Source of the DNA: Fistulifera solaris
Taxonomy: Eukaryota; Bacillariophyta; Bacillariophyceae; Naviculales; Stauroneidaceae
NCBI GenBank assembly: GCA_030295235.1
Contig: AP026164.1
Location: 1 to 64,000, forward strand
DNA length: 64,000 nt
Direction of reading: 5' to 3'
The position numbers and the translations under genes are program-made. The notes beneath the pieces were generated by a model. The model made no database searches. It saw only the letters and a program-made list of their open reading frames with translations, and was not told the origin of the DNA. Of this stretch, positions 1 through 64,000 are shown in pieces; within the stretch, counting starts at the first letter, position 1; each line of letters begins with the position of its first letter.

Positions 1-309
1 GGGAGTTAGAACCAAAGCTACTCATTGAAGTGTCAGACTGAAATATATGTGAAAAAGTGAAACGAAAAATGGAGAATTCAGTCGAATGTCAATCAAGATT
101 ACATTCTGACATTAGGAAATTAGGAATGAATATTAGGTTCACGTTATGTCAAAAAGAGCTAGCAAGACAGGTTGACGCTGCGTAAAGTCAAAACGCAGCA
201 TCCGTGCGATGTGCCATGACTAGCGACGAACGATTTTAACTCTAATGATTTTTGTGATGAATTTTTCTTTCGTGACTGATCAATAGTCATTCGTGATGTA
301 AAGTTGTAC

Positions 310-384
310 ACTTTCATCAAATTTTGATGAAAGTTTCCGTTGCATGATGAAAGTTGTACACTTTCATGAGATTTTGATGAAAGT
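310..384. repeat. Duplicated 25-bp palindrome, 50-bp period
   Basis: At 310-334 two 12-base arms (ACTTTCATCAAA and TTTGATGAAAGT) flank a single central T, a perfect dyad. A second copy at 360-384 has small changes in the left arm. Between them ATGAAAGT-TGTAC-ACTTTCAT forms a third dyad. The arrangement could extrude as alternative hairpins or be a duplicated protein-binding site. No gene starts nearby, so its role is unknown. Confidence 0.75.
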
Positions 385-550
385 TAGTGTCTATGTAAGT
401 TTCGGCTTGCGCGCTATATAGGATAGGGCTTAGAGCTTTATGATACACTTTTGTATATAGTGGATCGACAATTTCTATTAGTCTAGAAAAGGGTGTACAC
501 ATAAGTACAATGCAACAGTCAGGGCTTAATTCCCGCATCTTTCAGAGAAG

Positions 551-608
551 GACGTTAAAATTCTGCCTCCCAGTACAAGATTACACGTAGCGTCTACGAC
601 GATGCAGG
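551..608 (+). repeat. Fragment of a small dispersed repeat
   Basis: This is closely similar to the 69-bp inverted-repeat element at 58975-59043: it begins with GACGTTAAAA, shares the internal CCTCCCAGTACAAGATT and then CGTAGCGTC. The right-hand inverted repeat of the other copy is largely absent, so this copy looks truncated. Confidence 0.6.
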
Positions 609-816
609 TGAAAACCAAAAAAGCTCCATGCAAGTGTATAACACCGTAAGGGGGCTAGTTACTACAACATGAAGAATGATGATTGATTAAATCATCTTTC
701 TTACTGTAATGGTTTATAGAAAGCTACAATCCAAGACGCAGGGACTTAAAATTGTTTCACTTGATAGTATTGACCTAAAAGTCTCATGTCACACATCACC
801 GACAGTCGACGAAAGA

Positions 817-1376
817 TTACTCCTTGTTTACCTCGGGGGTCGAAGATTCTTTATTGCGGGCTTCCCAGTCCTTCTTTAGTGACTCAGCATACGACTCTTC
901 TGCTGATTCTTTGTCGACTTTTTGTGGCGGCATCTGTTGTTGGTATCGCTGTGAATGCTCTCTGTTCATGACATCGCGCACCAACAAGCCAGTCTTGGGG
1001 TCACTTATCCATTTATCGGAATCACGGCTATCAATCATGACATGCGAAGCAACATCTGGGGCCTGTACGCCATCTTGCTTCGGTCGGTACGAAGTCGATC
1101 CTGATTTCCACCAATCGGGTATTTAGGAGTAGGTCGTCTCGCTTGCGTCGACTCATTCGGCTTGGAAGAACGCATACTAGCTTCTCTATCGCGATCAGCA
1201 GAAAGCTTATCTACCCATTGAGGGCTTCCCATAACCTCTGCTTGCAACGATGGATCGTTCGCAGCAACGAACAGAAAAGTCGACGACGCTTCTTTGACGG
1301 AAGTTACCTTGGGAACGACAAAAGCAGCCTGCGCTGCCGCTGCCAAGATGACAATGTTGAGCAGAGATTTTACCAT
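817..1376 (-). CDS. Small protein with plastid-type presequence, unknown function
   Basis: Translation from the ATG at 1376 gives a hydrophobic signal peptide (MVKSLLNIVILAAAAQAAF) followed by FVVP. A Phe at the predicted cleavage site resembles the ASAFAP-type motif of diatom plastid precursors, so the product may enter the plastid. The first frame runs to 1035 and a second, offset by one base, runs from about 1125 to 817. The second is hydrophilic and charged, and reads naturally as the C-terminal half (...DKWISDPKTGLLVRDVMNR...). One extra A in the AAA run near 1125 would join them, so I treat this as one gene of about 185 residues with a likely base-calling error. I recognise no family in the mature part. 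Targeting is inferred from the presequence only. Confidence 0.55.
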
Positions 1377-2300
1377 CGTCACTGTCGCTTTGATCGTTTT
1401 TTTGCTTTTTGACTTCGTCTAATATAAACAAGCAAACAAAGGAACGTTGTGTGTCGAGCATATATCGCTTCGCTTGTTTATATTACTTGTATCGTCGCCA
1501 GATGTCACGGTCGTGCGGCCTTTTGTGCGTACAAGGTATAAGCTACCGTACCTGGTACCAGGTACGTCACTGTTTTCTTTTTTTGGCGATGCGTTTCGCG
1601 GAACACAAGAACTCAAAGAACAATTTTGCGGACGGAGACAGACTGCTATCGTCTTGCCGGCGGCTGGCTACCAGGTACGACGTACGACCGCTCATCGCAA
1701 TCATTTTCGCCATCGTTTTTGTTCTTTGAAAAAGATGGTTTGATTCATTATTTAACCATGAAAGTCAAACGTGAAATGAATCAAGAAACGCTATAACATA
1801 ACTTCACTGCTAGTCCCTGTGATGCGATTGATAGGTTTTGCATCCGTCTCACGTCGGCTACCGGTTGACGCTAATGCAAACAACGCTCGATTAATCGAGC
1901 CAATTCGAAGAACGATTGATCACTCTCTACTGATGAAGGCATACGATGAAGTTGAAATCCTTCGTAAACGATGAGCGATGACTATTGAGCATCAAGATGA
2001 TTTGATAGTTCGCAGTACGAATAGAATATTAATACTTTCCGCCCCTAAAATAAGATTAGAGCAACAAAGTGGAGAAATGCATAATCGATTACGTTGTCAA
2101 TAAAAGCTTTAAATCTCAACGTCTATTTCTTGAGTACAGCAAATTATTGCTAAAGATTTTATGTAACTCTGGTTTGTTTCTGTCGAAACCCACGCGTCAA
2201 AAAAGCGACTCAATCAAAGAATGCTATCAAAGGCCCCACCAACGTAATGGAGAACAGGGCTTCAATAATGTATCCGTCCGATCCCTATATTTGAGTGTCC
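1377..2300. other. Intergenic region with an 18-bp palindrome
   Basis: No gene is supported. GTACCTGGTACCAGGTAC at 1548-1565 is a perfect 18-bp palindrome, and a further TACCAGGTAC lies near 1670. Both belong to a word that recurs in the non-coding parts of this window. Confidence 0.6.
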
Positions 2301-2993
2301 TTACAAGTAGCAAACTTGATACAAAATGCGAATCGGTGTGACGTGAATCCTTTCCTGTTGAAACTCATCAATGATTTCAGCCGCTCGCTCGTCGATTTCG
2401 TCGGCGGCGTGCTCAAGTCTCCAACACAAATCCAGAGCAACTTGTCCCTGCAACGCTGCTTCTTGTGGATTGTCTTTTGTGTCCAAACAGATTACATGAA
2501 TAGGTTTGAAATCTTCCGTCGGCTCCCGTATTTGTAAGTCCTCGATGACAGCATCATAAATGCGCTCTTCAAACGCAATGACAACAGCGTGTGACTGAAT
2601 AACATCCGTGGGAGTATCCTGCCATCGGTTAGGTGCTCGCTTAACGGCAGCTCCTCGGCGGCAAAGCTGAAGAACTCCGTTTCTCGAAAAGTATTCAGCG
2701 TCGTCTAACGCCAAATTATGAAACATGTGCTCATACGGCGTGCCAAATTTGAAAATTTTTGGCTCCATTGCTGTTTTCCCTGGAAGTCGGACCTGCGTTC
2801 CAGAGCCATACGATTCGACGCGCAAACCTGCGTTGCCAAGCACTAAATGTGCTTCCATCGAACGATTGATATTGGACGAGCAAACGACACCAAATGATAT
2901 TTTTGACTTTGGCAGGTGATTTTCCAAAGGGGCAATCCCCGGTGGAGTGACGGGACGAGGCAGAGATGGGCCTCCAGAAGAGCGGCTGGACAT
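2301..2993 (-). CDS. SSU72: Ssu72-like RNA polymerase II CTD phosphatase
   Basis: Ssu72 removes Ser5 phosphate from the C-terminal domain of RNA polymerase II and works in transcription termination and 3' end processing in the nucleus. The protein (about 230 aa from the ATG at 2993) has the family's catalytic loop VVCSSNINRSMEAH near residue 40, with the CX5RS cysteine-phosphatase signature. Downstream come the conserved GTPYEHMF-type segment and the region around VALDLCWRLEHAADEIDER. The C-terminus RILYQVCYL lines up with the conserved end of the family (TFLHTVCFY in human). The human protein is 194 aa; the extra length here is a proline- and serine-rich N-terminus. The open frame extends upstream to 3077 but only with a non-ATG start, so 2993 is preferred. 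No intron or frame break is seen. Confidence 0.93.
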   Translation of the reverse strand: MSSRSSGGPSLPRPVTPPGIAPLENHLPKSKISFGVVCSSNINRSMEAHLVLGNAGLRVESYGSGTQVRLPGKTAMEPKIFKFGTPYEHMFHNLALDDAEYFSRNGVLQLCRRGAAVKRAPNRWQDTPTDVIQSHAVVIAFEERIYDAVIEDLQIREPTEDFKPIHVICLDTKDNPQEAALQGQVALDLCWRLEHAADEIDERAAEIIDEFQQERIHVTPIRILYQVCYL

Positions 2994-4951
2994 GATAGAC
3001 AGCGAAGGGACGACCGAGAAGAGAAAAATCGAACTTCGAAAGGGCGAAATGTTTGATAGCAAGAAGCACGAAAGCAAGAAGTCTGGTTCTTGTTGCGTAC
3101 TCTAGAAAGCTTTCTGATGGAAATCTAGCGAATAAACTGAACTGGAAACTTGGTTTCTGTCGACATTAACAATGCAACAAAAACAAATGAGTTGCGGACA
3201 CGATGGCGCCTCGAACGCGCGATGCGTTTTGTCGTCCTGCGGCCTGCGGTTCTCTATGCCGGGACTCCGGTCTTCCAAACTTCCGGGACTGATAAGGTTT
3301 CAGTCGAAAACGAGTCGTCGGAATATTGCCTATTGCTGACTCGGACGACACTGTTTATAAGCTAGCAATTGACGCGGTCCATTCTTGTCATGGTAGCTAT
3401 GAGTATGTTGACTTGAAAATAATTCATTACGGAGTACTTCGTAATGTCTCATCCCTTGTCAGGGCATAGTTTCCACCGGGACGGCGAAGTTGACTTTGTT
3501 CAATGCTATAACGTCGGAAGCCGTGAAGCCCTGCTAGTAGACTATTTATCTACATATACCAGGTCATTAAAGCAACTCATTTAGGCGTGACAATCAAATC
3601 CTTCATCGACTTTGCTCGTGAACCCTTTCCAATGAGATTACCGCACACTCTTCAAGTAAGCTTAGCATATTTGCGACCAATGGATGTGTGTAACTCTCTT
3701 CAGCATGTGTTATTTTTCAAATTGTTGAATGAATGAACCGCGTCAATTTTTTTACTGGAATTTATTCACTTTATTACCAATACTTTTTACAGCGAGGTCT
3801 TACTGGTACAAGAATTGTTAGGCGGTAAACGCAATCCCGAGCTGAGCCGAAAGTGAGCTCCGAGTCACTAAATACTACGGAGTAAAACCGTATTTGTAAT
3901 GCATCATGTACAATCTGTAATAGATTGAACATCAGACGTTCCGGCTTTTGTCGCTGGACGCTGGATTCACGTTTCCACGATCAGAACGGGGAAAGTGAGT
4001 TAAAAGAGCTAAGAGCAAAATAAAAAAATCCACTGAGAACAAAACAAATTTACGACAAGATTACGACAATTGTAACCAAGTCCGCTCGAGATGCACGAGA
4101 CACAAGACATAAGACGCAAGACACCATCGACCATCGACTAAAAAAGAACGGCGTAGGCGTGGGTTTGAGTTTTGAGTAGTGAGTCCAAGTAGTGAGGAGA
4201 AATTATTGATTATTGGTAGCGGGGAGAAGGAGAAGGAGAGGCCTGGCCTGAGGCCTGTGGCCTGTCCATTTGAGTCATTCGCCCTCAACTGTGAACTGTG
4301 AACTGTGACACCTACTTTTTCTTTACTACTTAACTTCAGCTTGCAACAACAAGTTCTCCGGAAAACGCTGACGGCGGTATAAGGTGTAAGGTGTGATGTG
4401 TGATGTGTGAGGGCGTGAGGCCATTCACCATTCGCCATTCGAACTTGGCATGTAGAATTTGTAATTTGGAATAAGTTCTTAGAGTAGAGGGGCAATAGCA
4501 ACTTGAAAGTGCTCTTCATCAAGAACAGAAGATTTTAATTCTTTATTCTTTAGTCCGGCCGAAGTTTTATCGGACAAATGGACATTTTCGGGACTGTGAT
4601 CTGTAATCTATAATTGTCGCAATCGCCCCTACTCGACATTTTAATCCATACTCGTTGACAAGTAATTGCAAGTGAATGTAAATGCTCCGAATGAGTAGGG
4701 AAGTCTAACGTCAAAGAAATCATAAGCGGTGACACAATACGAACGCGGAAAAAGTGGAAAGGCAACAACCCAACTAAAGTTAAGATAGGCTTCCCGACTC
4801 ACGACCAAATGAAAATAGACGAGTTTTCTGATCTTTGAACGACGCAGCAAAGAGCTTCGTTCCATAAAATTTAAATCTTCCTCATTCTTCATTCGTTCCG
4901 CAAACTCGCACCAGCATACCCAAACCGCATTCCAAAATTACAGCACCGAAC
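2994..4951. other. Long intergenic region with low-complexity stretches
   Basis: No gene is supported in nearly 2 kb. Around 4225-4440 there are simple and near-tandem words (GGAGAAGGAGAAGGAGAG, CTGTGAACTGTGAACTGTG, GTGTGATGTGTGATGTGTG). TACGGAGT occurs near 3430 and 3880. The 153-codon open frame on the minus strand at 4061-4522 translates these low-complexity words and shows no domain. Confidence 0.6.
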
Positions 4952-6091
4952 ATGAGCTCATCCGCTGTACTTCCGACAGAGGCGCAGTTATCTCAGTCTC
5001 CTGTTAAGCAGCTTCGAAAAACGCGGAAATCGATTCAAAAGTACTTCCAGCTTGGAAAGGTTATGTCCATTGGTCAAGACAACCCCTTCACGATTCATGC
5101 AGTCGACGAAGAAATGTTTCGGTGCTTCTGGTCGTTGTTCGCGGAGACCATGGTTGTGGATGGGGCTTTGAAGCGACCTACTAAAGAGAAGATATCCGTC
5201 CTGGTGAGCAAGAAGAACGATTGCCAAGTTTGTCTCATCGCGCACCACATGCTCAAGCAAATTTCCGATAAGGTCAGTGTCGATGAAGCCGACCCTTACT
5301 TAGAAGATGCACTTGTGTTCGCCGAGGAAGTGCTCATGGCATCGCACAGCGGCCATGAAATCAAAATTCCAGCACACACCACGCTAAGCACAGAGGCCCA
5401 AGCCGAAGTCGCGTTGATCGTATTGGTCAAAACACACATGAATCGCACTACTAGTGCCTTAGTCGGTGAGCAGTTGTCCACGGCCGCTTTTGGGGTCCCC
5501 CGCGTGGTAGCGAAGCGCATGGAAAGCAAGGGTGTTGTGAACGTCTTCAGCAAACTCCTGGCTCCCTTTCTGGCACGCGGTATCAAGGCAAAGTACGAGC
5601 CAGGTATCACCCGAAATCTATTCAAACATGTCGTAGATGATCACTTGACGTTGCCTTCGCATCTTAAAGGTGCAAGGCTCGCCGGAGCTGAACGTGGTAT
5701 CGCCTTGGCGCGAATGCACGCGGCTATGGACACCATTTACGAAACTCGTTTAGAAGACACTATGCTTCCACGAGCTATTGTTCACTTTGTAGACGACGCA
5801 ATACCTCCTACAGGTACGAGCCCGGGGCAAATGTCGAGTTGGATTTTAGTCCACATGAGAAAGTCGATTGCGGCAGCGCTGCCTGATGAAAACCATCAAT
5901 CCCTTGCAGCGCTTCTATTGTTCGTCGCGTACTCCCCCAAAAGTATACAACGCTTGACTCAGTGGGAGCAGATAGTGAAACGCTTTGGCATCAAGAACGC
6001 TAAACTATTGGTCTTGTGGTTCTCAATGCGATTCACCCTTTTAAATGCAGCTGGTCTTGAGCAGGCAGCCATAACTCATTTCGACAATTAG
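4952..6091 (+). CDS. AhpD / carboxymuconolactone decarboxylase-like protein
   Basis: The 379-residue product is predicted to adopt the all-helical AhpD-like fold. The diagnostic feature is the CXXC-X3-H motif CQVCLIAHH near residues 92-100, preceded by a helix (FRCFWSLFAETMVVDGALKR) and the KEKISVLVSKKN segment typical of this superfamily. In AhpD the two cysteines act as a peroxidase and disulfide-exchange centre and the histidine assists. The second half (from about residue 190) is helical and may be a degenerate second repeat, since it has no CXXC. The ATG at 4952 follows a short AC-rich leader. No targeting sequence is evident, so a cytosolic location is likely. The substrate cannot be predicted. 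Confidence 0.8.
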   Translation: MSSSAVLPTEAQLSQSPVKQLRKTRKSIQKYFQLGKVMSIGQDNPFTIHAVDEEMFRCFWSLFAETMVVDGALKRPTKEKISVLVSKKNDCQVCLIAHHMLKQISDKVSVDEADPYLEDALVFAEEVLMASHSGHEIKIPAHTTLSTEAQAEVALIVLVKTHMNRTTSALVGEQLSTAAFGVPRVVAKRMESKGVVNVFSKLLAPFLARGIKAKYEPGITRNLFKHVVDDHLTLPSHLKGARLAGAERGIALARMHAAMDTIYETRLEDTMLPRAIVHFVDDAIPPTGTSPGQMSSWILVHMRKSIAAALPDENHQSLAALLLFVAYSPKSIQRLTQWEQIVKRFGIKNAKLLVLWFSMRFTLLNAAGLEQAAITHFDN

Positions 6092-6135
6092 CCAATTCTT
6101 CAAACTGTATTCCATTCATAGCACGCAATGTACAT

Positions 6136-8745
6136 TCAGTCTTCTACGGCTTGAAAGTCACAATTCCATGTGTCATGTTGCTCTGTATCGATACTTATCT
6201 TCAATACTCCGGCGCGTCCATGGCTTTGCACTTGCATCGAAAAAGAGTCGCGCGACTCATCTTCTTCGTCTGAATCCACCGAACGTAGCGATATGGCGTC
6301 GTCCCTATCTCCGTCAATTCCAGTCTGACCAATCTTAGAGACCAGTTCATTTGCATGGTAGTGAACTCGAGAAATGTGAGAGTCCGGACTCAATCCAGAG
6401 AGCAGCAGCGTCCGCCCACGCGCCAAACGTTTGACGACTGTTAACGGTAGACCCCGAGGGTCACCATTCACAAAGCTAGCAATGGATGCTTCGACAAGCG
6501 ACATTGTTCCGCTTGCTCTCGAATCCATTTTAGTTGCTCGCTCGTTTCGTTAAAATCTTGGGTCGCTTGCATCACCAAACACTGTACGCCTAGCCGCCAA
6601 GCTTGAACGAAGGTGGATTGCTTATCATGGACGACTATTGGAATGGACTCGCTGATTTTGGCCAAGAATTTGCGTGCCTTTTTGGTCAAGGGTGACACCG
6701 AAGTCACCACTACCATATGAGGACGCGACTTGTTGATAAAAGCAATTGCCAACTTCAATAGTTTGGCATGGTGTTTCAGAGTACTTTCATCTTCTGTATC
6801 AATATTATTGGATATGAACCATGGATGGATCAACTGGTACACAACAATCTGGGGCAAATTCACTGCTAATGTCCCGTACGGATCATGCAGGGTAGCTTTG
6901 GGCGCTTTGCCCTGGTCATCGTTCATCTGAGTCAACCCAACTACGTCGTGCGTGTCGAAACGAATTTTGTTCAGTCGAGCGTCGATAGAATCCGCGAAAA
7001 ATCGAGCGTAAACACGCGGCTCTCGCAACCATTGACACCGATCTAAAACGTGCATTACGGCGCGGCGATCTTTGTTGGAGAGTTTTAAACAATCGTAGCG
7101 GGGCGATCCATCACCAGGTGGATGCTCATCGAGAAGAGCCACATATCTCCAAGCGTCTTGATGAATGGCTTGGGCCAAAGGTCGAATACAAAGGTCTCGC
7201 AAAGAGGGAAGTACAGTTCCCGTCATGCCATTTGAAGTAGCATGATTCTCAATTAACTCGGCAAAATAAGGATGCTTCCGAATGATATTGTACGCCCGCC
7301 CATCACCTTCAGTCATATCGTGTTCGACAATCTTACCAAGGGGATTGCTTGCGGACGGAAAAACAAAGCCGGATGCACCTATTCTTTGAGTTGGATCGTG
7401 TCGCATTAACTGTTGAATCAAATCCCAAGCTTCGTCTTCTACAATTCCGACTGGACGCCGCAGGCAACCTTCCCGCTTAATTTTCAAAAAGGCTAAGTAT
7501 GGCGAAGGACAACTAAAGGGAGTCATACCGGTCTGCATGATATAAAACATACAACCTAGAGCCCATAGATCTGCCGCATGATTGGCACCACATGCACCTT
7601 CAGCTTCAGCCGTTTGAGCTTCTTCCATTCCCGATGTCCCGTTGACAGCCTCTGGACTCATAAAATCTGGCGTTCCTACAAACTCTGGTCCATTCAAATC
7701 GCGCTTCACACAATCCTTTGCTGTCCCAAAGTCAATTATGACAACGTGTCGTTTCGCATTGAGCAGCACATTTTCAGTCTTTAAATCGCGGTGCACAATG
7801 CCGTGGCGATGCATATGCTCTAAAGCATCAACCATTTGAAACATCCATTGACGGCAACACGAAAACTTGTGACAACCGACCATGCATTTGTTTTGATTCT
7901 CGTCGTGCTTCCATTGACACTGATTCCACAAATCGTAAGGGTACAACTCCATCAAATAGTAAATAGTATTGTAGTCTTGAAACGCGTGGTACATTTGTAC
8001 AATGTATGGATGAGGCGGAAGTCGCTCTAGAAGAATACGTCGTTCCATTTGAATTTCATTGTAAACGTTTGGATGCTGTCGCTTGGCTAGATCTGCAGCT
8101 TGTTTCTTTTCAATGCGTTTGAGCGCGAATGTTTCCTGCGTCACTTTGTGTTGCACTACTACGATCTCGCTGAAATTACCGTGTCCCAATGTATCATTAA
8201 TGAATTTGAATTCCTTGATACTAATCGGACGCAAAACTGTTTTGATGGATGTTTCTGGCGCTGTCTGTTCCGTTTGTTGTTGTCGCTCTTGCAACTGACA
8301 TTGCAACTCCTTCCATGCTTTTTTCTTGTTCGAGTTCGATTGCGGTCGTTGCTGACAACATTGATTGAATGATATCCGATGCTTCGGACCATTTTTGCAG
8401 GGCAATGAGTGTTTTCGTCAATCGGTATTTGGCTTTATTGATGAGAGCCGTATTAGGAAGATTATTAGACGAAGAAGAGGCCGTTAACAAGTCGACAGCA
8501 GTCTGTGCATCTTCTTGCGATCGCTCATATTCTTCTTGCTGAAAATAAACAGCCGATCGATTACATAACAACACGACTCGTAGCTTGTAATCAGTTTCAT
8601 CTGTCGATAAAGCATTCAAACCTGCCGTGTACAAACTCAACGCCGCATCGTAGTTGCCTTGCTTAAATTCGTGATTTCCACGCAACCGGAGATCGTCGGC
8701 TTCAGCTTGTGCAGATGAATAGTCGCTGGTTTCTTCGATCGTCAT
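6136..8745 (-). CDS. TPR - PDK1-like AGC kinase - inactive phosphoesterase fusion
   Basis: Three modules are seen. (1) From the ATG at 8745, two to three TPR-like helical pairs (LRLRGNHEFKQGNYDAALSL, CNRSAVYFQQEEYERSQED) indicate a chaperone or protein-binding front end. (2) A complete kinase domain: glycine loop GHGNFSEIV, VAIK-type lysine in FALKRIEK, HRDLKTENVLL, DFGTAKDC, FVGTPDFMSPEAV and DLWALGCMFY. DFGTAK and the overall order are PDK1-like, but Thr replaces Pro in HRDLKPEN. (3) A C-terminal region patterned like a CPPED1-type metallophosphoesterase (RPHMVVVTSVSP, SIPIVVHDKQS, QLKWIREQAE), with the usual GDLVN and GNHD metal ligands replaced, so probably a pseudo-enzyme. An acidic Ser/Asp-rich tail ends the protein. 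The frame shifts by one base near 8308 (GAAGG) and near 6475 (TTT). TPR joined to kinase is inferred from the fit across the first shift. Confidence 0.8.
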
Positions 8746-8952
8746 GATTAGCTTCGAAAAGAACGTCAAGGGCGATTAATTGTACGGAGTAGCATTTATT
8801 ATGAAATCGCTTAATGTGCGTTTTGTAGCGTGTTACGTGTTATATTGCGTCTCCGGTTTTTGTTAGTGTGCGCGACACAAAGTACCCCTCCACGTGGAAT
8901 GACGGTAGAAAGCGAGAAAGCGACATGTCAGTACGCCGTACGAAGGATTTTA

Positions 8953-9008
8953 GTCATGAGTCAGGAGTCGTCATGAGTCATGAGTCAGTCATGAGTCGAG
9001 TCATGAGT
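8953..9008 (+). promoter_or_regulatory. Cluster of TGAGTCA / CATGAGTC words upstream of the CXXC gene
   Basis: CATGAGTC occurs five times in 56 bp, and at least three copies read TGAGTCA, the consensus bound by AP-1/Gcn4-type bZIP factors in other eukaryotes. The cluster lies about 100-150 bp upstream of the chosen ATG at 9102 and 200 bp from the divergent kinase gene. It may be a bZIP-responsive promoter element or simply a slipped microsatellite. Confidence 0.45.
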
Positions 9009-9029
9009 TTCTTTGTGAAAGGTCTCATC

Positions 9030-9049
9030 GCCGCCGCCGCCGCCGCCGC
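9030..9049 (+). repeat. (GCC)n microsatellite
   Basis: About six GCC units lie in the presumed 5' leader of the CXXC gene. If translation began upstream they would encode a poly-Ala run, which argues for the downstream ATG at 9102. Confidence 0.8.
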
Positions 9050-9101
9050 TCTGCGCGCAAGCGCCTTCATTGCGTTTCATTGTGTGTGTTTGTTAAAAGC
9101 C

Positions 9102-11873
9102 ATGTCATCGTCTTGTAATTGCTTGAATTGCCATCGCAAAGCCTGCGGTTACTGCTCTTCATGTCGTCAAGAAACTAGCGACGAATGTGTATTTCGGAGT
9201 TGTCAAAGCGTGGCGTATTCTTACGATTCGCAAGTAAAACGAAAACAAGAAGCGCATCGTCTCGCGAACGAGTATCTACTATTAGAATCTCTGTATCAAG
9301 AAGTTTATCTTGCAGAGTCTAGCCCGCCTACACATGCTGTGAGTGCTTTAAATAGCGTGACGAATATAGACGATGGCTTGTTTTCCTACAAAATGACGGA
9401 ATGCGATGCGAGCGATCCATCGTTCGTGACTGCCCCTGATGTCCAGGAAGAAGAAAAACATCACCAATCCAAGCCATCTCCCTTCAAGTGCGATAATTGT
9501 TCCTCTTGTCACCGAGGAGTCTGCAACATTTGCATTTATTGCAAGAAACGAGACGCTTTTACTAGAAAGACAAACCGATGTCCTTTTCTAGTTTGTGATA
9601 GCGCATCTTACTCGATCAGTTCTATCAAGGATTACAAAGAATGGCGTCACGGGCTGTTGAGGCAGACCCAGACAGATTAAGTAATTTGTATGAGAAATTG
9701 TATGGCGATACCGGCTTTATGACGAAACAACAAACAAAACGCGAAAAGGAGAGACAGTCGTTTCTGGTCAAAATGTATGGACAAGATGAAATCACGTCTA
9801 CTGGGCAACGCACGATTATGCTCCGATCGAAATTTGAATCTAAGCCGAATTCCGTCGCTATCAAAGAAGAAGATGATAATTCTTTTCTCAATCACAAAAT
9901 GGTACCTATTCGTGTACTACGGAAGCGCAAGTTTGCAGCTATAGAAGAATCGCAAGAATCCGTTATAACCAACCGCCGCTCACCCAACAAGTCGCGACAT
10001 GATCTGTGTCAGAAATGTGAAGGATGTTTAAGACAGCCATGTGGACTTTGCCTTCGATGTACGTCGTCGCGGAGTTGCGTGTTCTGGATTTGCCACAATT
10101 ACGTCTACAAATCAGCGTATAAGCAGAAATTGATGGGGCGCATTATGTCTTCATTGAAGCACACAGCCAATGAATGCGGGGATAGTCCACTTCAAATTTT
10201 AGCTGATGCTGTGATGGCGGGTCCGCTGTCCTCGCATCTAGTCCGCAAGGGTTGCCACGAACCTCTTCTACAAAAGTGCGAGACCGATCTTCACGACAAA
10301 TCAACGGGACGATCCCAACCATGTGGTAGTTGTGATGGATGCACGACCACAGATTGCGGGCTGTGTGTCCACTGCCAAGGTATGGGTTATGGTGACAGGT
10401 ACAAATGCATATTCCGAATGTGCCATGATTGCGACTACGCCCCTCGTACTTTAATGAATATGGCTGGTTACGTACTGAAGTCGTTGGACCTTACCCGAAA
10501 TCAAGACGGCACTAGCCCTTTGGATTGTTTTGCCATGACAATTGTGAATGGGCCTCTTGCTTCTGTTGCGGGAAAAATTGCTGAGGGAATAGCAGAAAGA
10601 GCGAGCAAGAAAGCATTTCTCATAAAAAGTGAAGCAGCGACGACAAAGCGAATCAGTGCTTGTGGTAAATGCAGAGGCTGTTCAATTAAAGATTGCGGGC
10701 TTTGTATCCATTGTAAAGGAATGAGTCTATATGGGCGCCGTAAATGTGTATTCCGAATATGCCACGAAGTTGAATATGCATATACATCCAGGAGTAGGAT
10801 GATTGGGCACATCGAACAATCTCTAACCCTCACCCGGCGAAACAATGGTACCAGCCCATTGGACAACTTAGCCAAAGCTGTTATGGAAGGACCTTTTGCT
10901 TCGCATCCGCGCAAAATAGCACAAATAGTCGAGAAGTGCAAAATAAAGGAATCCGACAAAGAAACGACTACGAGCCGTGTTTCGTCCCGCTTAAAACGGA
11001 GTGATTTGGAGATTTTCACTACTTCCACGCGTCCGTGTGGATCGTGTGCAGGCTGCATGTTCACGGACTGTGGGCTGTGTATACACTGCAAAGGCATGGG
11101 TCACGGTGGCCGCTGTAGGTGTGTATTCCGAATATGTCAGAAACGCGACTATGCGCCATCGACCATGATCAGTCAACGATGTTACATACGAAAATCTCTT
11201 GCTCTTACCCGTCGAAGCGATGGTTCAAGCCCTTTGGATAGCACTGCCAAAGCAGTAATGGAAGGTCTCCTAGTTCTACGCCCGCGAAAATATATTGATT
11301 TGGTTCACGACGAAGACATTTCGGCGGCAGGGGAAAGTAATGGGAGCTGCTCATCTAAGGATTCTCATGAACTTCTTAGAGGAGAAAATGAGCCCGATGC
11401 AAGTCCGTGCCATTGGTATCAAAGTTTCTTCGGGCTCCCTCACCCAGGATATTTGCATATAAAAGGACTTGGCTGGAATGATGACACGTTTGATTGGAAA
11501 GAATTTATTCTTACTCTGGAGGCGCTCTCCGATACCGAGCGACAATCGGCCATCTATTTCAACTATCAGCAAGCCATTGAGCTATCCAATGCAGTGCAGC
11601 AGAATCACACGGAAATACAAAAACTTGAACGTGCGTTGATTGCATCTATTTTTTTTACTGGTCGGCTTGCCGAGTTCACCCGAAAAGGTTTTGCTCGACA
11701 AGGCCCGCCATTCCGTCCTACTCTATTCGCTGCATTTTGAAGATGATCGGCGTTTGATGACAATGTTAACTAGCAACTTGAATTACCAGGGCGACCTTCA
11801 ACGCCTTTTGAAAAACTCTAAGTTGCAGGAGCTAGAACCAAGAGACTTCGCGAAAAAAGTCCGTGATCTGTAG
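9102..11873 (+). CDS. Protein with six CXXC-type zinc fingers
   Basis: Translation gives six repeats of the CXXC zinc-finger pattern CxxCxxCxxxxCGxCxxC...C(V/I)FRxC. They start near 9117 (CNCLNCHRKACGYCSSC), 9489 (CDNCSSCHRGVCNICIYC), 10009, 10321, 10660 and 11035. The last three keep the full DCGLC(I/V)HC(K/Q)GM core. CXXC fingers of CFP1, MLL, DNMT1 and KDM2 bind unmethylated CpG, so a nuclear chromatin role is inferred. After fingers 3-6 comes a conserved helical segment (LTRR..G(T/S)SPLD..AKAVMEGP), making a unit of 110-130 residues. The C-terminal 170 residues are helical and unrecognised. Near 9640 and in the T8 run at 11649-11656 the frame shifts by one base; joining gives about 920 residues ending at 11873. 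The ATG at 9102 precedes finger 1 and is preferred over upstream starts. The stop lies 71 bp from the convergent CCT1 stop. Confidence 0.85.
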
Positions 11874-11944
11874 ACAGCTTAAAACTAAAACTGTTCTACA
11901 AGCACATACTTTTACAAATGTCCAGAATAAGGGTGCTTACTAGA

Positions 11945-13674
11945 TTACTGTCGCTTGCTGACCGTAATGCGATCATCAATTCGTAAAATAGTAATGGCAG
12001 CCTCTGTGGCAAAGCGCAATGACTTGATCTTGGAAATGGCCGGTTCTACTACGCCAGCGGCGAGGTTGTCTCGAAGTGTACCTTCGAACAAATCCAACCC
12101 CATATGATATTTGCCCTGGGCATGGTGACTGCGCAATTGTGCAACGAGATCAGAGCTATCCAACCCCGCATTGATCGCGAGCTGCTTAGGAATCACCAAG
12201 ACCGCATCTGCGAATTCCAAAAGGCGACTTGCTCACGCGAACTCATGGTACAAGCGTGTTCCTGCAAAAAGACACTCAATGCGGCTTCCACAGCTCCACC
12301 GCCCGGAACCAGGCTATTTGATTCCAACAGACGTTTGACGACACAAGCAGCATCATGCAATGCGCGATCAATTTCGTCCAACATGTATTCATTGGCACCA
12401 CGCAAGAGAACTGTACTGGCACCAGCACCTTTGCATTCATGAAACTGCAAGACTTCAGTATCGCCAACTTTGACTTCTTGCACAAATTGGCATTCTCCAA
12501 GGTTTGCCGGATCGACGGATTCGTTTCCTTCCATATCAGCGAATGTCGTCATAATGGAAGCTCCGGTTGCCTTGGCAAGACGTTGCAATTCCACCAGAGG
12601 CACGCGACGCGCACAGAGAGCCCCTGCCTCCACGAAATACTTCATAGCAATATCGTCGATACCTTTCGTGGTCAAGATGACCTTGGCTCCCGCTTCCAAT
12701 ATCATTTGAATTTTCTGCTTGACCAAGTCCATCTCGTGCTGCTTAATACGTTCGACTTCCTTGGGATCAGTCACTTGCATTTGAACTCCCATTCCCATAC
12801 GATGACGTTGCAGATTCATATCCAAAAGCGCGATTTTTACACCACCTTCCAAGTAAGTGGGCATACCCTGCGCTGCTCGACTGGTGTCAATGCAAAAGCC
12901 ACGTGGCAACAATTGACTATCTAATGAGCTTTTCCCGTGCACTTTGACGATGTGCAATGCTCCCAGAGGATACTTAGTGACTCTATTCTTCTCAGTAGCA
13001 AGTGCTTGAACAGCTTGCACAGCCATTCGCGCAAAGAATCCATCTTCTCCGCCGATTAATTTACTGGAGAGACTGGTCCGTGCAGCTTGCACTAGATGTT
13101 CATCCGACAAAGACGACGTTTGAACGAGCAAATCGGATTTTTTGAGGTAACCAATAGCGGCTTTGAGCGCTTGACGATATCCCGTAATGACCGCAGTGGG
13201 ATGCAAAGAGTTTTTGCTAATCAAATCCTGCGCTCGTCGCAAAAGCTCGGCAGCCAACAACACGACAGACGTCGTTCCGTCCCCCACTTCCTTGTCTTGC
13301 AAAGACGCCAGATCGACCAAAAGACGTGCGGCGGGATGATCGATCGACAACTGCGACAAAATAGTGGCTCCGTCGTTGGTAATCGTCACATCACCGATGT
13401 CATCAACTAACATTTTATCAAGTCCGGTAGGACCGAGACTACTTTTGACAATGTTTGCGACCGCAATTGCGGCTGTGACATTCGATTGACGCACTTCCAT
13501 GCCTTGTTCGCGAGAGCCTCCGAGAAACTACACAAATGAAGGAAAGAACGAAAGAAAGAAGGTAAGATAATATCTGAGATTGATGTGCATCCACTGGTCA
13601 ACCGAATTTACATTCATGCATCGACTTACCAAGCCTGTTCCCGACGCCGTAGCACCGTCATAATTCCCTGGCAT
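11945..13674 (-). CDS. CCT1: T-complex protein 1 subunit alpha (CCT1)
   Basis: CCT1 is one of eight subunits of the cytosolic chaperonin CCT/TRiC, which folds actin, tubulin and other proteins with ATP. Diagnostic segments are VKSSLGPTGLDKMLVDDIGD, TNDGATIL, the ATP-site motif GDGTTSVV, and the alpha-specific C-terminus (VKSLRFATEAAITILRIDD-like). Exon 1 (13630-13674) encodes MPGNYDGATASGTGL. A 102-nt intron (13528-13629, GTAAGT...GTGTAG) leads to exon 2 starting FLGGSREQGMEVRQSNV. The frame changes once near 12219-12222, in a run of four A on the plus strand; one more base restores the family sequence around SREQVAF...EFADAVLVIPK. The tail after RIDD is shorter than in animals. Confidence 0.95.
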
Positions 13675-14360
13675 GATAAGTAATAGCTTAAATAGTAAAA
13701 TAAAGTGTTAAAGCGAAGAACGTTGAGTAAAAAGTAATAAAGGACACAATGCTCATTGTAACACTTCTCGGTTGTTATTATGTTACTCCGTATGTTTGTA
13801 GGTGGACGTCGTACAGACCGAAGTTAACTCGATGGGCGGCTGACGGGCGGGATTGCGGTCTGAAGTTCAATAAGTATGCGACGTGCAAGCCGCCATTTAG
13901 ATTCATGCAAGTCTAATCTAACCGGAACACATTTTAAAATGTAATCCAGTGTGTAATTACTTTAGAACAGCAGGCTTCAGCAGTCTAGCTCTACTCTAGC
14001 AGCCTGGCTCAGAAGGATTTTGATTCATGACTGAAATGCAGTCGCTGCAAAATGTCGTTTACACAAAGTTTCTATAGTAATGACAGAAAGCGATGGTCCG
14101 GATGACATCAATTGCCTAACTTTACACCACCCATGATTTCTTATTGTTGTTAATGTGTCGGACGACTTTTACGCCGACGGTAGCACTTGACTAAGCCCAG
14201 AGCAAGAAGGCCTAAGCTCGTGAGGGTTCGCGCTTCATCATAATCAACACCCGCCTAGAAAGTTAAGTACAACAAGCGTTGCAACTTTATCACTACCTGT
14301 ACTTATTTACGTATTACTTGAATATACACGTGGAATTAGACTTCGTTTCCCCTTCGTTGT
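13675..14360. other. Intergenic region, no gene seen
   Basis: Nearly 700 bp between CCT1 and the VWA gene hold no supported gene. It contains the CCT1 promoter and the 3' region of the VWA gene. One TACTCCGTA word lies at about 13783. Confidence 0.6.
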
Positions 14361-15786
14361 TTACCCCTCAGCCTGCTTCAATTGTTGCTTAAAGGTTTGT
14401 ACAGCCGGAATCTGGTTGGCTACCGGTACACGGACAAAATCACTGTAATACGCTCGCCAGTTCTGATTTTTCTTGAGCTGATCGGCTTTCTTGGGTCGTC
14501 CGTAATCATCATTCTCTACCACACGAGCATGTTGGGCTTTCATAAAGTGATCGAAATAATGCTTGTACGACGCTTCATCGTGATTCACTCCCAACAAGTT
14601 GTCTAACGTCGTCTTTGTGAAAGGAACGCTCTCGTCCATCGCATCGAGGTCTTCGGGACTCGACGCCGCAACGAGGGAGCAAATTAAATAAAAACCTTTG
14701 GTAAAGGGCAACGCCATTCCTTGGTCACGTAAGACTTCCGCAGCTTCGTCCGCAAAGTCGTCACACTCCGAGCAATAAGGCGCTACCTCCTCGACGTCTT
14801 TCATCCATTCGACTTCCGCATCGGTATCAGAACAAGAAAGAAAAAGTCATTGGATTTTGTGCCGGATTCAGCCGATTGATTAACAGCTTAGTAATTCCTT
14901 CTTTGGCGAGAAGACCCCCGTTGGGTGTACCGTCGCAAAGAGATAGCGCGCGATACTTCGATTCGCCCCCATTGCAAAAAGACTCTTGCAATTTTTCAAA
15001 CACCGGTGTACCTCCCATGGGCCCTCTTTGAAAGCAGGCATCGATTTGACGATACGCGTCAACCAGAAACGACTTAGGATCCCGACCTAGTCTCTTCAAC
15101 GAGACCCGATCTGGGCGATTGAGAAAACAAACTTGAATTTCCTGAAACGGAACGTACGCCAAGATTTCCAGCATCTCCTTCAATCGAGCATGTGCTTCTT
15201 GCCAGCGTGTTTGCGTCTGTTTCGTGGCCGTCAGTGTATCCGATAAAAGCGTCATCGAGCCGCTATCGTCAACCATGAATTCCAACACCTCAAATTCACT
15301 CAACATCATGAGTTTATTCATCAATCCCATCGGTACTTCGTATTTATTCAAAACACTCCCGAGTTCATCAACCATAGTATCCGGTTGCATTCCAGCTTCC
15401 ATAGATATTTCCGGTTCTTGCATCATTTCAATTGTAGCGTTCGTACTTTCACTAAGAGCGAATTCCTTTCCCCCGGAAGAAGCTACACTTGCTTCATTAA
15501 GAGCTTCATGATCTTCCATGTTTGTTACAACAGGCAAAGCAACGTTAGCGTTCGCTACCGTTGTCGCCGGCTTTCCTTCCGTTGCTTCTTTCCATTTCTT
15601 AAATTCCGGGTTGAGCTTCATCACACCATCAATACGAACATATTTCTTTGGAGGCGTAGAAGATGCACTCCCTGTATAAGATGTTGTTGCTGCTGTCATC
15701 GACACAGCAGGGTTGTAAGGTGGGGGATTGCTAGATGCCGGAGGAGGAGGATTATTCAGGGCTTGCGAAAACGGATTGTAAACCAT
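14361..15786 (-). CDS. von Willebrand factor A-domain protein
   Basis: From the ATG at 15786 the protein starts with a proline-rich segment (ALNNPPPPASSNPPPYNP), then a short conserved stretch (KKYVRIDGVMKLNPEFKKWKE), an acidic linker and a VWA domain from about residue 165. The MIDAS motif DxSxS is present as DDSGSM, with a matching threonine in MGGTPVF. The domain end and a C-terminal region (WMKDVEEVAPYCSECDDFAD...) are in a second frame; a one-base change near 14840 in a T-rich run joins them. Such cytosolic VWA proteins bind Mg2+ and act as assembly scaffolds, but the partner is unknown. The C-terminal 140 residues contain LPFTKGFYLICSLVAAS and lack a domain I can name. The open frame upstream of 15786 is probably leader. 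Confidence 0.8.
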
Positions 15787-16546
15787 TTTTGTGCTTTTAA
15801 ATTGCTCAGCGCAGTATAAAGGTACCGACAAGAAGATTTGACTTGTAATTATAAATAATGTGATCTTGACTTCAAGTTTTGTTGTTTTACCAGGTATTTT
15901 GTAATGAAAGTGTCGAAGTCGACGATCGAGGAAACGAGAGTTCGCAAAGCTCGCAACATCATCTTGCGCAAACGCAACAAAACACTCAGAAGCTCGATTA
16001 AAAAGAAGGCAATCCCAAGACCCAAATGACAAACACGACTGACTCAGCCTACGTGCAACCGTCGACCGTCTCATGAGGTCATGAACTGCAGGCTGCAGGT
16101 ACATGTTTAGTAGTCAGTAGTCTTGACTTTTGTGAGTGCTCTCTCTACACTCCACGCTACAGAGTAAAAGGCGATGGGGAGTGAGTAGTGAACAGTGCCA
16201 CGTAGGCCATAAAAGTCATTCGTTGCACTACAAGGCTCTATACTACGTTTTCAAAAACAACTGCTTCTTTCTCGTCATTTACAGTACAGTATTATTTTTT
16301 CTCCTCGCAGCTCTTTTTCTCCTTTCGTCGTCAACAGAATACCAGGTAGACAACCTCCCTCGCAACTCTCAACCATCAAAGCATCACACGAATCTGACAT
16401 CCATCAGCATCACCTTTCCATTATCAAATTATTAACGACACTTCAAGCAAGCAGTCTCTAAATCTGCTCCTTACTACCTTCTCAACAGCGCTTGCTCATT
16501 GTCTTTCAACGTTCCCTTCCTCTCAATATCTTTTGCAACACAGGCA
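15787..16546. other. Divergent intergenic region
   Basis: The 760 bp between the divergently transcribed VWA and apyrase genes should hold both promoters. A TACCAGGTA word is seen near 15888 and near 16341. No further gene is supported. Confidence 0.5.
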
Positions 16547-18106
16547 ATGGTATGCGTAGGGCGTGTATTCCTTTTCGGAGTTGCCTTATCGATCTTTCTC
16601 GCAACAGGCAGCTTTGCTTCTTCTAACGTGGAAACGGAATCGCCTTTCTGGATTGTGATTGATGGCGGTTCGACCGGCAGTCGATTGCACATTTTCGAGT
16701 TTATTGATGATCGTGTCGAGCGACGAGGATCTTCACGAGCAAATTTCCCATTGAGCGCATTCGGTCGTACCGGAGAGGATCTGTTAAAGCCTTTGAATGC
16801 AACAAAAGTAGCAGAGCATTTGTTGCCGACTTTTGTGTTTGCTGCTGAAAAAATTCCCAAGCAATATCATGCGTCGACGCCAGTTTATTATCAAGCTACG
16901 GCAGGGATGCGTTTGTTAGACGACACTGAACAAGAAGCCTTGTACGATGCTTTGTATCAGGGACTCGTTGAATCGCCCGATTTCATGTTTTCCAATCTAC
17001 AACGAGAAAACATTGCTACTTTGTCTGGCGAAGCGGAGGGATTCTATGGAGCTGTCGCAGCAAATTATTTACAAGGAACAATTGATGTTGATTTGAATTT
17101 TATTGCAACAGATGCTGCCCCTATAGGGGCTTTGGATATGGGAGGATCGTCGACACAGATTGTATTTCTACCTTCACTTTCGTCGGGTTCATCAACCCCC
17201 GACAATTATTGGAGATCTTGTGTCAGTGATGATCTCATGACGCATGAACCGATTCTAATTGAGGCTGCTTTACAGGATTGTCACAAGGCGCAGTCATCGA
17301 ATGAGTTGCCTTCTCGCTTGAATGGGCCCGACTTTTTTGCTACATCGTACTTATCCTATGGCGTCGAGAAATTTAGGGAAAGATTATGGACTTTATGGGT
17401 CAAGGAACATGTGGAAAACATTAAACCGAATGAATGCGACTTGGGAGTTGTCGAAAATCCGTGCCTGTTTCCGGGCTACTCTATCGAATGGATGGGACAC
17501 ACATTGAAAGGAACTGGAGATGCTGGCAAATGTATTGAGCAAGTCAAACGACTGATACCACATCCCCATCAGCCGGATCACGATCATAAACTTGGAACGC
17601 ACGTTGGAGGCGTAGAACATCCGCAAGTGCAAGGAAAGTTCCTTGCAATGTCACTCTACTTTTTTACGCTGGATAGTTTACGAGTCCTCAGTGGGCACGA
17701 AGCGTTGGAGTTGTCTTGGCCCTCACCTAGTATCGCTGAACTTTATGACGCTTTGCCAGGACTTTGTAGTCGCGAATGGCATACTGATTTGTCAATCAAT
17801 GGCAAGCATGAGTTCACGTCTGATGATGTATTACCGCACCGATGTTTGGAAAGCGTGTATCTGGTGACCCTTCTTCGTGATGGCTTCGGCTTTTCGATGG
17901 ACTCACGAGACATTACCTTCACCTTCCTTGTTGATGGAAACGAGGTTGAATGGGGTTTGGGCATGGTATTAAGTCTACATGCTGCACAACACGCCCGTCA
18001 TGAAATGGAGCAAGAAGATGATAGTAATTCGACACATCGTCGGGCTACAATCCCGAAAGTGGGACAATATCTTTGGGAATTTCTGACAGAGAACTTTCTC
18101 TCGTGA
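16547..18106 (+). CDS. Apyrase / NTPDase (GDA1-CD39 family)
   Basis: This family hydrolyses nucleoside tri- and/or diphosphates in the secretory lumen or outside the cell. All main apyrase-conserved regions are visible: ACR1 VIDGGSTGSRLHIF, ACR2 YYQATAGMRLL, ACR3 LSGEAEGFYGAVAANYL and ACR4 LDMGGSSTQIVF. The 519-residue protein starts at the ATG at 16547 with a hydrophobic segment (VFLFGVALSIFLATGSFA) that serves as signal peptide or anchor. A second C-terminal membrane span, as in CD39, is not obvious. The length is typical. Whether it is a Golgi GDPase/UDPase or a secreted apyrase cannot be decided. An open frame upstream of 16547 uses a non-ATG start. Confidence 0.93.
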   Translation: MVCVGRVFLFGVALSIFLATGSFASSNVETESPFWIVIDGGSTGSRLHIFEFIDDRVERRGSSRANFPLSAFGRTGEDLLKPLNATKVAEHLLPTFVFAAEKIPKQYHASTPVYYQATAGMRLLDDTEQEALYDALYQGLVESPDFMFSNLQRENIATLSGEAEGFYGAVAANYLQGTIDVDLNFIATDAAPIGALDMGGSSTQIVFLPSLSSGSSTPDNYWRSCVSDDLMTHEPILIEAALQDCHKAQSSNELPSRLNGPDFFATSYLSYGVEKFRERLWTLWVKEHVENIKPNECDLGVVENPCLFPGYSIEWMGHTLKGTGDAGKCIEQVKRLIPHPHQPDHDHKLGTHVGGVEHPQVQGKFLAMSLYFFTLDSLRVLSGHEALELSWPSPSIAELYDALPGLCSREWHTDLSINGKHEFTSDDVLPHRCLESVYLVTLLRDGFGFSMDSRDITFTFLVDGNEVEWGLGMVLSLHAAQHARHEMEQEDDSNSTHRRATIPKVGQYLWEFLTENFLS

Positions 18107-18814
18107 GAATCGTCGCCAGTCTTTGAACTGTACAGGTCTATTTAGAACAAAACACTGCAGATTGTTTTATATCGCGTTACTTCAACAGTGCAAACAATCT
18201 GAGCTCCTGTGTAACGACGAGTGGCAGATGACATTTCGGCACTGTTTTCTTGTGTCGTGCACACTTTGGTCGGCAAATGTTTGAGTAACAAACATTTATC
18301 CGCGATGCATAATTTGCGAACCAATGAAATTACAGTTAGTTCTTTTGTTTATCCGTATACTTCTCAGATTGCCACACGATGATCCAGGTTGGTAGTTAGT
18401 TGTTAGTTGCTGTAACCTTAGCTGTCTGTCTGTTGTCCTAGTTTGACAAACTGTCGCGCATTGCGCGCGCAGGCAGCCGCAGGATTGGCCGTCTGGCCTC
18501 ATTCCGTTCTCTACTGAACGTTTACGGACACGTGGCACTTCCGGCTTCCGGATCGTTTATACCACACAGCTGCGTACATTCAGTATTACAGTCGTGGGTC
18601 TTGGGTCATTCCACGCGCGCCGCTCCTCATCGCCAGATACGAAATTACTCTAAGCTATGATGTAGTCTTGCGTCCGCGTACCTCACCGAAAAAGATCGCA
18701 GACCGCAGACGCAAACGCGAAATAATCGATCCGCTGCAGCTATACAAAGTATTATTGTTGTTGCGCCTCCTTTTCATCCAACAATAACATTCTATCTTTC
18801 ACACAATTATCACA
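18107..18814. other. Intergenic region, no gene seen
   Basis: About 700 bp between the apyrase and the PDI-like gene. A CT-rich and then A-rich leader precedes the ATG at 18815. Nothing else is supported. Confidence 0.55.
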
Positions 18815-19468
18815 ATGAAGTGGACTATTGCTACATTCATCGGCGCTGCTGCCGTTGCTCAAGCCATTGAGCTCACTCCGGAGAACTTTGACGCTGAGAC
18901 AGCCGGAAAGACTGTGTTTATCAAATACTTCGCTCCTTGGTGCGGTCATTGCAAGAAATTAAAGCCCGATTGGGACAAGTTGATGGAAGAATTCAACAGT
19001 AATCCCACTCAGCTTATCGCTGATGTTGATTGTACTGCTGAAGGAAAGCCTTTGTGTGATGCTGTCGGCGTCCGAGGTTACCCGACTCTCAAATGGGGAG
19101 ATCCGTCGGCCTTGGAGGACTACCAAGGAGGACGTGATTACGAGACTTTGAAGGCCTTTGCCGAGAAGAACTTGAAGCCTGTATGCAGCCCTGCTAACAT
19201 TGACTTGTGCGACGCTGACAAGAAGGCTCAAATCGAGAAGCTCTTGGCCATGCCTGATGCCGAGTTAGAGAAGTCCATTCAAGAGAATGTTGACGCCATG
19301 AAGAAGATCGAAGATGAGTTCAACGAGTTTGTTCAAGGTCTACAAAAGCAATACCAAGATGCCACCTCGAAGAAGGAAGCCGACTTGGCTGCCATCAAGG
19401 ACTCTGGTTTCGGCTTGATGAAGGCGGTCAAGGCGCACAAAGCTAAGGGTGCCAAGGATGAGTTGTAA
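18815..19468 (+). CDS. ER thioredoxin / PDI-like protein with KDEL signal
   Basis: The 217-residue product has a signal peptide (MKWTIATFIGAAAVAQAIEL), one thioredoxin domain with the active site APWCGHCKKLKP near residues 46-57, and the cis-proline loop VRGYPTLKWG. An alpha-helical region from about residue 135 to the end is rich in Lys, Glu and Asp, and the protein ends in KDEL, the ER retrieval signal. It therefore probably catalyses disulfide formation or exchange in the ER lumen. A single a-type domain followed by a charged helical tail is shorter than classical PDI (about 500 aa) and resembles the small PDI-like proteins of algae. No intron or frame break. Confidence 0.95.
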   Translation: MKWTIATFIGAAAVAQAIELTPENFDAETAGKTVFIKYFAPWCGHCKKLKPDWDKLMEEFNSNPTQLIADVDCTAEGKPLCDAVGVRGYPTLKWGDPSALEDYQGGRDYETLKAFAEKNLKPVCSPANIDLCDADKKAQIEKLLAMPDAELEKSIQENVDAMKKIEDEFNEFVQGLQKQYQDATSKKEADLAAIKDSGFGLMKAVKAHKAKGAKDEL

Positions 19469-20757
19469 GATTGCATTGAAATAGTCTTAACGGATAGTCA
19501 AAGAATCAAAATAAACCTTTGGGTTCATGACATGTTTGCTGAACGATTCCTGCGCGTGTTAGCTACGCTATCGTAATCGCAAATGAACGTTAGAATCGAA
19601 AAAGAAATATGCGACCTGATATCATTTAATATACTAGCCTAGATCCATGGTGCGGATATTGATATTCGACATCAGTTGGAGTGAGCGGGTCGTTGAGTTA
19701 GGTAATCATGATGAAGTTCTGATGATGTTCTTCCGATAAAAGATTCTCCATCAGAAGAAATTGGGCTGTAATCGAAGGAGCACCAGTCACAGCTCTATTC
19801 TCTTGGAAGACTCACGACCATCGACTACTAAACAAGCGCCCTGGTTGAATACATCAATAATGTACAACCCGCGAAACATTTCAGCAATGTTTCTTTGCGT
19901 TGTTGTGGCCATTGCGCGTATCGGCCTGATCAAGTTGTGACGCGGTAGCATTGTCGTTACATCATTGATGCGTATCAAGTTGGAAGCACTTAAGACACTG
20001 CTCTCCTTATTCGACGGCTAGTCAACTCTACTATATTGCTTACTCCGTGACGTGAACTACCGACGAGAAATACGAGCGAGGAATGGAAAGCTTAATAGCC
20101 TTACATCATTTTTTGACGTCTTGAAGAAACTTTCGTCATTGTCATTCAAGCAGCAATATTCCAAAGAAGCAGATAGTCGTCAAGTCGAATCCCTACTTTC
20201 TCGTAGCGCTCTCGAACCTCAACGATACCACGATAAATTCTCCACAGCAAGACGCACGTCGTTGTTGTGTGAAAGCTCTGCAAATCGTCATGCTGATTTT
20301 GTCACTTGATTTATTGTCGACAAAGGTAACTTCATATCAACTTTCTAGTTCATTTGTTGTTTTGCTTAAACATGACGTCGCATCAGTCTCAGACACGGTC
20401 TCATGGTTATTGCGTTCATTACTGTGGTCATCTGTCTCTATGACCTCAATGCTCTCTGCCGAACAGAGAATGTTCTCCCCCTCATAGTCAGGGCGCCTTC
20501 GCCTTTCTTGACGTTCGTAACCACCTCCTTTGGGAACAGAATCACCTTGTTTATTGCTAGCAAAGATTCGACTGTTGTTGATGATAATAATTGATAATTG
20601 ACTCCATTAAAAAAATGAAAAACGAGTCAGTCCCGACAATGAGTCCCGTATCCCGTGCAATCAATCAGCAATCAGCAATCAGACAATCAGCAATCAGTAA
20701 CCTTAATAGAAAAAGATAGTACTGAATTTTGAGAGTTCAAATACCACAACGACACTT
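19469..20757. other. Intergenic region, no gene seen
   Basis: Nearly 1.3 kb without a supportable gene. Around 20655-20700 the words CAATCAGCAATCAGACAATCAGCAATCAG form a small imperfect tandem repeat. Confidence 0.6.
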
Positions 20758-22090
20758 TACACGGACACGGGACAAGACCTTATTATTACCTGGTACACAA
20801 AACATCATTGCATGTTTTTTTTTCTTTCCATCCCCATTTCGCGAGAATGCAATGCATCCACCGCGAGCTTATTTCTTACCAAATCAAAGAGCTTCTGACT
20901 AGCCTTCTGATTGCATCAAATATATTATTTTTCAATGTCGCATCAAGAGATTCAACAGTACATCCGCAATTTGGCGAGTGATGACGACCATGTTCGTGAA
21001 ATCGCCGTCGTGGCTCTCGGTGAGATCGCAGACGAATCCATTGAGGGTCGCAATTTGGTCTTGCAGGCGGGTGCTATGCAAGCAGTACTCTCACAGATCC
21101 ATGAGAAGTCTACCTTGCGCATGGTTCGCGAAGGCTACCCTGACTTTGTCTGCGTTCTGTGACAGGAAGCCCCACATAGCCTTCGAGTTGGTTCGTCTTG
21201 TACTGCCTTACTTGATACAACTAATCCACAATGGGGATCCAGTAATTATGACTGATGCTTGTTGGACGCTCAATTACATCGTGGCTAGCGCTCCTGAGGA
21301 ATATAAGCAAGCAGTTGTCGATGCCGGAATCATTTCCCAGCTGCTTGCCCTCGTTTTGCATACCCCGTAAGTACTTTCTGGCCACACAAGTTCACAATCA
21401 TCAGCTGCCGCTATTTTGTCTCACTCTTGCCCGTCTTTAGCGTGGATATTCAGACCCCGGCACTCATGACTATCGCAGGCATTACTAGCGGCAATGATTT
21501 ACAAACGCAGTATGTTGTCGATAGTAACGCTCTCCCTTGTCTATTGGGTCTTCTCTCGAATCCTCATTCGGATATCCGCAAGACATCATGCACTGCTATC
21601 TCGAACATTACAGCGGGGACTGTGCAACAAATTCAAGCTGTTATTGATTCGCACATCATCTTTCCGCTGATTCAGCTTCTCAGCAGTGCCGAGTTTGGGG
21701 AACGCAAACAAGCCGCTTTTGCCATCTCCAACGCCATTGGTGGAGGAAACCAGCAACAGATCTTGTTTATCGTGAACGAGGGCTGCATGTCGTCCGCTAT
21801 GCGATCTGTTGACAGTTGCTGATGATCAGGTTGTGATGATGACCCTCGATTCCTTGGAGAAAGTTTTGATGGTTGGTGACGAAGAACCTCGACGACTCCT
21901 GATCGCAGCTCAAGGTCTGATTAAAATGGAGAGACTCCAAATGACTTCTTGCAATGACATTATTTCCAAAAAGGCCCATGAGATAATGCTAATGTACTTC
22001 GAAAGTGAAGTAGAAGAAGTTTCCGAAGACGACCTGATTGCTGAAATTGAGCAAGAAGGCAATTTCACGGGAAATGTGGATGCTGAAGAA
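20758..22090 (+). repeat. Left arm of a 1.3-kb inverted duplication
   Basis: This stretch matches the minus strand of about 32385-33722 at high identity through an upstream leader (GGACAAGACCTTATTATTACCTGGTACAC), exons, and an intron that differs more than the exons. The arms lie about 10 kb apart in inverted orientation and each carries an importin-alpha fragment. Because the intron is kept in both, this is a DNA-level duplication, not retroposition. Confidence 0.9.
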
Positions 22091-22117
22091 CATGGAGAGA
22101 CTCCTGTCGCATCCTAG
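20935..22117 (+). pseudogene. Importin alpha fragment, copy 1 (broken)
   Basis: Importin alpha carries cargo with nuclear localisation signals to importin beta. The translation matches ARM repeats 2 to about 8: NLVLQAGAMQAVLSQIHEKS, MTDACWTLNYIVASAPEEYK, TSCTAISNITAGTVQQIQAV and AAFAISNAIGGGNQQQILF, then the C-terminal SCNDIISKKAHEIMLMYFES. The importin-beta-binding domain and ARM1 are missing; the frame opens at MSHQEIQQYIRNLASD. A 74-nt intron (21367-21440) is intact. The frame is broken near 21133 (GAAGGCTACC, one extra base) and near 21790, where four bases are inserted relative to copy 2. The first break is shared with copy 2. I judge it a truncated duplicate that is decaying. Confidence 0.85.
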
Positions 22118-22564
22118 CAACTACATTTTCAAAAAAAGCCAAAGATATGATGCTAATGCTCTTTACCCAAATCACAATTTCATGGGAGATGCGGTGATGC
22201 ATGCCGAACGAAAACTACCACAAGAATAGATAGCATAATATTTCCAATATCTAACAAACACAAATCTCTATATTTTGTACTGTCTTCGTAAATACAATTG
22301 TGAAAGATAACATTCATGGCGGAAATGTTTGCAAATGAAGTTGAATTCTGTTTGACAACGCTATGAGAGCACCAAAGCACACGTTTTATCTCCGGTGCAA
22401 AAGACACTGGCGGCAATCTTTCTTGGGTTTGACAGAAAGTATCCGAAACATGTCTCAGCATCTTCATAAAAATTGACCACATGGACAAGAAAATCGCCAA
22501 AGGAGCGAAACTCACAGTTGATTGCTACGTCGATACGGGTCACGCGCTGGTTGCAATGACGCCA
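22118..22564. other. Region after importin copy 1, no gene seen
   Basis: About 450 bp between the importin fragment and the 345-bp tandem repeat. No coding region is supported. Confidence 0.5.
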
Positions 22565-23255
22565 CTTTGCAAAGTGGTTCCGTCTATGCGAGACCATCTC
22601 ATCGAATCGAGACAAGGAACGGCGACTGTAGCGTCATCAAGCGACGACTCGGTAGCACCATAAACCATGAAAGACTACATGCTCTTAGAAAGCACCGGGC
22701 GCAGCAAACCTTCAGTAAATATTTCTGAAAAACGAGCGCGACCGAAGTCCCTCCCAGTCTAACACTATCGAAATCGAGTTCGTCCACAAAGCTAATTTTC
22801 AGCGACTTTTCGCAGAAATCTTCATCAGAATTAATTATCGCGAGATAAGATTTGGCTGCTGTACAATTATCATGACAGATCAGCCATCAGTCGACACTTA
22901 CCGAAGCCGCTTTGCAAAGTGGTTCCGTCTAAGCAAGAGCTCCTCATCGAATCGAGACAAGGAACGGAAATTGTTGCGTCATCAAGCGACGACCCGGTAG
23001 CGCCATGAAAGACCACATGCTCATAGAAAGTACCGAGCGCAGCAAACCTTGAGTAATACTCTCTTAAAACGAGCGACCGAAGGCCCTCCCAGTCAAACAC
23101 TATCGAAATCGAGTTCATGCCATAAAGCTAATTTTCGGCGACTTTTCGCAGAACTTTTCATCAGAATTAATGATCGCGAGCTTAGAATTGACTGCTGTAC
23201 AATCATCATGACAGATAAGATAAGAGATCAGCCTTCAGTCGACACTCTTACTGAT
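22565..23255 (+). repeat. 345-bp unit repeated twice in tandem
   Basis: Copy a (about 22565-22909) and copy b (about 22910-23255) share CTTTGCAAAGTGGTTCCGTC, CATCGAATCGAGACAAGGAA, CTATCGAAATCGAGTTC and CATGACAGAT...CAGTCGACAC, with scattered substitutions and small gaps. Each begins with the palindrome CTTTGCAAAG. No protein reads through both units in one frame, so it is probably non-coding. Confidence 0.85.
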
Positions 23256-23711
23256 ATTTTATGATTGTAGTCCATGTCGGTACATCCAAGCGATTCGACG
23301 TGTGGGCGATATATGATAAGAAGTCTAATATCGTATAAAACGTTTACTAGTCAAGAAGAATAAGCTCTCCGGTGCTCTCTGTGGTATCCATTTACCTGGT
23401 ACAGGACATAATATGATCCGAGTTACCCCTGATAGAGAAACACCATATGCTAAGTATCGTGCGTGTTACTTAGGTATTCAAACCATGCTAACGTTACACG
23501 AGCGTTAATTTAGCCGTTGGAAGTATATGTTTCAGCGATGCCCTTCATTCATTATTTATTTGTGACAAGAGACAAGAAGCCAAAACGCGACCGCAACAAC
23601 GCGCGCAGAACAAGAAAAATCATCAAAATGATCGCATTGTTGTTGCATCTCTTCCCCTTTACAAATCATCATTTATCGTTCGAATATTTACTATACTGAC
23701 TGCGCAGAGAA
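23256..23711. other. Spacer, no gene seen
   Basis: Non-coding by inspection. A TACCTGGTAC word lies at about 23393. Confidence 0.5.
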
Positions 23712-24158
23712 ATGAAAGCATTAAGCTATCGACTTCGCAAGAAGAAGCTGCAGGCAAAGCACGCCTTCGTCATCAGAAAGAATCATCGCGGAAGCACGCT
23801 CCTTTCGGAACTGTCGTCGCAGGCGGCGAAAGCTTCCGTGTCTCGCTTGATCGCCAGCCGTCCTTCCGAACAAGCTCATCAGCTCTTTTGCAAATCGATG
23901 AATTGCTTCAGGTCGGGACGCAGGATGATTTGTTGGCGGCCGTCGATTCCCTCAAAACTCTTTTCGCACGGTGTGTGCGCTCTCGAGAAAGCTTTTGATA
24001 TGGCTCGGAAAGAGAACTTGGAATGCTCGCTACTTCAGAATAAGTTGTTGATTCGTTTTCTATCGGGATGCATGCGCTACCGTCGTGATCCAAAAACCCG
24101 GTATATTGCTATGACAGCCATGAACTGTATGAGAGACTGCTCCCATGCCTTGAAATAA
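23712..24158 (+). pseudogene. Open frame or gene remnant of unknown origin
   Basis: An ATG-started frame of 148 codons is basic at its start (LRKKKLQAKHAFVIRKNHRG) and helical later. A second frame through the same DNA gives IDELLQVGTQDDLLAAVDS, faintly like the segment before ARM1 of importin alpha. Coding-like text continues in several frames to about 24470, as in a decayed gene. It sits inside the decayed island between importin fragments. The relation to importin alpha is a weak guess. Confidence 0.3.
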
Positions 24159-24478
24159 ACAAAAGCAGTCTCACTTGCTTTCGGAACTCTATTGTCGGAT
24201 TTGTAACGTTCGGTTTTTCGATGTTCTTTGAGGTTCTGCCGATCGATGCATTGGTTGAGAAGTTGTTTTGAGACTTTGTTCGAATCTTTCTACGTTACCA
24301 GAAGGAACTTCAGCGTTACTTCCAGGCCATTAGTTGCGTCCCGATCCGGCACCACCTTGGTGAATAACCAGATTGGCACACAAAGCAACTGGTTGAGGCT
24401 CTGTGGTAGCATTGACTGGACATTCTGGTGGTCTCGTTGTAAAGTTCCAGAGCTAAATCTCTTGCTATCTTAACAATG

Positions 24479-25460
24479 GTGAGGCGTTCGATGTATCCTT
24501 CCGCTTTCGCCAAAAGGCGGGAGGAATGCGCTTATCGCTTCCGTGTCGCTGTCAGGTTGCGAGCTTGCATCGGAAAGGCTGTTGTATCAACTGTGTTGGA
24601 AAGGCCTCCACGAGAGCGGAACATGGGTTGATCGCAAGGTTCGAATGTATGTAACTGCGTGTCGCCATCGAAATCGACGTGTTCGTAGCTCTTTGAATTG
24701 TCAAGAATGTTCAAAGGATTGCACAATGAGCAGTCTGGTGATAGCTATCCGCTATTTGAAACTTGTATTTCAATGAATGGGAACGGTGAACGACAGAGCA
24801 ACCATTGGGGATACGGTACCAGTATCCTTGGTGCACGCGAGTGTCGTGAAATACTGCCCCTCAGTTTGAGTGGAAGAAGATTGTGGTTGCGAGAGGGACT
24901 CTGGCGGTCGAGATGGACTTTTCGTTGCAGATGTTTGTCGAGTGATCAAAGTTAGCTGTCAAGTGAAAGTGGTCTTACTTCGCGGCGGACATGTGATGTC
25001 GATTCCGAGATTTTCCAAAGGGAGTTATCAGCTTGTTGATGAATGGCATGTCGAAGCTTGTTGTGCTGATCGATTAAGATGCATTTGACTGGATTGACTT
25101 GTCTTTGAATTTCTGTGATCAAAATTTGCTTGGTTTTGATTGGAGCCCGGTTGCAATGCGTTAGCATAGTAGAGAAAGTAATACTATAAAAGGACAAGTT
25201 GAAAAGGACATCAATTTATAAAGCAACAGATCACGGATTGTAAGTTTGCAATCACTGGAAATGGTTTGCCGCTGGCATTTGGATTCCAGGATGGTCGACT
25301 TCAAACTGATTTCGATGTGTCGACAATTTCTTTTCTACCCCATTATATCAGCTCGAGACAGCCATACAGACCTTTTCGGAAGGAAGCTCAACGTCCAAAC
25401 ACTGTGAATACATCCCGTGTTCCTGAAACAGTCTGGGATCTCGATCTGGGTCATAGAATC
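24479..25460 (+). repeat. 1-kb dispersed repeat, copy 1
   Basis: The stretch is closely similar, in the same orientation, to 31170-32158. Both start GTGAGGCGTTCGATGTAT and end with TGGGTCATAGAATCC; one- and two-base indels are common. The minus strand keeps coding-like pieces (QVNPVKCILIDQHNKLRH, YGTVSP-type segments) in shifting frames, so the unit probably descends from a protein gene. No reverse transcriptase or transposase text is seen. Confidence 0.88.
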
Positions 25461-25557
25461 CAGTGTCGTGAAATACTGCCTCTCAGTTTGAGTGGAAGAG
25501 GATTATGGTTGCAAGAGGGACTCTGGCGGTCGAGATGGACTTTTCGTTGCAGATGTT
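25461..25557 (+). repeat. Third, partial copy of the 1-kb repeat interior
   Basis: About 97 bp directly after copy 1 repeats its own interior (about 24841-24935): GTGTCGTGAAATACTGCC, TTTGAGTGGAAGA, GGGACTCTGGCGGTCGAGATG. The join is abrupt, which suggests a local rearrangement. Confidence 0.8.
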
Positions 25558-25574
25558 CAAGAAATGCTGCAATC

Positions 25575-25900
25575 GGTGATTTGGGTCAAACAAAGAATCT
25601 GTGATAGTTCTAGAAATTTTGGAATTCGTGTTTGGGTCAAACGAAGTTTCTTTGGTCGTTCCAGAGACTCTGGAAAGTGTGTTTTGTATGAAACAGAGAT
25701 TCTGTGCTTTTCCAGAAATTCTGGATTAAGTGATTTTGGTCAAACAGAGATTCTGTGGATCTTCCAGAAATTCTGGAGCCGGTGTTGTGGGCCCAACAGA
25801 CATGAATATCTAAACTCTAAACGGTAGAAACAGAGATGAATAATCGGTGATTGGGTCAAACAGAAATTATGTGGAATGGTAGTTCAGTAATTCTGGAAAA
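25575..25900 (+). repeat. Minisatellite array A (about 52-bp units)
   Basis: Degenerate units share GGTCAAACAGAGATTCTGTG and the palindrome TTCCAGA-NNN-TCTGGAA (for example with GAC at about 25660). The units match array B at 29880-30665 and are more worn here. About six units can be followed. Confidence 0.8.
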
Positions 25901-26508
25901 TGTGCTTTGTTAGAAAGGCGCCTTTCGGCGTCTGCCCATCGCTCGCTTTGCTCGCGAGCGAATAATATACGGAGTATAACCCAAAATTGTCACGGAAATG
26001 CGGATAGCGGGCAGACTACTAGGGACTCAGCCAATTTAGCTGCACGACCTAATGCAAACTCCGATCACCAACTCGGAAGCACCCGGGGCGAAACCTCATG
26101 GGAGTGGCCCAAGGGTCTTTGCACGATTTGGATTGATCGTGAAGGCGTGAAAGGTTTGCAAGCAACGCGATACAAGAATGTGAGAGCCACATACATGAGA
26201 TCAGAACGTCAAGATAAAACAAGACCTAGTCCGATGGCAAGTGACATTCTCGGCGGAATCATCACCCAGTGAGATTCCACTTTCTTCATTTGTCGGATTT
26301 GTAAAGGCTTTATAAATTTGTTGTTTGGAAAACTTTGACTGTTTATCGTCTTAGCTCTACCAGATACTTCCTCTTCTGTTGTTCGCGAAACGTGGCGACT
26401 TGGTTGACAGAAAATACTTCCAATTTCTGTCCGTCGATACGTGAGGCATTTAGTCCGTACCTGGTATTTATTAAGGTAGAAGTAAACACCCGGTACGTAA
26501 AACTCAAA
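25901..26508. other. Spacer, no intact gene seen
   Basis: Non-coding by inspection. TACGGAGTA occurs near 25970 and TACCTGGTA near 26458. Confidence 0.5.
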
Positions 26509-27758
26509 ATGATAAATCGGCGCATTAAGGAAGATACCACTGAAGCACCGCGTCAGTGGCGACACTTCACGCTCGAAGAGAGCGACAGCGACAAGAATGC
26601 TGCAGGAGCAGGGGCTTTTGCTGAGCCTGGGGTTCCTAGCATGGGCTTTTCAATTCCGTCATTGAATCCAGCTCCTTTGCCGCGGCGATGGGCTTCTCGT
26701 TTGCTGTCCCTGCAAAGCGCCTTCTAACGACAGCAAAAACCTTTGTTTTTGGGGCTGCACCTGCTGCCTCCACGGCACAGTTCACTGGTAGTGCTTTCGG
26801 AGATCCTTCCGCATCAACACCCTCAGTCTCTGGGGAGGAAGTGGAGCGCTTGGAGAATCCACGAAAAGAAGATTTATTCAATATACACAAGGACATTGTT
26901 AGCACGACTGATGTTCATGAAAAAGAACGATTGATTTACAAGGCGATGCGCAACATTGGAAAATTCAAAAAGACATTTATGATGCCACGAAAAATACTTC
27001 TTCGGTGGCTTCTGAAACTACTGCAGCTCCCTCTTCCGGGACGTCAGCAACAGCTCCTATGGCTGCGCATACAATTGCTACAAGTAGCTCAGCCACATCG
27101 AGCTGTAGATTCTCTTTGGTGCTGCCGCTGGCTCGGCTGCAACATCCACCTCTGACTCCTTCCTCGAGTGCTGGATTCTCGTTTGGTGCGGCCAGCGACC
27201 CCGCTGCATCCTTTACCACTCCTTTCTCGAGCGGTGGATTCTCTTTTGGTGCTGCCGCGGTGCCGGCTGCATCATCCTCTGCACAAACTTCACCCGTCGA
27301 TAACACAACCGCTCCTGCGAAGGATCCAGCTCCCAACCACGGCCGAACCCAGCAATGAAAACTTCGACGGCCCATGCAGTAGCACTCATACAGCAAATTG
27401 CGGATCCAGATTGGGATGATATTGGAAGCTTTGAACCTGTCACGATTTATCGTAGCGAAAATGGAACATGGACGCCTTTGCAACAGAAAACAAAACTCCG
27501 ATTACAAACATCCAAGACCGATTCGGGTTGTCATCGTATGGTTGCTCAAAATATGATGGGAATAGTGGCCATAAATATGCGCATACAGTCGGGAATGTAA
27601 TTTATATTTGCGGAAAAACCCGGCAAGCGGGGACCTGTGGGGACAATTGTCTTTGGAGGGATTAATGATGCTGTGAAAGGTCGGCGTTCATGATCAAAGC
27701 TAAAGCTGATGTTGCAAAACAATTGCAGAAGCAGTTAGATAAATTGTCCCGTAAATGA
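26509..27758 (+). pseudogene. Nup50 / RanBP1-domain protein (broken)
   Basis: Pieces in three frames together resemble Nup50, a nuclear-basket nucleoporin that binds importin alpha and Ran. The N-terminus MINRRIKEDTTEAPRQW is followed by FG-type repeats (SMGFSIPS, TFVFGAAPAAS, GFSFGAASDPAAS, GFSFGAAAVP). A RanBP1-like domain follows: DPDWDDIGSFEPVTIYRSEN, then HRMVAQNMMGIVAINMR, KRGPVGTIVFGGINDAVKG and a lysine-rich end at 27758. The frame shifts several times, and a TAA at 27598-27600 interrupts the RanBD core. Given its place in the decayed island I call it a pseudogene. An intact paralog would be expected elsewhere in the genome. Confidence 0.75.
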
Positions 27759-28320
27759 GCTTCTGTTGTGATGTAAGGAGGCCTTCGATCGTAATACATT
27801 CTCCTCGTGACTTGCACACTTTGTTACCGGTATGATAAGACGCTTGTACATTACATGATAACTTTTCGATCGTAATCATTGCTAATATATAATACCTGGT
27901 AGTATTTTGGCTTGCCATTGTGCCTGTATCGTTTCTGCTTTTTTTGGCATTTTGTTGTTGCGTTGTTGCCGTTGTCGTGCCAAGTCTCAAATGTAGATAT
28001 AAAAGTTGCTATCGTGTATTGCAAACGGCTGCCACATCGTCCGTGCGATGATACCATTTACTTGTACCTAGTACTTTCTCCTTGTAGCTGAACGTGTCGT
28101 TCTTGGATTCGTCGTATGCTCGTAAGGTAGGGATCCGAGCGATCCCTGTAGTAGTTCGGGTTTCTCTATCTTTTCTGCGGACGAGCAAAATCTGCTTTCA
28201 AAAGTTATTATATCTCCAAGAACATGCTTTGGACGAAAAAATCAATCTTTACATCAATCAATCTTTAACTCCTGTTTAAAATGTCGATCACAATCTCGAC
28301 CTCAAAAATCTATAGTAAAT
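27759..28320. other. Spacer, no gene seen
   Basis: No supported gene. TACCTGGTA lies near 27892. Confidence 0.5.
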
Positions 28321-28749
28321 ATGCAAATTGGGACGGAGCCCGATATTAAAAGCCCAACTTCCCTCGCAAAACTGGACATCTCCCTAAGGAACACCACATT
28401 CTTATCGTCACGTCGCGACACATACATATTCCGGCCGAATCATATAAACGACGTCGACCCATATACATTCTATTCACGGCTTCAAGTACGAACTGTCCGC
28501 GGCAATACCGCCAGCGACGCAATTCTCTTCGAGTTTCAAGAAGAAGCACCGATTGGATACGAAAACCTGCGTTTAGTCGAAGCTGAAAGACAAACAATAC
28601 CAACAATTAATTATCCGCTCTTCTCCTCAGCTCAAGAATTCGAACACGATATTCTTGATAAAGATATCGAGAAAACGACTTGGTTGATGATCATTGCAAG
28701 ACGATTCTCTTGTTTTTTTGTTGTTATCGTTCAGAGGAACAAAAAGTAA
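28321..28749 (+). CDS. Hypothetical protein, 142 codons
   Basis: An ATG-started frame encodes a mostly hydrophilic product with regular-looking segments (IFRPNHINDVDPYTFYSRLQ, LVEAERQTIPTINYPLFSS). I recognise no domain. It ends in a hydrophobic and basic tail followed by a T-rich run, so the true end could differ. Lying between repeats in the decayed island, it may be a remnant or a chance frame. Confidence 0.3.
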   Translation: MQIGTEPDIKSPTSLAKLDISLRNTTFLSSRRDTYIFRPNHINDVDPYTFYSRLQVRTVRGNTASDAILFEFQEEAPIGYENLRLVEAERQTIPTINYPLFSSAQEFEHDILDKDIEKTTWLMIIARRFSCFFVVIVQRNKK

Positions 28750-29879
28750 CCACCCCATTTTTTTTGAAAAATTTGATAAAAAACTCCGCACAAATTATTA
28801 GGCATTTTTGCTACATTTTAAATTTAGTGTAACAGTACCACTTGGACACTCTCCTGTCACAGTCGCAAATAAATGAAGTTTCCAGTAAGCCCTAGCATCG
28901 CTATAGTGCCAGAAAGTACTTCTACGACATGGGATTCACCGAGGCTGAAACCCGGAAGATACAACGTATGCTACACGTCACATCACTTTTCCGCCTCACA
29001 AAAAGGCGCAGCCCACAATCATGTCAACGTGACTGCAGATTGCAGCTGATCGAAAACTCGCGCGAAACGACGTACGCAAAAAGAGAAAAATGATTCGCAT
29101 TCCGATGTCGTCGTCGAAACAAGCAAAAAAATTGTAACAAGGCGCTCAATGAAATTTAAAGACTGGGTTCGAATGAACTAAGTCAACATGTTTGATAAAG
29201 ACAGTGATCGGCAGAAGTGATAAGCTGAAAGCCAAAAGTCGATAAAGTTTGAAAGACCCAACTTGGTTGTGATGGGCAACATTCGAACAAATGAGCAGTC
29301 AGAGAAGCAAAGCCTTTATGCTTTCCGTCTAGACTGACTCGAAACTGAAAAAGCGCCATTTGGGTCGAAACTGGACTCGATACCACAATAGTTCTTACGA
29401 AGGAAAAACAGCGACGAAGTTTCCAGAGTCAAAGGAAACGTGAATAGTCGATTCCTTACCATGAATTGGTGATTCAAATCAATCGAAGCTGAATTGCGTA
29501 ATAGCGACGTGCAAAGACGCAGGAAGTCGTCAGGCATAGCACAGAGTTGCTGAGAATCAATTTCTCTCGAAACGTAACAAATGACCAAAAGTCAAGCCAC
29601 ACTTAAAGAATGGCAAAGCAATGATATACTCTTGCCGAAGCAATCTGATGGCGATATAAAAGAGAAAAAAAATGCCGCAGGTGCAAACGAAAGTATGTTT
29701 AGCAAGGGGGCGAAACTGCTAAGGTATAACAGGCACATAGTGCGACTAAATTTAATACAAGAGCTATTGCTCAAATTTTTTACAAAGAAAATCCCACAGT
29801 GGTAAATGTAAGGTGAATATGACAGTTAACGCGCTCAAATGCAGGTGCAAAGAACAGCATGAGCAACTATAGCTGTGGA
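28750..29879. other. Spacer, no gene seen
   Basis: About 1.1 kb without a supported gene. Short open frames near 29183-29805 on either strand show no recognisable motif. Confidence 0.5.
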
Positions 29880-30665
29880 ACTTCCAGAATTTCTGGAAAC
29901 GTTGTTGTGGTTCAAACAGAGATTCTGTAGTAGTTCCAGAAATTCTGTAATCGGTAATTTTGGCAATACAAAAGTCTTTGGGGGTTCCAGAAAATCTGGA
30001 ATACATGGTTGGGGTCAACAGAGACTCCATAGTAGTTCCTGAAAGTCTGAAATTGTTGTATTGGGCAAATGAAAGTCCATGGGCTTTCCAAAAATTTAGG
30101 AGGCAGTGGTTCCGGTCAAACAGAGGTTATGTGGTCATTCCAGAAAATCTGGAATTGGTGTTATGGCTCAAACAGAGATTCTGTGGTCATTCCAGAATTT
30201 CTGGAATCGGTTTTATGGGTCAAACAGAAATTCTTTTATTGTGCAAGAAATTCTGGAAGATGAATCGAAGCTTTTGAAACAAACAGAGATGAGTCGGTGG
30301 TCGTTCCAGAAATTCTTAAAAGCGTATTTTGAAACAAACAGAGATTCTGTAGGTGTTCCAGAAAATTTGTAATACGTGGTTTGGGTCAACAGAGATTACC
30401 ATAGTAGTTCCAGAAAGTCCGGAATTGTTGTATTGGGTCAAACGAAAATCTATGGTCCTTCCAAAAATTCTGGAATCGAAGCTTTGGAAACAAATAGAAA
30501 TTTTGGAATCGGTGTTATGGGTCAAATAGAGATTCTGTGCACTTTCCAGAAATTCTGGAATCGAAGCTTTTGAAACAAACAGAGATTTGGTGGTCGTTCC
30601 AGAATTTCTGGAAAGAGTGCTTTGTAAGAAACAGAGATTCTGTAGTAGTTCGAGAAAATCTGTAA
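29880..30665 (+). repeat. Minisatellite array B (52-bp units)
   Basis: About fifteen units follow the pattern TTCCAGA-NNN-TCTGGAA, then about 16 bp, then TCAAACAGAGATTCTGTGGT. Adjacent units at 30117, 30169 and 30221 are spaced exactly 52 bp. The arms stay constant while the three central bases vary (AAA, ATT, AAT, AAG). Each unit also holds ACAGA-GAT-TCTGT. Since 52 is not a multiple of three, frames change from unit to unit, so the array is not coding although short open frames cross it. Confidence 0.92.
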
Positions 30666-31169
30666 TTTTTATACTCCGTACTTCGGAACAAATAGAGTCA
30701 TTATTGCGTGCGATGTGCGATGTTGGAGATTGACGGAACGGAGAAAGAATGAATGAAGATCATCGAATAATCGAATGTCGCCGCGCGTACGTTTGCGCAT
30801 CTGTCCGCGAACGGCGACGACTCGTGTCTGAGACTGACGAGACTGCTTCGATGCGCCGACGACCATGATGCTGAACGCTGAACCGCCGTTAAAAATACGC
30901 AACCCGATCATCGAAATGCGAAAGGCGCAAGACACAATACAACTTTTAAGATTGGATCTACATCAGCAAGTACTGGTAGGACTATGTTTTTAAGTGGCCG
31001 AAGTAGCGGTGGAAGGTAGAAGGCAGTCCAAAATTTTTTGTCGAGTCCTCCAATCATAAAATACTTGGAGATGGCATCCAGCGGTTGAGGTGTGGTGTTG
31101 TGAAACCGGATGCGGCAAGTTGATGTTGGACTTGTTGCCTGCAAATAATGTTGTTGATAACAATATAAC
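30666..31169. other. Spacer, no gene seen
   Basis: Non-coding by inspection. TACTCCGTA lies at about 30670, directly after array B. Confidence 0.5.
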
Positions 31170-32158
31170 AGGTGAGGCGTTCGATGTATACTTTCGCTTT
31201 CGTCAAAAAGCTGGAGGAATGTTTTCATTGCTACCTTGTCGCTGTCAGGTTGCGAGATTGCATCGGTAAGGCTGTTGTATCATCTGTGCTGGAAAGGCCT
31301 GAAAGAGAGCGGAACATGGGTTGATCGCAAGGTTTGATTGTCTGTAACTGCGTATTGCCATCGAAATCGTCGTGTTCGTAGCTCTTTGAATCGATGAGAA
31401 TGTTCAAAGCATTGCACAATGAGCAGTCTGGTGATAGCTTTCCGCTGTTTGAAACTCGAATTCCAATAAACGGGAACAGTGAACGACGGAGCAACCATTG
31501 GGGATACGGTATCAATATCCTTGGTGCAAGCGAGAGTGTCGTGAAATACTGCCTTTCAGTTTGAGTAGAAGAGGATTGTGGTTGCGAGAGGGACTCTGGC
31601 GGTCGAGATGGACTTTTACCGTTGCAGATGTTTGTTGAGTGATATCAAAGATAGCTGTCAGGTGAAAGTGGTTTTTACTTGCGGCGAAGTGTGATGTCAA
31701 TTTCCGAGATTTCCCAAAGGGAGTTATCAGCTCGGTGATGAATGTCATGTCGAAGCTTGTTAAGCTGATCGATTAAGATGCATTTGACTGGATTGACTTG
31801 TCTTTGAATCTCTGTGATCAATTTTGCTTGGTTTTGATTGGAGCCCGGTTGCAATGCGTTAGCATAGTAGAGAAAGTAATACTATAAAAGGACAAGTTGA
31901 AAAGGACATCAATTTATAAAGCAACAGATCACGGATTGTAAGTTTGCAATCACTGGAAACGGTATGCTGCTGGCATTTGGATTCCAGGATGGTCGACTTC
32001 AAACTTATTTCGATGTGTCGACAATTTCTTTTCTACCCCATTATATCAGCTCGAGACAGCCATACAGACCTTTTGAAGGAAGCTCAACGTCCAAACACTG
32101 TGAATACATCCCGTGTTCCTGAAACAGTCTGGGATCTCGATCTGGGTCATAGAATCCT
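31170..32158 (+). repeat. 1-kb dispersed repeat, copy 2
   Basis: This direct copy of 24479-25460 lies 6.7 kb away. Read on the minus strand it continues beyond 32158 into an open frame with a CPHC motif, whereas copy 1 is followed by a partial copy of itself. Confidence 0.88.
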
Positions 32159-32340
32159 TCGTCCTCTGGATCACAATAGAATTTAAAGGGGATGAACATA
32201 GCGCGATGACAATGTGGGCAACCGAGTCGTATCTCGCGATCAAGGTAATTTGGGTTGCGAACATATTCAATGGTGGCCTCAGTCCTTTCTCTTGGTTTTC
32301 TGCCAGCTCTATGCGGGATCGCCCGGTTCATTATACCCAT
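32041..32340 (-). CDS. Hypothetical protein with CPHC motif, probably a remnant
   Basis: The open frame of up to 99 codons includes LGCPHCHRAMFIPFKFYC and then PEDEGFYDPDRDPRLFQEHG. Three cysteines and a histidine suggest a zinc-ribbon-like fold. The last third lies in the 1-kb repeat, where copy 1 encodes almost the same peptide (YDPDRDPRLFQEHGMYSQ). The frame is lost at 32041, but coding-like text (GVEKKLSTHRNKFEVDHPG) continues in another frame, so this is probably a broken piece of a multicopy gene. It overlaps the end of importin copy 2 by about 30 bp. Confidence 0.4.
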   Translation of the reverse strand: MGIMNRAIPHRAGRKPRERTEATIEYVRNPNYLDREIRLGCPHCHRAMFIPFKFYCDPEDEGFYDPDRDPRLFQEHGMYSQCLDVELPSKGLYGCLELI

Positions 32341-33541
32341 CTAAGCTAGCTTCCTCTACATCTTGGAAGGGTTCAATTACTGTATCTTCAACATCCACAT
32401 TTCCCGTGAAATTGCGTTCTCGCTCCATTTCAGCAATCAGTTCGTCTTCGGAAACTTCTTCTACTTCACTTTCGAAGTACATTAGCATTATCTCATGGGC
32501 CTTTTTGGAAATAATGTCATTGCAAGAAGTCATTTGGAGTCTCTTCATTTTACTCAGACCTTGAGCTGCGATCAGAATGCGTCGAGGTTCTTCGTCACCA
32601 ACCATCAAAACTTTCTCCAAGGAATCGAGGGTCATCATCACAACCTGATCATCAGCAACTGTCAACAGATCGCATAGCGGCATGCAGCCCTCGTTCACAA
32701 TAAACAAGATCTGTTGCTGGTTTCCTCCACCAATGGCGTTGGAGATGGCATAAGCGGCTTGTTTGCGTTCCCCAAACTTCGGCACTGCTGAGAAGCTGAA
32801 TCAGCGGAAAGATGATGTCGCGAATCAATAACAGCTTGAATTTGTTGCACAGTCCCCGCTGTAATGTTCGAGATAGCAGTGCATGATGTCTTGCGGATAT
32901 CCGAATGAGGATTCGAGAGAAGACCCAATAGACAAGGGAGAGCGTTACTATCGACAACATACTGCGTTTGTAAATCATTGCCGCTAGTAAGGCCTGCGAT
33001 AGTCAAAAGTGCCGGGGCCTGAACATCCACGCTAAAGACGGGCAAGAGTGAGACAAAAAACAGCGACAGCTGGTATTTCGCGAACTTGGCGTGACCAGAA
33101 AGTACTTACAAGGTATGACGAGCGAGGGCAAGCAGCTGGGAAATGATTCCGGCATCGACAACTGCTTGCTTATATTCCTCAGGAGCGCTAGCCACGATGT
33201 AATTGAGCGTCCAACAAGCATCAGTCATAATTACTGGATCCCCATTGTGGATTAGTTGTATCAAGTAAGGCAGTACAAGACGAACCAACTCGAAGGCTAT
33301 GTGGGGCTTCCTGTCACAGAACGCAGACAAAGTCAGGGTAGCCTTCGCGAACCATGCGCAAGGTAGACTTCTCATGGATCTGTGAGAGTACTGCTTGCAT
33401 AGCACCCGCCTGCAAGACCAAATTGCGACCCTCAATGGATTCGTCTGCGATCTCACCGAGAGCCACGACGGCGATTTCACGAACATGGTCGTCATCACTC
33501 GCCAAATTGCGGATGTACTGTTGAATCTCTTGATGCGACAT
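32309..33541 (-). pseudogene. Importin alpha fragment, copy 2 (broken)
   Basis: This is the inverted copy of the locus at 20935-22117, with the same start (MSHQEIQQYIRNLASD), the same missing N-terminal importin-beta-binding domain and the same intron position (33032-33109, 78 nt). It shares the extra base in GCGAAGGCTACC near 33345. Relative to copy 1 it reads correctly at the CMPLCDLL segment but has one extra G near 32820 (CGCGACATC) and one extra A near 32781 (GCCGAAGTTT). Its C-terminus differs after GNVDVEDTV. Each copy being broken at different sites argues against a functional product from either. Confidence 0.85.
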
Positions 33542-33722
33542 TGAAAAATAATATATTTGATGCAATCAGAAGGCTAGTCAGAAGCTCTTTGATTTGGTAA
33601 GAAATAAGCTCGCGGTGGATGCATTGCATTCTCGCGAAATGGGGATGGAAAGAAAAAAAAACATGCAATGATGTTTTTGTGTACCAGGTAATAATAAGGT
33701 CTTGTCCCGTGTCCCGTGTGCG
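32385..33722 (-). repeat. Right arm of the 1.3-kb inverted duplication
   Basis: Partner of 20758-22090. Similarity starts in the shared leader CACGGGACAAGACCTTATTA and ends within the C-terminal codons. The proteasome gene at 34010 begins just outside this arm. Confidence 0.9.
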
Positions 33723-34009
33723 TGTGAGCTGTCGTTAATTGATCAGTGCCGAATTTTCCTCCTATCAAAATTGCTAAATCAGATTTTCTGCTTTACCATA
33801 CCAAATGGATTTTCACAGACTTTCCGTCTGATTCAAAACGCTGGTTGCTTCAACTCACGACTGGGTTTTAGTCAAAGACTTACAGATACTGGTACTGATG
33901 GTACTCCTTCATACTCCGTATGGTATTTTCCCAGCCGCGACGATCGATTCTGTTACGGAGTACCTTGATTCGATGATTCATAAATTACTAGCCTCTTGCA
34001 AAGCGCACA

Positions 34010-34896
34010 ATGAAGCCAGTTTCAACATTAACAACCATACTAATTCTCCTTCATTTGAATGTAGAGAAAGCGGCCGGCAATTCACTTTTCATGGGATTAG
34101 TTGGGAGTGATTTCGTTCTTCTCGCTGCTGATACATTTGTCACTCAATCCTGGCAGATTCAAACAGTACAAGATCCCATTCGAGTGCATCGTAACATGGC
34201 TTTTGTCAGCTCGAGTCAGCGCTTATTGAATATTGTTGAAACGCATGCGATCGCAGAGGAATACAATCAACTAGACTCGGTCGGATCCGATGTAACAATT
34301 GTGAAGGCAACAACCGGTCTCATTCAGCAGAAAACGCCTCCTTCCTTGCAAGTTAAAGGAATGGCGCAGTTTCTTCGACAATGTTTAATGCAACAAGATG
34401 CTGAAACAGGTTGTTTAGTCGCAGGAATGATGGAACGCAATCAATACGACGAAAGCATAGACGATGACGACCCCTTCGCGGGTCACGTTGTACAATCGCA
34501 ACTGTCACAAGTGTTGACGACTGCGGATCGCCTACTTCCTCCTTTGCCAGATGCATCTCTTGCTACTAGTTACCAAGCTGTCGCCGTAGACAACATGAAG
34601 GAACCTCTCTACCAGCCATGTTTATATTGGCTAGACGCGCACGGTTCTCTGTTGACTGTTCGTTACGCAGCAATAGGCTACGCGAGTTCCTGGATGTGGG
34701 CTTGGATCGATCAAAAATACCGTCCAGATATGACGTTGACTGAGGCAATCTCGCTTCTCACTGAAGGTTGGAGGACGTTACAAGCGTCACGATCCTTTTG
34801 CAATCCAAACTTTGTTTAAAATACATGGATGCAGACGGAAACTGGCATGTCGTTGATGAGGAGAGTGTTGGGGGCGCGCTTACCAATTGCTACTGA
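34010..34896 (+). CDS. 20S proteasome beta subunit (PSMB2/beta4-like) with presequence
   Basis: The beta4 subunit is a non-catalytic member of the beta ring of the 20S proteasome. The match begins near residue 25 with SLFMGLVGSDFVLLAADTFV, which lines up with the N-terminus of PSMB2 (GIQGPDYVLVASD in human). It continues through a D/DPIRVHRNMAFVSSS segment and YAAIGYASSW. Thr1 is absent, as expected for beta4. Ahead of the match sits MKPVSTLTTILILLHLNVEKAAG, a signal-peptide-like segment not found on cytosolic PSMB2. The long frame stops at 34819 after NPNFV; one more T in the TTT run there continues it as LKYMDADGNWHVVDEES to a stop at 34894-34896, matching the family's C-terminal strand. 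The start is the first ATG after the upstream stop. Confidence 0.85.
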
Positions 34897-36311
34897 TGGT
34901 CATTACAAACGAAAGCGCGCCAATTGTTTATGCGAGGCAACAACTGCGCGCGCTTTCTCGTTTGGTTTGCGATCGCCAAATATGAATCGATAAGACTTGT
35001 GTTCAAAGGACGACCAGAGTCATTCGGATCTATTCCTTCCACTAAAGAAATTAAGCGATGTCGAGTCGGAAAGAATGCATTCTTAGAATTTGGAACGTCT
35101 TGATGCTAATACGTTTACAATCGAAGGCCATAGGCCATAGTCAGCTACCGCTTTAAAATTTCAAATGCGCTAATAATGACGTTTGGAAAAAATACGTTTC
35201 AAGTAGAAGAGATAGCATAGACTGTTGAAATTTGAAACTCTACGGTGCATTGATATTAGAGCTCTGACACAGAACAGCATTGTGTCGGGGGCTTCGAGAG
35301 AAAGCCAAGTCGTAAATCGCTCCATATGGTAATCTGTTACGAGGATTCAGGTCTCGAGTGGTTTTTGTTGGTTAACAATCATGGGCACATTGTTCCCGAG
35401 AATTCACATCAGCAGATAACTTGGCACCCTTCTGTATGATCAAAGGGGGTGCTCTAGTCTAACTGTGAGAGTCGTTATCCCCTATCCCCGGTTACGTTAG
35501 GGTGGAAACCCGTTGTTGTGGTCTTCAAGCTAACTTTCATCTTTAGCAACATTGGCATTCCGCATTAACTAAACAAGCCTTGACATTGACAACTAGACAA
35601 CGGACTACGGAGTAACTTGACATGCCGCCCTCGGAGGATCATCATCTCAGAATCAAGCATCGAACAAGAAAAAAGTGAGAAACGCTTAACGCAAAACCGT
35701 AAGCGACTGAATTGTACAGTCTGCCCTATTCTCCTGTTGAACTTGTGCCCGGTCAAGAGTCAAAAGCCTAATCACGACTACTAGTCGTGATCGTTTATAT
35801 CTTTCACAGATGAGCCTCTAGGTAAAAACTGTGCGTGTACTTTTACGGTCACATTGTCGCGCGTTCGGATCGGATTCCGGAGTGAAAGTGAAAGTGAATG
35901 GTTAATTCGGCCGTTACAGAGATATTACAATCCAGAACGACTGCGACACGAACCGTGTCAGAAACTGGCACTCGTGCACATTGCCTCCCATAGTAAATGC
36001 GGACAATTCTTTTAGTGATTAACATAAATCAGTAGTCTTCGGCTCACCATCATTTCATTCGTTGTCTTCCTACACTTTTCTTAAGAGTAAAACGTAAAAC
36101 GCCCCCGTCGAAGTCGTCGAAGGCGAGTTTCTCTCTTTCGCTCTTACATCGCAAATCATCTCCAATAGCAGGAAAACGGCCGCAAATCTCTCGAACGCCC
36201 AAAAAAACGGGTCTCGGTGGCGAGCAGCAGTCTTTTAAAAAATCGCAAGATTGCACAAAAATAATTTCCTTTTCTTATTTGATTGCACACTTGAATCACT
36301 AAACGAAAGCC
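34897..36311. other. Intergenic region with a 21-bp dyad
   Basis: About 1.4 kb with no supported gene. ATCACGACT-ACT-AGTCGTGAT near 35773-35793 is a perfect 9-bp inverted repeat around three bases. TACGGAGTA lies near 35607. Confidence 0.6.
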
Positions 36312-37060
36312 ATGACAATCAAGGTAGAACAACCTTTCCTGCAATTGCTACTGGATCGTTCACCGCAACACTCTCCGCTGCAAGACTCCTGTTGTTGTAA
36401 CGAAAGCGATGATTATTCCGTGTCAACTTCATCGACTTTTCCCTTTTCAGATACCTCCATCTCCGACGATGATGTTGTACGCAGAGTCTCCTTTGCAGAT
36501 GAGCTTGTTTCGGAGGTTGTAACACGGCCGCGTACGCCCCTTCAAGACATCTCGCAGCTTTATTATTCGACAGAAGATATCGCATCGTAAGTCGCAGTAC
36601 TGCTTCTACGTGATTCGAGCTTTTTTCGTCCGGACATATCTCTGACAGTTTTTTTCTTTTTTTACTGCTGTTCTTTCATTCCAGATTTCGTCAAGACTAT
36701 CGCCTTGAACGAAAGCTTCTCTCTGAGTTATCGTTAGACTATTCGACAGCAAATGAAGAGCAATTGGAACGCCTGACTGCAGGCTGGTCTCCTTCTTCGA
36801 AACACTTTATTCATCGCGTGGTTGTGGTTTCTCACAATGGCGTTGAAACTTTTTCACAAAACCTTCTCAACAAGCCCCTGCTTCTTGCCAAGCTGATGAT
36901 CAAGCCTTCTTCGATAACGATTCGTTTTGGAGTGGTTCAATCACGTGGTATTAGCGTGCTCGAACCAACCGTTTATCCTGCATACGCATACATACACTGT
37001 ACATGCTTTATACGTTTGCACATTCTTGGGGTTGGATACATCTGGGTGGCAGGGGCTTGA
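36312..37060 (+). CDS. Hypothetical protein, two exons
   Basis: Exon 1 (36312-36586) encodes a Ser/Asp-rich start and the segment VRRVSFADELVSEVVTRPRT followed by LYYSTEDIAS. A 98-nt intron (36587-36684, GTAAGT...TTCCAG) joins in phase to exon 2, giving FRQDYRLERKLLSELSLDYS and a C-terminal hydrophobic tail. The order V.F...V..V..RP......LYYS.EDI..FR..YR is, to my recollection, shared by a large family of diatom proteins of unknown role. The last 25 residues are hydrophobic and Cys-containing and may reflect a misread end. Total about 217 residues. Confidence 0.65.
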
Positions 37061-37497
37061 GAGACAAAAGGTTATTATTCCGTACTATTTTTGAAAAGAC
37101 ATAAATTCATACACACGAGGCTATGATTGTTTGATCTCCATGCTCTTTAATACATGGATGTTTCCCGCGCTGGGAAGATGTAAATCTTCTGTACTTGTAT
37201 CATTTAATGAACAATTATATTTATATCATTGAATTCATCAGACCTAGTCGAGCTTGAGAGGTTGAAAAGCAAGGAGGTCGTTTTCGTGTATCGTTTCACT
37301 AACTGAGTCACGTAAGCCTCTAGCGTAGGATGACAGACGTTCGCGCACGCATTGGCGCGGAAATTTCTGTGCATCCGGGTTTCATGATGACAGTAAGACG
37401 TTTGCTTATTAGTTGGAGCATCTCACTGAAATGATTGCATAGCATTTAGACTAATATCTTCTTTCGATTGAAACCCAACGATTCAGCTCTTTGAAAT
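37061..37497. other. Spacer, no gene seen
   Basis: About 440 bp of non-coding DNA ahead of the ankyrin gene. Confidence 0.5.
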
Positions 37498-38658
37498 ATG
37501 AGTAACAATGATCTCCTTCTAAGTGCTGCGCAAAAGAATCAACCTGATCGAATTCGCCAACTAGTCGAGCAACAAGGCGTCCCGGTAAATCATTCGAACG
37601 CTGTCGGGCAATCTGCGTTGCACATTGCTTGTTTGTGGGGGCATGGTACGTGCGAATGGTTTTCCTATATATCCCTTGCCTTATTCGTACATATAACTTC
37701 TGCCAATTTGAATGTCGTCTATTTTCTTACTCGTTATCCTCTCTACTCTGACTACCTCGTATGCAAACACTACGTCGCGATGATCCTACAGTCGAAGCTG
37801 TAACGGCACTTCTTGAGCTAGGTGCACCGGTAAATGCGCAGAATCGGCTAGGAAACTCAACACCGATGCATATGGCGGTTGCCGGGAGAAATCACGAGAC
37901 TATTGGAACGGTTCTCGACTTGCTTTTTGCAATACGGGGCCGATGTGAACATAACAGATGTACAAGGACAGTTGCCCTTTGATTTTTGTCCTCCGCATGC
38001 AGAATGGAAAGATAAAGTAGCACCTGCACCGCCGTTATGGTATAGTGCCCTTAAGAGAGTCGACTTAGAGGCTTTTCGATCATCTTGTGAGGATGATGCG
38101 AATCAGCTCGGTGCACCAGATAAATGGCAGTTTCGAGGATATTCGGTAGCAGATTGCATGTTTCAAATCTTTATTGAAAATGAATACGATGAGTTGTCAG
38201 TTGTTTTCCCCTTTGTGGCATTTTGGCTTAATCAACAATACACGCATACAATCCCCAACGACGAAGAGTCGTTCTTTGCACAATACATGCAGCAGCGCCG
38301 CCCACACCATCCGGAGTTGGTAAAACTACTACAACCATATTTTCCTTCTGATATGTGGCAATGGCTGCATCGCAGTGCCCGCAAAAACGATTTAGCGACT
38401 GTTCAGTATTGCATTGATGTTTTACACGTCAGCCCGAATTTACAAGGACGACAAGGCATGACAGCTCTACAGTTTGCGGCGAGATCGGGACAAATGCAAG
38501 TACTGTATTATTTGCTCGATCTTCCTATCATTGGCGTCAACATTACCGATGATCGCGGCCAGACTCCGCTGGATGCAGCACGTAGTAATCATCGTCAAGA
38601 AGCGGTGGCTGCTATCGAGCAAAAGCTAGGCCTTGTATCTAGTATCGACGAGAAATAG
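37498..38658 (+). CDS. Ankyrin-repeat protein
   Basis: The first ankyrin repeat (GQSALHIACLWGH) is split by a 146-nt intron (37646-37791, GTACGT...CTACAG), after which the text resumes as VEAVTALLELGAPVNAQNRL and NSTPMHMAVAGR. A T5 run at 37924-37928 breaks the frame; with four T the sequence continues as LLLQYGADVNITDVQGQLP, a further repeat. A helical middle region of about 130 residues (KWQFRGYSVADCMFQIFIEN) is not ankyrin. Two or three more repeats follow (GMTALQFAARSGQMQVLYYL, GQTPLDAARSNHRQEAVAAI). About 335 residues. Ankyrin repeats bind proteins; the partner is unknown. No membrane span or signal peptide is seen. Confidence 0.85.
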
Positions 38659-39357
38659 AAAGGGGATAGATCACTAAGACTTCGATTGTGGCTCAGAGCC
38701 AACGTGGGATGACAATCTACACTTCCGCGATTATCTATATTCAAAATGTAGATCATCCGTAGTCTAGGACCATGCGTTATCTGTCCCAATCTTCTCACTC
38801 GATCAGTCCTTTCTGTGTACTCAGCCCGATGATGATAGCTAGTTGAGGTTTAACACGACATGCTTGTATCGCTGGCTAAGATGACCTATTGTCTAGTTTG
38901 TTTTCGTCGCATAAGAAAACATCAACACATGCTGACTACATAGTATTGTAGGGAGTATGACGTAGCACCACCAAGTAGATTGTGAGCAGAAACTTCTTTT
39001 CCTTGGCTCCTGTCAGTGCAATAGTTATGTTTTGTAGGTCAACTTGCACTATAGTATTGGGTCGCTCTAGTTCGTTTCTAAATAGTGCGTCGTCGCATCG
39101 TTACCCGTGAGAAAGTCTTTGTGTCTTGTCGTCATAAGACTGATTGCCAAGACTGAGATCTTGCGTAGTATCTTTCAGAATAGCGATAATAGTACCGAAT
39201 CAGTCGTTTGGAATGACCGTAAGGTAAACAAATGACCCTGCCGATCGAGAAATAAAACAATAAGCGAGGCTAAAATCTTTTTTTCATTCTATTCTTTCAG
39301 CCATCTCTTGACTTCCATCGTCACAACCAAGACAACAGCAAACAAAACGCTCTCAAA
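38659..39357. other. Intergenic region, no gene seen
   Basis: About 700 bp of non-coding DNA. A T-rich stretch around 39280 precedes the leader of the glyoxalase-like gene. Confidence 0.55.
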
Positions 39358-40161
39358 ATGGCCACTACAGCAGAAGACGAAGAAGCGAAACGCCTTATGG
39401 GTGAATGGGGTCTCGACAAAGAGGACATCCAAGTCGACGATGTCCCCGACGACGATGACGACATTCACACCTTCGATGATTACATGGAACAGTATCGTCG
39501 TGAAGATTGTGTTCCGCATGATGATGAGCTCGATCATATTATTCTAGGAACTAACAATTTGGAAGAAGCTCTAAAGCAGTTCTACGAAATGACTGATCTC
39601 AAACCGATCATGGTCGTTTCGTTGAAAGGCGTCGGCACAAAGAGTGCTCGCCTTGCATTCGAGTCTTGTCAGTTCTTGGAGATTATGGGCCCGGATCCAG
39701 CACACATGGGAATGCCTCTAGCCAAGAAACTTGCGGCGCTTCCCGACGGTGAATTGGTGCCCTTTCATTACGCCATTCGCTCGAAAGACAAGATGAAGGC
39801 CGAAATCTGGAAAGAATGTGACTTGACGTGCGACAAAGTCACCATGGTTTCTCAAGATCGAGGATCGGCATGGACTTGGACCATGGCTATCCTAGAAGGA
39901 CATGATCAAGGTGGTCTTGTTCCTTACTTAGTTGACTGGGGTGAGTCGAAACATGCGGCAGCTCGATTGCCGGTCATTGGTTCGTTAGACTCCCTCAAGG
40001 TCACAAGTGGCTCCGATAGTCCTGTTCACACACTCTTGGACGGTATCGGACGTGTGACGGTAGCTACAGGTAAATCTTCCTTGGAATTAACTTTCACCAG
40101 TGCCAAAGGAAAGCATACCTTCAAGACACTTGTTCCGGGAGGAATTGAATTTCCCAAGTAA
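39358..40161 (+). CDS. Glyoxalase-like (VOC superfamily) protein
   Basis: After an acidic N-terminus (DDVPDDDDDIHTFDDYMEQY), the text LDHIILGTNNLEEALKQFYE matches the start of the Glyoxalase_3-type domain: a metal-binding H in the first beta strand, followed by the helix. TKSARLAFESCQFLEIMGPD supplies the paired strand with a candidate glutamate ligand. A second domain half follows with DSLKVTSGSD. These proteins belong to the vicinal oxygen chelate fold, but the reaction of this subgroup is not known. The 267-residue frame is intact, with no intron. No targeting sequence is seen. Confidence 0.85.
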   Translation: MATTAEDEEAKRLMGEWGLDKEDIQVDDVPDDDDDIHTFDDYMEQYRREDCVPHDDELDHIILGTNNLEEALKQFYEMTDLKPIMVVSLKGVGTKSARLAFESCQFLEIMGPDPAHMGMPLAKKLAALPDGELVPFHYAIRSKDKMKAEIWKECDLTCDKVTMVSQDRGSAWTWTMAILEGHDQGGLVPYLVDWGESKHAAARLPVIGSLDSLKVTSGSDSPVHTLLDGIGRVTVATGKSSLELTFTSAKGKHTFKTLVPGGIEFPK

Positions 40162-40593
40162 TTCAGGCGAGACCAAAGAGTAAGAACTATGAAATAGGTA
40201 TATTCGTTTTGTGAAGTAATTGAATCTCATAACAGGTATAAAATTTATCTAGGGTATAAATGTTTCTGTGCGTTATGTTACACAGACTTTTGGAATTTTC
40301 CTCTGTTTTTGGGAGCGGACAAAAGGAGGAGTCTTGCTTACGATCGGGTTTGTGACGGTTGTTGCAAGCAAACCATAGAGCAATCACTTTCCGACATCCC
40401 ATTCTACAACATCTAGATAACTTAGACATGGAATTACGAGAAACGAGAAGTTCGGTTTATGGTACAAGTACAATATTCTATGAATCTTTCACTCGCAACA
40501 ATAGCTGGTATTGCAAACCGATTCGTACAAAGAGAAGCGAGTCACGATGCTGCTCATCCGTTTTTTTTGCTTAAATCTTTAACGAAATCCTCT
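40162..40593. other. Spacer, no gene seen
   Basis: About 430 bp between convergent genes. No coding region is supported. Confidence 0.5.
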
Positions 40594-41537
40594 TTAGAAG
40601 TTTGACACCGAGTCACGGCCCACTGGGATTTGTATAAGTGGACTTAGCATGACAGAGCTCACATCGGTCGTGGAACAATTCTCCAAACGTGTCAAAGCAA
40701 ATGGTTTATTTTGAAATTTCGACGGAGATTGAGTGCCAGTGCTAGTTGATTTCCTTTGATCCTGTCCACTTGCTGCGTGATGGTGGTAATTGGGTGCGTA
40801 TTGTGCATTTAGAATAGACCGCTCTTCGTCTTCATCTTCCTCATTGTTTTGATTTTTATCGATCGATCGTTTCGTGTTTTTCGGATTACATAATAGCTTG
40901 ATAACTAGTGGGTGCTCTCCAAGCTTCTTTGCCACCATCCAGTGTTCCAACGCTTCCGTCGTCTCCGTCATGATCGTCATCGAATCGAATACTTGATCAA
41001 CAATTTTGTATAGTTGCCGGACAGTGAATGTCTCGTCTCCGAAATAGGCCGCGGTCGCACAAATACCTTAAGTAAAGAAAAGAAAGAAAAAGAAGCGAGT
41101 GAGTGAGTGAGTGAGTTTGTTCACGACAGTCTCAATTTCTGCGAGGATAAAAACGTACTTTTAAGAATTAGAACTGTTTCCTGAGATGTGACGGCATCAT
41201 TCGTATCGATGATTGCGAAGCAAAACTGTAATACTTGTTCCATTGATTCACCGGGACAGCACAAGGGCGCCAATGATAGACTGTAATCCAAGCAAGGTAC
41301 TTTCCCATCTCCTTTAAGATCCCACATAGTACAAAGCAGTGTCAGAATGTCTCTGTCTGTGACGGAAGTAATCTTCGCATGCTGTAAGGCAGCATGGAAG
41401 TGATTCCGTGAAAAGCAACGTGTCCCACGCGCCAATTGTTTACAAGCTATGTGTAAATCCATGACTTGATGCTTGGTGAGTCGCATGTATTTGGCGACAT
41501 GCGGCGTAGCCAATTGATTGGAATGATTGTTTCCCAT
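40594..41537 (-). CDS. EF-hand calcium-binding protein
   Basis: Exon 1 (41159-41537) begins MGNNHSNQLATPH; the Gly2 context suggests N-myristoylation, as in neuronal calcium sensor and CBL proteins. It contains a 12-residue EF loop, DLKGDGKVPCLD, and a second half-site IDTNDAVTSQE. A 92-nt intron (41067-41158, GTACGT...TTAAG) joins to GICATAAYFGDETFTVRQLY, then a helical region and a low-complexity acidic and basic tail. The exon boundary falls after ILK and is in phase. The C-terminal 80 residues (NQNNEEDEDEERS...) have no domain. About 284 residues. A calcium-sensor role at a membrane is inferred. Confidence 0.78.
41096..41115. repeat. (GAGT)n microsatellite inside an intron
   Basis: Five GAGT units lie within the 92-nt intron of the EF-hand gene. 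Confidence 0.85.
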
Positions 41538-42142
41538 TATGATTTCTGAATATAAAGCTACCGTGTGCTCGTTTGCTGTTTACGATCTCTGACAAAATGT
41601 ATTTGAATGCTGTTTGTTGCTTGTTGGCTATCGTGTTCTGGTTCTCGATGCTGGTCAACTACGGAGAATACATATCTTTCGAACGAATGATGGGATGTAA
41701 AGAACATGAAAAAAGTGTGCGTTTGCAGCTCAACGGCTTGGCCACAAAATGCTCGAAGAAATTGTGTCGGTGATGTCAAACTCCGGTACTCAAGATCATA
41801 GAGGTGTGTACCATGGAGTTAGCGGTGGGTGTGTCTTCAACGTATGTCGTCTACATAAAACTTTTAGTGACGCGGAGTCTAAAGGGCCCAGAGCATACGA
41901 CACAACACACGACTAACGGCAACGACTCGTGACTCGTGATCAGAAATGAGCCTTTCGTCTGTCCGCGATCCACGTCGCTATAATCTACTCCGTATTGCAG
42001 GCAGCATCGCATTCTTTTGCGTCAAACTACAAACTACTGGTACCAGGGATCAATCACAAATCTATCATCTATCATCTCTTCTTTGCAAAGCAGCCTTCAT
42101 TCCTTTTATTCTCTTTTGTTGTTGTACTCGTCAGCTGTAAGA

Positions 42143-42541
42143 ATGCTTACTTCTTTATCCTTAGCGTGCAAAACCGTGCAACGAAATGTGCTAAATAGAT
42201 CACAACAGCCACAACAACTCTTTCAACAGCAACAAGTTCGATTCATGGCAACGAAAAAAGCCGGAGGTTCGACAAACAACGGCCGCGATTCTGCCGGACG
42301 ACGTCTAGGTATTAAAGTTTGGCCCAATACATCGTGTCAAGCAGGAGCCATTCTTGTACGACAACGCGGACAAACCTTTCGAGCGGGCGAAAATGTAGGA
42401 ATGGGTCGCGATCACACGCTCTTCGCCAAAGTAACCGGCCAGGTTAAAATGACAAAAATGATGAGTAATCGTAACGAAAAGCGTAATGTGGTGCATATTA
42501 TTCCAGCAGAGACGTTGGGTACAGCGCACGATACTGTGTGA
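42143..42541 (+). CDS. Mitochondrial ribosomal protein bL27m
   Basis: bL27 sits near the peptidyl-transferase centre of the large ribosomal subunit. The mature domain starts [20 protein letters not shown], the hallmark of L27, and continues [38 protein letters not shown]. The N-terminal 33 residues from the ATG at 42143 ([20 protein letters not shown]) are Ser/Arg/Leu-rich without acidic residues, a mitochondrial presequence by composition. It lacks the signal peptide expected for a nuclear-encoded plastid protein in diatoms. The length of 132 aa is normal. The open frame upstream to 42017 is probably leader. Confidence 0.92.
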
Positions 42542-42725
42542 GAATATAAATCGACAAGATTATAACATTTCGGTTTTTAATCGCTATCAAAAAATATGCA
42601 GATCGTACTGTTGCTCATCGGGGAACTGGCTTTCAAAGATTCAAAGGAGGTTCATGTTCTTCCCCTTTGTTCACGTGCAGGAGCGGCTGATACGTACTAA
42701 TTGTCATAAAGCTGCGTCGCCCTCT

Positions 42726-44236
42726 TTACATGAACATGTTGGAGTTGAATGAGTTCGGGGGTTCCAAGTGATCTGGATTAGGTTCGCCCGGTAACTGTTT
42801 GCGACTACTTCCACGTCCTCGGGGATCCCCTTCCGGGGGTCGTTGTCGTCGAGGGTCACCCACTACTGGTCCGAAGGGATCGAAGCGGGGTTGCATCGAC
42901 ATAGCACCATGGCTGCCATTCGCTTGGAACATGGGATGATCGGGACCCATAAGGTTGCCTGGGTAAATACTCTGCATTGGAAATTGGGGACTGGGGTACA
43001 AGTCACCAGCAAAATCACCAGGGTGATGAGGCACTGGCGGACTGAGATAAAACGTCGGCCGTCCATCCGGGCCAACCGCTTCGAAACTGGGCCGCGTCTC
43101 CAGCACTGTTGCAGTGTGAGTCGGAAGAGGCGGCGGCACGGACTGACGTGTGGGTAGAAAAGCGACCGTACTATCAACGTAAGGCTCCTTCTCCAAATTC
43201 TCCATCTTGTACTGCCCCAAGTCAAAGACTCTCCCAAACTGCGACAACAAGTCTGCTATTTGCTTGTAATGCAATATAGGTTCGCTCGGTTTCGTCGCTT
43301 TTGCAAATGAATCTAAATTGAAATGTTGGGATAGTGGAAAGGACAAAGTGGGAGCGTCTTGCGTAGTAGCACTATCACTTTTGCTGTTGGGTTCTTGCGA
43401 CAAGATAACATGCAATGTTGGCTCCTGGCTTGTTTCGGTAGGCTGATTTTCTAAGCGTACCGTCAAAAGAATACTCGATCATTTCGATAACGCAATGTGA
43501 TTTGTTCTTTGTCGGGGACCCACGGCTGCGGGAGAAATGTTGTTAAAGGGCGTACCGGCGCCGCAAATCCAGTCGAAGGCGCGGTCTCTGGAATCCCGGT
43601 ACAAACAAAGCCATGTTGCAACAGAACGGCATGCAACAAAAGCACTATAGCTTCCGATGGTTCTTTGACACGAACACGTTGCTCCGCAAGAGTCGTAATA
43701 GCAGCCTGTGTCATTTCTTTCCCCCATGCCGTTGTTGTCGTTCCGCGTGAGCTATCGATATCATTGCCGTTCTCGTTAACATTTGAATCAGCAATTACGT
43801 CTTCCCAGTCGTCCATATTTGTGTCGTCGTTCGTGTAATCTGCGGAACGCATAAAAGAAGAAGACTTGTTTGAGTCAGATAACAAGAAAACGCGTTTCTC
43901 TTGTTCGTTGAAATCGATGCTGTCGCCGTTTAAATGATTGAACTCGTTCGTCGAGGAAGTTGTTGACACAAATGCTGATGTTTTCGCCTTCTGTTGCTGA
44001 AATTTCTGATGTAACACACGATCTCTAGCACGCTGTCGCAATTCACGATCGATTCCTTGCAGAGCCGCAGCAATCGCTGGATTCTGTTCGTTCTGGTCGC
44101 TTTGATTGCTGAACAAAGGACACTTTAAAATGTAATCTCTAAGCAAATACAAGTCCCTGTCTTCTTCATTCATGATATCGCTGATGTTATAGTTGTTTGT
44201 CATGTTATTCTCTTTAAAAGGAATGGATCTTTTCAT
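42726..44236 (-). CDS. PI31-like proteasome regulator (PSMF1 family)
   Basis: PI31 binds the 20S proteasome and is an adaptor and inhibitor. The first part (44236 to 43463) has an acidic, Ser/Asn-rich N-terminus, then a fold that fits the PI31 FP domain: PSEAIVLLLHAVLLQHGFVC, PVRPLTTFLPQPWVPDKEQI, TLRYRNDRVF. A run of four T on the minus strand near 43465 breaks the frame; one more base continues LTVRLENQPTETSQEPTLHV and the end of the domain. The C-terminal third is rich in Pro, Gly, Met and Arg (DPFGPVVGDPRRQRPPEGDP, NSFNSNMFM), the composition of the PI31 C-terminal region that contacts the proteasome. Family assignment rests on architecture and short motifs. About 500 residues. Confidence 0.7.
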
Positions 44237-44987
44237 GAGAAGAACGAGATAAATGAATGCATGAGAAAGTTTGCGGATGTGCCTGTACCATCAGTACTGG
44301 AGTCTACGTACAAGATGACCCACCCTCTGAAAAATGTTTTGATGAGAACTGTCATGAATAAGATATCTCATAGGGGTCGGGGTATTCTAAAGAGGGCCAA
44401 GGGGATCAAACAAGTAGTAGCCCATGCTTGCACAATTTGATCTTTAAAATCGTTTCGATAAATGCGTCTTTAATTGATATTTCCAGGCCAGAGTCTCCCG
44501 TCATTAATACACCTAAAACTGCAGGTTAAACGTTACCACGACTGCTTTTAGTCATGAGTCGACAACGTTGCGGAAGTCGCAAATACGATGCATCAAGCCT
44601 CACTATAAGCCTCGCCTATTTCCTAACATTGCTTACTTCCAATGAGCGCAACTATTATTGTTCTTTTACAATCAATTCGTAGATGGGTGTTGGCGAAATT
44701 ATTGCCAACCAGACTGTCCCATCGATCACTGTAGCGCCAAGTGTAGGCTTAACTTCAACAAGACTGCACTTCAGTCACGAGTCATGAATATTATACACCG
44801 AGCAGACACCGAGTAGTATAATAACAGTGCTATCTATGACTAGGTGCCAAGTACAACTTCAGTGCTCGAAAACGCCGGACAAATCTTTCTTTCGTTGCGC
44901 CAGTAATGGTGTTGCGTTATGCAGAAAGTTACAACTTATTTGGTCCCCGTCACGTAAACTCGAAAAATGAAGTTTTTAGAGATGCAA
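44237..44987. other. Intergenic region, no gene seen
   Basis: About 750 bp of non-coding DNA. AGTCATGAGTCGAC near 44550 and CAGTCACGAGTCATGA near 44774 resemble the TGAGTCA words seen at 8953-9008. Confidence 0.5.
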
Positions 44988-46479
44988 CTACTCCGTTAAC
45001 TGGTTTTGAATCCATTTTAGGATCGCTGCTGATGTCATTTGACCTGTATACAAGACCGGTCTTCGTTCTTTTGACAACACCAAATACAACGTCGGTGTTA
45101 CTTCTACTTCAAAGCCGGCTTCTTCCATGGCAGGAGTAGGCTGATCCACAGTAATGTCATACCGTGCTACCTGTATATTGTGATTTAGAGCCGAATCTTC
45201 ACCGTGCTTCACAACACTAATGACTTGTTCCATGGTTGGCGCAAAGTCTTGACAGGCACCACACAACGGCGAATAAAATTCCAGCAACAGCACGGTTGAG
45301 AGAGTCTCTATAACGTCGAAAAATGAGACAGCCGTCAATTCGTAATCACATTCCAAACAGTCAATCGTCGGCAATTCGAAAGCAACATTCTGTTGAATGG
45401 CTTCTAGTCTCATTCTATCCAGTTTTTCCAAATGATGATGCATCCCACATTCTGTTTGATTTAAACCCACAAATCGTCCACTCCGTTCAGCCGCTGTACT
45501 CGCAACCGCTCGTGTTGTCATGGTATCGCCAATGCTTTTGTATCCCCGATCGTGTAGCGGATTGTACGGGACATCGTGTTCCTGCAAATAGCTCCAGACT
45601 TGTTCGTAGGTCCAATCGGCCAACAAATTGACTTTCAGACGCTTGGGTCGGTCGGAAACATCTTCTTTATCAAAGTCCTCCCATTCTACAAATTGTAACT
45701 GACTCCGTTCATCTCCTTGGTCACGACGTCGTCCCGTAAACCAAACATGCGCCTGCAATTCGTCCAAGGCTCGTTGCAAGGGCTCCACTTTCGAATAATA
45801 AGCGTATTTTTCGGGATCGGTGCGATACAAATTATCACCGCCGTAAAATGCATCAAAGGCTTGCCGTGTGGGTGTTGCACTACCAGGCACCTTGGGTGTG
45901 TAAACACGCAAATCCAGATCCGGATAATGTTCTTGTACGGTATCGTAGAACTGATAGGTTTCCGGGAAAAGATGCAAGGTATCAATCGTTACAACGGTGA
46001 TCAGCGATAACACATTCATCTGTGCCATGACATCGAGTAAGACCATTCCGGTAGACCCAAGACTGGTGACTGAGATAACTTTGTGCTGTGGCTGTTGCTC
46101 GTAAATCCAGTAATTCAGTCGCTCTCGTAAGGAAAGAGGCGATAAATAGTCATTGAGTTGTTGCAGCGTTTCAAGAGAAGGCGGAAAAGCATTTAGTAGA
46201 GGAGCTTTTCGTTGAGAAATCCTTGAAAAAGGTGTTGGAATCTGTATCAGTCGAACGGCGAAAAAAGGCAAGAAAAAAGAAAGCCAACAAAATCCCTCTG
46301 GTCAATCGTCGCCGGCGTTGATAAAATATGCACAATCGTTGATAGAGAATGATTACGAGCGAAAGTCGTTGAGATGCTTGATGAATGCTTTGACTGTGAT
46401 GATGATGATGCTGTTGTTGATTGTAATTATTTATTCTTGTCGGTTGCGAATATTGATAGTGCTGTCTCGGATGCTTCAT
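44988..46479 (-). CDS. APS reductase, APR-B type, with thioredoxin domain
   Basis: APS reductase reduces adenosine 5'-phosphosulfate to sulfite in plastid sulfate assimilation. The reductase domain shows SVTSLGSTGMVLLDVMAQ (PP-loop), VWFTGRRRDQGD, KVNLLADWTYEQVWSYLQEH and VPYNPLHDRGYKSIGD, with the catalytic TECGMHHH. The Cys-Cys pairs that bind a [4Fe-4S] cluster in plant APR are replaced (SIGDTMTTRA), as in the cluster-free APR-B described in a moss and in diatoms. A C-terminal thioredoxin-like domain has the CGAC site in FYSPLCGACQDFAP. The N-terminus has Gln/His-rich text and a hydrophobic stretch (GILLAFFF...), which could be a signal anchor. A T-run near 46260-46280 shifts the frame between presequence and enzyme; the start at 46479 depends on that join. 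Confidence 0.88.
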
Positions 46480-47010
46480 TGCATTATTTACTCCGTAGCA
46501 TGAAAGAAGATCGACCACAATTTATAACAAGAAGGCAGGCAATTCTGGGCTTGTAAGGCTTCAAATCGAATTTGATTTCCTCCGTAGTCTAACTTTGAAA
46601 GCGAAACGTTGTATACAGGAGGAAAGATAGAATAGAATGGGGAAATAATAAGGTGCAATAATAGGAATGGAAGTTTTCCTAGATGCATGGCAGTATATTT
46701 TTTGTCGGTGCAGAGGAGACCCGGATGCTTTCAATCCCGACCTTACTAAGTTTGTCACAATATTACCGCCAATCTTACATTGAAATAGGTTTATCATACC
46801 AAGAAAATTTGAAGACCCGGGTGTTTTGACGAATGGAATTGTTTTTTACGAAGTCTCCACAGCAAAAACCTTGTTATCTACCACTAATGAGGCCTTTATT
46901 ATCAATCGCTTACGGTTCAGGAATCAACCTATCGTCATCCTCAGTTGGTGCTATTTTATTGTGGTCGTAAGGCATGATTCTGGTAAGATTTAGTTAGGGT
47001 GTTGCCTACC
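46480..47010. other. Spacer between two reductase-like genes
   Basis: About 530 bp of non-coding DNA. TACTCCGTA lies at about 46489, right at the start of the APR gene. Confidence 0.5.
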
Positions 47011-48120
47011 TTACACTCGTTGCTTCGACTTGAATGTTAACATTTCATCGCCTATTTCAGAATAGCCGTGGTCGTACAAAGGATTGTAAGGAATACGGTT
47101 GGTTCTCACGTAGTTCCATATCTGCGCATTCGTCCAGTATGCCAACGGATTGATCTTTAGTCGACCCGCATTGTCTAGTTCGAAACAGCGCAATTCTCCA
47201 TTTCGTGTGCTTTCACGTGTGTCAGCCGTCAGATACACGGGCACATTCTCCAATGCCCGTTCTAAAGGTTCTGTAATAGTCAAATAGTCATACCGCGATC
47301 TATCCTTTCTCCAGATATTTCCGAAGTGTTTGTCGAACGCTTGTTTCTCGGTGAATCCGAAAGGTTGATAGAACTGATAGTTCACATCTTTGTAATAATT
47401 TTGAATCCGTTGAATCAAATGATAGGTTTCCGCAAATTGGTGCAAAGAATCCATGGAAACGACGGGAAGGAGCAATTCGTGCTGGTGTGTTTCCGCTAGC
47501 AGAACCATGCCGTGCACGGTAAATTGATTCCATTGCACAACGTTGTACCTCTGTTGTCTCAGCCATTCAAGGATACCAGCTGTCGCACTATTCATTGCGG
47601 CATCTTCATTCGTATTACCGGGACACAATTGTTCATTCAGTAGATCTAAATCTTGTATCGTGGGCGGCATATTGTGAAGGGATTTGTAGCGTCTCAAGTT
47701 CGAAGAGGAGGGCGCCGATAGGGAAGTCTTGAACTTGGACTGTGTAGAATTACTGTGCAGTAACATGTCCTTCCGATCCCAACGTAGGAATAAGACAGTC
47801 GGAACGATCAAGCATACCATCAAGAATAGTCCACGAGTCAGACAAGAGGGCAGTAGGGGACGAGACTCGCAGGGGTAGCGTATTGGTTTGTGAGGGCGAG
47901 TACCACGTCGTAAGGTAGTTGAAACCAAACCATCCGTAGATGCCGTGCGAACAACACTGCTACGGTTACAAGTACCGTTGATGTTGTTACCGATGATGCT
48001 ATTGTGACTATTGCTTTTTGGGCTAGGATGAGGACTCTGATGCAAGGGTAATAAAGCCGGTTCTCTACGAGAATTCGGTCCCCAAGAGACATTTCGCTTC
48101 ACTGGGCTTGTCACTTGCAT
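47011..48120 (-). CDS. PAPS/APS reductase-like paralog, membrane-anchored, without catalytic Cys
   Basis: Residues from about 170 match the reductase domain of the neighbouring APR gene: STAGILEWLRQQ, VSMDSLHQFAETYHL, VYLTADTRESTRNGE, KINPLAYWTNAQIWNYVRTN and IPYNPLYDHGYSEIGDEM. The protein ends soon after (FKSKQRV), so both the ECGMH catalytic motif and the thioredoxin domain are missing. The PP-loop SLGSTG is also altered (VVQWNQFTVHGMVLL). Near residue 100 a hydrophobic span (GLFLMVCLIVPTVLFLRW) suggests a type II membrane protein. It is in tandem with the APR gene on the same strand. A regulatory or non-redox role is possible; catalysis is unlikely. The start is the first ATG (48120) in an intact frame. 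Confidence 0.72.
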   Translation of the reverse strand: MQVTSPVKRNVSWGPNSRREPALLPLHQSPHPSPKSNSHNSIIGNNINGTCNRSSVVRTASTDGLVSTTLRRGTRPHKPIRYPCESRPLLPSCLTRGLFLMVCLIVPTVLFLRWDRKDMLLHSNSTQSKFKTSLSAPSSSNLRRYKSLHNMPPTIQDLDLLNEQLCPGNTNEDAAMNSATAGILEWLRQQRYNVVQWNQFTVHGMVLLAETHQHELLLPVVSMDSLHQFAETYHLIQRIQNYYKDVNYQFYQPFGFTEKQAFDKHFGNIWRKDRSRYDYLTITEPLERALENVPVYLTADTRESTRNGELRCFELDNAGRLKINPLAYWTNAQIWNYVRTNRIPYNPLYDHGYSEIGDEMLTFKSKQRV

Positions 48121-48888
48121 GATGATGAGGAAAATAGGACACTTCTGAGTCTTTTTGCTCACGGCTACTCTTCCTCTCAACGCAACTGATTGTAGTGAAA
48201 AGAGACAGTGCTCTCGCTCCTGGCTATTACGAGCAATCGGATCGGTTGCTTTGCTATTCTCAGATATTCTTTGCTAGCTTCAATGACCTTGTTGTTGCGC
48301 GCTCGTATAGCTTAAAATGGCTCTTTTGCGCTTGCTGGTATCTCTAAAAGTTACAATAAAGGACTGCAAAGCAACTCGGATAGTATAACTTGTCTTCTCT
48401 TGATTCATCGGCGAAAGTGCAATGGTGTTTTGCAACGAGGCGCACTTTGTGGCATCCAAGACTTCGATGCTTCGATGGCATCTTGTCGATGACTTTTTGA
48501 ACTATAACTTGTCTGGTGTCTTTTCGCAGCCGCTACGACATCAAATATACACTGAATATTATTTATCAGCTGTAGTATAGTGTTAATGTGAAGATTTGTC
48601 AGATCGGTTCCGACACGCCACAGTTTACTAGAGAGAGAGATTTTAGTTAGAGGTTCATACAAAGTAATGAAGTGGGAATGGGGAGAAAGAAGAGGGCAAT
48701 TGCGACTTCTTTATTATGACTGCAAATGGCGACTACTCGTGACTCGCAACCCGAAAGGCTCGGCCAAGATCGATGCGGCCAGTCACAAATTATTGCGGAT
48801 CTCTTTTGTTTCGCTGCCTTGCTATTATTCTCTAAACCATTTTGGAACAATCATTTCATGACACTTGACCTTGACGCATCATCAAAGT

Positions 48889-48925
<37 letters not shown>

Positions 48926-49192
48926 AGATTCAGTCAAATACATGAAATTGAGGTTTCGTCGTTTTCAGCATCGAAGAAAACGTTTTCAATGCGGACCTTT
49001 ACAAATTAAAAGCTTACTGTAGAACAAAAGGCGAAAAGGTTGGTTACATCATATAGTTAATCACTCTTAAGGAAAAGACGACGTCAGGGGCTCTCAGTCC
49101 ACATGCGCTTAAAATGGGTTCATTAGCAATCAAAAGTAAAACTCCCGTCTGTATTCCTTTCTACGCATCCATCAACTCGGGAAATGCTCCTT
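48121..49192. other. Intergenic region, no gene seen
   Basis: About 1.1 kb with no supported gene. It holds the (AG)n run listed next. Confidence 0.55.
48890..48922. repeat. (AG)n microsatellite
   Basis: About sixteen AG units in a row, followed by AAAAGAG. Confidence 0.92.
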
Positions 49193-51990
49193 TCAGTCGA
49201 GCAATCTCTTTTCATTTGCCAGTACTTTATTTGGAAGTTCGGCATGGACCGTCGAAGCGAGCAACATAGAGCTTTTCTCAACCTTCAAGATCGGATTAAT
49301 ATTATCTTGTACGACCGTTCCCCTATGAAGTAAAATAGAATGTGGTCGTGTGAGTTAAAAAAACACCGAGAGATTACGCGCTAGAGAACTCGAAAATTGG
49401 ACTTACATGACAGTGTTTTCAAAACAGTGAGAAACTGCAATCACAACGTGCAGCTCGGAACAATCGATCGGAAGAGTACCACTTCGACTAATGGCGTCCA
49501 ACAAATCAAATGCTTTCGTTTTCTCGGAGTCAAGATCACTAGACGTCAAAGAATACGTCTCGGGCGATACTAGTAAATTTTGTTGCCGCTTCCTGGTCCA
49601 CAAATCACCTGCCTTGATAACCGTAGAATGAAGTGCGTTGTCCTTATCGAGCACTTCTAGTTTTTGATCGAGTATTCTTGGTATCAATGTAAAGTCATTT
49701 GCCACACCAGCTTCACCCTGGGAAAGATTTGTCAAGTTAGAACTTGGCGTCTTTTGCTCTGCATCCGCTCCAACTTGGACATCCATCAAGTCGTAGGTGG
49801 TTGCACTTTCCCCGGGAACGGATTGTGGCGGAGGTGCGATGCACGACATCGCCATCTCTGGAGTAAAATCTGATTGCACCATCCTTGGGGCAGCCATGAG
49901 TTTTCTCACCCGACGCACCTTTTACCTTCGGAACGAATATAGATTTCACCCTGCCCTACGCCATCACCATGTCCTCCCGTTTGTTTGTGCATCATCTCGG
50001 TCCTCATGTCAGCTTTCATTGTTTCCTCGTCTAGTTGCTTTTTCTTTTCCGCCGCAATAACGTCTGTTACTGCCTTAACATATTCCTTCACCAAAGCAAC
50101 CTTTTCAGCGTCAGTGGGCAGTGTAGTACTGGCATGCTGCAACGAGAGCAGATCACTGGGTATCTGATAGTCCACGAAGAGCGACATAAGATCTTGGGTC
50201 AACTGTATCTCTTTAGTAAGTGCATCGTCCGGCAAACCCAGTAACCGCTCCAACTGCGGCTTTAGTTGAATGACACAAACGCCAAAGATAGATGATTCTA
50301 ATTGCATTGAGCGAAAGGAGTTGGCAAAGTCTTGCTGCTCGGGGAGACAATGAAGCAATTGCATCCTTGAAGTCCTTGGCGGAAGGTAATACGTTCGTGA
50401 TCAAGGGAATAAGCAATTCATCCTTGTTCTGAAGAATAATTGCGTTCTTGGGATTGAGTTGATTTGGTCCCATTATGTTACCAATGATCAGCAAGAAACT
50501 AGAGAATTGACGAGCCCTTGCCGCGAGTTGAAACAACGGTTCCACCGGAGACGACTCGAATCGATGCTGGAGCCAGCCGTGCAAGAAACATCCACCTCGT
50601 AGTTCGACGGACGTTGCTGCGTTAATAGGTACAAACATCGACGTTCGACCAGTGTCAGGCATTTTTCGGACCCAGGTGTAGACTGGATCGATTTGACTAT
50701 CAACGTTTTCAATGCTTAGCATACCATCTGGGTAATGATCGGGTCGGCGAACTGCATATGTGAAAGGAATAGGCGCATACTTGTCGCCAAAGAGCTTTTG
50801 TGGTGGTACCTGATGTATTCTTCAAACTCTTTCCCGTCCACTTCCTTTCCTATTGCTTGAACAAGTTGTTTCTCTAGCATATTTTCGACATAGTCCAGTC
50901 CTTCAACTGTTTGCTGTACTATAGTGGAAAGATGCTTGCACAGCAAATATGTTGTCGCCTCGAGATTGGACACTAATCGCATGAGCTGGGAAGGAGGAAA
51001 TGACTTCGACGTATCTGCAATGGACGCTTGAAGTGAGCGATTCTGCTCTCCGAGAAATGCTGCCACATCACCCAGCGAAAGAACTGATCCTTTTTCCAAC
51101 AGCGGTATAACCGGGACAAAAATAGTCTCATCCGTAATGCTGCCCAGGTCTGGTCCTTTGTTGCTTGTCCCATCCTCGGTGGGGGATGCGGGCTTGTGTC
51201 GATTTTGAATGCCGTTTTGTACTCGAGTCAAGTAATATGTTGAAACCCGCTGAGTCCACAGTTGCAACTCATGTTCAAATTGTACCGCTTCGTCTACGTT
51301 CTCATTACGACGAGGTGTCTTGCACGAATGCTTCGTTCGATCAATGTAAAACTGACATTGCTGTTCCTTCGGAGAAATCCGCTGAAGCATCCAAGTCAAA
51401 TTCAGCTCGATAGGACGATGCGAAGTTCTTTCCGCAAGAGGACTTCTCGGTTTTTGACTTGGACTAGCACCTGTCGCTTGTCCTGCGGCGATAATGATTA
51501 CTGTCGAGACGTTGCGTGCTTGCAGTTCGATACAATTCTCTGGATCACTTCCCTTGTAAATGAGCAAACGATGCTGCACCCCGACTTTCCAGTGATGCTC
51601 TTTGACTTTCGTAACGACTTTTGTGCTTATAGTTTCCGTTCTTTCCCCTCCGAGTCCCAAAAGGAGGTGCGCTGCACGGTAGTCTCGACTTCATGCTCAA
51701 CGTTGCTTCGGACGGAAACAATGTTTTCTTTCAAATAAGAACAGGTATCTTCTGCCTCCAAACGAAGTGTAACAGACTGCTTGTCGTCGTATACCCACGA
51801 TAGAACTTGCTGAAGCTTCTCTCCGTCTAATCCTAATCGTTCTAAGGCGTTTAATTTCGCAGCAATAGAAGTGTTGACAAGAAACTCGGCGAGAGCATAC
51901 TTGTCGTCGTACTTGTGATCCTCGTCTTCATGAGCTAGCTGAGGGTGACGTGTCGTATCTAAAATAGTCTTCACTCTTGCAAGCGCCTTG
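49193..51990 (-). CDS. Large protein of unknown function
   Basis: One product of about 870 residues can be followed through five open frames joined at single-base shifts (near 51640, 50718, 50350 and 49915; three of these in runs of G, C or A). A confirmed 84-nt intron (49323-49406) leads to a last exon ending at 49193 (VVQDNINPILKVEKSSML). An acceptor near 51990 suggests an upstream exon I could not place. The most ordered parts are VVTKVKEHHWKVGVQHRLLI, DFKDAIASLSP..QQDFANSFRSM, GVCVIQLKPQLERLLGLPDD and HVVIAVSHCFENTVM. Much is helical. The phrase FRSMQLESS.FGVCVIQ.KPQLE feels familiar from stramenopile proteins, but I cannot name the family. No signal peptide or membrane span is seen. Confidence 0.6.
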
Positions 51991-52695
51991 TCAACTGATC
52001 AAGAAAAGCAATAATGTAAGAATGAGAAGGATTTCAATCGTATCTTGCATTCTCGTCGCAGAGACTGTGCCCTCTTGCTGCTCATGCTGCGGTTCTCGCG
52101 CTCAATTCGACGTACCTGAAATCAGAAATTGCGTTTCGATGAATGTGTTTGTGTATCTCATGATGATAGTGAATAAAAGAAGTTGATAGCGTTTGCTTGA
52201 GATAATCTATTGTGGCTTTTGCTTGTTTGACACTCGGAAGCATAAACATCGCGAAAAGGGAGAGGAGAAACAAGAAAAGATCCAATCGTACATCTTGCCT
52301 GTAAGAACGTTTCCAGTTTGAGACGCAGCGCGACAAAAACACAAGTACCGTACCAGGTAAAGGCCAAGTTTATGTACCGGTTACTCTGTATACCTGATCC
52401 TTACTGTACATAGTATAATGAAAAATTCTTGACTTCGTACTTTGTATTGCATAAAACATAGACCTACCACATACCAGGTACAAGAAATTCGCTTCCGTTG
52501 AAATCGCAGGCCGGTTGACTCTAGATCAAAACCTCTAGCATATTTAGGCGCGAAATTTGAATACAGTCGAAAAAATTCGAAATGCTCTAAGTAAACGTAC
52601 CACGAATGTCCGAACGGAAATATGCTTCAATTTTCGCCCTACGGTACCGGTAGTCAATATTCTTACCAGTAGCTATAGGCTATAGGCAACTAAAA
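51991..52695. other. Region upstream of the large gene; TACCAGGTA words
   Basis: A 5' exon of the large minus-strand gene probably lies between about 52000 and 52350, but its limits are unclear. TACCAGGTA occurs near 52350 and 52472. No other gene is supported. Confidence 0.45.
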
Positions 52696-55600
52696 TCATT
52701 CCTTTTGCTTAGATTCACCTTTCCTTTTCGACGCACCACTCTTTTGTTTGCCTCTTCCACCGCTGCTGCCATTAAGATCCAAATTCCATTTACCATCCTG
52801 TTTGCGATTGGTTTCAATAGACCGTGCTGCTCCGTACGTATCTTCCCCGCCCGAATGCTGGGGATTCTTACAGTCTCCATTCGCATCCACTAGCTTACCC
52901 CAACGATTTCGTTTCGTGTCTTTCACTCTGAGTTCGACTGGACCATGAGCAAAAACGCACTTGTTCTTCTTGCGCATAGGGCAGCTCGTTCCATAGCTTA
53001 CATCCCAGTGGTTGCACAATCGCGTACGAAATTTGGGGTCTTCGGCACATCGCTCTAAATTCGTGTCGCGCTTTCGTAAACTTGCGTCTACCCGTCGTAT
53101 CCATTCTTCGTCGGAACGACTCCAGCCACGGCAATGCAGTGATCGCGCAGCTGTACTTCCATGCCAAATGATCACATCGCCAACTGTATTTACATCCAAC
53201 GGTAAAGAACTGACGTCTTCACCATTACTGGCGCTGCGTAATATCGTTCCAGCTACATCTGCAGTTCCTTGTGGATCGGATTCCAGAGGAGATTCTGGAA
53301 TCATTTCCGGTACATTTTGCCGAGGTAACACCGTGGCATGACGGTCCTTTGTAGGCGTCCCTTCTCCTCGTTCGTCTACTTCGACTACTTCTGCAAGAGC
53401 TTTGTCTCCTAATCTCTTCTTTTGTCCGTAGTGAGCTATGTTATATTTGACAGATAAAGGATCGTCGACAGTCAGGTATTCACGACAAAAATTGTAGCAG
53501 TGAATCAACAGCCGGGGAAAACGCTGTTCAAAATACTCCAACAATCCATCTGTTTTCGACTTAAGAGTGTTTTTCAAATTGTCGGACATTTCGTCAAAGT
53601 GATGATGTTTGTTGCGCATAAGCCGGAGTAGATCACGCACCGAAGATGGATCATACGTACGAAAGCGCTGAACATTACTTAGAAGCTCAGGCTCCAGTCC
53701 GTTGTCCCAAGAAGTTCCAACTACCTGAGCAGCTCCTTGTTCTACAGCAAGGAGACGTGTCATGGTCTGAGAAGTAACATCGTAGTCCATTTCCAGACGA
53801 TCCGAGAATTCACACAAAAAAGCAAGCCGACGTTCGGCAGACCAGAAGAAAGGATGCTCACATACTTGAGAAGCTGTTGGGCGAAGTAAAGGATTACGCT
53901 GCAGCATGGAAGCCACCAAATCATAAGCATCCAGCGATATGTCTTTGAGGGCGTCAAGTTGAGGCCGATTGTGCATAATGTTTGCTTCCCTTTCGTACCA
54001 TTCTCCAAATGGGTGCGAGCCTGGTTTCAAAGTTGAGTAGAAAATACAGCCCAGCGAGAAAACGTCTACCGATCGACTAGTTCGACCGCTTAGACAGTTG
54101 TCAGCAGGAGATGAGCCAGAAGCAGATTCTGGATTCAGGCTGCCTTCCGAACGGACGCTTCCGTCCGACGGTATCCGCCTTGCCATTACCTCAGGTGCCT
54201 GCCAACCAACACTTCCTGGACCCGCTTCAGCGAAAGACGCCTTCTCCCCGTTCCATACGCCTCTTAACGACGACTCATTCAGTAAACTAGCTCCGTAGCT
54301 ACTTTGGCCAACCAGCTGTTTTCCTAGTCCCATATCCGATATCTTCGCTACATAGAGCCCGCGCTCGAACAGTCTTATAGGGCTTTCATCATCTTTTTTG
54401 TCGTCCTTTCTCTTCGACTTTTGATTCCGCGAATCGGCGAGCAAAATATTCGCTGGTTTCAAGTCGCGATGCACGATTCGTAACCGATGCAGATGTCGCA
54501 CACCATTAGCAATTTGCACGAGCAATGATCGCGTTGCTGCCAAAGATCTAACTTTTGGTTCGCTGCAGAGTGCACCAATGAGATCGTGCAGCGATAAATC
54601 GCACAATTCCAGGGCTAAATAAACGAAATCACCACGTGTTTCTTTCAAAAAGTATCGCACAACATTGGCGTGTCCGTCACTTTCAATCAGCAGTGAGATC
54701 TCTCTATCCGCGCTGGCATGGTAAGCTTTAAGCATTCGCTTGACTGCTACTTGTCGACCGTCCAGCAGGCCTTTGAACACCACTGTTCCGTGTCCACCAT
54801 AACCGAGAATAACATCGTCGTATACTTGGATTACCCCACCTTCTTCGGTAGGCGACGTAGATGATGACACGTCCCCACTTTCCGCCAAATCTTTCAGCCG
54901 CTTCCGTCGTCCCATTTCAAATGATACAACAAAGATCAGCGCTACCGTTGGTGGTAGCCATGAACCCAATATTCTCAGAATCTTGTGCTGTTTTTTCTTT
55001 TCTGTCATAGGTATGTGATAATATGATGGTATGTATCCATAGTCAGGATGAAACAAAGGGACAATCGCAGTATCCTCTGTGTATTCTCCCACCAACATTG
55101 GAGCAAATGGATTCTGTCCCGCATCGTAAAGACAAGCCGGAAACTTGGCATTGCCCGGATGACAACTACCGACGTCGTCTACGTGCACTTCGCCATTACT
55201 GGTTATTTCCGGTCGATCGGGGCCGTCAATGATTTTCTCTTTCGACGCGTCGTGCATCGGTGAATGATACTTGAGAGGCATTGCATACAGTTGTCCTGAC
55301 GGAAGTGCCGCAATGATTGTTTGTTCGTCATCTGTTGAAGGGGCCCGGAGCTGTCGCTGAATCTCTCGAAGTAGATACTCCGGTGAGTTGTTTGGAATGG
55401 CAGGATCCGGAATGATCGTCACGGGCAAACTAGAGCCCGACGCCACATCTACGGCAAATGCAACCGGTGACTCAAAAAAGTCTTCTGCCATCCAAAGAAC
55501 ATTATTTTCCTGTCGAAACGCCAATACTCCACTCGGAGTTGCAAATAGGGAACCTTTGTTTCCATCTCTCGCAAGTGGCAATCTCGAATTCGAGTACGCA

Positions 55601-56586
55601 CCTGGTTCCGGCGGTTCCCACGGTTGTCCACTTCCTAACACCATGTCATTTATGGATAAGATTCTTCCTTGCGTAAACTGGACATCCATAATACCCCGTC
55701 TTGGTTCTTGAATTGATATGGTTTGATCCACACGTCCCAACCATACAACATATGTTTCGTCATGAGACGGATTGCTGCACGTCTCACCCGAAATGTGCTG
55801 CAGAATTTTCCCGGTTCGACTATCAATGGAAACCGCCATGGTGTGTCGACTTCCGGTATAAATACGGCCCCTATTATCAACGAAAGGTACCCGTGATACA
55901 AGCTCACTCATGGTAGTCGTGACAGTCACTTCATCTGTTGCTTGTCGATCAAGCATGCCATCGCGGAGAGGAGCTGTCAAATGAACTTTTCCATCAATAG
56001 AGGGTACCGCGGACGTTTTCCAAACAAATTCGTCCTCTTTTGCTGTTGATTTGGTCGTTGTATAAATAAGGGGCGCCAATAGGGAAGCCTCTGCTGCCGC
56101 AGTTTGTCGATCCTGAAATTCGTGGACATTCTCTTGCGAGGATGTCCGCCAAACAGTCTTTCCTGTCGATCGTGAAATGCCCGCCATCGTGCCATCAACA
56201 GCCACCACGACTAGTATGTCACTGCAGTTCGCAGTATCGTTATTTTCTTCCTCATCCTCGGTTCCATCTGTGGTTGAGTAGCGCGAAGAGTCATCGTAGT
56301 ATTGTTGCAAAGATGTATCTTTTTCGTTTCTTTCAAGGACTTTGGTCAATTGCCACATCGGTCTATCATTTAACTGTAAAGTGGTTAAATCCGCACCTAC
56401 TTTCCGGTTGTTGTGAGCATTATTTGAGGAAGGAGGATGCAAAGACGTAGGCTTCGCAGTTTTTGCCGAGGCTAAAGTTGTGTGTTGCCGAAGAACCGCA
56501 TCAAGAAAGAATAATGCTTGCACGAGAACAAACTTCTTTCTGTGTTGCTTTATATAAAAAGCGTGCTTGTCTCTATTTGCGTTCAT
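52696..56586 (-). CDS. IRE1-like ER stress sensor kinase/RNase with C-terminal CCCH finger
   Basis: IRE1 senses unfolded proteins in the ER and cleaves RNA. The 1296-residue frame is intact. Domains in order: signal peptide (FVLVQALFFLDAVLRQ); a lumenal domain with the first repeat DILVVVAVDGTMAGISRSTG and GRIYTGSRHTMAVS; a transmembrane span at about 535-555 (LPPTVALIFVVSFEMGRRKR); a kinase domain from about 585 (YGGHGTVVFKG, VAVKRML, HRDLKPANILL, SDMGLGKQL, GSVGWQAPEV); and the KEN RNase at about 920-1035 (SVRDLLRLMRNKHHHFDEM, YFEQRFPRLLIHCY), with the RN..H pattern kept. DMG replaces DFG. After a 130-residue linker comes a CCCH zinc finger (about 1178-1205: RLCNHWDVSYGTSC, KNKCVFAHG) and a basic Gly/Ser/Lys tail. 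The finger is not part of animal, plant or fungal IRE1. Confidence 0.93.
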   Translation of the reverse strand: MNANRDKHAFYIKQHRKKFVLVQALFFLDAVLRQHTTLASAKTAKPTSLHPPSSNNAHNNRKVGADLTTLQLNDRPMWQLTKVLERNEKDTSLQQYYDDSSRYSTTDGTEDEEENNDTANCSDILVVVAVDGTMAGISRSTGKTVWRTSSQENVHEFQDRQTAAAEASLLAPLIYTTTKSTAKEDEFVWKTSAVPSIDGKVHLTAPLRDGMLDRQATDEVTVTTTMSELVSRVPFVDNRGRIYTGSRHTMAVSIDSRTGKILQHISGETCSNPSHDETYVVWLGRVDQTISIQEPRRGIMDVQFTQGRILSINDMVLGSGQPWEPPEPGAYSNSRLPLARDGNKGSLFATPSGVLAFRQENNVLWMAEDFFESPVAFAVDVASGSSLPVTIIPDPAIPNNSPEYLLREIQRQLRAPSTDDEQTIIAALPSGQLYAMPLKYHSPMHDASKEKIIDGPDRPEITSNGEVHVDDVGSCHPGNAKFPACLYDAGQNPFAPMLVGEYTEDTAIVPLFHPDYGYIPSYYHIPMTEKKKQHKILRILGSWLPPTVALIFVVSFEMGRRKRLKDLAESGDVSSSTSPTEEGGVIQVYDDVILGYGGHGTVVFKGLLDGRQVAVKRMLKAYHASADREISLLIESDGHANVVRYFLKETRGDFVYLALELCDLSLHDLIGALCSEPKVRSLAATRSLLVQIANGVRHLHRLRIVHRDLKPANILLADSRNQKSKRKDDKKDDESPIRLFERGLYVAKISDMGLGKQLVGQSSYGASLLNESSLRGVWNGEKASFAEAGPGSVGWQAPEVMARRIPSDGSVRSEGSLNPESASGSSPADNCLSGRTSRSVDVFSLGCIFYSTLKPGSHPFGEWYEREANIMHNRPQLDALKDISLDAYDLVASMLQRNPLLRPTASQVCEHPFFWSAERRLAFLCEFSDRLEMDYDVTSQTMTRLLAVEQGAAQVVGTSWDNGLEPELLSNVQRFRTYDPSSVRDLLRLMRNKHHHFDEMSDNLKNTLKSKTDGLLEYFEQRFPRLLIHCYNFCREYLTVDDPLSVKYNIAHYGQKKRLGDKALAEVVEVDERGEGTPTKDRHATVLPRQNVPEMIPESPLESDPQGTADVAGTILRSASNGEDVSSLPLDVNTVGDVIIWHGSTAARSLHCRGWSRSDEEWIRRVDASLRKRDTNLERCAEDPKFRTRLCNHWDVSYGTSCPMRKKNKCVFAHGPVELRVKDTKRNRWGKLVDANGDCKNPQHSGGEDTYGAARSIETNRKQDGKWNLDLNGSSGGRGKQKSGASKRKGESKQKE

Positions 56587-56914
56587 GTCTTCCGTCTTTG
56601 ATGTAAACAGGACTTTTTCGAATAAGATTCAGAAATCGAGAAACGATAAAGGGTAGATAATCTGAGCTTCCTAATGTCATCAAATTGTCCTTGAAGACTT
56701 CGTAGCAAACAAACAATTCTTTCCACACCGTCCTATTTTGCAAGCCGGTCTCCTTGTTGATCGTATACAAGGATCGATAAGAATGTAATAAAAGCCAAGC
56801 GAGGCAAGAAATGATAAATGATCATCACCGTCGATGACAGCAGACGGAGAAAAGCCTGTTACTGGCATCTCGCCGCGCGATCCCCTTGCGTGGTCAATCG
56901 AGGAAATATTATCA

Positions 56915-57125
56915 CCCGAACTCCCAGATTTTCTGTGGACGTGAACATGCCACGGATTTTCAGGGTAGGTGAAAACACGACACACCCCCGGATTTTCTGG
57001 GGATGTTAAAATACCACATACCCAGATTTTCTGGGTATGTGAATATGCCACACTCCCAGATTTTCTGGGAGCGTAAAAACCACTTCGAGATTTTCTGGGG
57101 ACTTGGAACACCACATCCTGACATT
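56915..57125 (-). repeat. Minisatellite array C (34-38-bp units with hairpins)
   Basis: About six units share CCAGATTTTCTGG. The inverted arms vary together: CATACCCAGA-TTT-TCTGGGTATG at about 57016 and CTCCCAGA-TTT-TCTGGGAG at about 57052. The array lies just upstream of the IRE1 gene. Open frames crossing it are repeat translations. Confidence 0.85.
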
Positions 57126-57422
57126 TTCTTAAGGTACAAAAATCCGTGACCAAATGCCGCAATACAAGAACTAATCGAAGAGCGCGCCTTTAGCAAATGG
57201 CCTTTATGTACAGTGACGAATACTTTGTAAGGTGCCATGAACTAGTTCGGATAATCTGCGGCGATATCCCTACTTGAAAGTCAGAAGTCAAAACTAGACT
57301 AAGCAGTTTCCTTGGCTTTATTCATGCTCTCTCTAATTTTGATTATCTTTGTATCAGTCTTGTTTCATTCCTTCCTTGTTCCTGATTGTGCATTGTGCCA
57401 TGGTATTTATTGTCCTTTTACA
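57126..57422. other. Spacer, no gene seen
   Basis: About 300 bp of non-coding DNA with pyrimidine-rich text, probably the 3' region of the next gene. Confidence 0.5.
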
Positions 57423-58436
57423 TCAGTTTTCGTGATGAATCAACTGATACAATCGTCGACGTGCTTCCTCTACATCCGCCGGCTCATTTGAACGAAACAC
57501 CCCGGCGGATCGCTCACTGTCGTTGCTCATTTGACTGCATCCAGAGCGTTGTCGATTAACCAGAGCTCGGGTGTAATCCGAGCGACGCATCGATTGTCCC
57601 AATCTCTTCAGTGTGCGTTGGTACTGCACCTGCAACTCGAACGCGTCCGGTAGACTAATCGAAGAGTTACTAGCTTCCGGCGTAACACGAAAGGCCGGCG
57701 CACTGCGCGCAGTACTGCTTTGAACGGTATGGCTGTTGTGACGAGACAGTTTGGTTTTCTCGAACAAATTGATCTCGTTTGGAACGGGAGATCGACAGGG
57801 ATCTTCCGACGGTTCGTGCAAGTGCTCTTGCACCATGAAACTGCGATTCTGCGTCATGGGATGTTCGCTGTAGAATGAAGGCGCATTCTCCAAGATTCGA
57901 TCAGGGATGCGTTCCGCAAAATGCGTTGGCGCATACGTTGCCGATTGCGAATGCGACAAGCGCCCCCGTCTCGAATTTGCTCTCTGAGGAGGATGAAATC
58001 GTTGACGTGGAAATTCCTGATGCGTGAAGGAATGCTGTCGCGCGGGAAGGTGCGATCCCCGAACGGGCTGAAGCGAATGATAACGCTGCGGCTGTTGCCT
58101 TTGAAAGTGGGGATCATGCTGCGCGTACATACTTGAAGAATAGTCTTCAGATACTTTGTGCTGTTGATTATTCGTGTGAAAGTGATGCTCATCATCGAGA
58201 GGATCTCGATTGAGCTCATCGTCGTTTAGAAAATCATCATCAGCAACGATCTGATCGACATCATCTTGCATAATAATTCCCGCTAAAGACTCATTATCGT
58301 CAAGACTCATCAAAAAGTCATCATCGACAACTCCATCTATCACAGAATTGTCATCCTCAATCATTTCAGCGTCAAAGTCGACCTCGCTGCTATCCCACGG
58401 TGTCTCCGTGATTCCGAATGAATCATCGTCTGCCAT
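57423..58436 (-). CDS. Hypothetical acidic/low-complexity protein
   Basis: The ATG at 58436 opens an intact frame of 337 codons. The first 90 residues are strongly acidic (DDNSVIDGVVDDDFLMSLDD), followed by a Gln/His/Arg/Ser-rich, probably disordered middle. A helical C-terminus (DAFELQVQYQRTLKRLGQSM, ADVEEARRRLYQLIHHEN) is the only ordered part and could mediate binding. I recognise no domain. The codon pattern and intact length in an error-prone sequence support a real gene. Confidence 0.6.
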   Translation of the reverse strand: MADDDSFGITETPWDSSEVDFDAEMIEDDNSVIDGVVDDDFLMSLDDNESLAGIIMQDDVDQIVADDDFLNDDELNRDPLDDEHHFHTNNQQHKVSEDYSSSMYAQHDPHFQRQQPQRYHSLQPVRGSHLPARQHSFTHQEFPRQRFHPPQRANSRRGRLSHSQSATYAPTHFAERIPDRILENAPSFYSEHPMTQNRSFMVQEHLHEPSEDPCRSPVPNEINLFEKTKLSRHNSHTVQSSTARSAPAFRVTPEASNSSISLPDAFELQVQYQRTLKRLGQSMRRSDYTRALVNRQRSGCSQMSNDSERSAGVFRSNEPADVEEARRRLYQLIHHEN

Positions 58437-58974
58437 GCTTCGTTCGTGTATTTGAAGGCTTTGCAATCAGAATAAAGAAGTATGTTTCTAGAGGTAATTG
58501 CTGCGTTTCAGTATTTCGCACAGGCCGACTGCACCTCTTGGGTATCTTTGAATGGCTTGCTGTGTTGTGTTGTGCGTTGCTGTTGCTGTTTGCTATGATA
58601 CCTGGTAACACCCACAAAAAGATGAAGAAAATTTTGGCTGGATCCTACGAAATTGCCGTAAAAAGAACGTGGGGACTTGGTCAACGGCGACAAAAACCGA
58701 AACGAAGCACGCCCTCCAAAATTTTTTCGCAAACGAGATGCCGTCTTGTCGAAACAACAACATGCGTGGAAGTCGGACAAAATTAGTGCCACGTATCTAC
58801 AGACTTGAAATATATAGAATATCTTTATCATACAAAAACACCCGCGAGAAACAAAAAGTATGAGAAAGACCTTTTAATTATCGAGTACCGGACTCCTTTC
58901 GTCAATCACGAGGAAGCAATGGAAAAAGTAAGAGGGGACATGTACAGTCCTATGACAAGTACCGTACCGGAAGG
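58437..58974. other. Spacer, no gene seen
   Basis: Non-coding by inspection. TACCTGGTA lies near 58599. Confidence 0.5.
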
Positions 58975-59043
58975 GACGTTAAAAGTTTGCCTCCCAGTAC
59001 AAGATTCTACGTAGCGTCCACGACAAGGCAGAATTTTAACGCC
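58975..59043 (+). repeat. 69-bp element with terminal inverted repeats
   Basis: GACGTTAAAAGTTTGCC at the left end (58975-58991) is the near-perfect inverse of GGCAGAATTTTAACGCC at the right end (59027-59043). The 35-bp interior is CCTCCCAGTACAAGATT plus CGTAGCGTCCACGAC. A related fragment lies at 551-608. The form resembles a very small MITE; target-site duplications are not clear. Confidence 0.65.
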
Positions 59044-59697
59044 GTTTCTTCGGTACCGGTACCATGAAACCGAAACACGATAAGAAACGGAAGTGGGGTG
59101 CAAGGTGCAAGTACTTGTAGCATGACGCACTCCAGACTTCGAAGTTCCAAGCTGGGCACGGCGTTTAAAAATTCCCCGCGTTGCTGTCGCTGCTTGTTCG
59201 GAAATACCTTTTCGATTAGGGTTTTCATAACACTGTCGCACAGTCTCTCCCCGTACGGAATTTTGTAGAGGCTGTGTTACTACATAAAAGACCTCGTACT
59301 TCGTCTCCAAAGGGGTTCCTCGTTAGTGGCGATATCTATTCATTGAGTTATAGATATTGAATGTTGTATTTGAGGATGTTGCAGTTATAGGAATGAATTA
59401 TTCGTCAACTTTTGAAATACTCCGTTCTACAGAGTACTCCGTAACAAGGACTGAAAAACTAATGCGAAATATAGGCGTCCTTTTTCTACGACTCAGAAAA
59501 CTTCAGTCCCGCCAAGCGTCTAGAAAATCAATTTTCAATTTAGCTCTACATCTTTGAAGTCGGTAGTATTGATCTTGACAGTGTTGTAAGAGGGACCTAC
59601 GTCGATTGCGTTCCAAATCTCAATGAACTCTTCTATGAAATCGTCCGTTGTCTAGCAGTCCGTATTCTTCAACATTGTGCTCTAGTACTTCCACTTC
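59044..59697. other. Spacer, no gene seen
   Basis: About 650 bp. GGTACCGGTACC lies near 59052, and TACTCCGTA words occur near 59420 and 59442. No coding region is supported. Confidence 0.5.
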
Positions 59698-60474
59698 TCA
59701 CAATTCCTTGGGCGCGAGTGCCATGATCGTAAAGCGCACTTCATTGGGATCGCGCGCCATGAATTTTTGCACCAAAGCACACGCGTCAACTAACAAGTTC
59801 TGACAAGGACCATGACACACGGGCCCCTCTTTTCGCCCATCCAGTTCGTACAATTTCCCATTGACAGCCATCAAAGCCACAAAATGCGTGATAATATCAT
59901 CATCAAGAGATCCACGTGTTGTTGCATTCTGTTCACTGCTCGTAGCTCGATCGTGATGTTGAGCAATCTGCTGATCCTGTTCGAGCTTTTGAGCGCGTTC
60001 GATTGATGACAGTGTTTGTGTTGCTTGAGCGAATTGCGCCAGCCACGAATCGGGAACTAATAGTTCCGCGGGACCGTTGAGTAAAGCATGTAAAAGCGCA
60101 ATAGTCCCACAAGCGTTACCGATGCGTTGTTTAATGAACCAAATGTCGCTCGATTCTTTCACAATATTTTCGGGAGGATCTTGGTGAGCATTTTGGACGT
60201 CTGTCAAGGGATACAACAACAGAACGGCTTGCACGGGCTGCGCAATCATTTCTAATGCCCATTCTTCAGTACTAAAAACATCGACGAATTCATATGCTTG
60301 CGAATATCCAAGTTTGCGAACGTAATCATTGACAAGATCCGGGTTAGACTCCAAAGGAAACCATTTGTGCTTTTCTTCTGTATTGCTGCTGTTATGTTCC
60401 TGCGACATTATACTCGTAGAAAGAATTACAGATAGTGGTACGAAAAGAGAACGAAAGAACGACGATAGATGCAT
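59698..60474 (-). CDS. Ubiquitin C-terminal hydrolase (UCH family) with hydrophobic N-terminus
   Basis: UCH enzymes (peptidase C12) release small adducts from ubiquitin. The core starts HKWFPLESNPDLVNDYVRKL, as in UCHL3. Catalytic features are the oxyanion Gln and nucleophile Cys in KQRIGNACGTIALLHAL (near residue 122), the His in DDIITHFVALMAVNGKLYEL, and the Asp in LDGRKEGPV. The length (258 aa) is near that of UCHL3 (230). From the first ATG (60474) there are 22 additional residues, MHLSSFFRSLFVPLSVILST, hydrophobic enough for a signal peptide. A second ATG at 60408 (MSQEHNSS) would give a cytosolic form. The gene is divergent from the proteasome gene at 60718, with only 243 bp between start codons. 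Confidence 0.93.
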   Translation of the reverse strand: MHLSSFFRSLFVPLSVILSTSIMSQEHNSSNTEEKHKWFPLESNPDLVNDYVRKLGYSQAYEFVDVFSTEEWALEMIAQPVQAVLLLYPLTDVQNAHQDPPENIVKESSDIWFIKQRIGNACGTIALLHALLNGPAELLVPDSWLAQFAQATQTLSSIERAQKLEQDQQIAQHHDRATSSEQNATTRGSLDDDIITHFVALMAVNGKLYELDGRKEGPVCHGPCQNLLVDACALVQKFMARDPNEVRFTIMALAPKEL

Positions 60475-60717
60475 AGACGAATGTCAAACAAACACCAACG
60501 AAATAGATACAGTACTTGTCTGGATCAACAATTTTTTGTCGAACTTTATCAATATCCGGGTTTTCCTCTGTCGATAAATTTCCTACGGGGCCTTCGTGAA
60601 ATGCACGTATCGAAATGTTCGTATTTTCCTAAAGTTTTTACATTTATTGCATTGCAATAGTCTGTCTAGACAATGAAAATTTATCAATAAAGAATCACAA
60701 AAAACAATTCACCAAGA
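60475..60717. promoter_or_regulatory. Shared 243-bp region between divergent UCH and proteasome genes
   Basis: The two start codons face away from each other across 243 bp, so promoters probably overlap and the genes may be co-regulated. No known proteasome control element was recognised. Inferred from spacing only. Confidence 0.5.
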
Positions 60718-61869
60718 ATGAAATTTGACAGATATCCGGTTCTTTTAACAGTATTTATGCTGTGTTGCGTGCTGGAAACGGGCAAGGCGATCAAGTCCTT
60801 TCCGCCTGTCGATGAAACGCAATTATTTCCTCTTTTAGAGACGAACCTTTCTCCATACAATCGCGAAATCCAATGCCCCGGATCATTTCTCGCTAAAGAT
60901 TCGATCAATTTTACAACGATTGACATCGCTGATTACCATGAAGACGAGTATCTGTCACTCAAGCGCTTCCTTGACTCATCAAATGCGTTTGCAACGAACC
61001 ATCCTCAGCAATCGCAAGAACTAGCAAAAGATAACAAAAATTCGAATCTCAAATTTACAAAAACGGGCACCACCATTGTTGGAGTCGCGATAGATGGCGT
61101 CTGCGTCCTGGCGGCCGATACACGCGCAACAGCGGGGAGTCTTGTAGCCGATAACCGAGCCGAAAAATTGCATCTTTTGAATGCACGAACAGTGGCGGCC
61201 GGAGCCGGGACGTCAGCGGATTTGCAGCACATTACTCGAGAATGTGCTGCCGTAGCGGCCTTACAAGCGCGATGGAATCAAGTAGGGAACGACGTCGATA
61301 GTAAACGGGAGGATACTTCTTCGGTCCTCGAATTAGTCTACTGGTTACGAAAGCGCTTGTATGAACGCAATGGAGCATATCAAGCCAATTTGATAGTCGG
61401 AGGCATTCATCACAATGGAAAAGCACAGCTACGGGCTATTCATCCGCATGGGAGTGTCGATGTTGTACCTTTTACTGCATTAGGATCTGGAGGTATGGCA
61501 GCCATGAGTGTTTTGGAGCAAGGATATCCGGCGCTAGCTAGGGCAGACGATCCTCGACAAGCCGCCCAAGAGTTGTGCATTCAAGCTATTCGTGCCGGCA
61601 TTGAAAATGATCTAGGAAGCGGATCGCAGGTTGATATCTGTGTTGTCGACGCGAAAGCGGGGTGTGTCATGACACGGGGAGTTCATCCGGAAGAGCGTTT
61701 GCCCACTATGGACGAAAGATTAGACGATATCGGTGACACAGGAGGTGTCAATGGTTTTGGAAAGGTTCCTTTTGTGTTGCAAGCTCCGCGTGTTGTTCGA
61801 CCCAGCGATATGGAACTGCGAATGAGAGAACGAGAGCTATGGAGTTCGCTTATCAACGATGTTGAGTGA
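60718..61869 (+). CDS. 20S proteasome beta subunit (PSMB7/beta2-like) with presequence
   Basis: Beta2 carries the trypsin-like activity of the 20S proteasome. The mature part begins at TTIVGVAIDGVCVLAADTRA near residue 117, with Thr1 after Gly (TG|TTIV), Asp17 in AADTRAT and Lys33 in ADNRAEKLH. TAAGAGTSADLQHI, AQLRAIHPHGS and GSGGMAAMSVLEQGYP are typical. The end of the protein (PSDMELRMRERELW) is the long beta2 C-terminal arm. Ahead of Thr1 are 116 residues, longer than the usual propeptide of about 40. They start MKFDRYPVLLTVFMLCCVLE, a clear signal-peptide-like segment, then IKSFPPVDETQLFPLLETNL. The residue after the likely cleavage site is not aromatic. The frame is intact with no intron. 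Confidence 0.93.
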   Translation: MKFDRYPVLLTVFMLCCVLETGKAIKSFPPVDETQLFPLLETNLSPYNREIQCPGSFLAKDSINFTTIDIADYHEDEYLSLKRFLDSSNAFATNHPQQSQELAKDNKNSNLKFTKTGTTIVGVAIDGVCVLAADTRATAGSLVADNRAEKLHLLNARTVAAGAGTSADLQHITRECAAVAALQARWNQVGNDVDSKREDTSSVLELVYWLRKRLYERNGAYQANLIVGGIHHNGKAQLRAIHPHGSVDVVPFTALGSGGMAAMSVLEQGYPALARADDPRQAAQELCIQAIRAGIENDLGSGSQVDICVVDAKAGCVMTRGVHPEERLPTMDERLDDIGDTGGVNGFGKVPFVLQAPRVVRPSDMELRMRERELWSSLINDVE

Positions 61870-62193
61870 TGGTGAAAACCGGCGACCTGTTGTTCCTAAC
61901 ATCGTGTTACGAATACGTTGACCTTTTAATACTTGCTTTATTCCCACGGTAAACGCAGGCCTTTTGTGGCATTTTTCCACGGATTGAGGGATGATGCATC
62001 AATAGCGGTTTTCGAACTCTTTAGACATTACTGGGGCAGAATGTTTTAATTTATGCTAGAAACTGCCGTACCGAGTGGATCTTTTCCTCTCTACTCTTAT
62101 TTGTTGTTTCATGTTTCACTTTGTAATTAGTGGACTCAAAACAATTAAGCTGTAGTGCCTGTTATGACAGAATCGGCTTAGGCATTATCTTCC
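61870..62193. other. Spacer between convergent genes
   Basis: About 320 bp of 3' regions. Nothing else is seen. Confidence 0.5.
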
Positions 62194-64000
62194 TCAGATT
62201 AGAAAAGACTTTTCGGTCATTGACTCTAGAAGAAGTATGCGAGTGCCTTCGAACATGATACTGCGGACGGAACAATCCCATCCAACCCGATCCTCGAGTC
62301 TCGACTTTAGATTCGCAAACGCCTGAGCTGATCTTTGTTTGGCGCTTTGCGCATTCATGGCGACAAGGATCTCAGCGGCAGGTTCCAGAACAACTACATC
62401 AGCTGCGTCGCCATTTTCAGTTTCAATACAGAGACCAAGGCGATAGTAGTAGCTGTCATCGTCGGCCTTTGTAAGGATCTTGTCTATCGACGAAATGCTT
62501 GACAAAGAGGGAATAAGATTTTTGAGAAACACGCGGCCTGTAAAAACTCCATCGTCGTACGATGTAAGCAACTCTTGAAGCGACTTCGTTTGAAAAGAGA
62601 CATTGGAGCGGAAATCGGCACATCGCCGTTTTCAATTTCTAGCTGCTCAAGGGGGAAGGATCCCGCTTTCCGCGTTTCGTTCTTCACCACGGCGCGCATC
62701 ATGTTTTTTCAATAGATCTATTACCTCGAAGCAATCGTCAGGTATTGGCGTCACGTGCGTTACACCTCTACTGTAGGCAACCGTTAAGCAGGTCAATTGC
62801 TTGTAAAGTATATTGTCATCCCAGGCATTCCGCAAGCGAAGGAAAGTTCCGGGTTGCAAGTCTTTAATCTGTTCCCAATGAGGATCTTCCCAAATAGCAA
62901 CATTCACCACTCGACCCGTTATTTGAGTTGGGGGGTCAAGACCCGATTTGCGACAAGCAGCTGCTAGTCGAGTTAAAACTTCAGGTGAGGGGTCGCCATT
63001 CTCGTTCTGTTCATCAACTGGGTTCGGATCCGAAATAGGAATTCCGGTTCCGTCCCAAACACGCAAAAATCCCCTAGGAACATTGCCAATCAAGTCTCCC
63101 GCTGGCATTGGATAGACTCCAGTAATCATAACAGAAAAGTCGCCCTTGAATCCAGATGAGAGTGTCAAGGACTCTTGTGGGACATGCAGATTCGACAATG
63201 TGCACTGGTATTGGCTTCGCAGGGACGGGAAGTTACGCTACCATGTTGAAACGCGATATGTTAGACGATATTATGATCAAAGAACAACCATAGACTCATC
63301 GATCAACAAAATAGTTTCCACGAACCTGTCTCTCTTGACCCCAAAGCCAGAGTCGTTCCATTTCCTTTTTTTCACTCTCTGTCGTCTCGGTATTTTGACT
63401 GGCGACATACGTCCATTCCCACACACCCTCACTTTGTTCTTCTTTCCGACAAACTAGAAAAGAGCTTTGCTTCAGTCCAGTCAGTTGTACATTGCCTTTG
63501 AATTTCTTCACTTCTAGTCGATGCATCCGAATCACGTCACCGGCGAGCCGAACATGTGGGAAATGATGCTTTCCGATACCAAAAATATTTATTGAAATGG
63601 ACTGCGGTTCATCGTCCACGTTGCTTGGTGCAATGCTTTCATCTATCAAACTGACAGTCATCATCCAATCTGATTCTTTGAGCTGCCGCGCTGGCGTAAA
63701 AGACAGGACTACCGCCATCACATCACACAAGCATTTCTCACTTCGATCTCCCGCATGAATACTTTGATAGCTTTCGTACTCGGCATCCAAATCGCTCTAT
63801 GAACAGAAACGAAATAAACTATCGTGAGTATATAGTTGTAGGAATGCATAGAATGCGAAATCGTCGAATCAGCACTTACAAGTTTGATGTAGGTAGAATC
63901 CGATTGCGATACAAGCTTTAAGGGTCGCTGCTCGGCCAAGTCACAAAATGGACTGTCTTCGATTCTAACAGGCTCTACATTGACACCATGCTCTTGACAC
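62194..64000 (-). CDS. POT1-like telomere protein (OB folds), 5' end outside the window
   Basis: POT1 binds single-stranded telomeric DNA. The visible product has an OB fold (DVMAVVLSFTPARQLKESDW, INIFGIGKHHFPHVRLAGDV, RMHRLEVKKFKGNVQLTG) resembling the Telo_bind domain. A second OB-like fold follows (GDFSVMITGVYPMPAGDLIG, RGFLRVWDGTGIPISD, QPGTFLRLRNAWDDNILYKQ), then a third, less typical one (DGVFTGRVFLKNLIPSLSSI, WDCSVRSIMFEGTRILLLES). An 83-nt intron (63797-63879, GTAAGT...CATAG) joins STYIKL to SDLDAEYE in phase, and a second intron lies in about 63199-63295 with uncertain borders. Near 62655 (run of five G on the plus strand) and 62593 (four A) the frame shifts by one base. The assignment rests on OB-fold order and short motifs; replication-protein-A-like proteins are the main alternative. 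Confidence 0.72.

What the first reader, a model, noticed from the sequence alone, without database searches (positions are those of the whole stretch)
9102..11873. Six CXXC zinc fingers in one protein
Seen: six cysteine clusters with the CXXC-finger spacing, three with an intact DCGLC(I/V)HC(K/Q)GM core. Fingers 3-6 are each followed by a conserved helical segment (SPLD..AKAVMEGP), so the unit of duplication is larger than the finger. Known: CXXC fingers of CFP1, MLL, DNMT1, KDM2 and TET usually occur once, rarely up to three, and bind unmethylated CpG. Inferred: a multivalent CpG reader with an unusual repeated module, or a lineage-specific DNA-binding family.
Basis: partly seen in the sequence, partly recalled or inferred. 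Interest (0 to 1): 0.76.

Follow-up and report, generated by a model that had tools for sequence, protein, structure and literature searches.

The report
Six-finger CXXC protein, CpG contacts missing
A probable diatom gene encodes a protein with six zinc-finger-plus-helix units of the type that usually reads unmethylated CpG DNA, but the amino acids that read CpG are missing, and related genes in the same genome seem to join one to six such fingers to other domains such as a ubiquitin ligase.

Summary
All six finger-pattern matches in the window lie in one gene, 9102-11873 (+); 60 shuffles gave none. The frame is broken by two one-base shifts. Homoeologous contig C3 is open at both sites but broken elsewhere, and the neighbouring TCP-1/cpn60 chaperonin gene is broken in both copies, so I read them as assembly errors. 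Between the copies dN/dS is 0.30 overall and 0.23 in fingers; 49 of 49 finger cysteines are kept.

The ORF with fingers 3-6 scores 44.1 bits against PF02008 (cut-off 26.5). Fingers 1-2 have no Pfam match, but a profile built without them finds both. The unit is a finger plus a helical segment.

The CpG-reader inference is not supported: 0 of 38 fingers have Q at the second place of the KQ/RQ/HQ CpG-reading pair, and the window is not CpG-depleted.

Related genes carry 1-6 such fingers next to a HECT domain or a conserved unassigned domain. Best reading: an amplified CXXC-fold family, the window member a multivalent DNA/chromatin adaptor with non-canonical specificity. Zinc binding, DNA binding and fold were not demonstrated.

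The parts
9102..11873 (+). Whole gene, ATG to TAG, about 920 codons, no intron needed; broken in this assembly by two one-base shifts
   Evidence: Frames; alignment with C3 copy L013 2290-5039, where similarity rises at the ATG; dN/dS 0.30 over 879 compared codons
9114..9203 (+). CXXC-type finger 1, C-x1-C variant, linker 7 aa
   Evidence: Pattern; held-out profile, 34.4 bits over the unit; no PF02008 match
9204..9308 (+). Helix-like segment after finger 1 (second kind)
   Evidence: Alignment A2; helical nature inferred from the related unit 5 model
9489..9596 (+). CXXC-type finger 2, linker 12 aa
   Evidence: Pattern; held-out profile, 30.4 bits; no PF02008 match
9597..9715 (+). Helix-like segment after finger 2, crossing the first frame break
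   Evidence: resembles the distal paralogue, 41% identity, E 3.8e-8
9637..9638 (+). First one-base frame break (window one base shorter than C3), judged an assembly error
10007..10093 (+). CXXC-type finger 3, linker 5 aa
10094..10225 (+). Helix-like segment after finger 3 (SPLQ...AGP)
10322..10423 (+). CXXC-type finger 4 (best PF02008 stretch), linker 10 aa
10424..10555 (+). Helix-like segment after finger 4 (SPLD...NGP)
10661..10762 (+). CXXC-type finger 5, linker 10 aa
   Evidence: unit model
10763..10894 (+). Helix-like segment after finger 5 (SPLD...EGP); two helices predicted, residues 43-60 and 70-78 of the unit
11036..11137 (+). CXXC-type finger 6, linker 10 aa
11138..11269 (+). Helix-like segment after finger 6 (SPLD...EGL)
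11405..11870 (+). C-terminal region; its last ~105 codons resemble the C-terminus of the C15/C16 finger-plus-domain paralogues
   Evidence: C3 copy against L067, BLASTP E 2e-5; window piece against L068, 3e-4; hhalign E 6.4e-4 but probability only 28%
11649..11656 (+). T8 run at the second one-base frame break, judged an assembly error

Best explanation
A nuclear, multivalent adaptor of a family built by amplifying a short-linker CXXC finger plus a helical segment. Shown here: six eight-cysteine units in one gene, kept by purifying selection in two diverged copies; kinship of the fingers to CXXC domains; related genes with 1-6 such fingers next to a HECT domain or a conserved unassigned domain; loss in every finger of the glutamine of the CpG-reading dipeptide. 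Inferred: each unit folds around two zinc ions; fingers 4-6, with R-x-(K/R) just before cysteine 7 in place of KQ/RQ/HQ, touch DNA with a changed or relaxed base preference; several weak units in a row give avidity; and the window protein, which has no recognised catalytic domain, acts as an adaptor or competitor at sites used by its relatives.
For: PF02008 44.1 bits on the ORF with fingers 3-6. Held-out profile finds fingers 1-2. Profile of 27 units against PDB: 18 of 20 listed rows bear names of CXXC-domain proteins, best CXXC5, E 2.3e-4. Eight cysteines and one phenylalanine invariant in 27 units. dN/dS 0.30 overall, 0.23 fingers, 49 of 49 finger cysteines kept. RYK, RRK and RCR before cysteine 7 of fingers 4, 5 and 6 are identical in both copies. 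Fingers 1 and 2 group with fingers 1 and 2 of the HECT-linked paralogue (96/93 and 94/97), fingers 3-6 with each other (91/89). HECT next to the paired fingers in both homoeologues. One paralogue ORF carries fingers and the unassigned domain in a single frame.
Against: No DNA-binding or zinc data. The unit model is middling (mean pLDDT 70.1, the other four models 55.4-60.7) and Foldseek and VIA-align found no CXXC fold. Net finger charge runs from 0 to +7 in the window, and fingers 1 and 4 are hardly basic, so a protein-binding role is possible. Nuclear location was not tested.
Confidence: 0.5

Rival explanations
1. The fingers are protein-interaction modules, like the type-2 CXXC domains of MBD1, and do not bind DNA.
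For: Loss of the CpG-reading dipeptide is what defines type-2 domains, which are described as protein-protein modules (passages of PMC3685328). Finger 4 has net charge 0 and finger 1 has +1 in the window. A helical segment after each finger could be an interaction surface.
Against: Type-2 domains keep the long linker, whereas these linkers are 5-12 aa. R-x-(K/R) before cysteine 7 is identical in both copies of fingers 4-6. Finger 5 has net charge +7.
Confidence: 0.3
2. One reading: a canonical multivalent reader of unmethylated CpG.
For: CXXC membership. Short linker as in TET/CXXC4/5 domains. The genome has DNA-methylase (11 PF00145 matches) and MBD (4 PF01429 matches) stretches, so CpG methylation is possible. 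The C15/C16 fingers carry SHQ, one residue away from the TET position.
Against: 0 of 38 fingers, and 0 of 6 in the window, have Q at -2 of cysteine 7. CpG observed/expected is 1.04-1.20 along the window.
Confidence: 0.12
3. A decaying pseudogene: the frame breaks are real.
For: Two frame breaks in the window copy and three in the C3 copy.
Against: dN/dS 0.30, and 49 of 49 finger cysteines kept although 13 of their codons differ. The breaks are one base each and at different places in the two copies. The TCP-1/cpn60 chaperonin gene next door is broken in both copies too.
Confidence: 0.06

Closest known systems
CXXC4/CXXC5 and TET1/TET3 (type-3 CXXC domains)
   Same: Eight-cysteine order, shortened linker, no KFGG, C-x-F-R-x-C ending as in CXXC4/5; best PDB matches of the unit profile include CXXC5 and CXXC4.
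   Different: HQ absent at its place; up to six fingers; helical segment after each; no TET dioxygenase match in the ORFs scanned.
MBD1
   Same: Several CXXC fingers in one protein; two of its three lack the CpG-reading loop (PMC3685328 passages).
   Different: Six fingers, short linkers, no MBD match in the window ORFs.
KMT2A/B (MLL), CFP1, DNMT1, KDM2 (type-1 CXXC domains)
   Same: Same domain family; MLL and KDM2 chains appear in the phmmer list of the window ORF.
   Different: KFGG and KQ/RQ are missing; no SET, JmjC or methylase match in the window ORFs.
Single-finger C40/C41 genes of the same genome
   Same: CXXC domain, the best PF02008 matches in the genome (30.6 and 30.3 bits; 25.4 bits, under cut-off, for the whole C41 ORF).
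   Different: One finger, longer HFGS linker, no repeat.

Membership tests
zf-CXXC (PF02008) | Eight cysteines in the CxxCxxC..CxxCxxC..CxxxxC order | tested here: met
   Six of six fingers by pattern, finger 1 with C-x1-C; invariant in 27 units
zf-CXXC (PF02008) | Profile score over the curated cut-off | tested here: met
   44.1 against 26.5 bits for the ORF with fingers 3-6; not met by the ORF with fingers 1-2, nor by any single window finger (best 25.6)
zf-CXXC type 1 (CpG reader) | KFGG motif and KQ/RQ dipeptide | tested here: not met
   Neither is in the six window fingers; Q at -2 in 0 of 38 fingers (motif definitions)
zf-CXXC type 3 (TET/CXXC4/5) | Short linker | tested here: met
   5-12 aa in the window; best profile match CXXC5
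zf-CXXC type 3 (TET/CXXC4/5) | HQ dipeptide before cysteine 7 | tested here: not met
   0 of 38 at that place; SHQ displaced by one residue in C15/C16 only
zf-CXXC | Crescent two-zinc fold | tested here: inconclusive
   Six-row AlphaFold2 model, pLDDT 70.1; no fold match
zf-CXXC | Binding to unmethylated CpG | not testable with these tools
   Needs protein and probes
KMT2/MLL-like CXXC-SET protein | SET domain | tested here: not met
   No Pfam SET match in the window ORFs. The paralogues' unassigned domain, whose motif order recalled SET to me, is not in the 86-row SET search of the genome and scores probability 1.1% against nine of this genome's SET stretches
MBD1 | MBD in the same protein | tested here: not met
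   No PF01429 match in the window ORFs

The most novel reading that the evidence does not exclude
The CXXC fold has been turned, in this lineage, into a CpG-independent repeat module (finger plus helices, copied one to six times) that serves as an interchangeable address on different effectors: a HECT ubiquitin ligase, an unassigned domain, and an effector-less window protein. It would read a DNA or chromatin feature other than unmethylated CpG.
Probability: 0.35. Interest if true: 0.7.

Novelty: new variant of a known kind. Interest (0 to 1): 0.5.

Why it matters
CXXC fingers are the textbook readers of unmethylated CpG, usually one per protein. A selected array of six that lacks the CpG-reading residues, in a genome that appears to attach the same module to a ubiquitin ligase, would show that the fold can be reused as a repeat and would give a test of which residues set its DNA choice. 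It also matters for annotation: five of the nine paralogue ORFs that gave a PF02008 row scored 8.1-17.4 bits, far under the cut-off, so Pfam alone misses most of the family.

Tried and rejected
SET idea: the unassigned domain beside the C15/C16 and C21/C22 fingers recalled SET by motif order (GLGLF; ELxVDYG). No Pfam SET match in the ORFs scanned, none of the 86 SET rows of the genome at those loci, hhalign probability 1.1% against nine of them, no PDB sequence match at E 10. Dropped; it remains unassigned.

Intron at 9638 instead of a frame break: not needed, because C3 reads straight through.

Relatives elsewhere: viral contigs by A1 and by the window ORF, and genome contigs by the window ORF, gave none confirmed. 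No eukaryote collection was open to me, so spread is unknown. Species: the paired diverged contigs and 51.7 Mb made me think of the allodiploid diatom Fistulifera solaris (42 chromosome pairs; passages of PMC5935921). This, and 'diatom' itself, is inference.

Fold search of the unit: nothing meaningful. NCBIfam: nothing over its cut-offs.

Literature: searches showed no listing that describes such a family. One search listed 15 of 81 papers and 19 of 20. PMC3685328 and PMC5935921 were seen as passages; all others only as listings.

Full report
What is there. The gene runs from ATG 9102 to TAG 11871-11873 on the + strand. All six matches to the CXXC-finger pattern in six frames of the window lie in it; 60 dinucleotide shuffles gave none. 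Fingers 4-6 have the DCGLC(I/V)HC(K/Q)GM core. Finger 1 has C-x1-C in place of the first CXXC.

Frame. The assembly breaks the gene by one base at about 9637/9638 and at the T8 run 11649-11656. The homoeologous contig C3 (L013, 88.9% DNA identity over the main block) reads through both sites but has three one-base breaks elsewhere. The neighbouring gene, TCP-1/cpn60 chaperonin by Pfam (E 4.2e-124), is broken in both copies. I conclude assembly errors. The two copies, compared in six in-frame pieces with the stretches between them left out, give 879 codons, dS 0.322, dN 0.096, dN/dS 0.297; fingers 0.23, rest 0.319; by piece 0.10-0.47, the highest being fingers 1-2. All 49 cysteines in fingers are kept and 13 of their codons differ. 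So six fingers in one coding frame are under selection.

Family. PF02008: 44.1 bits (cut-off 26.5) for the ORF with fingers 3-6, four stretches; none for the ORF with fingers 1-2. No single window finger reaches the cut-off (best 25.6). phmmer of the window ORF against PDB gives MLL and KDM2 chains, but also two GDNF chains, all weak (best E 0.0073). A profile of 27 units gives 20 PDB rows, 18 with names of CXXC-domain proteins, best CXXC5 at 2.3e-4. A profile from 28 units that excludes fingers 1-2 and their nearest kin scores these two at 34.4 and 30.4 bits; the best of 2000 shuffles scored 14.4.

Unit. In 27 aligned units the eight cysteines and the F of C-x-F-x-x-C are invariant, and a helix-like segment follows nearly all of them (several rows are cut short). 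Unit 5, modelled with the six window units as alignment, has helices at residues 43-60 and 70-78 with block pLDDT 78-92. Mean pLDDT is 70.1 and pTM 0.61; the other models are 55.4-60.7. No fold match was found, so the fold is not confirmed.

Relatives in the genome. Eleven loci hold 38 pattern matches (pattern-based, so degenerate fingers are missed). Distal C3/C4: two fingers, followed by a chain of overlapping same-strand ORFs that ends in HECT (7.3e-10 and 1.3e-12). The frames change between these ORFs in the same order in both homoeologues, so that they form one gene is inferred. C15/C16: one finger ORF followed by an ORF with an unassigned domain; one gene is again inferred. C21/C22: arrays of five or six fingers near the same domain, and one ORF of 611 codons with two fingers and that domain in one frame. 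C40/C41: one finger. Fingers 1 and 2 of the window group with fingers 1 and 2 of the distal pair (96/93, 94/97); fingers 3-6 group together (91/89); deeper forks are weak. The window's C-terminus resembles that of C15/C16 (BLASTP 2e-5 with the C3 copy; 3e-4 for a window piece; hhalign E 6.4e-4 but probability 28%). The window gene thus looks like a mosaic of the family without the unassigned domain.

CpG reading. In the passages of PMC3685328 seen, KQ/RQ (type 1) or HQ (type 3) before cysteine 7 contacts CpG, and type-2 domains that lack it are protein modules. None of the 38 fingers has Q at -2 of cysteine 7. Fingers 4-6 have RYK, RRK and RCR there, the same in C3. C15/C16 fingers have SHQ displaced by one residue. 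Net charge of the window fingers is +1, +5, +3, 0, +7 and +3. CpG observed/expected is 1.125 in the window. The genome does have DNA-methylase and MBD matches. Canonical CpG reading is therefore unlikely but not excluded.

Verdict. Real, selected and unusual; a new variant of the CXXC kind. Mechanism committed to: multivalent DNA/chromatin adaptor with non-canonical specificity (0.5), against a protein-module array (0.3) and a canonical CpG reader (0.12). How widespread the family is could not be tested (searches found no relative in viral or prokaryote collections).

Noticed in passing
window 12196-13527 (-), and L013: TCP-1/cpn60 chaperonin gene carries frame breaks in both homoeologues, a sign of one-base errors in this assembly.
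   Followed up: partly
L065 2922-5731, L066 2559-5224: Two CXXC-like fingers upstream of a HECT ubiquitin-ligase domain at the far part of the same chromosome pair, with frame changes in the same order in both copies.
   Followed up: partly
L016, L018 (C21) and L017 (C22): On C21 three neighbouring copies of the finger-array-plus-domain locus; in the C22 stretch read, one such copy and a weak match with stops at C22:226974.
   Followed up: partly
L069 and L070 (C7, C17): Relatives of the unassigned domain without CXXC matches to the pattern used; at C17 a neighbouring ORF holds an MBD (1.6e-9).
   Followed up: partly
L067 and L068 fingers: Both carry SHQ, the TET-type CpG-reading tripeptide, one residue away from its usual place.
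   Followed up: no
window 52699-56628 (-): 1310-codon ORF with protein kinase and ribonuclease 2-5A domains, an IRE1-like order (name recalled; domains).
   Followed up: no
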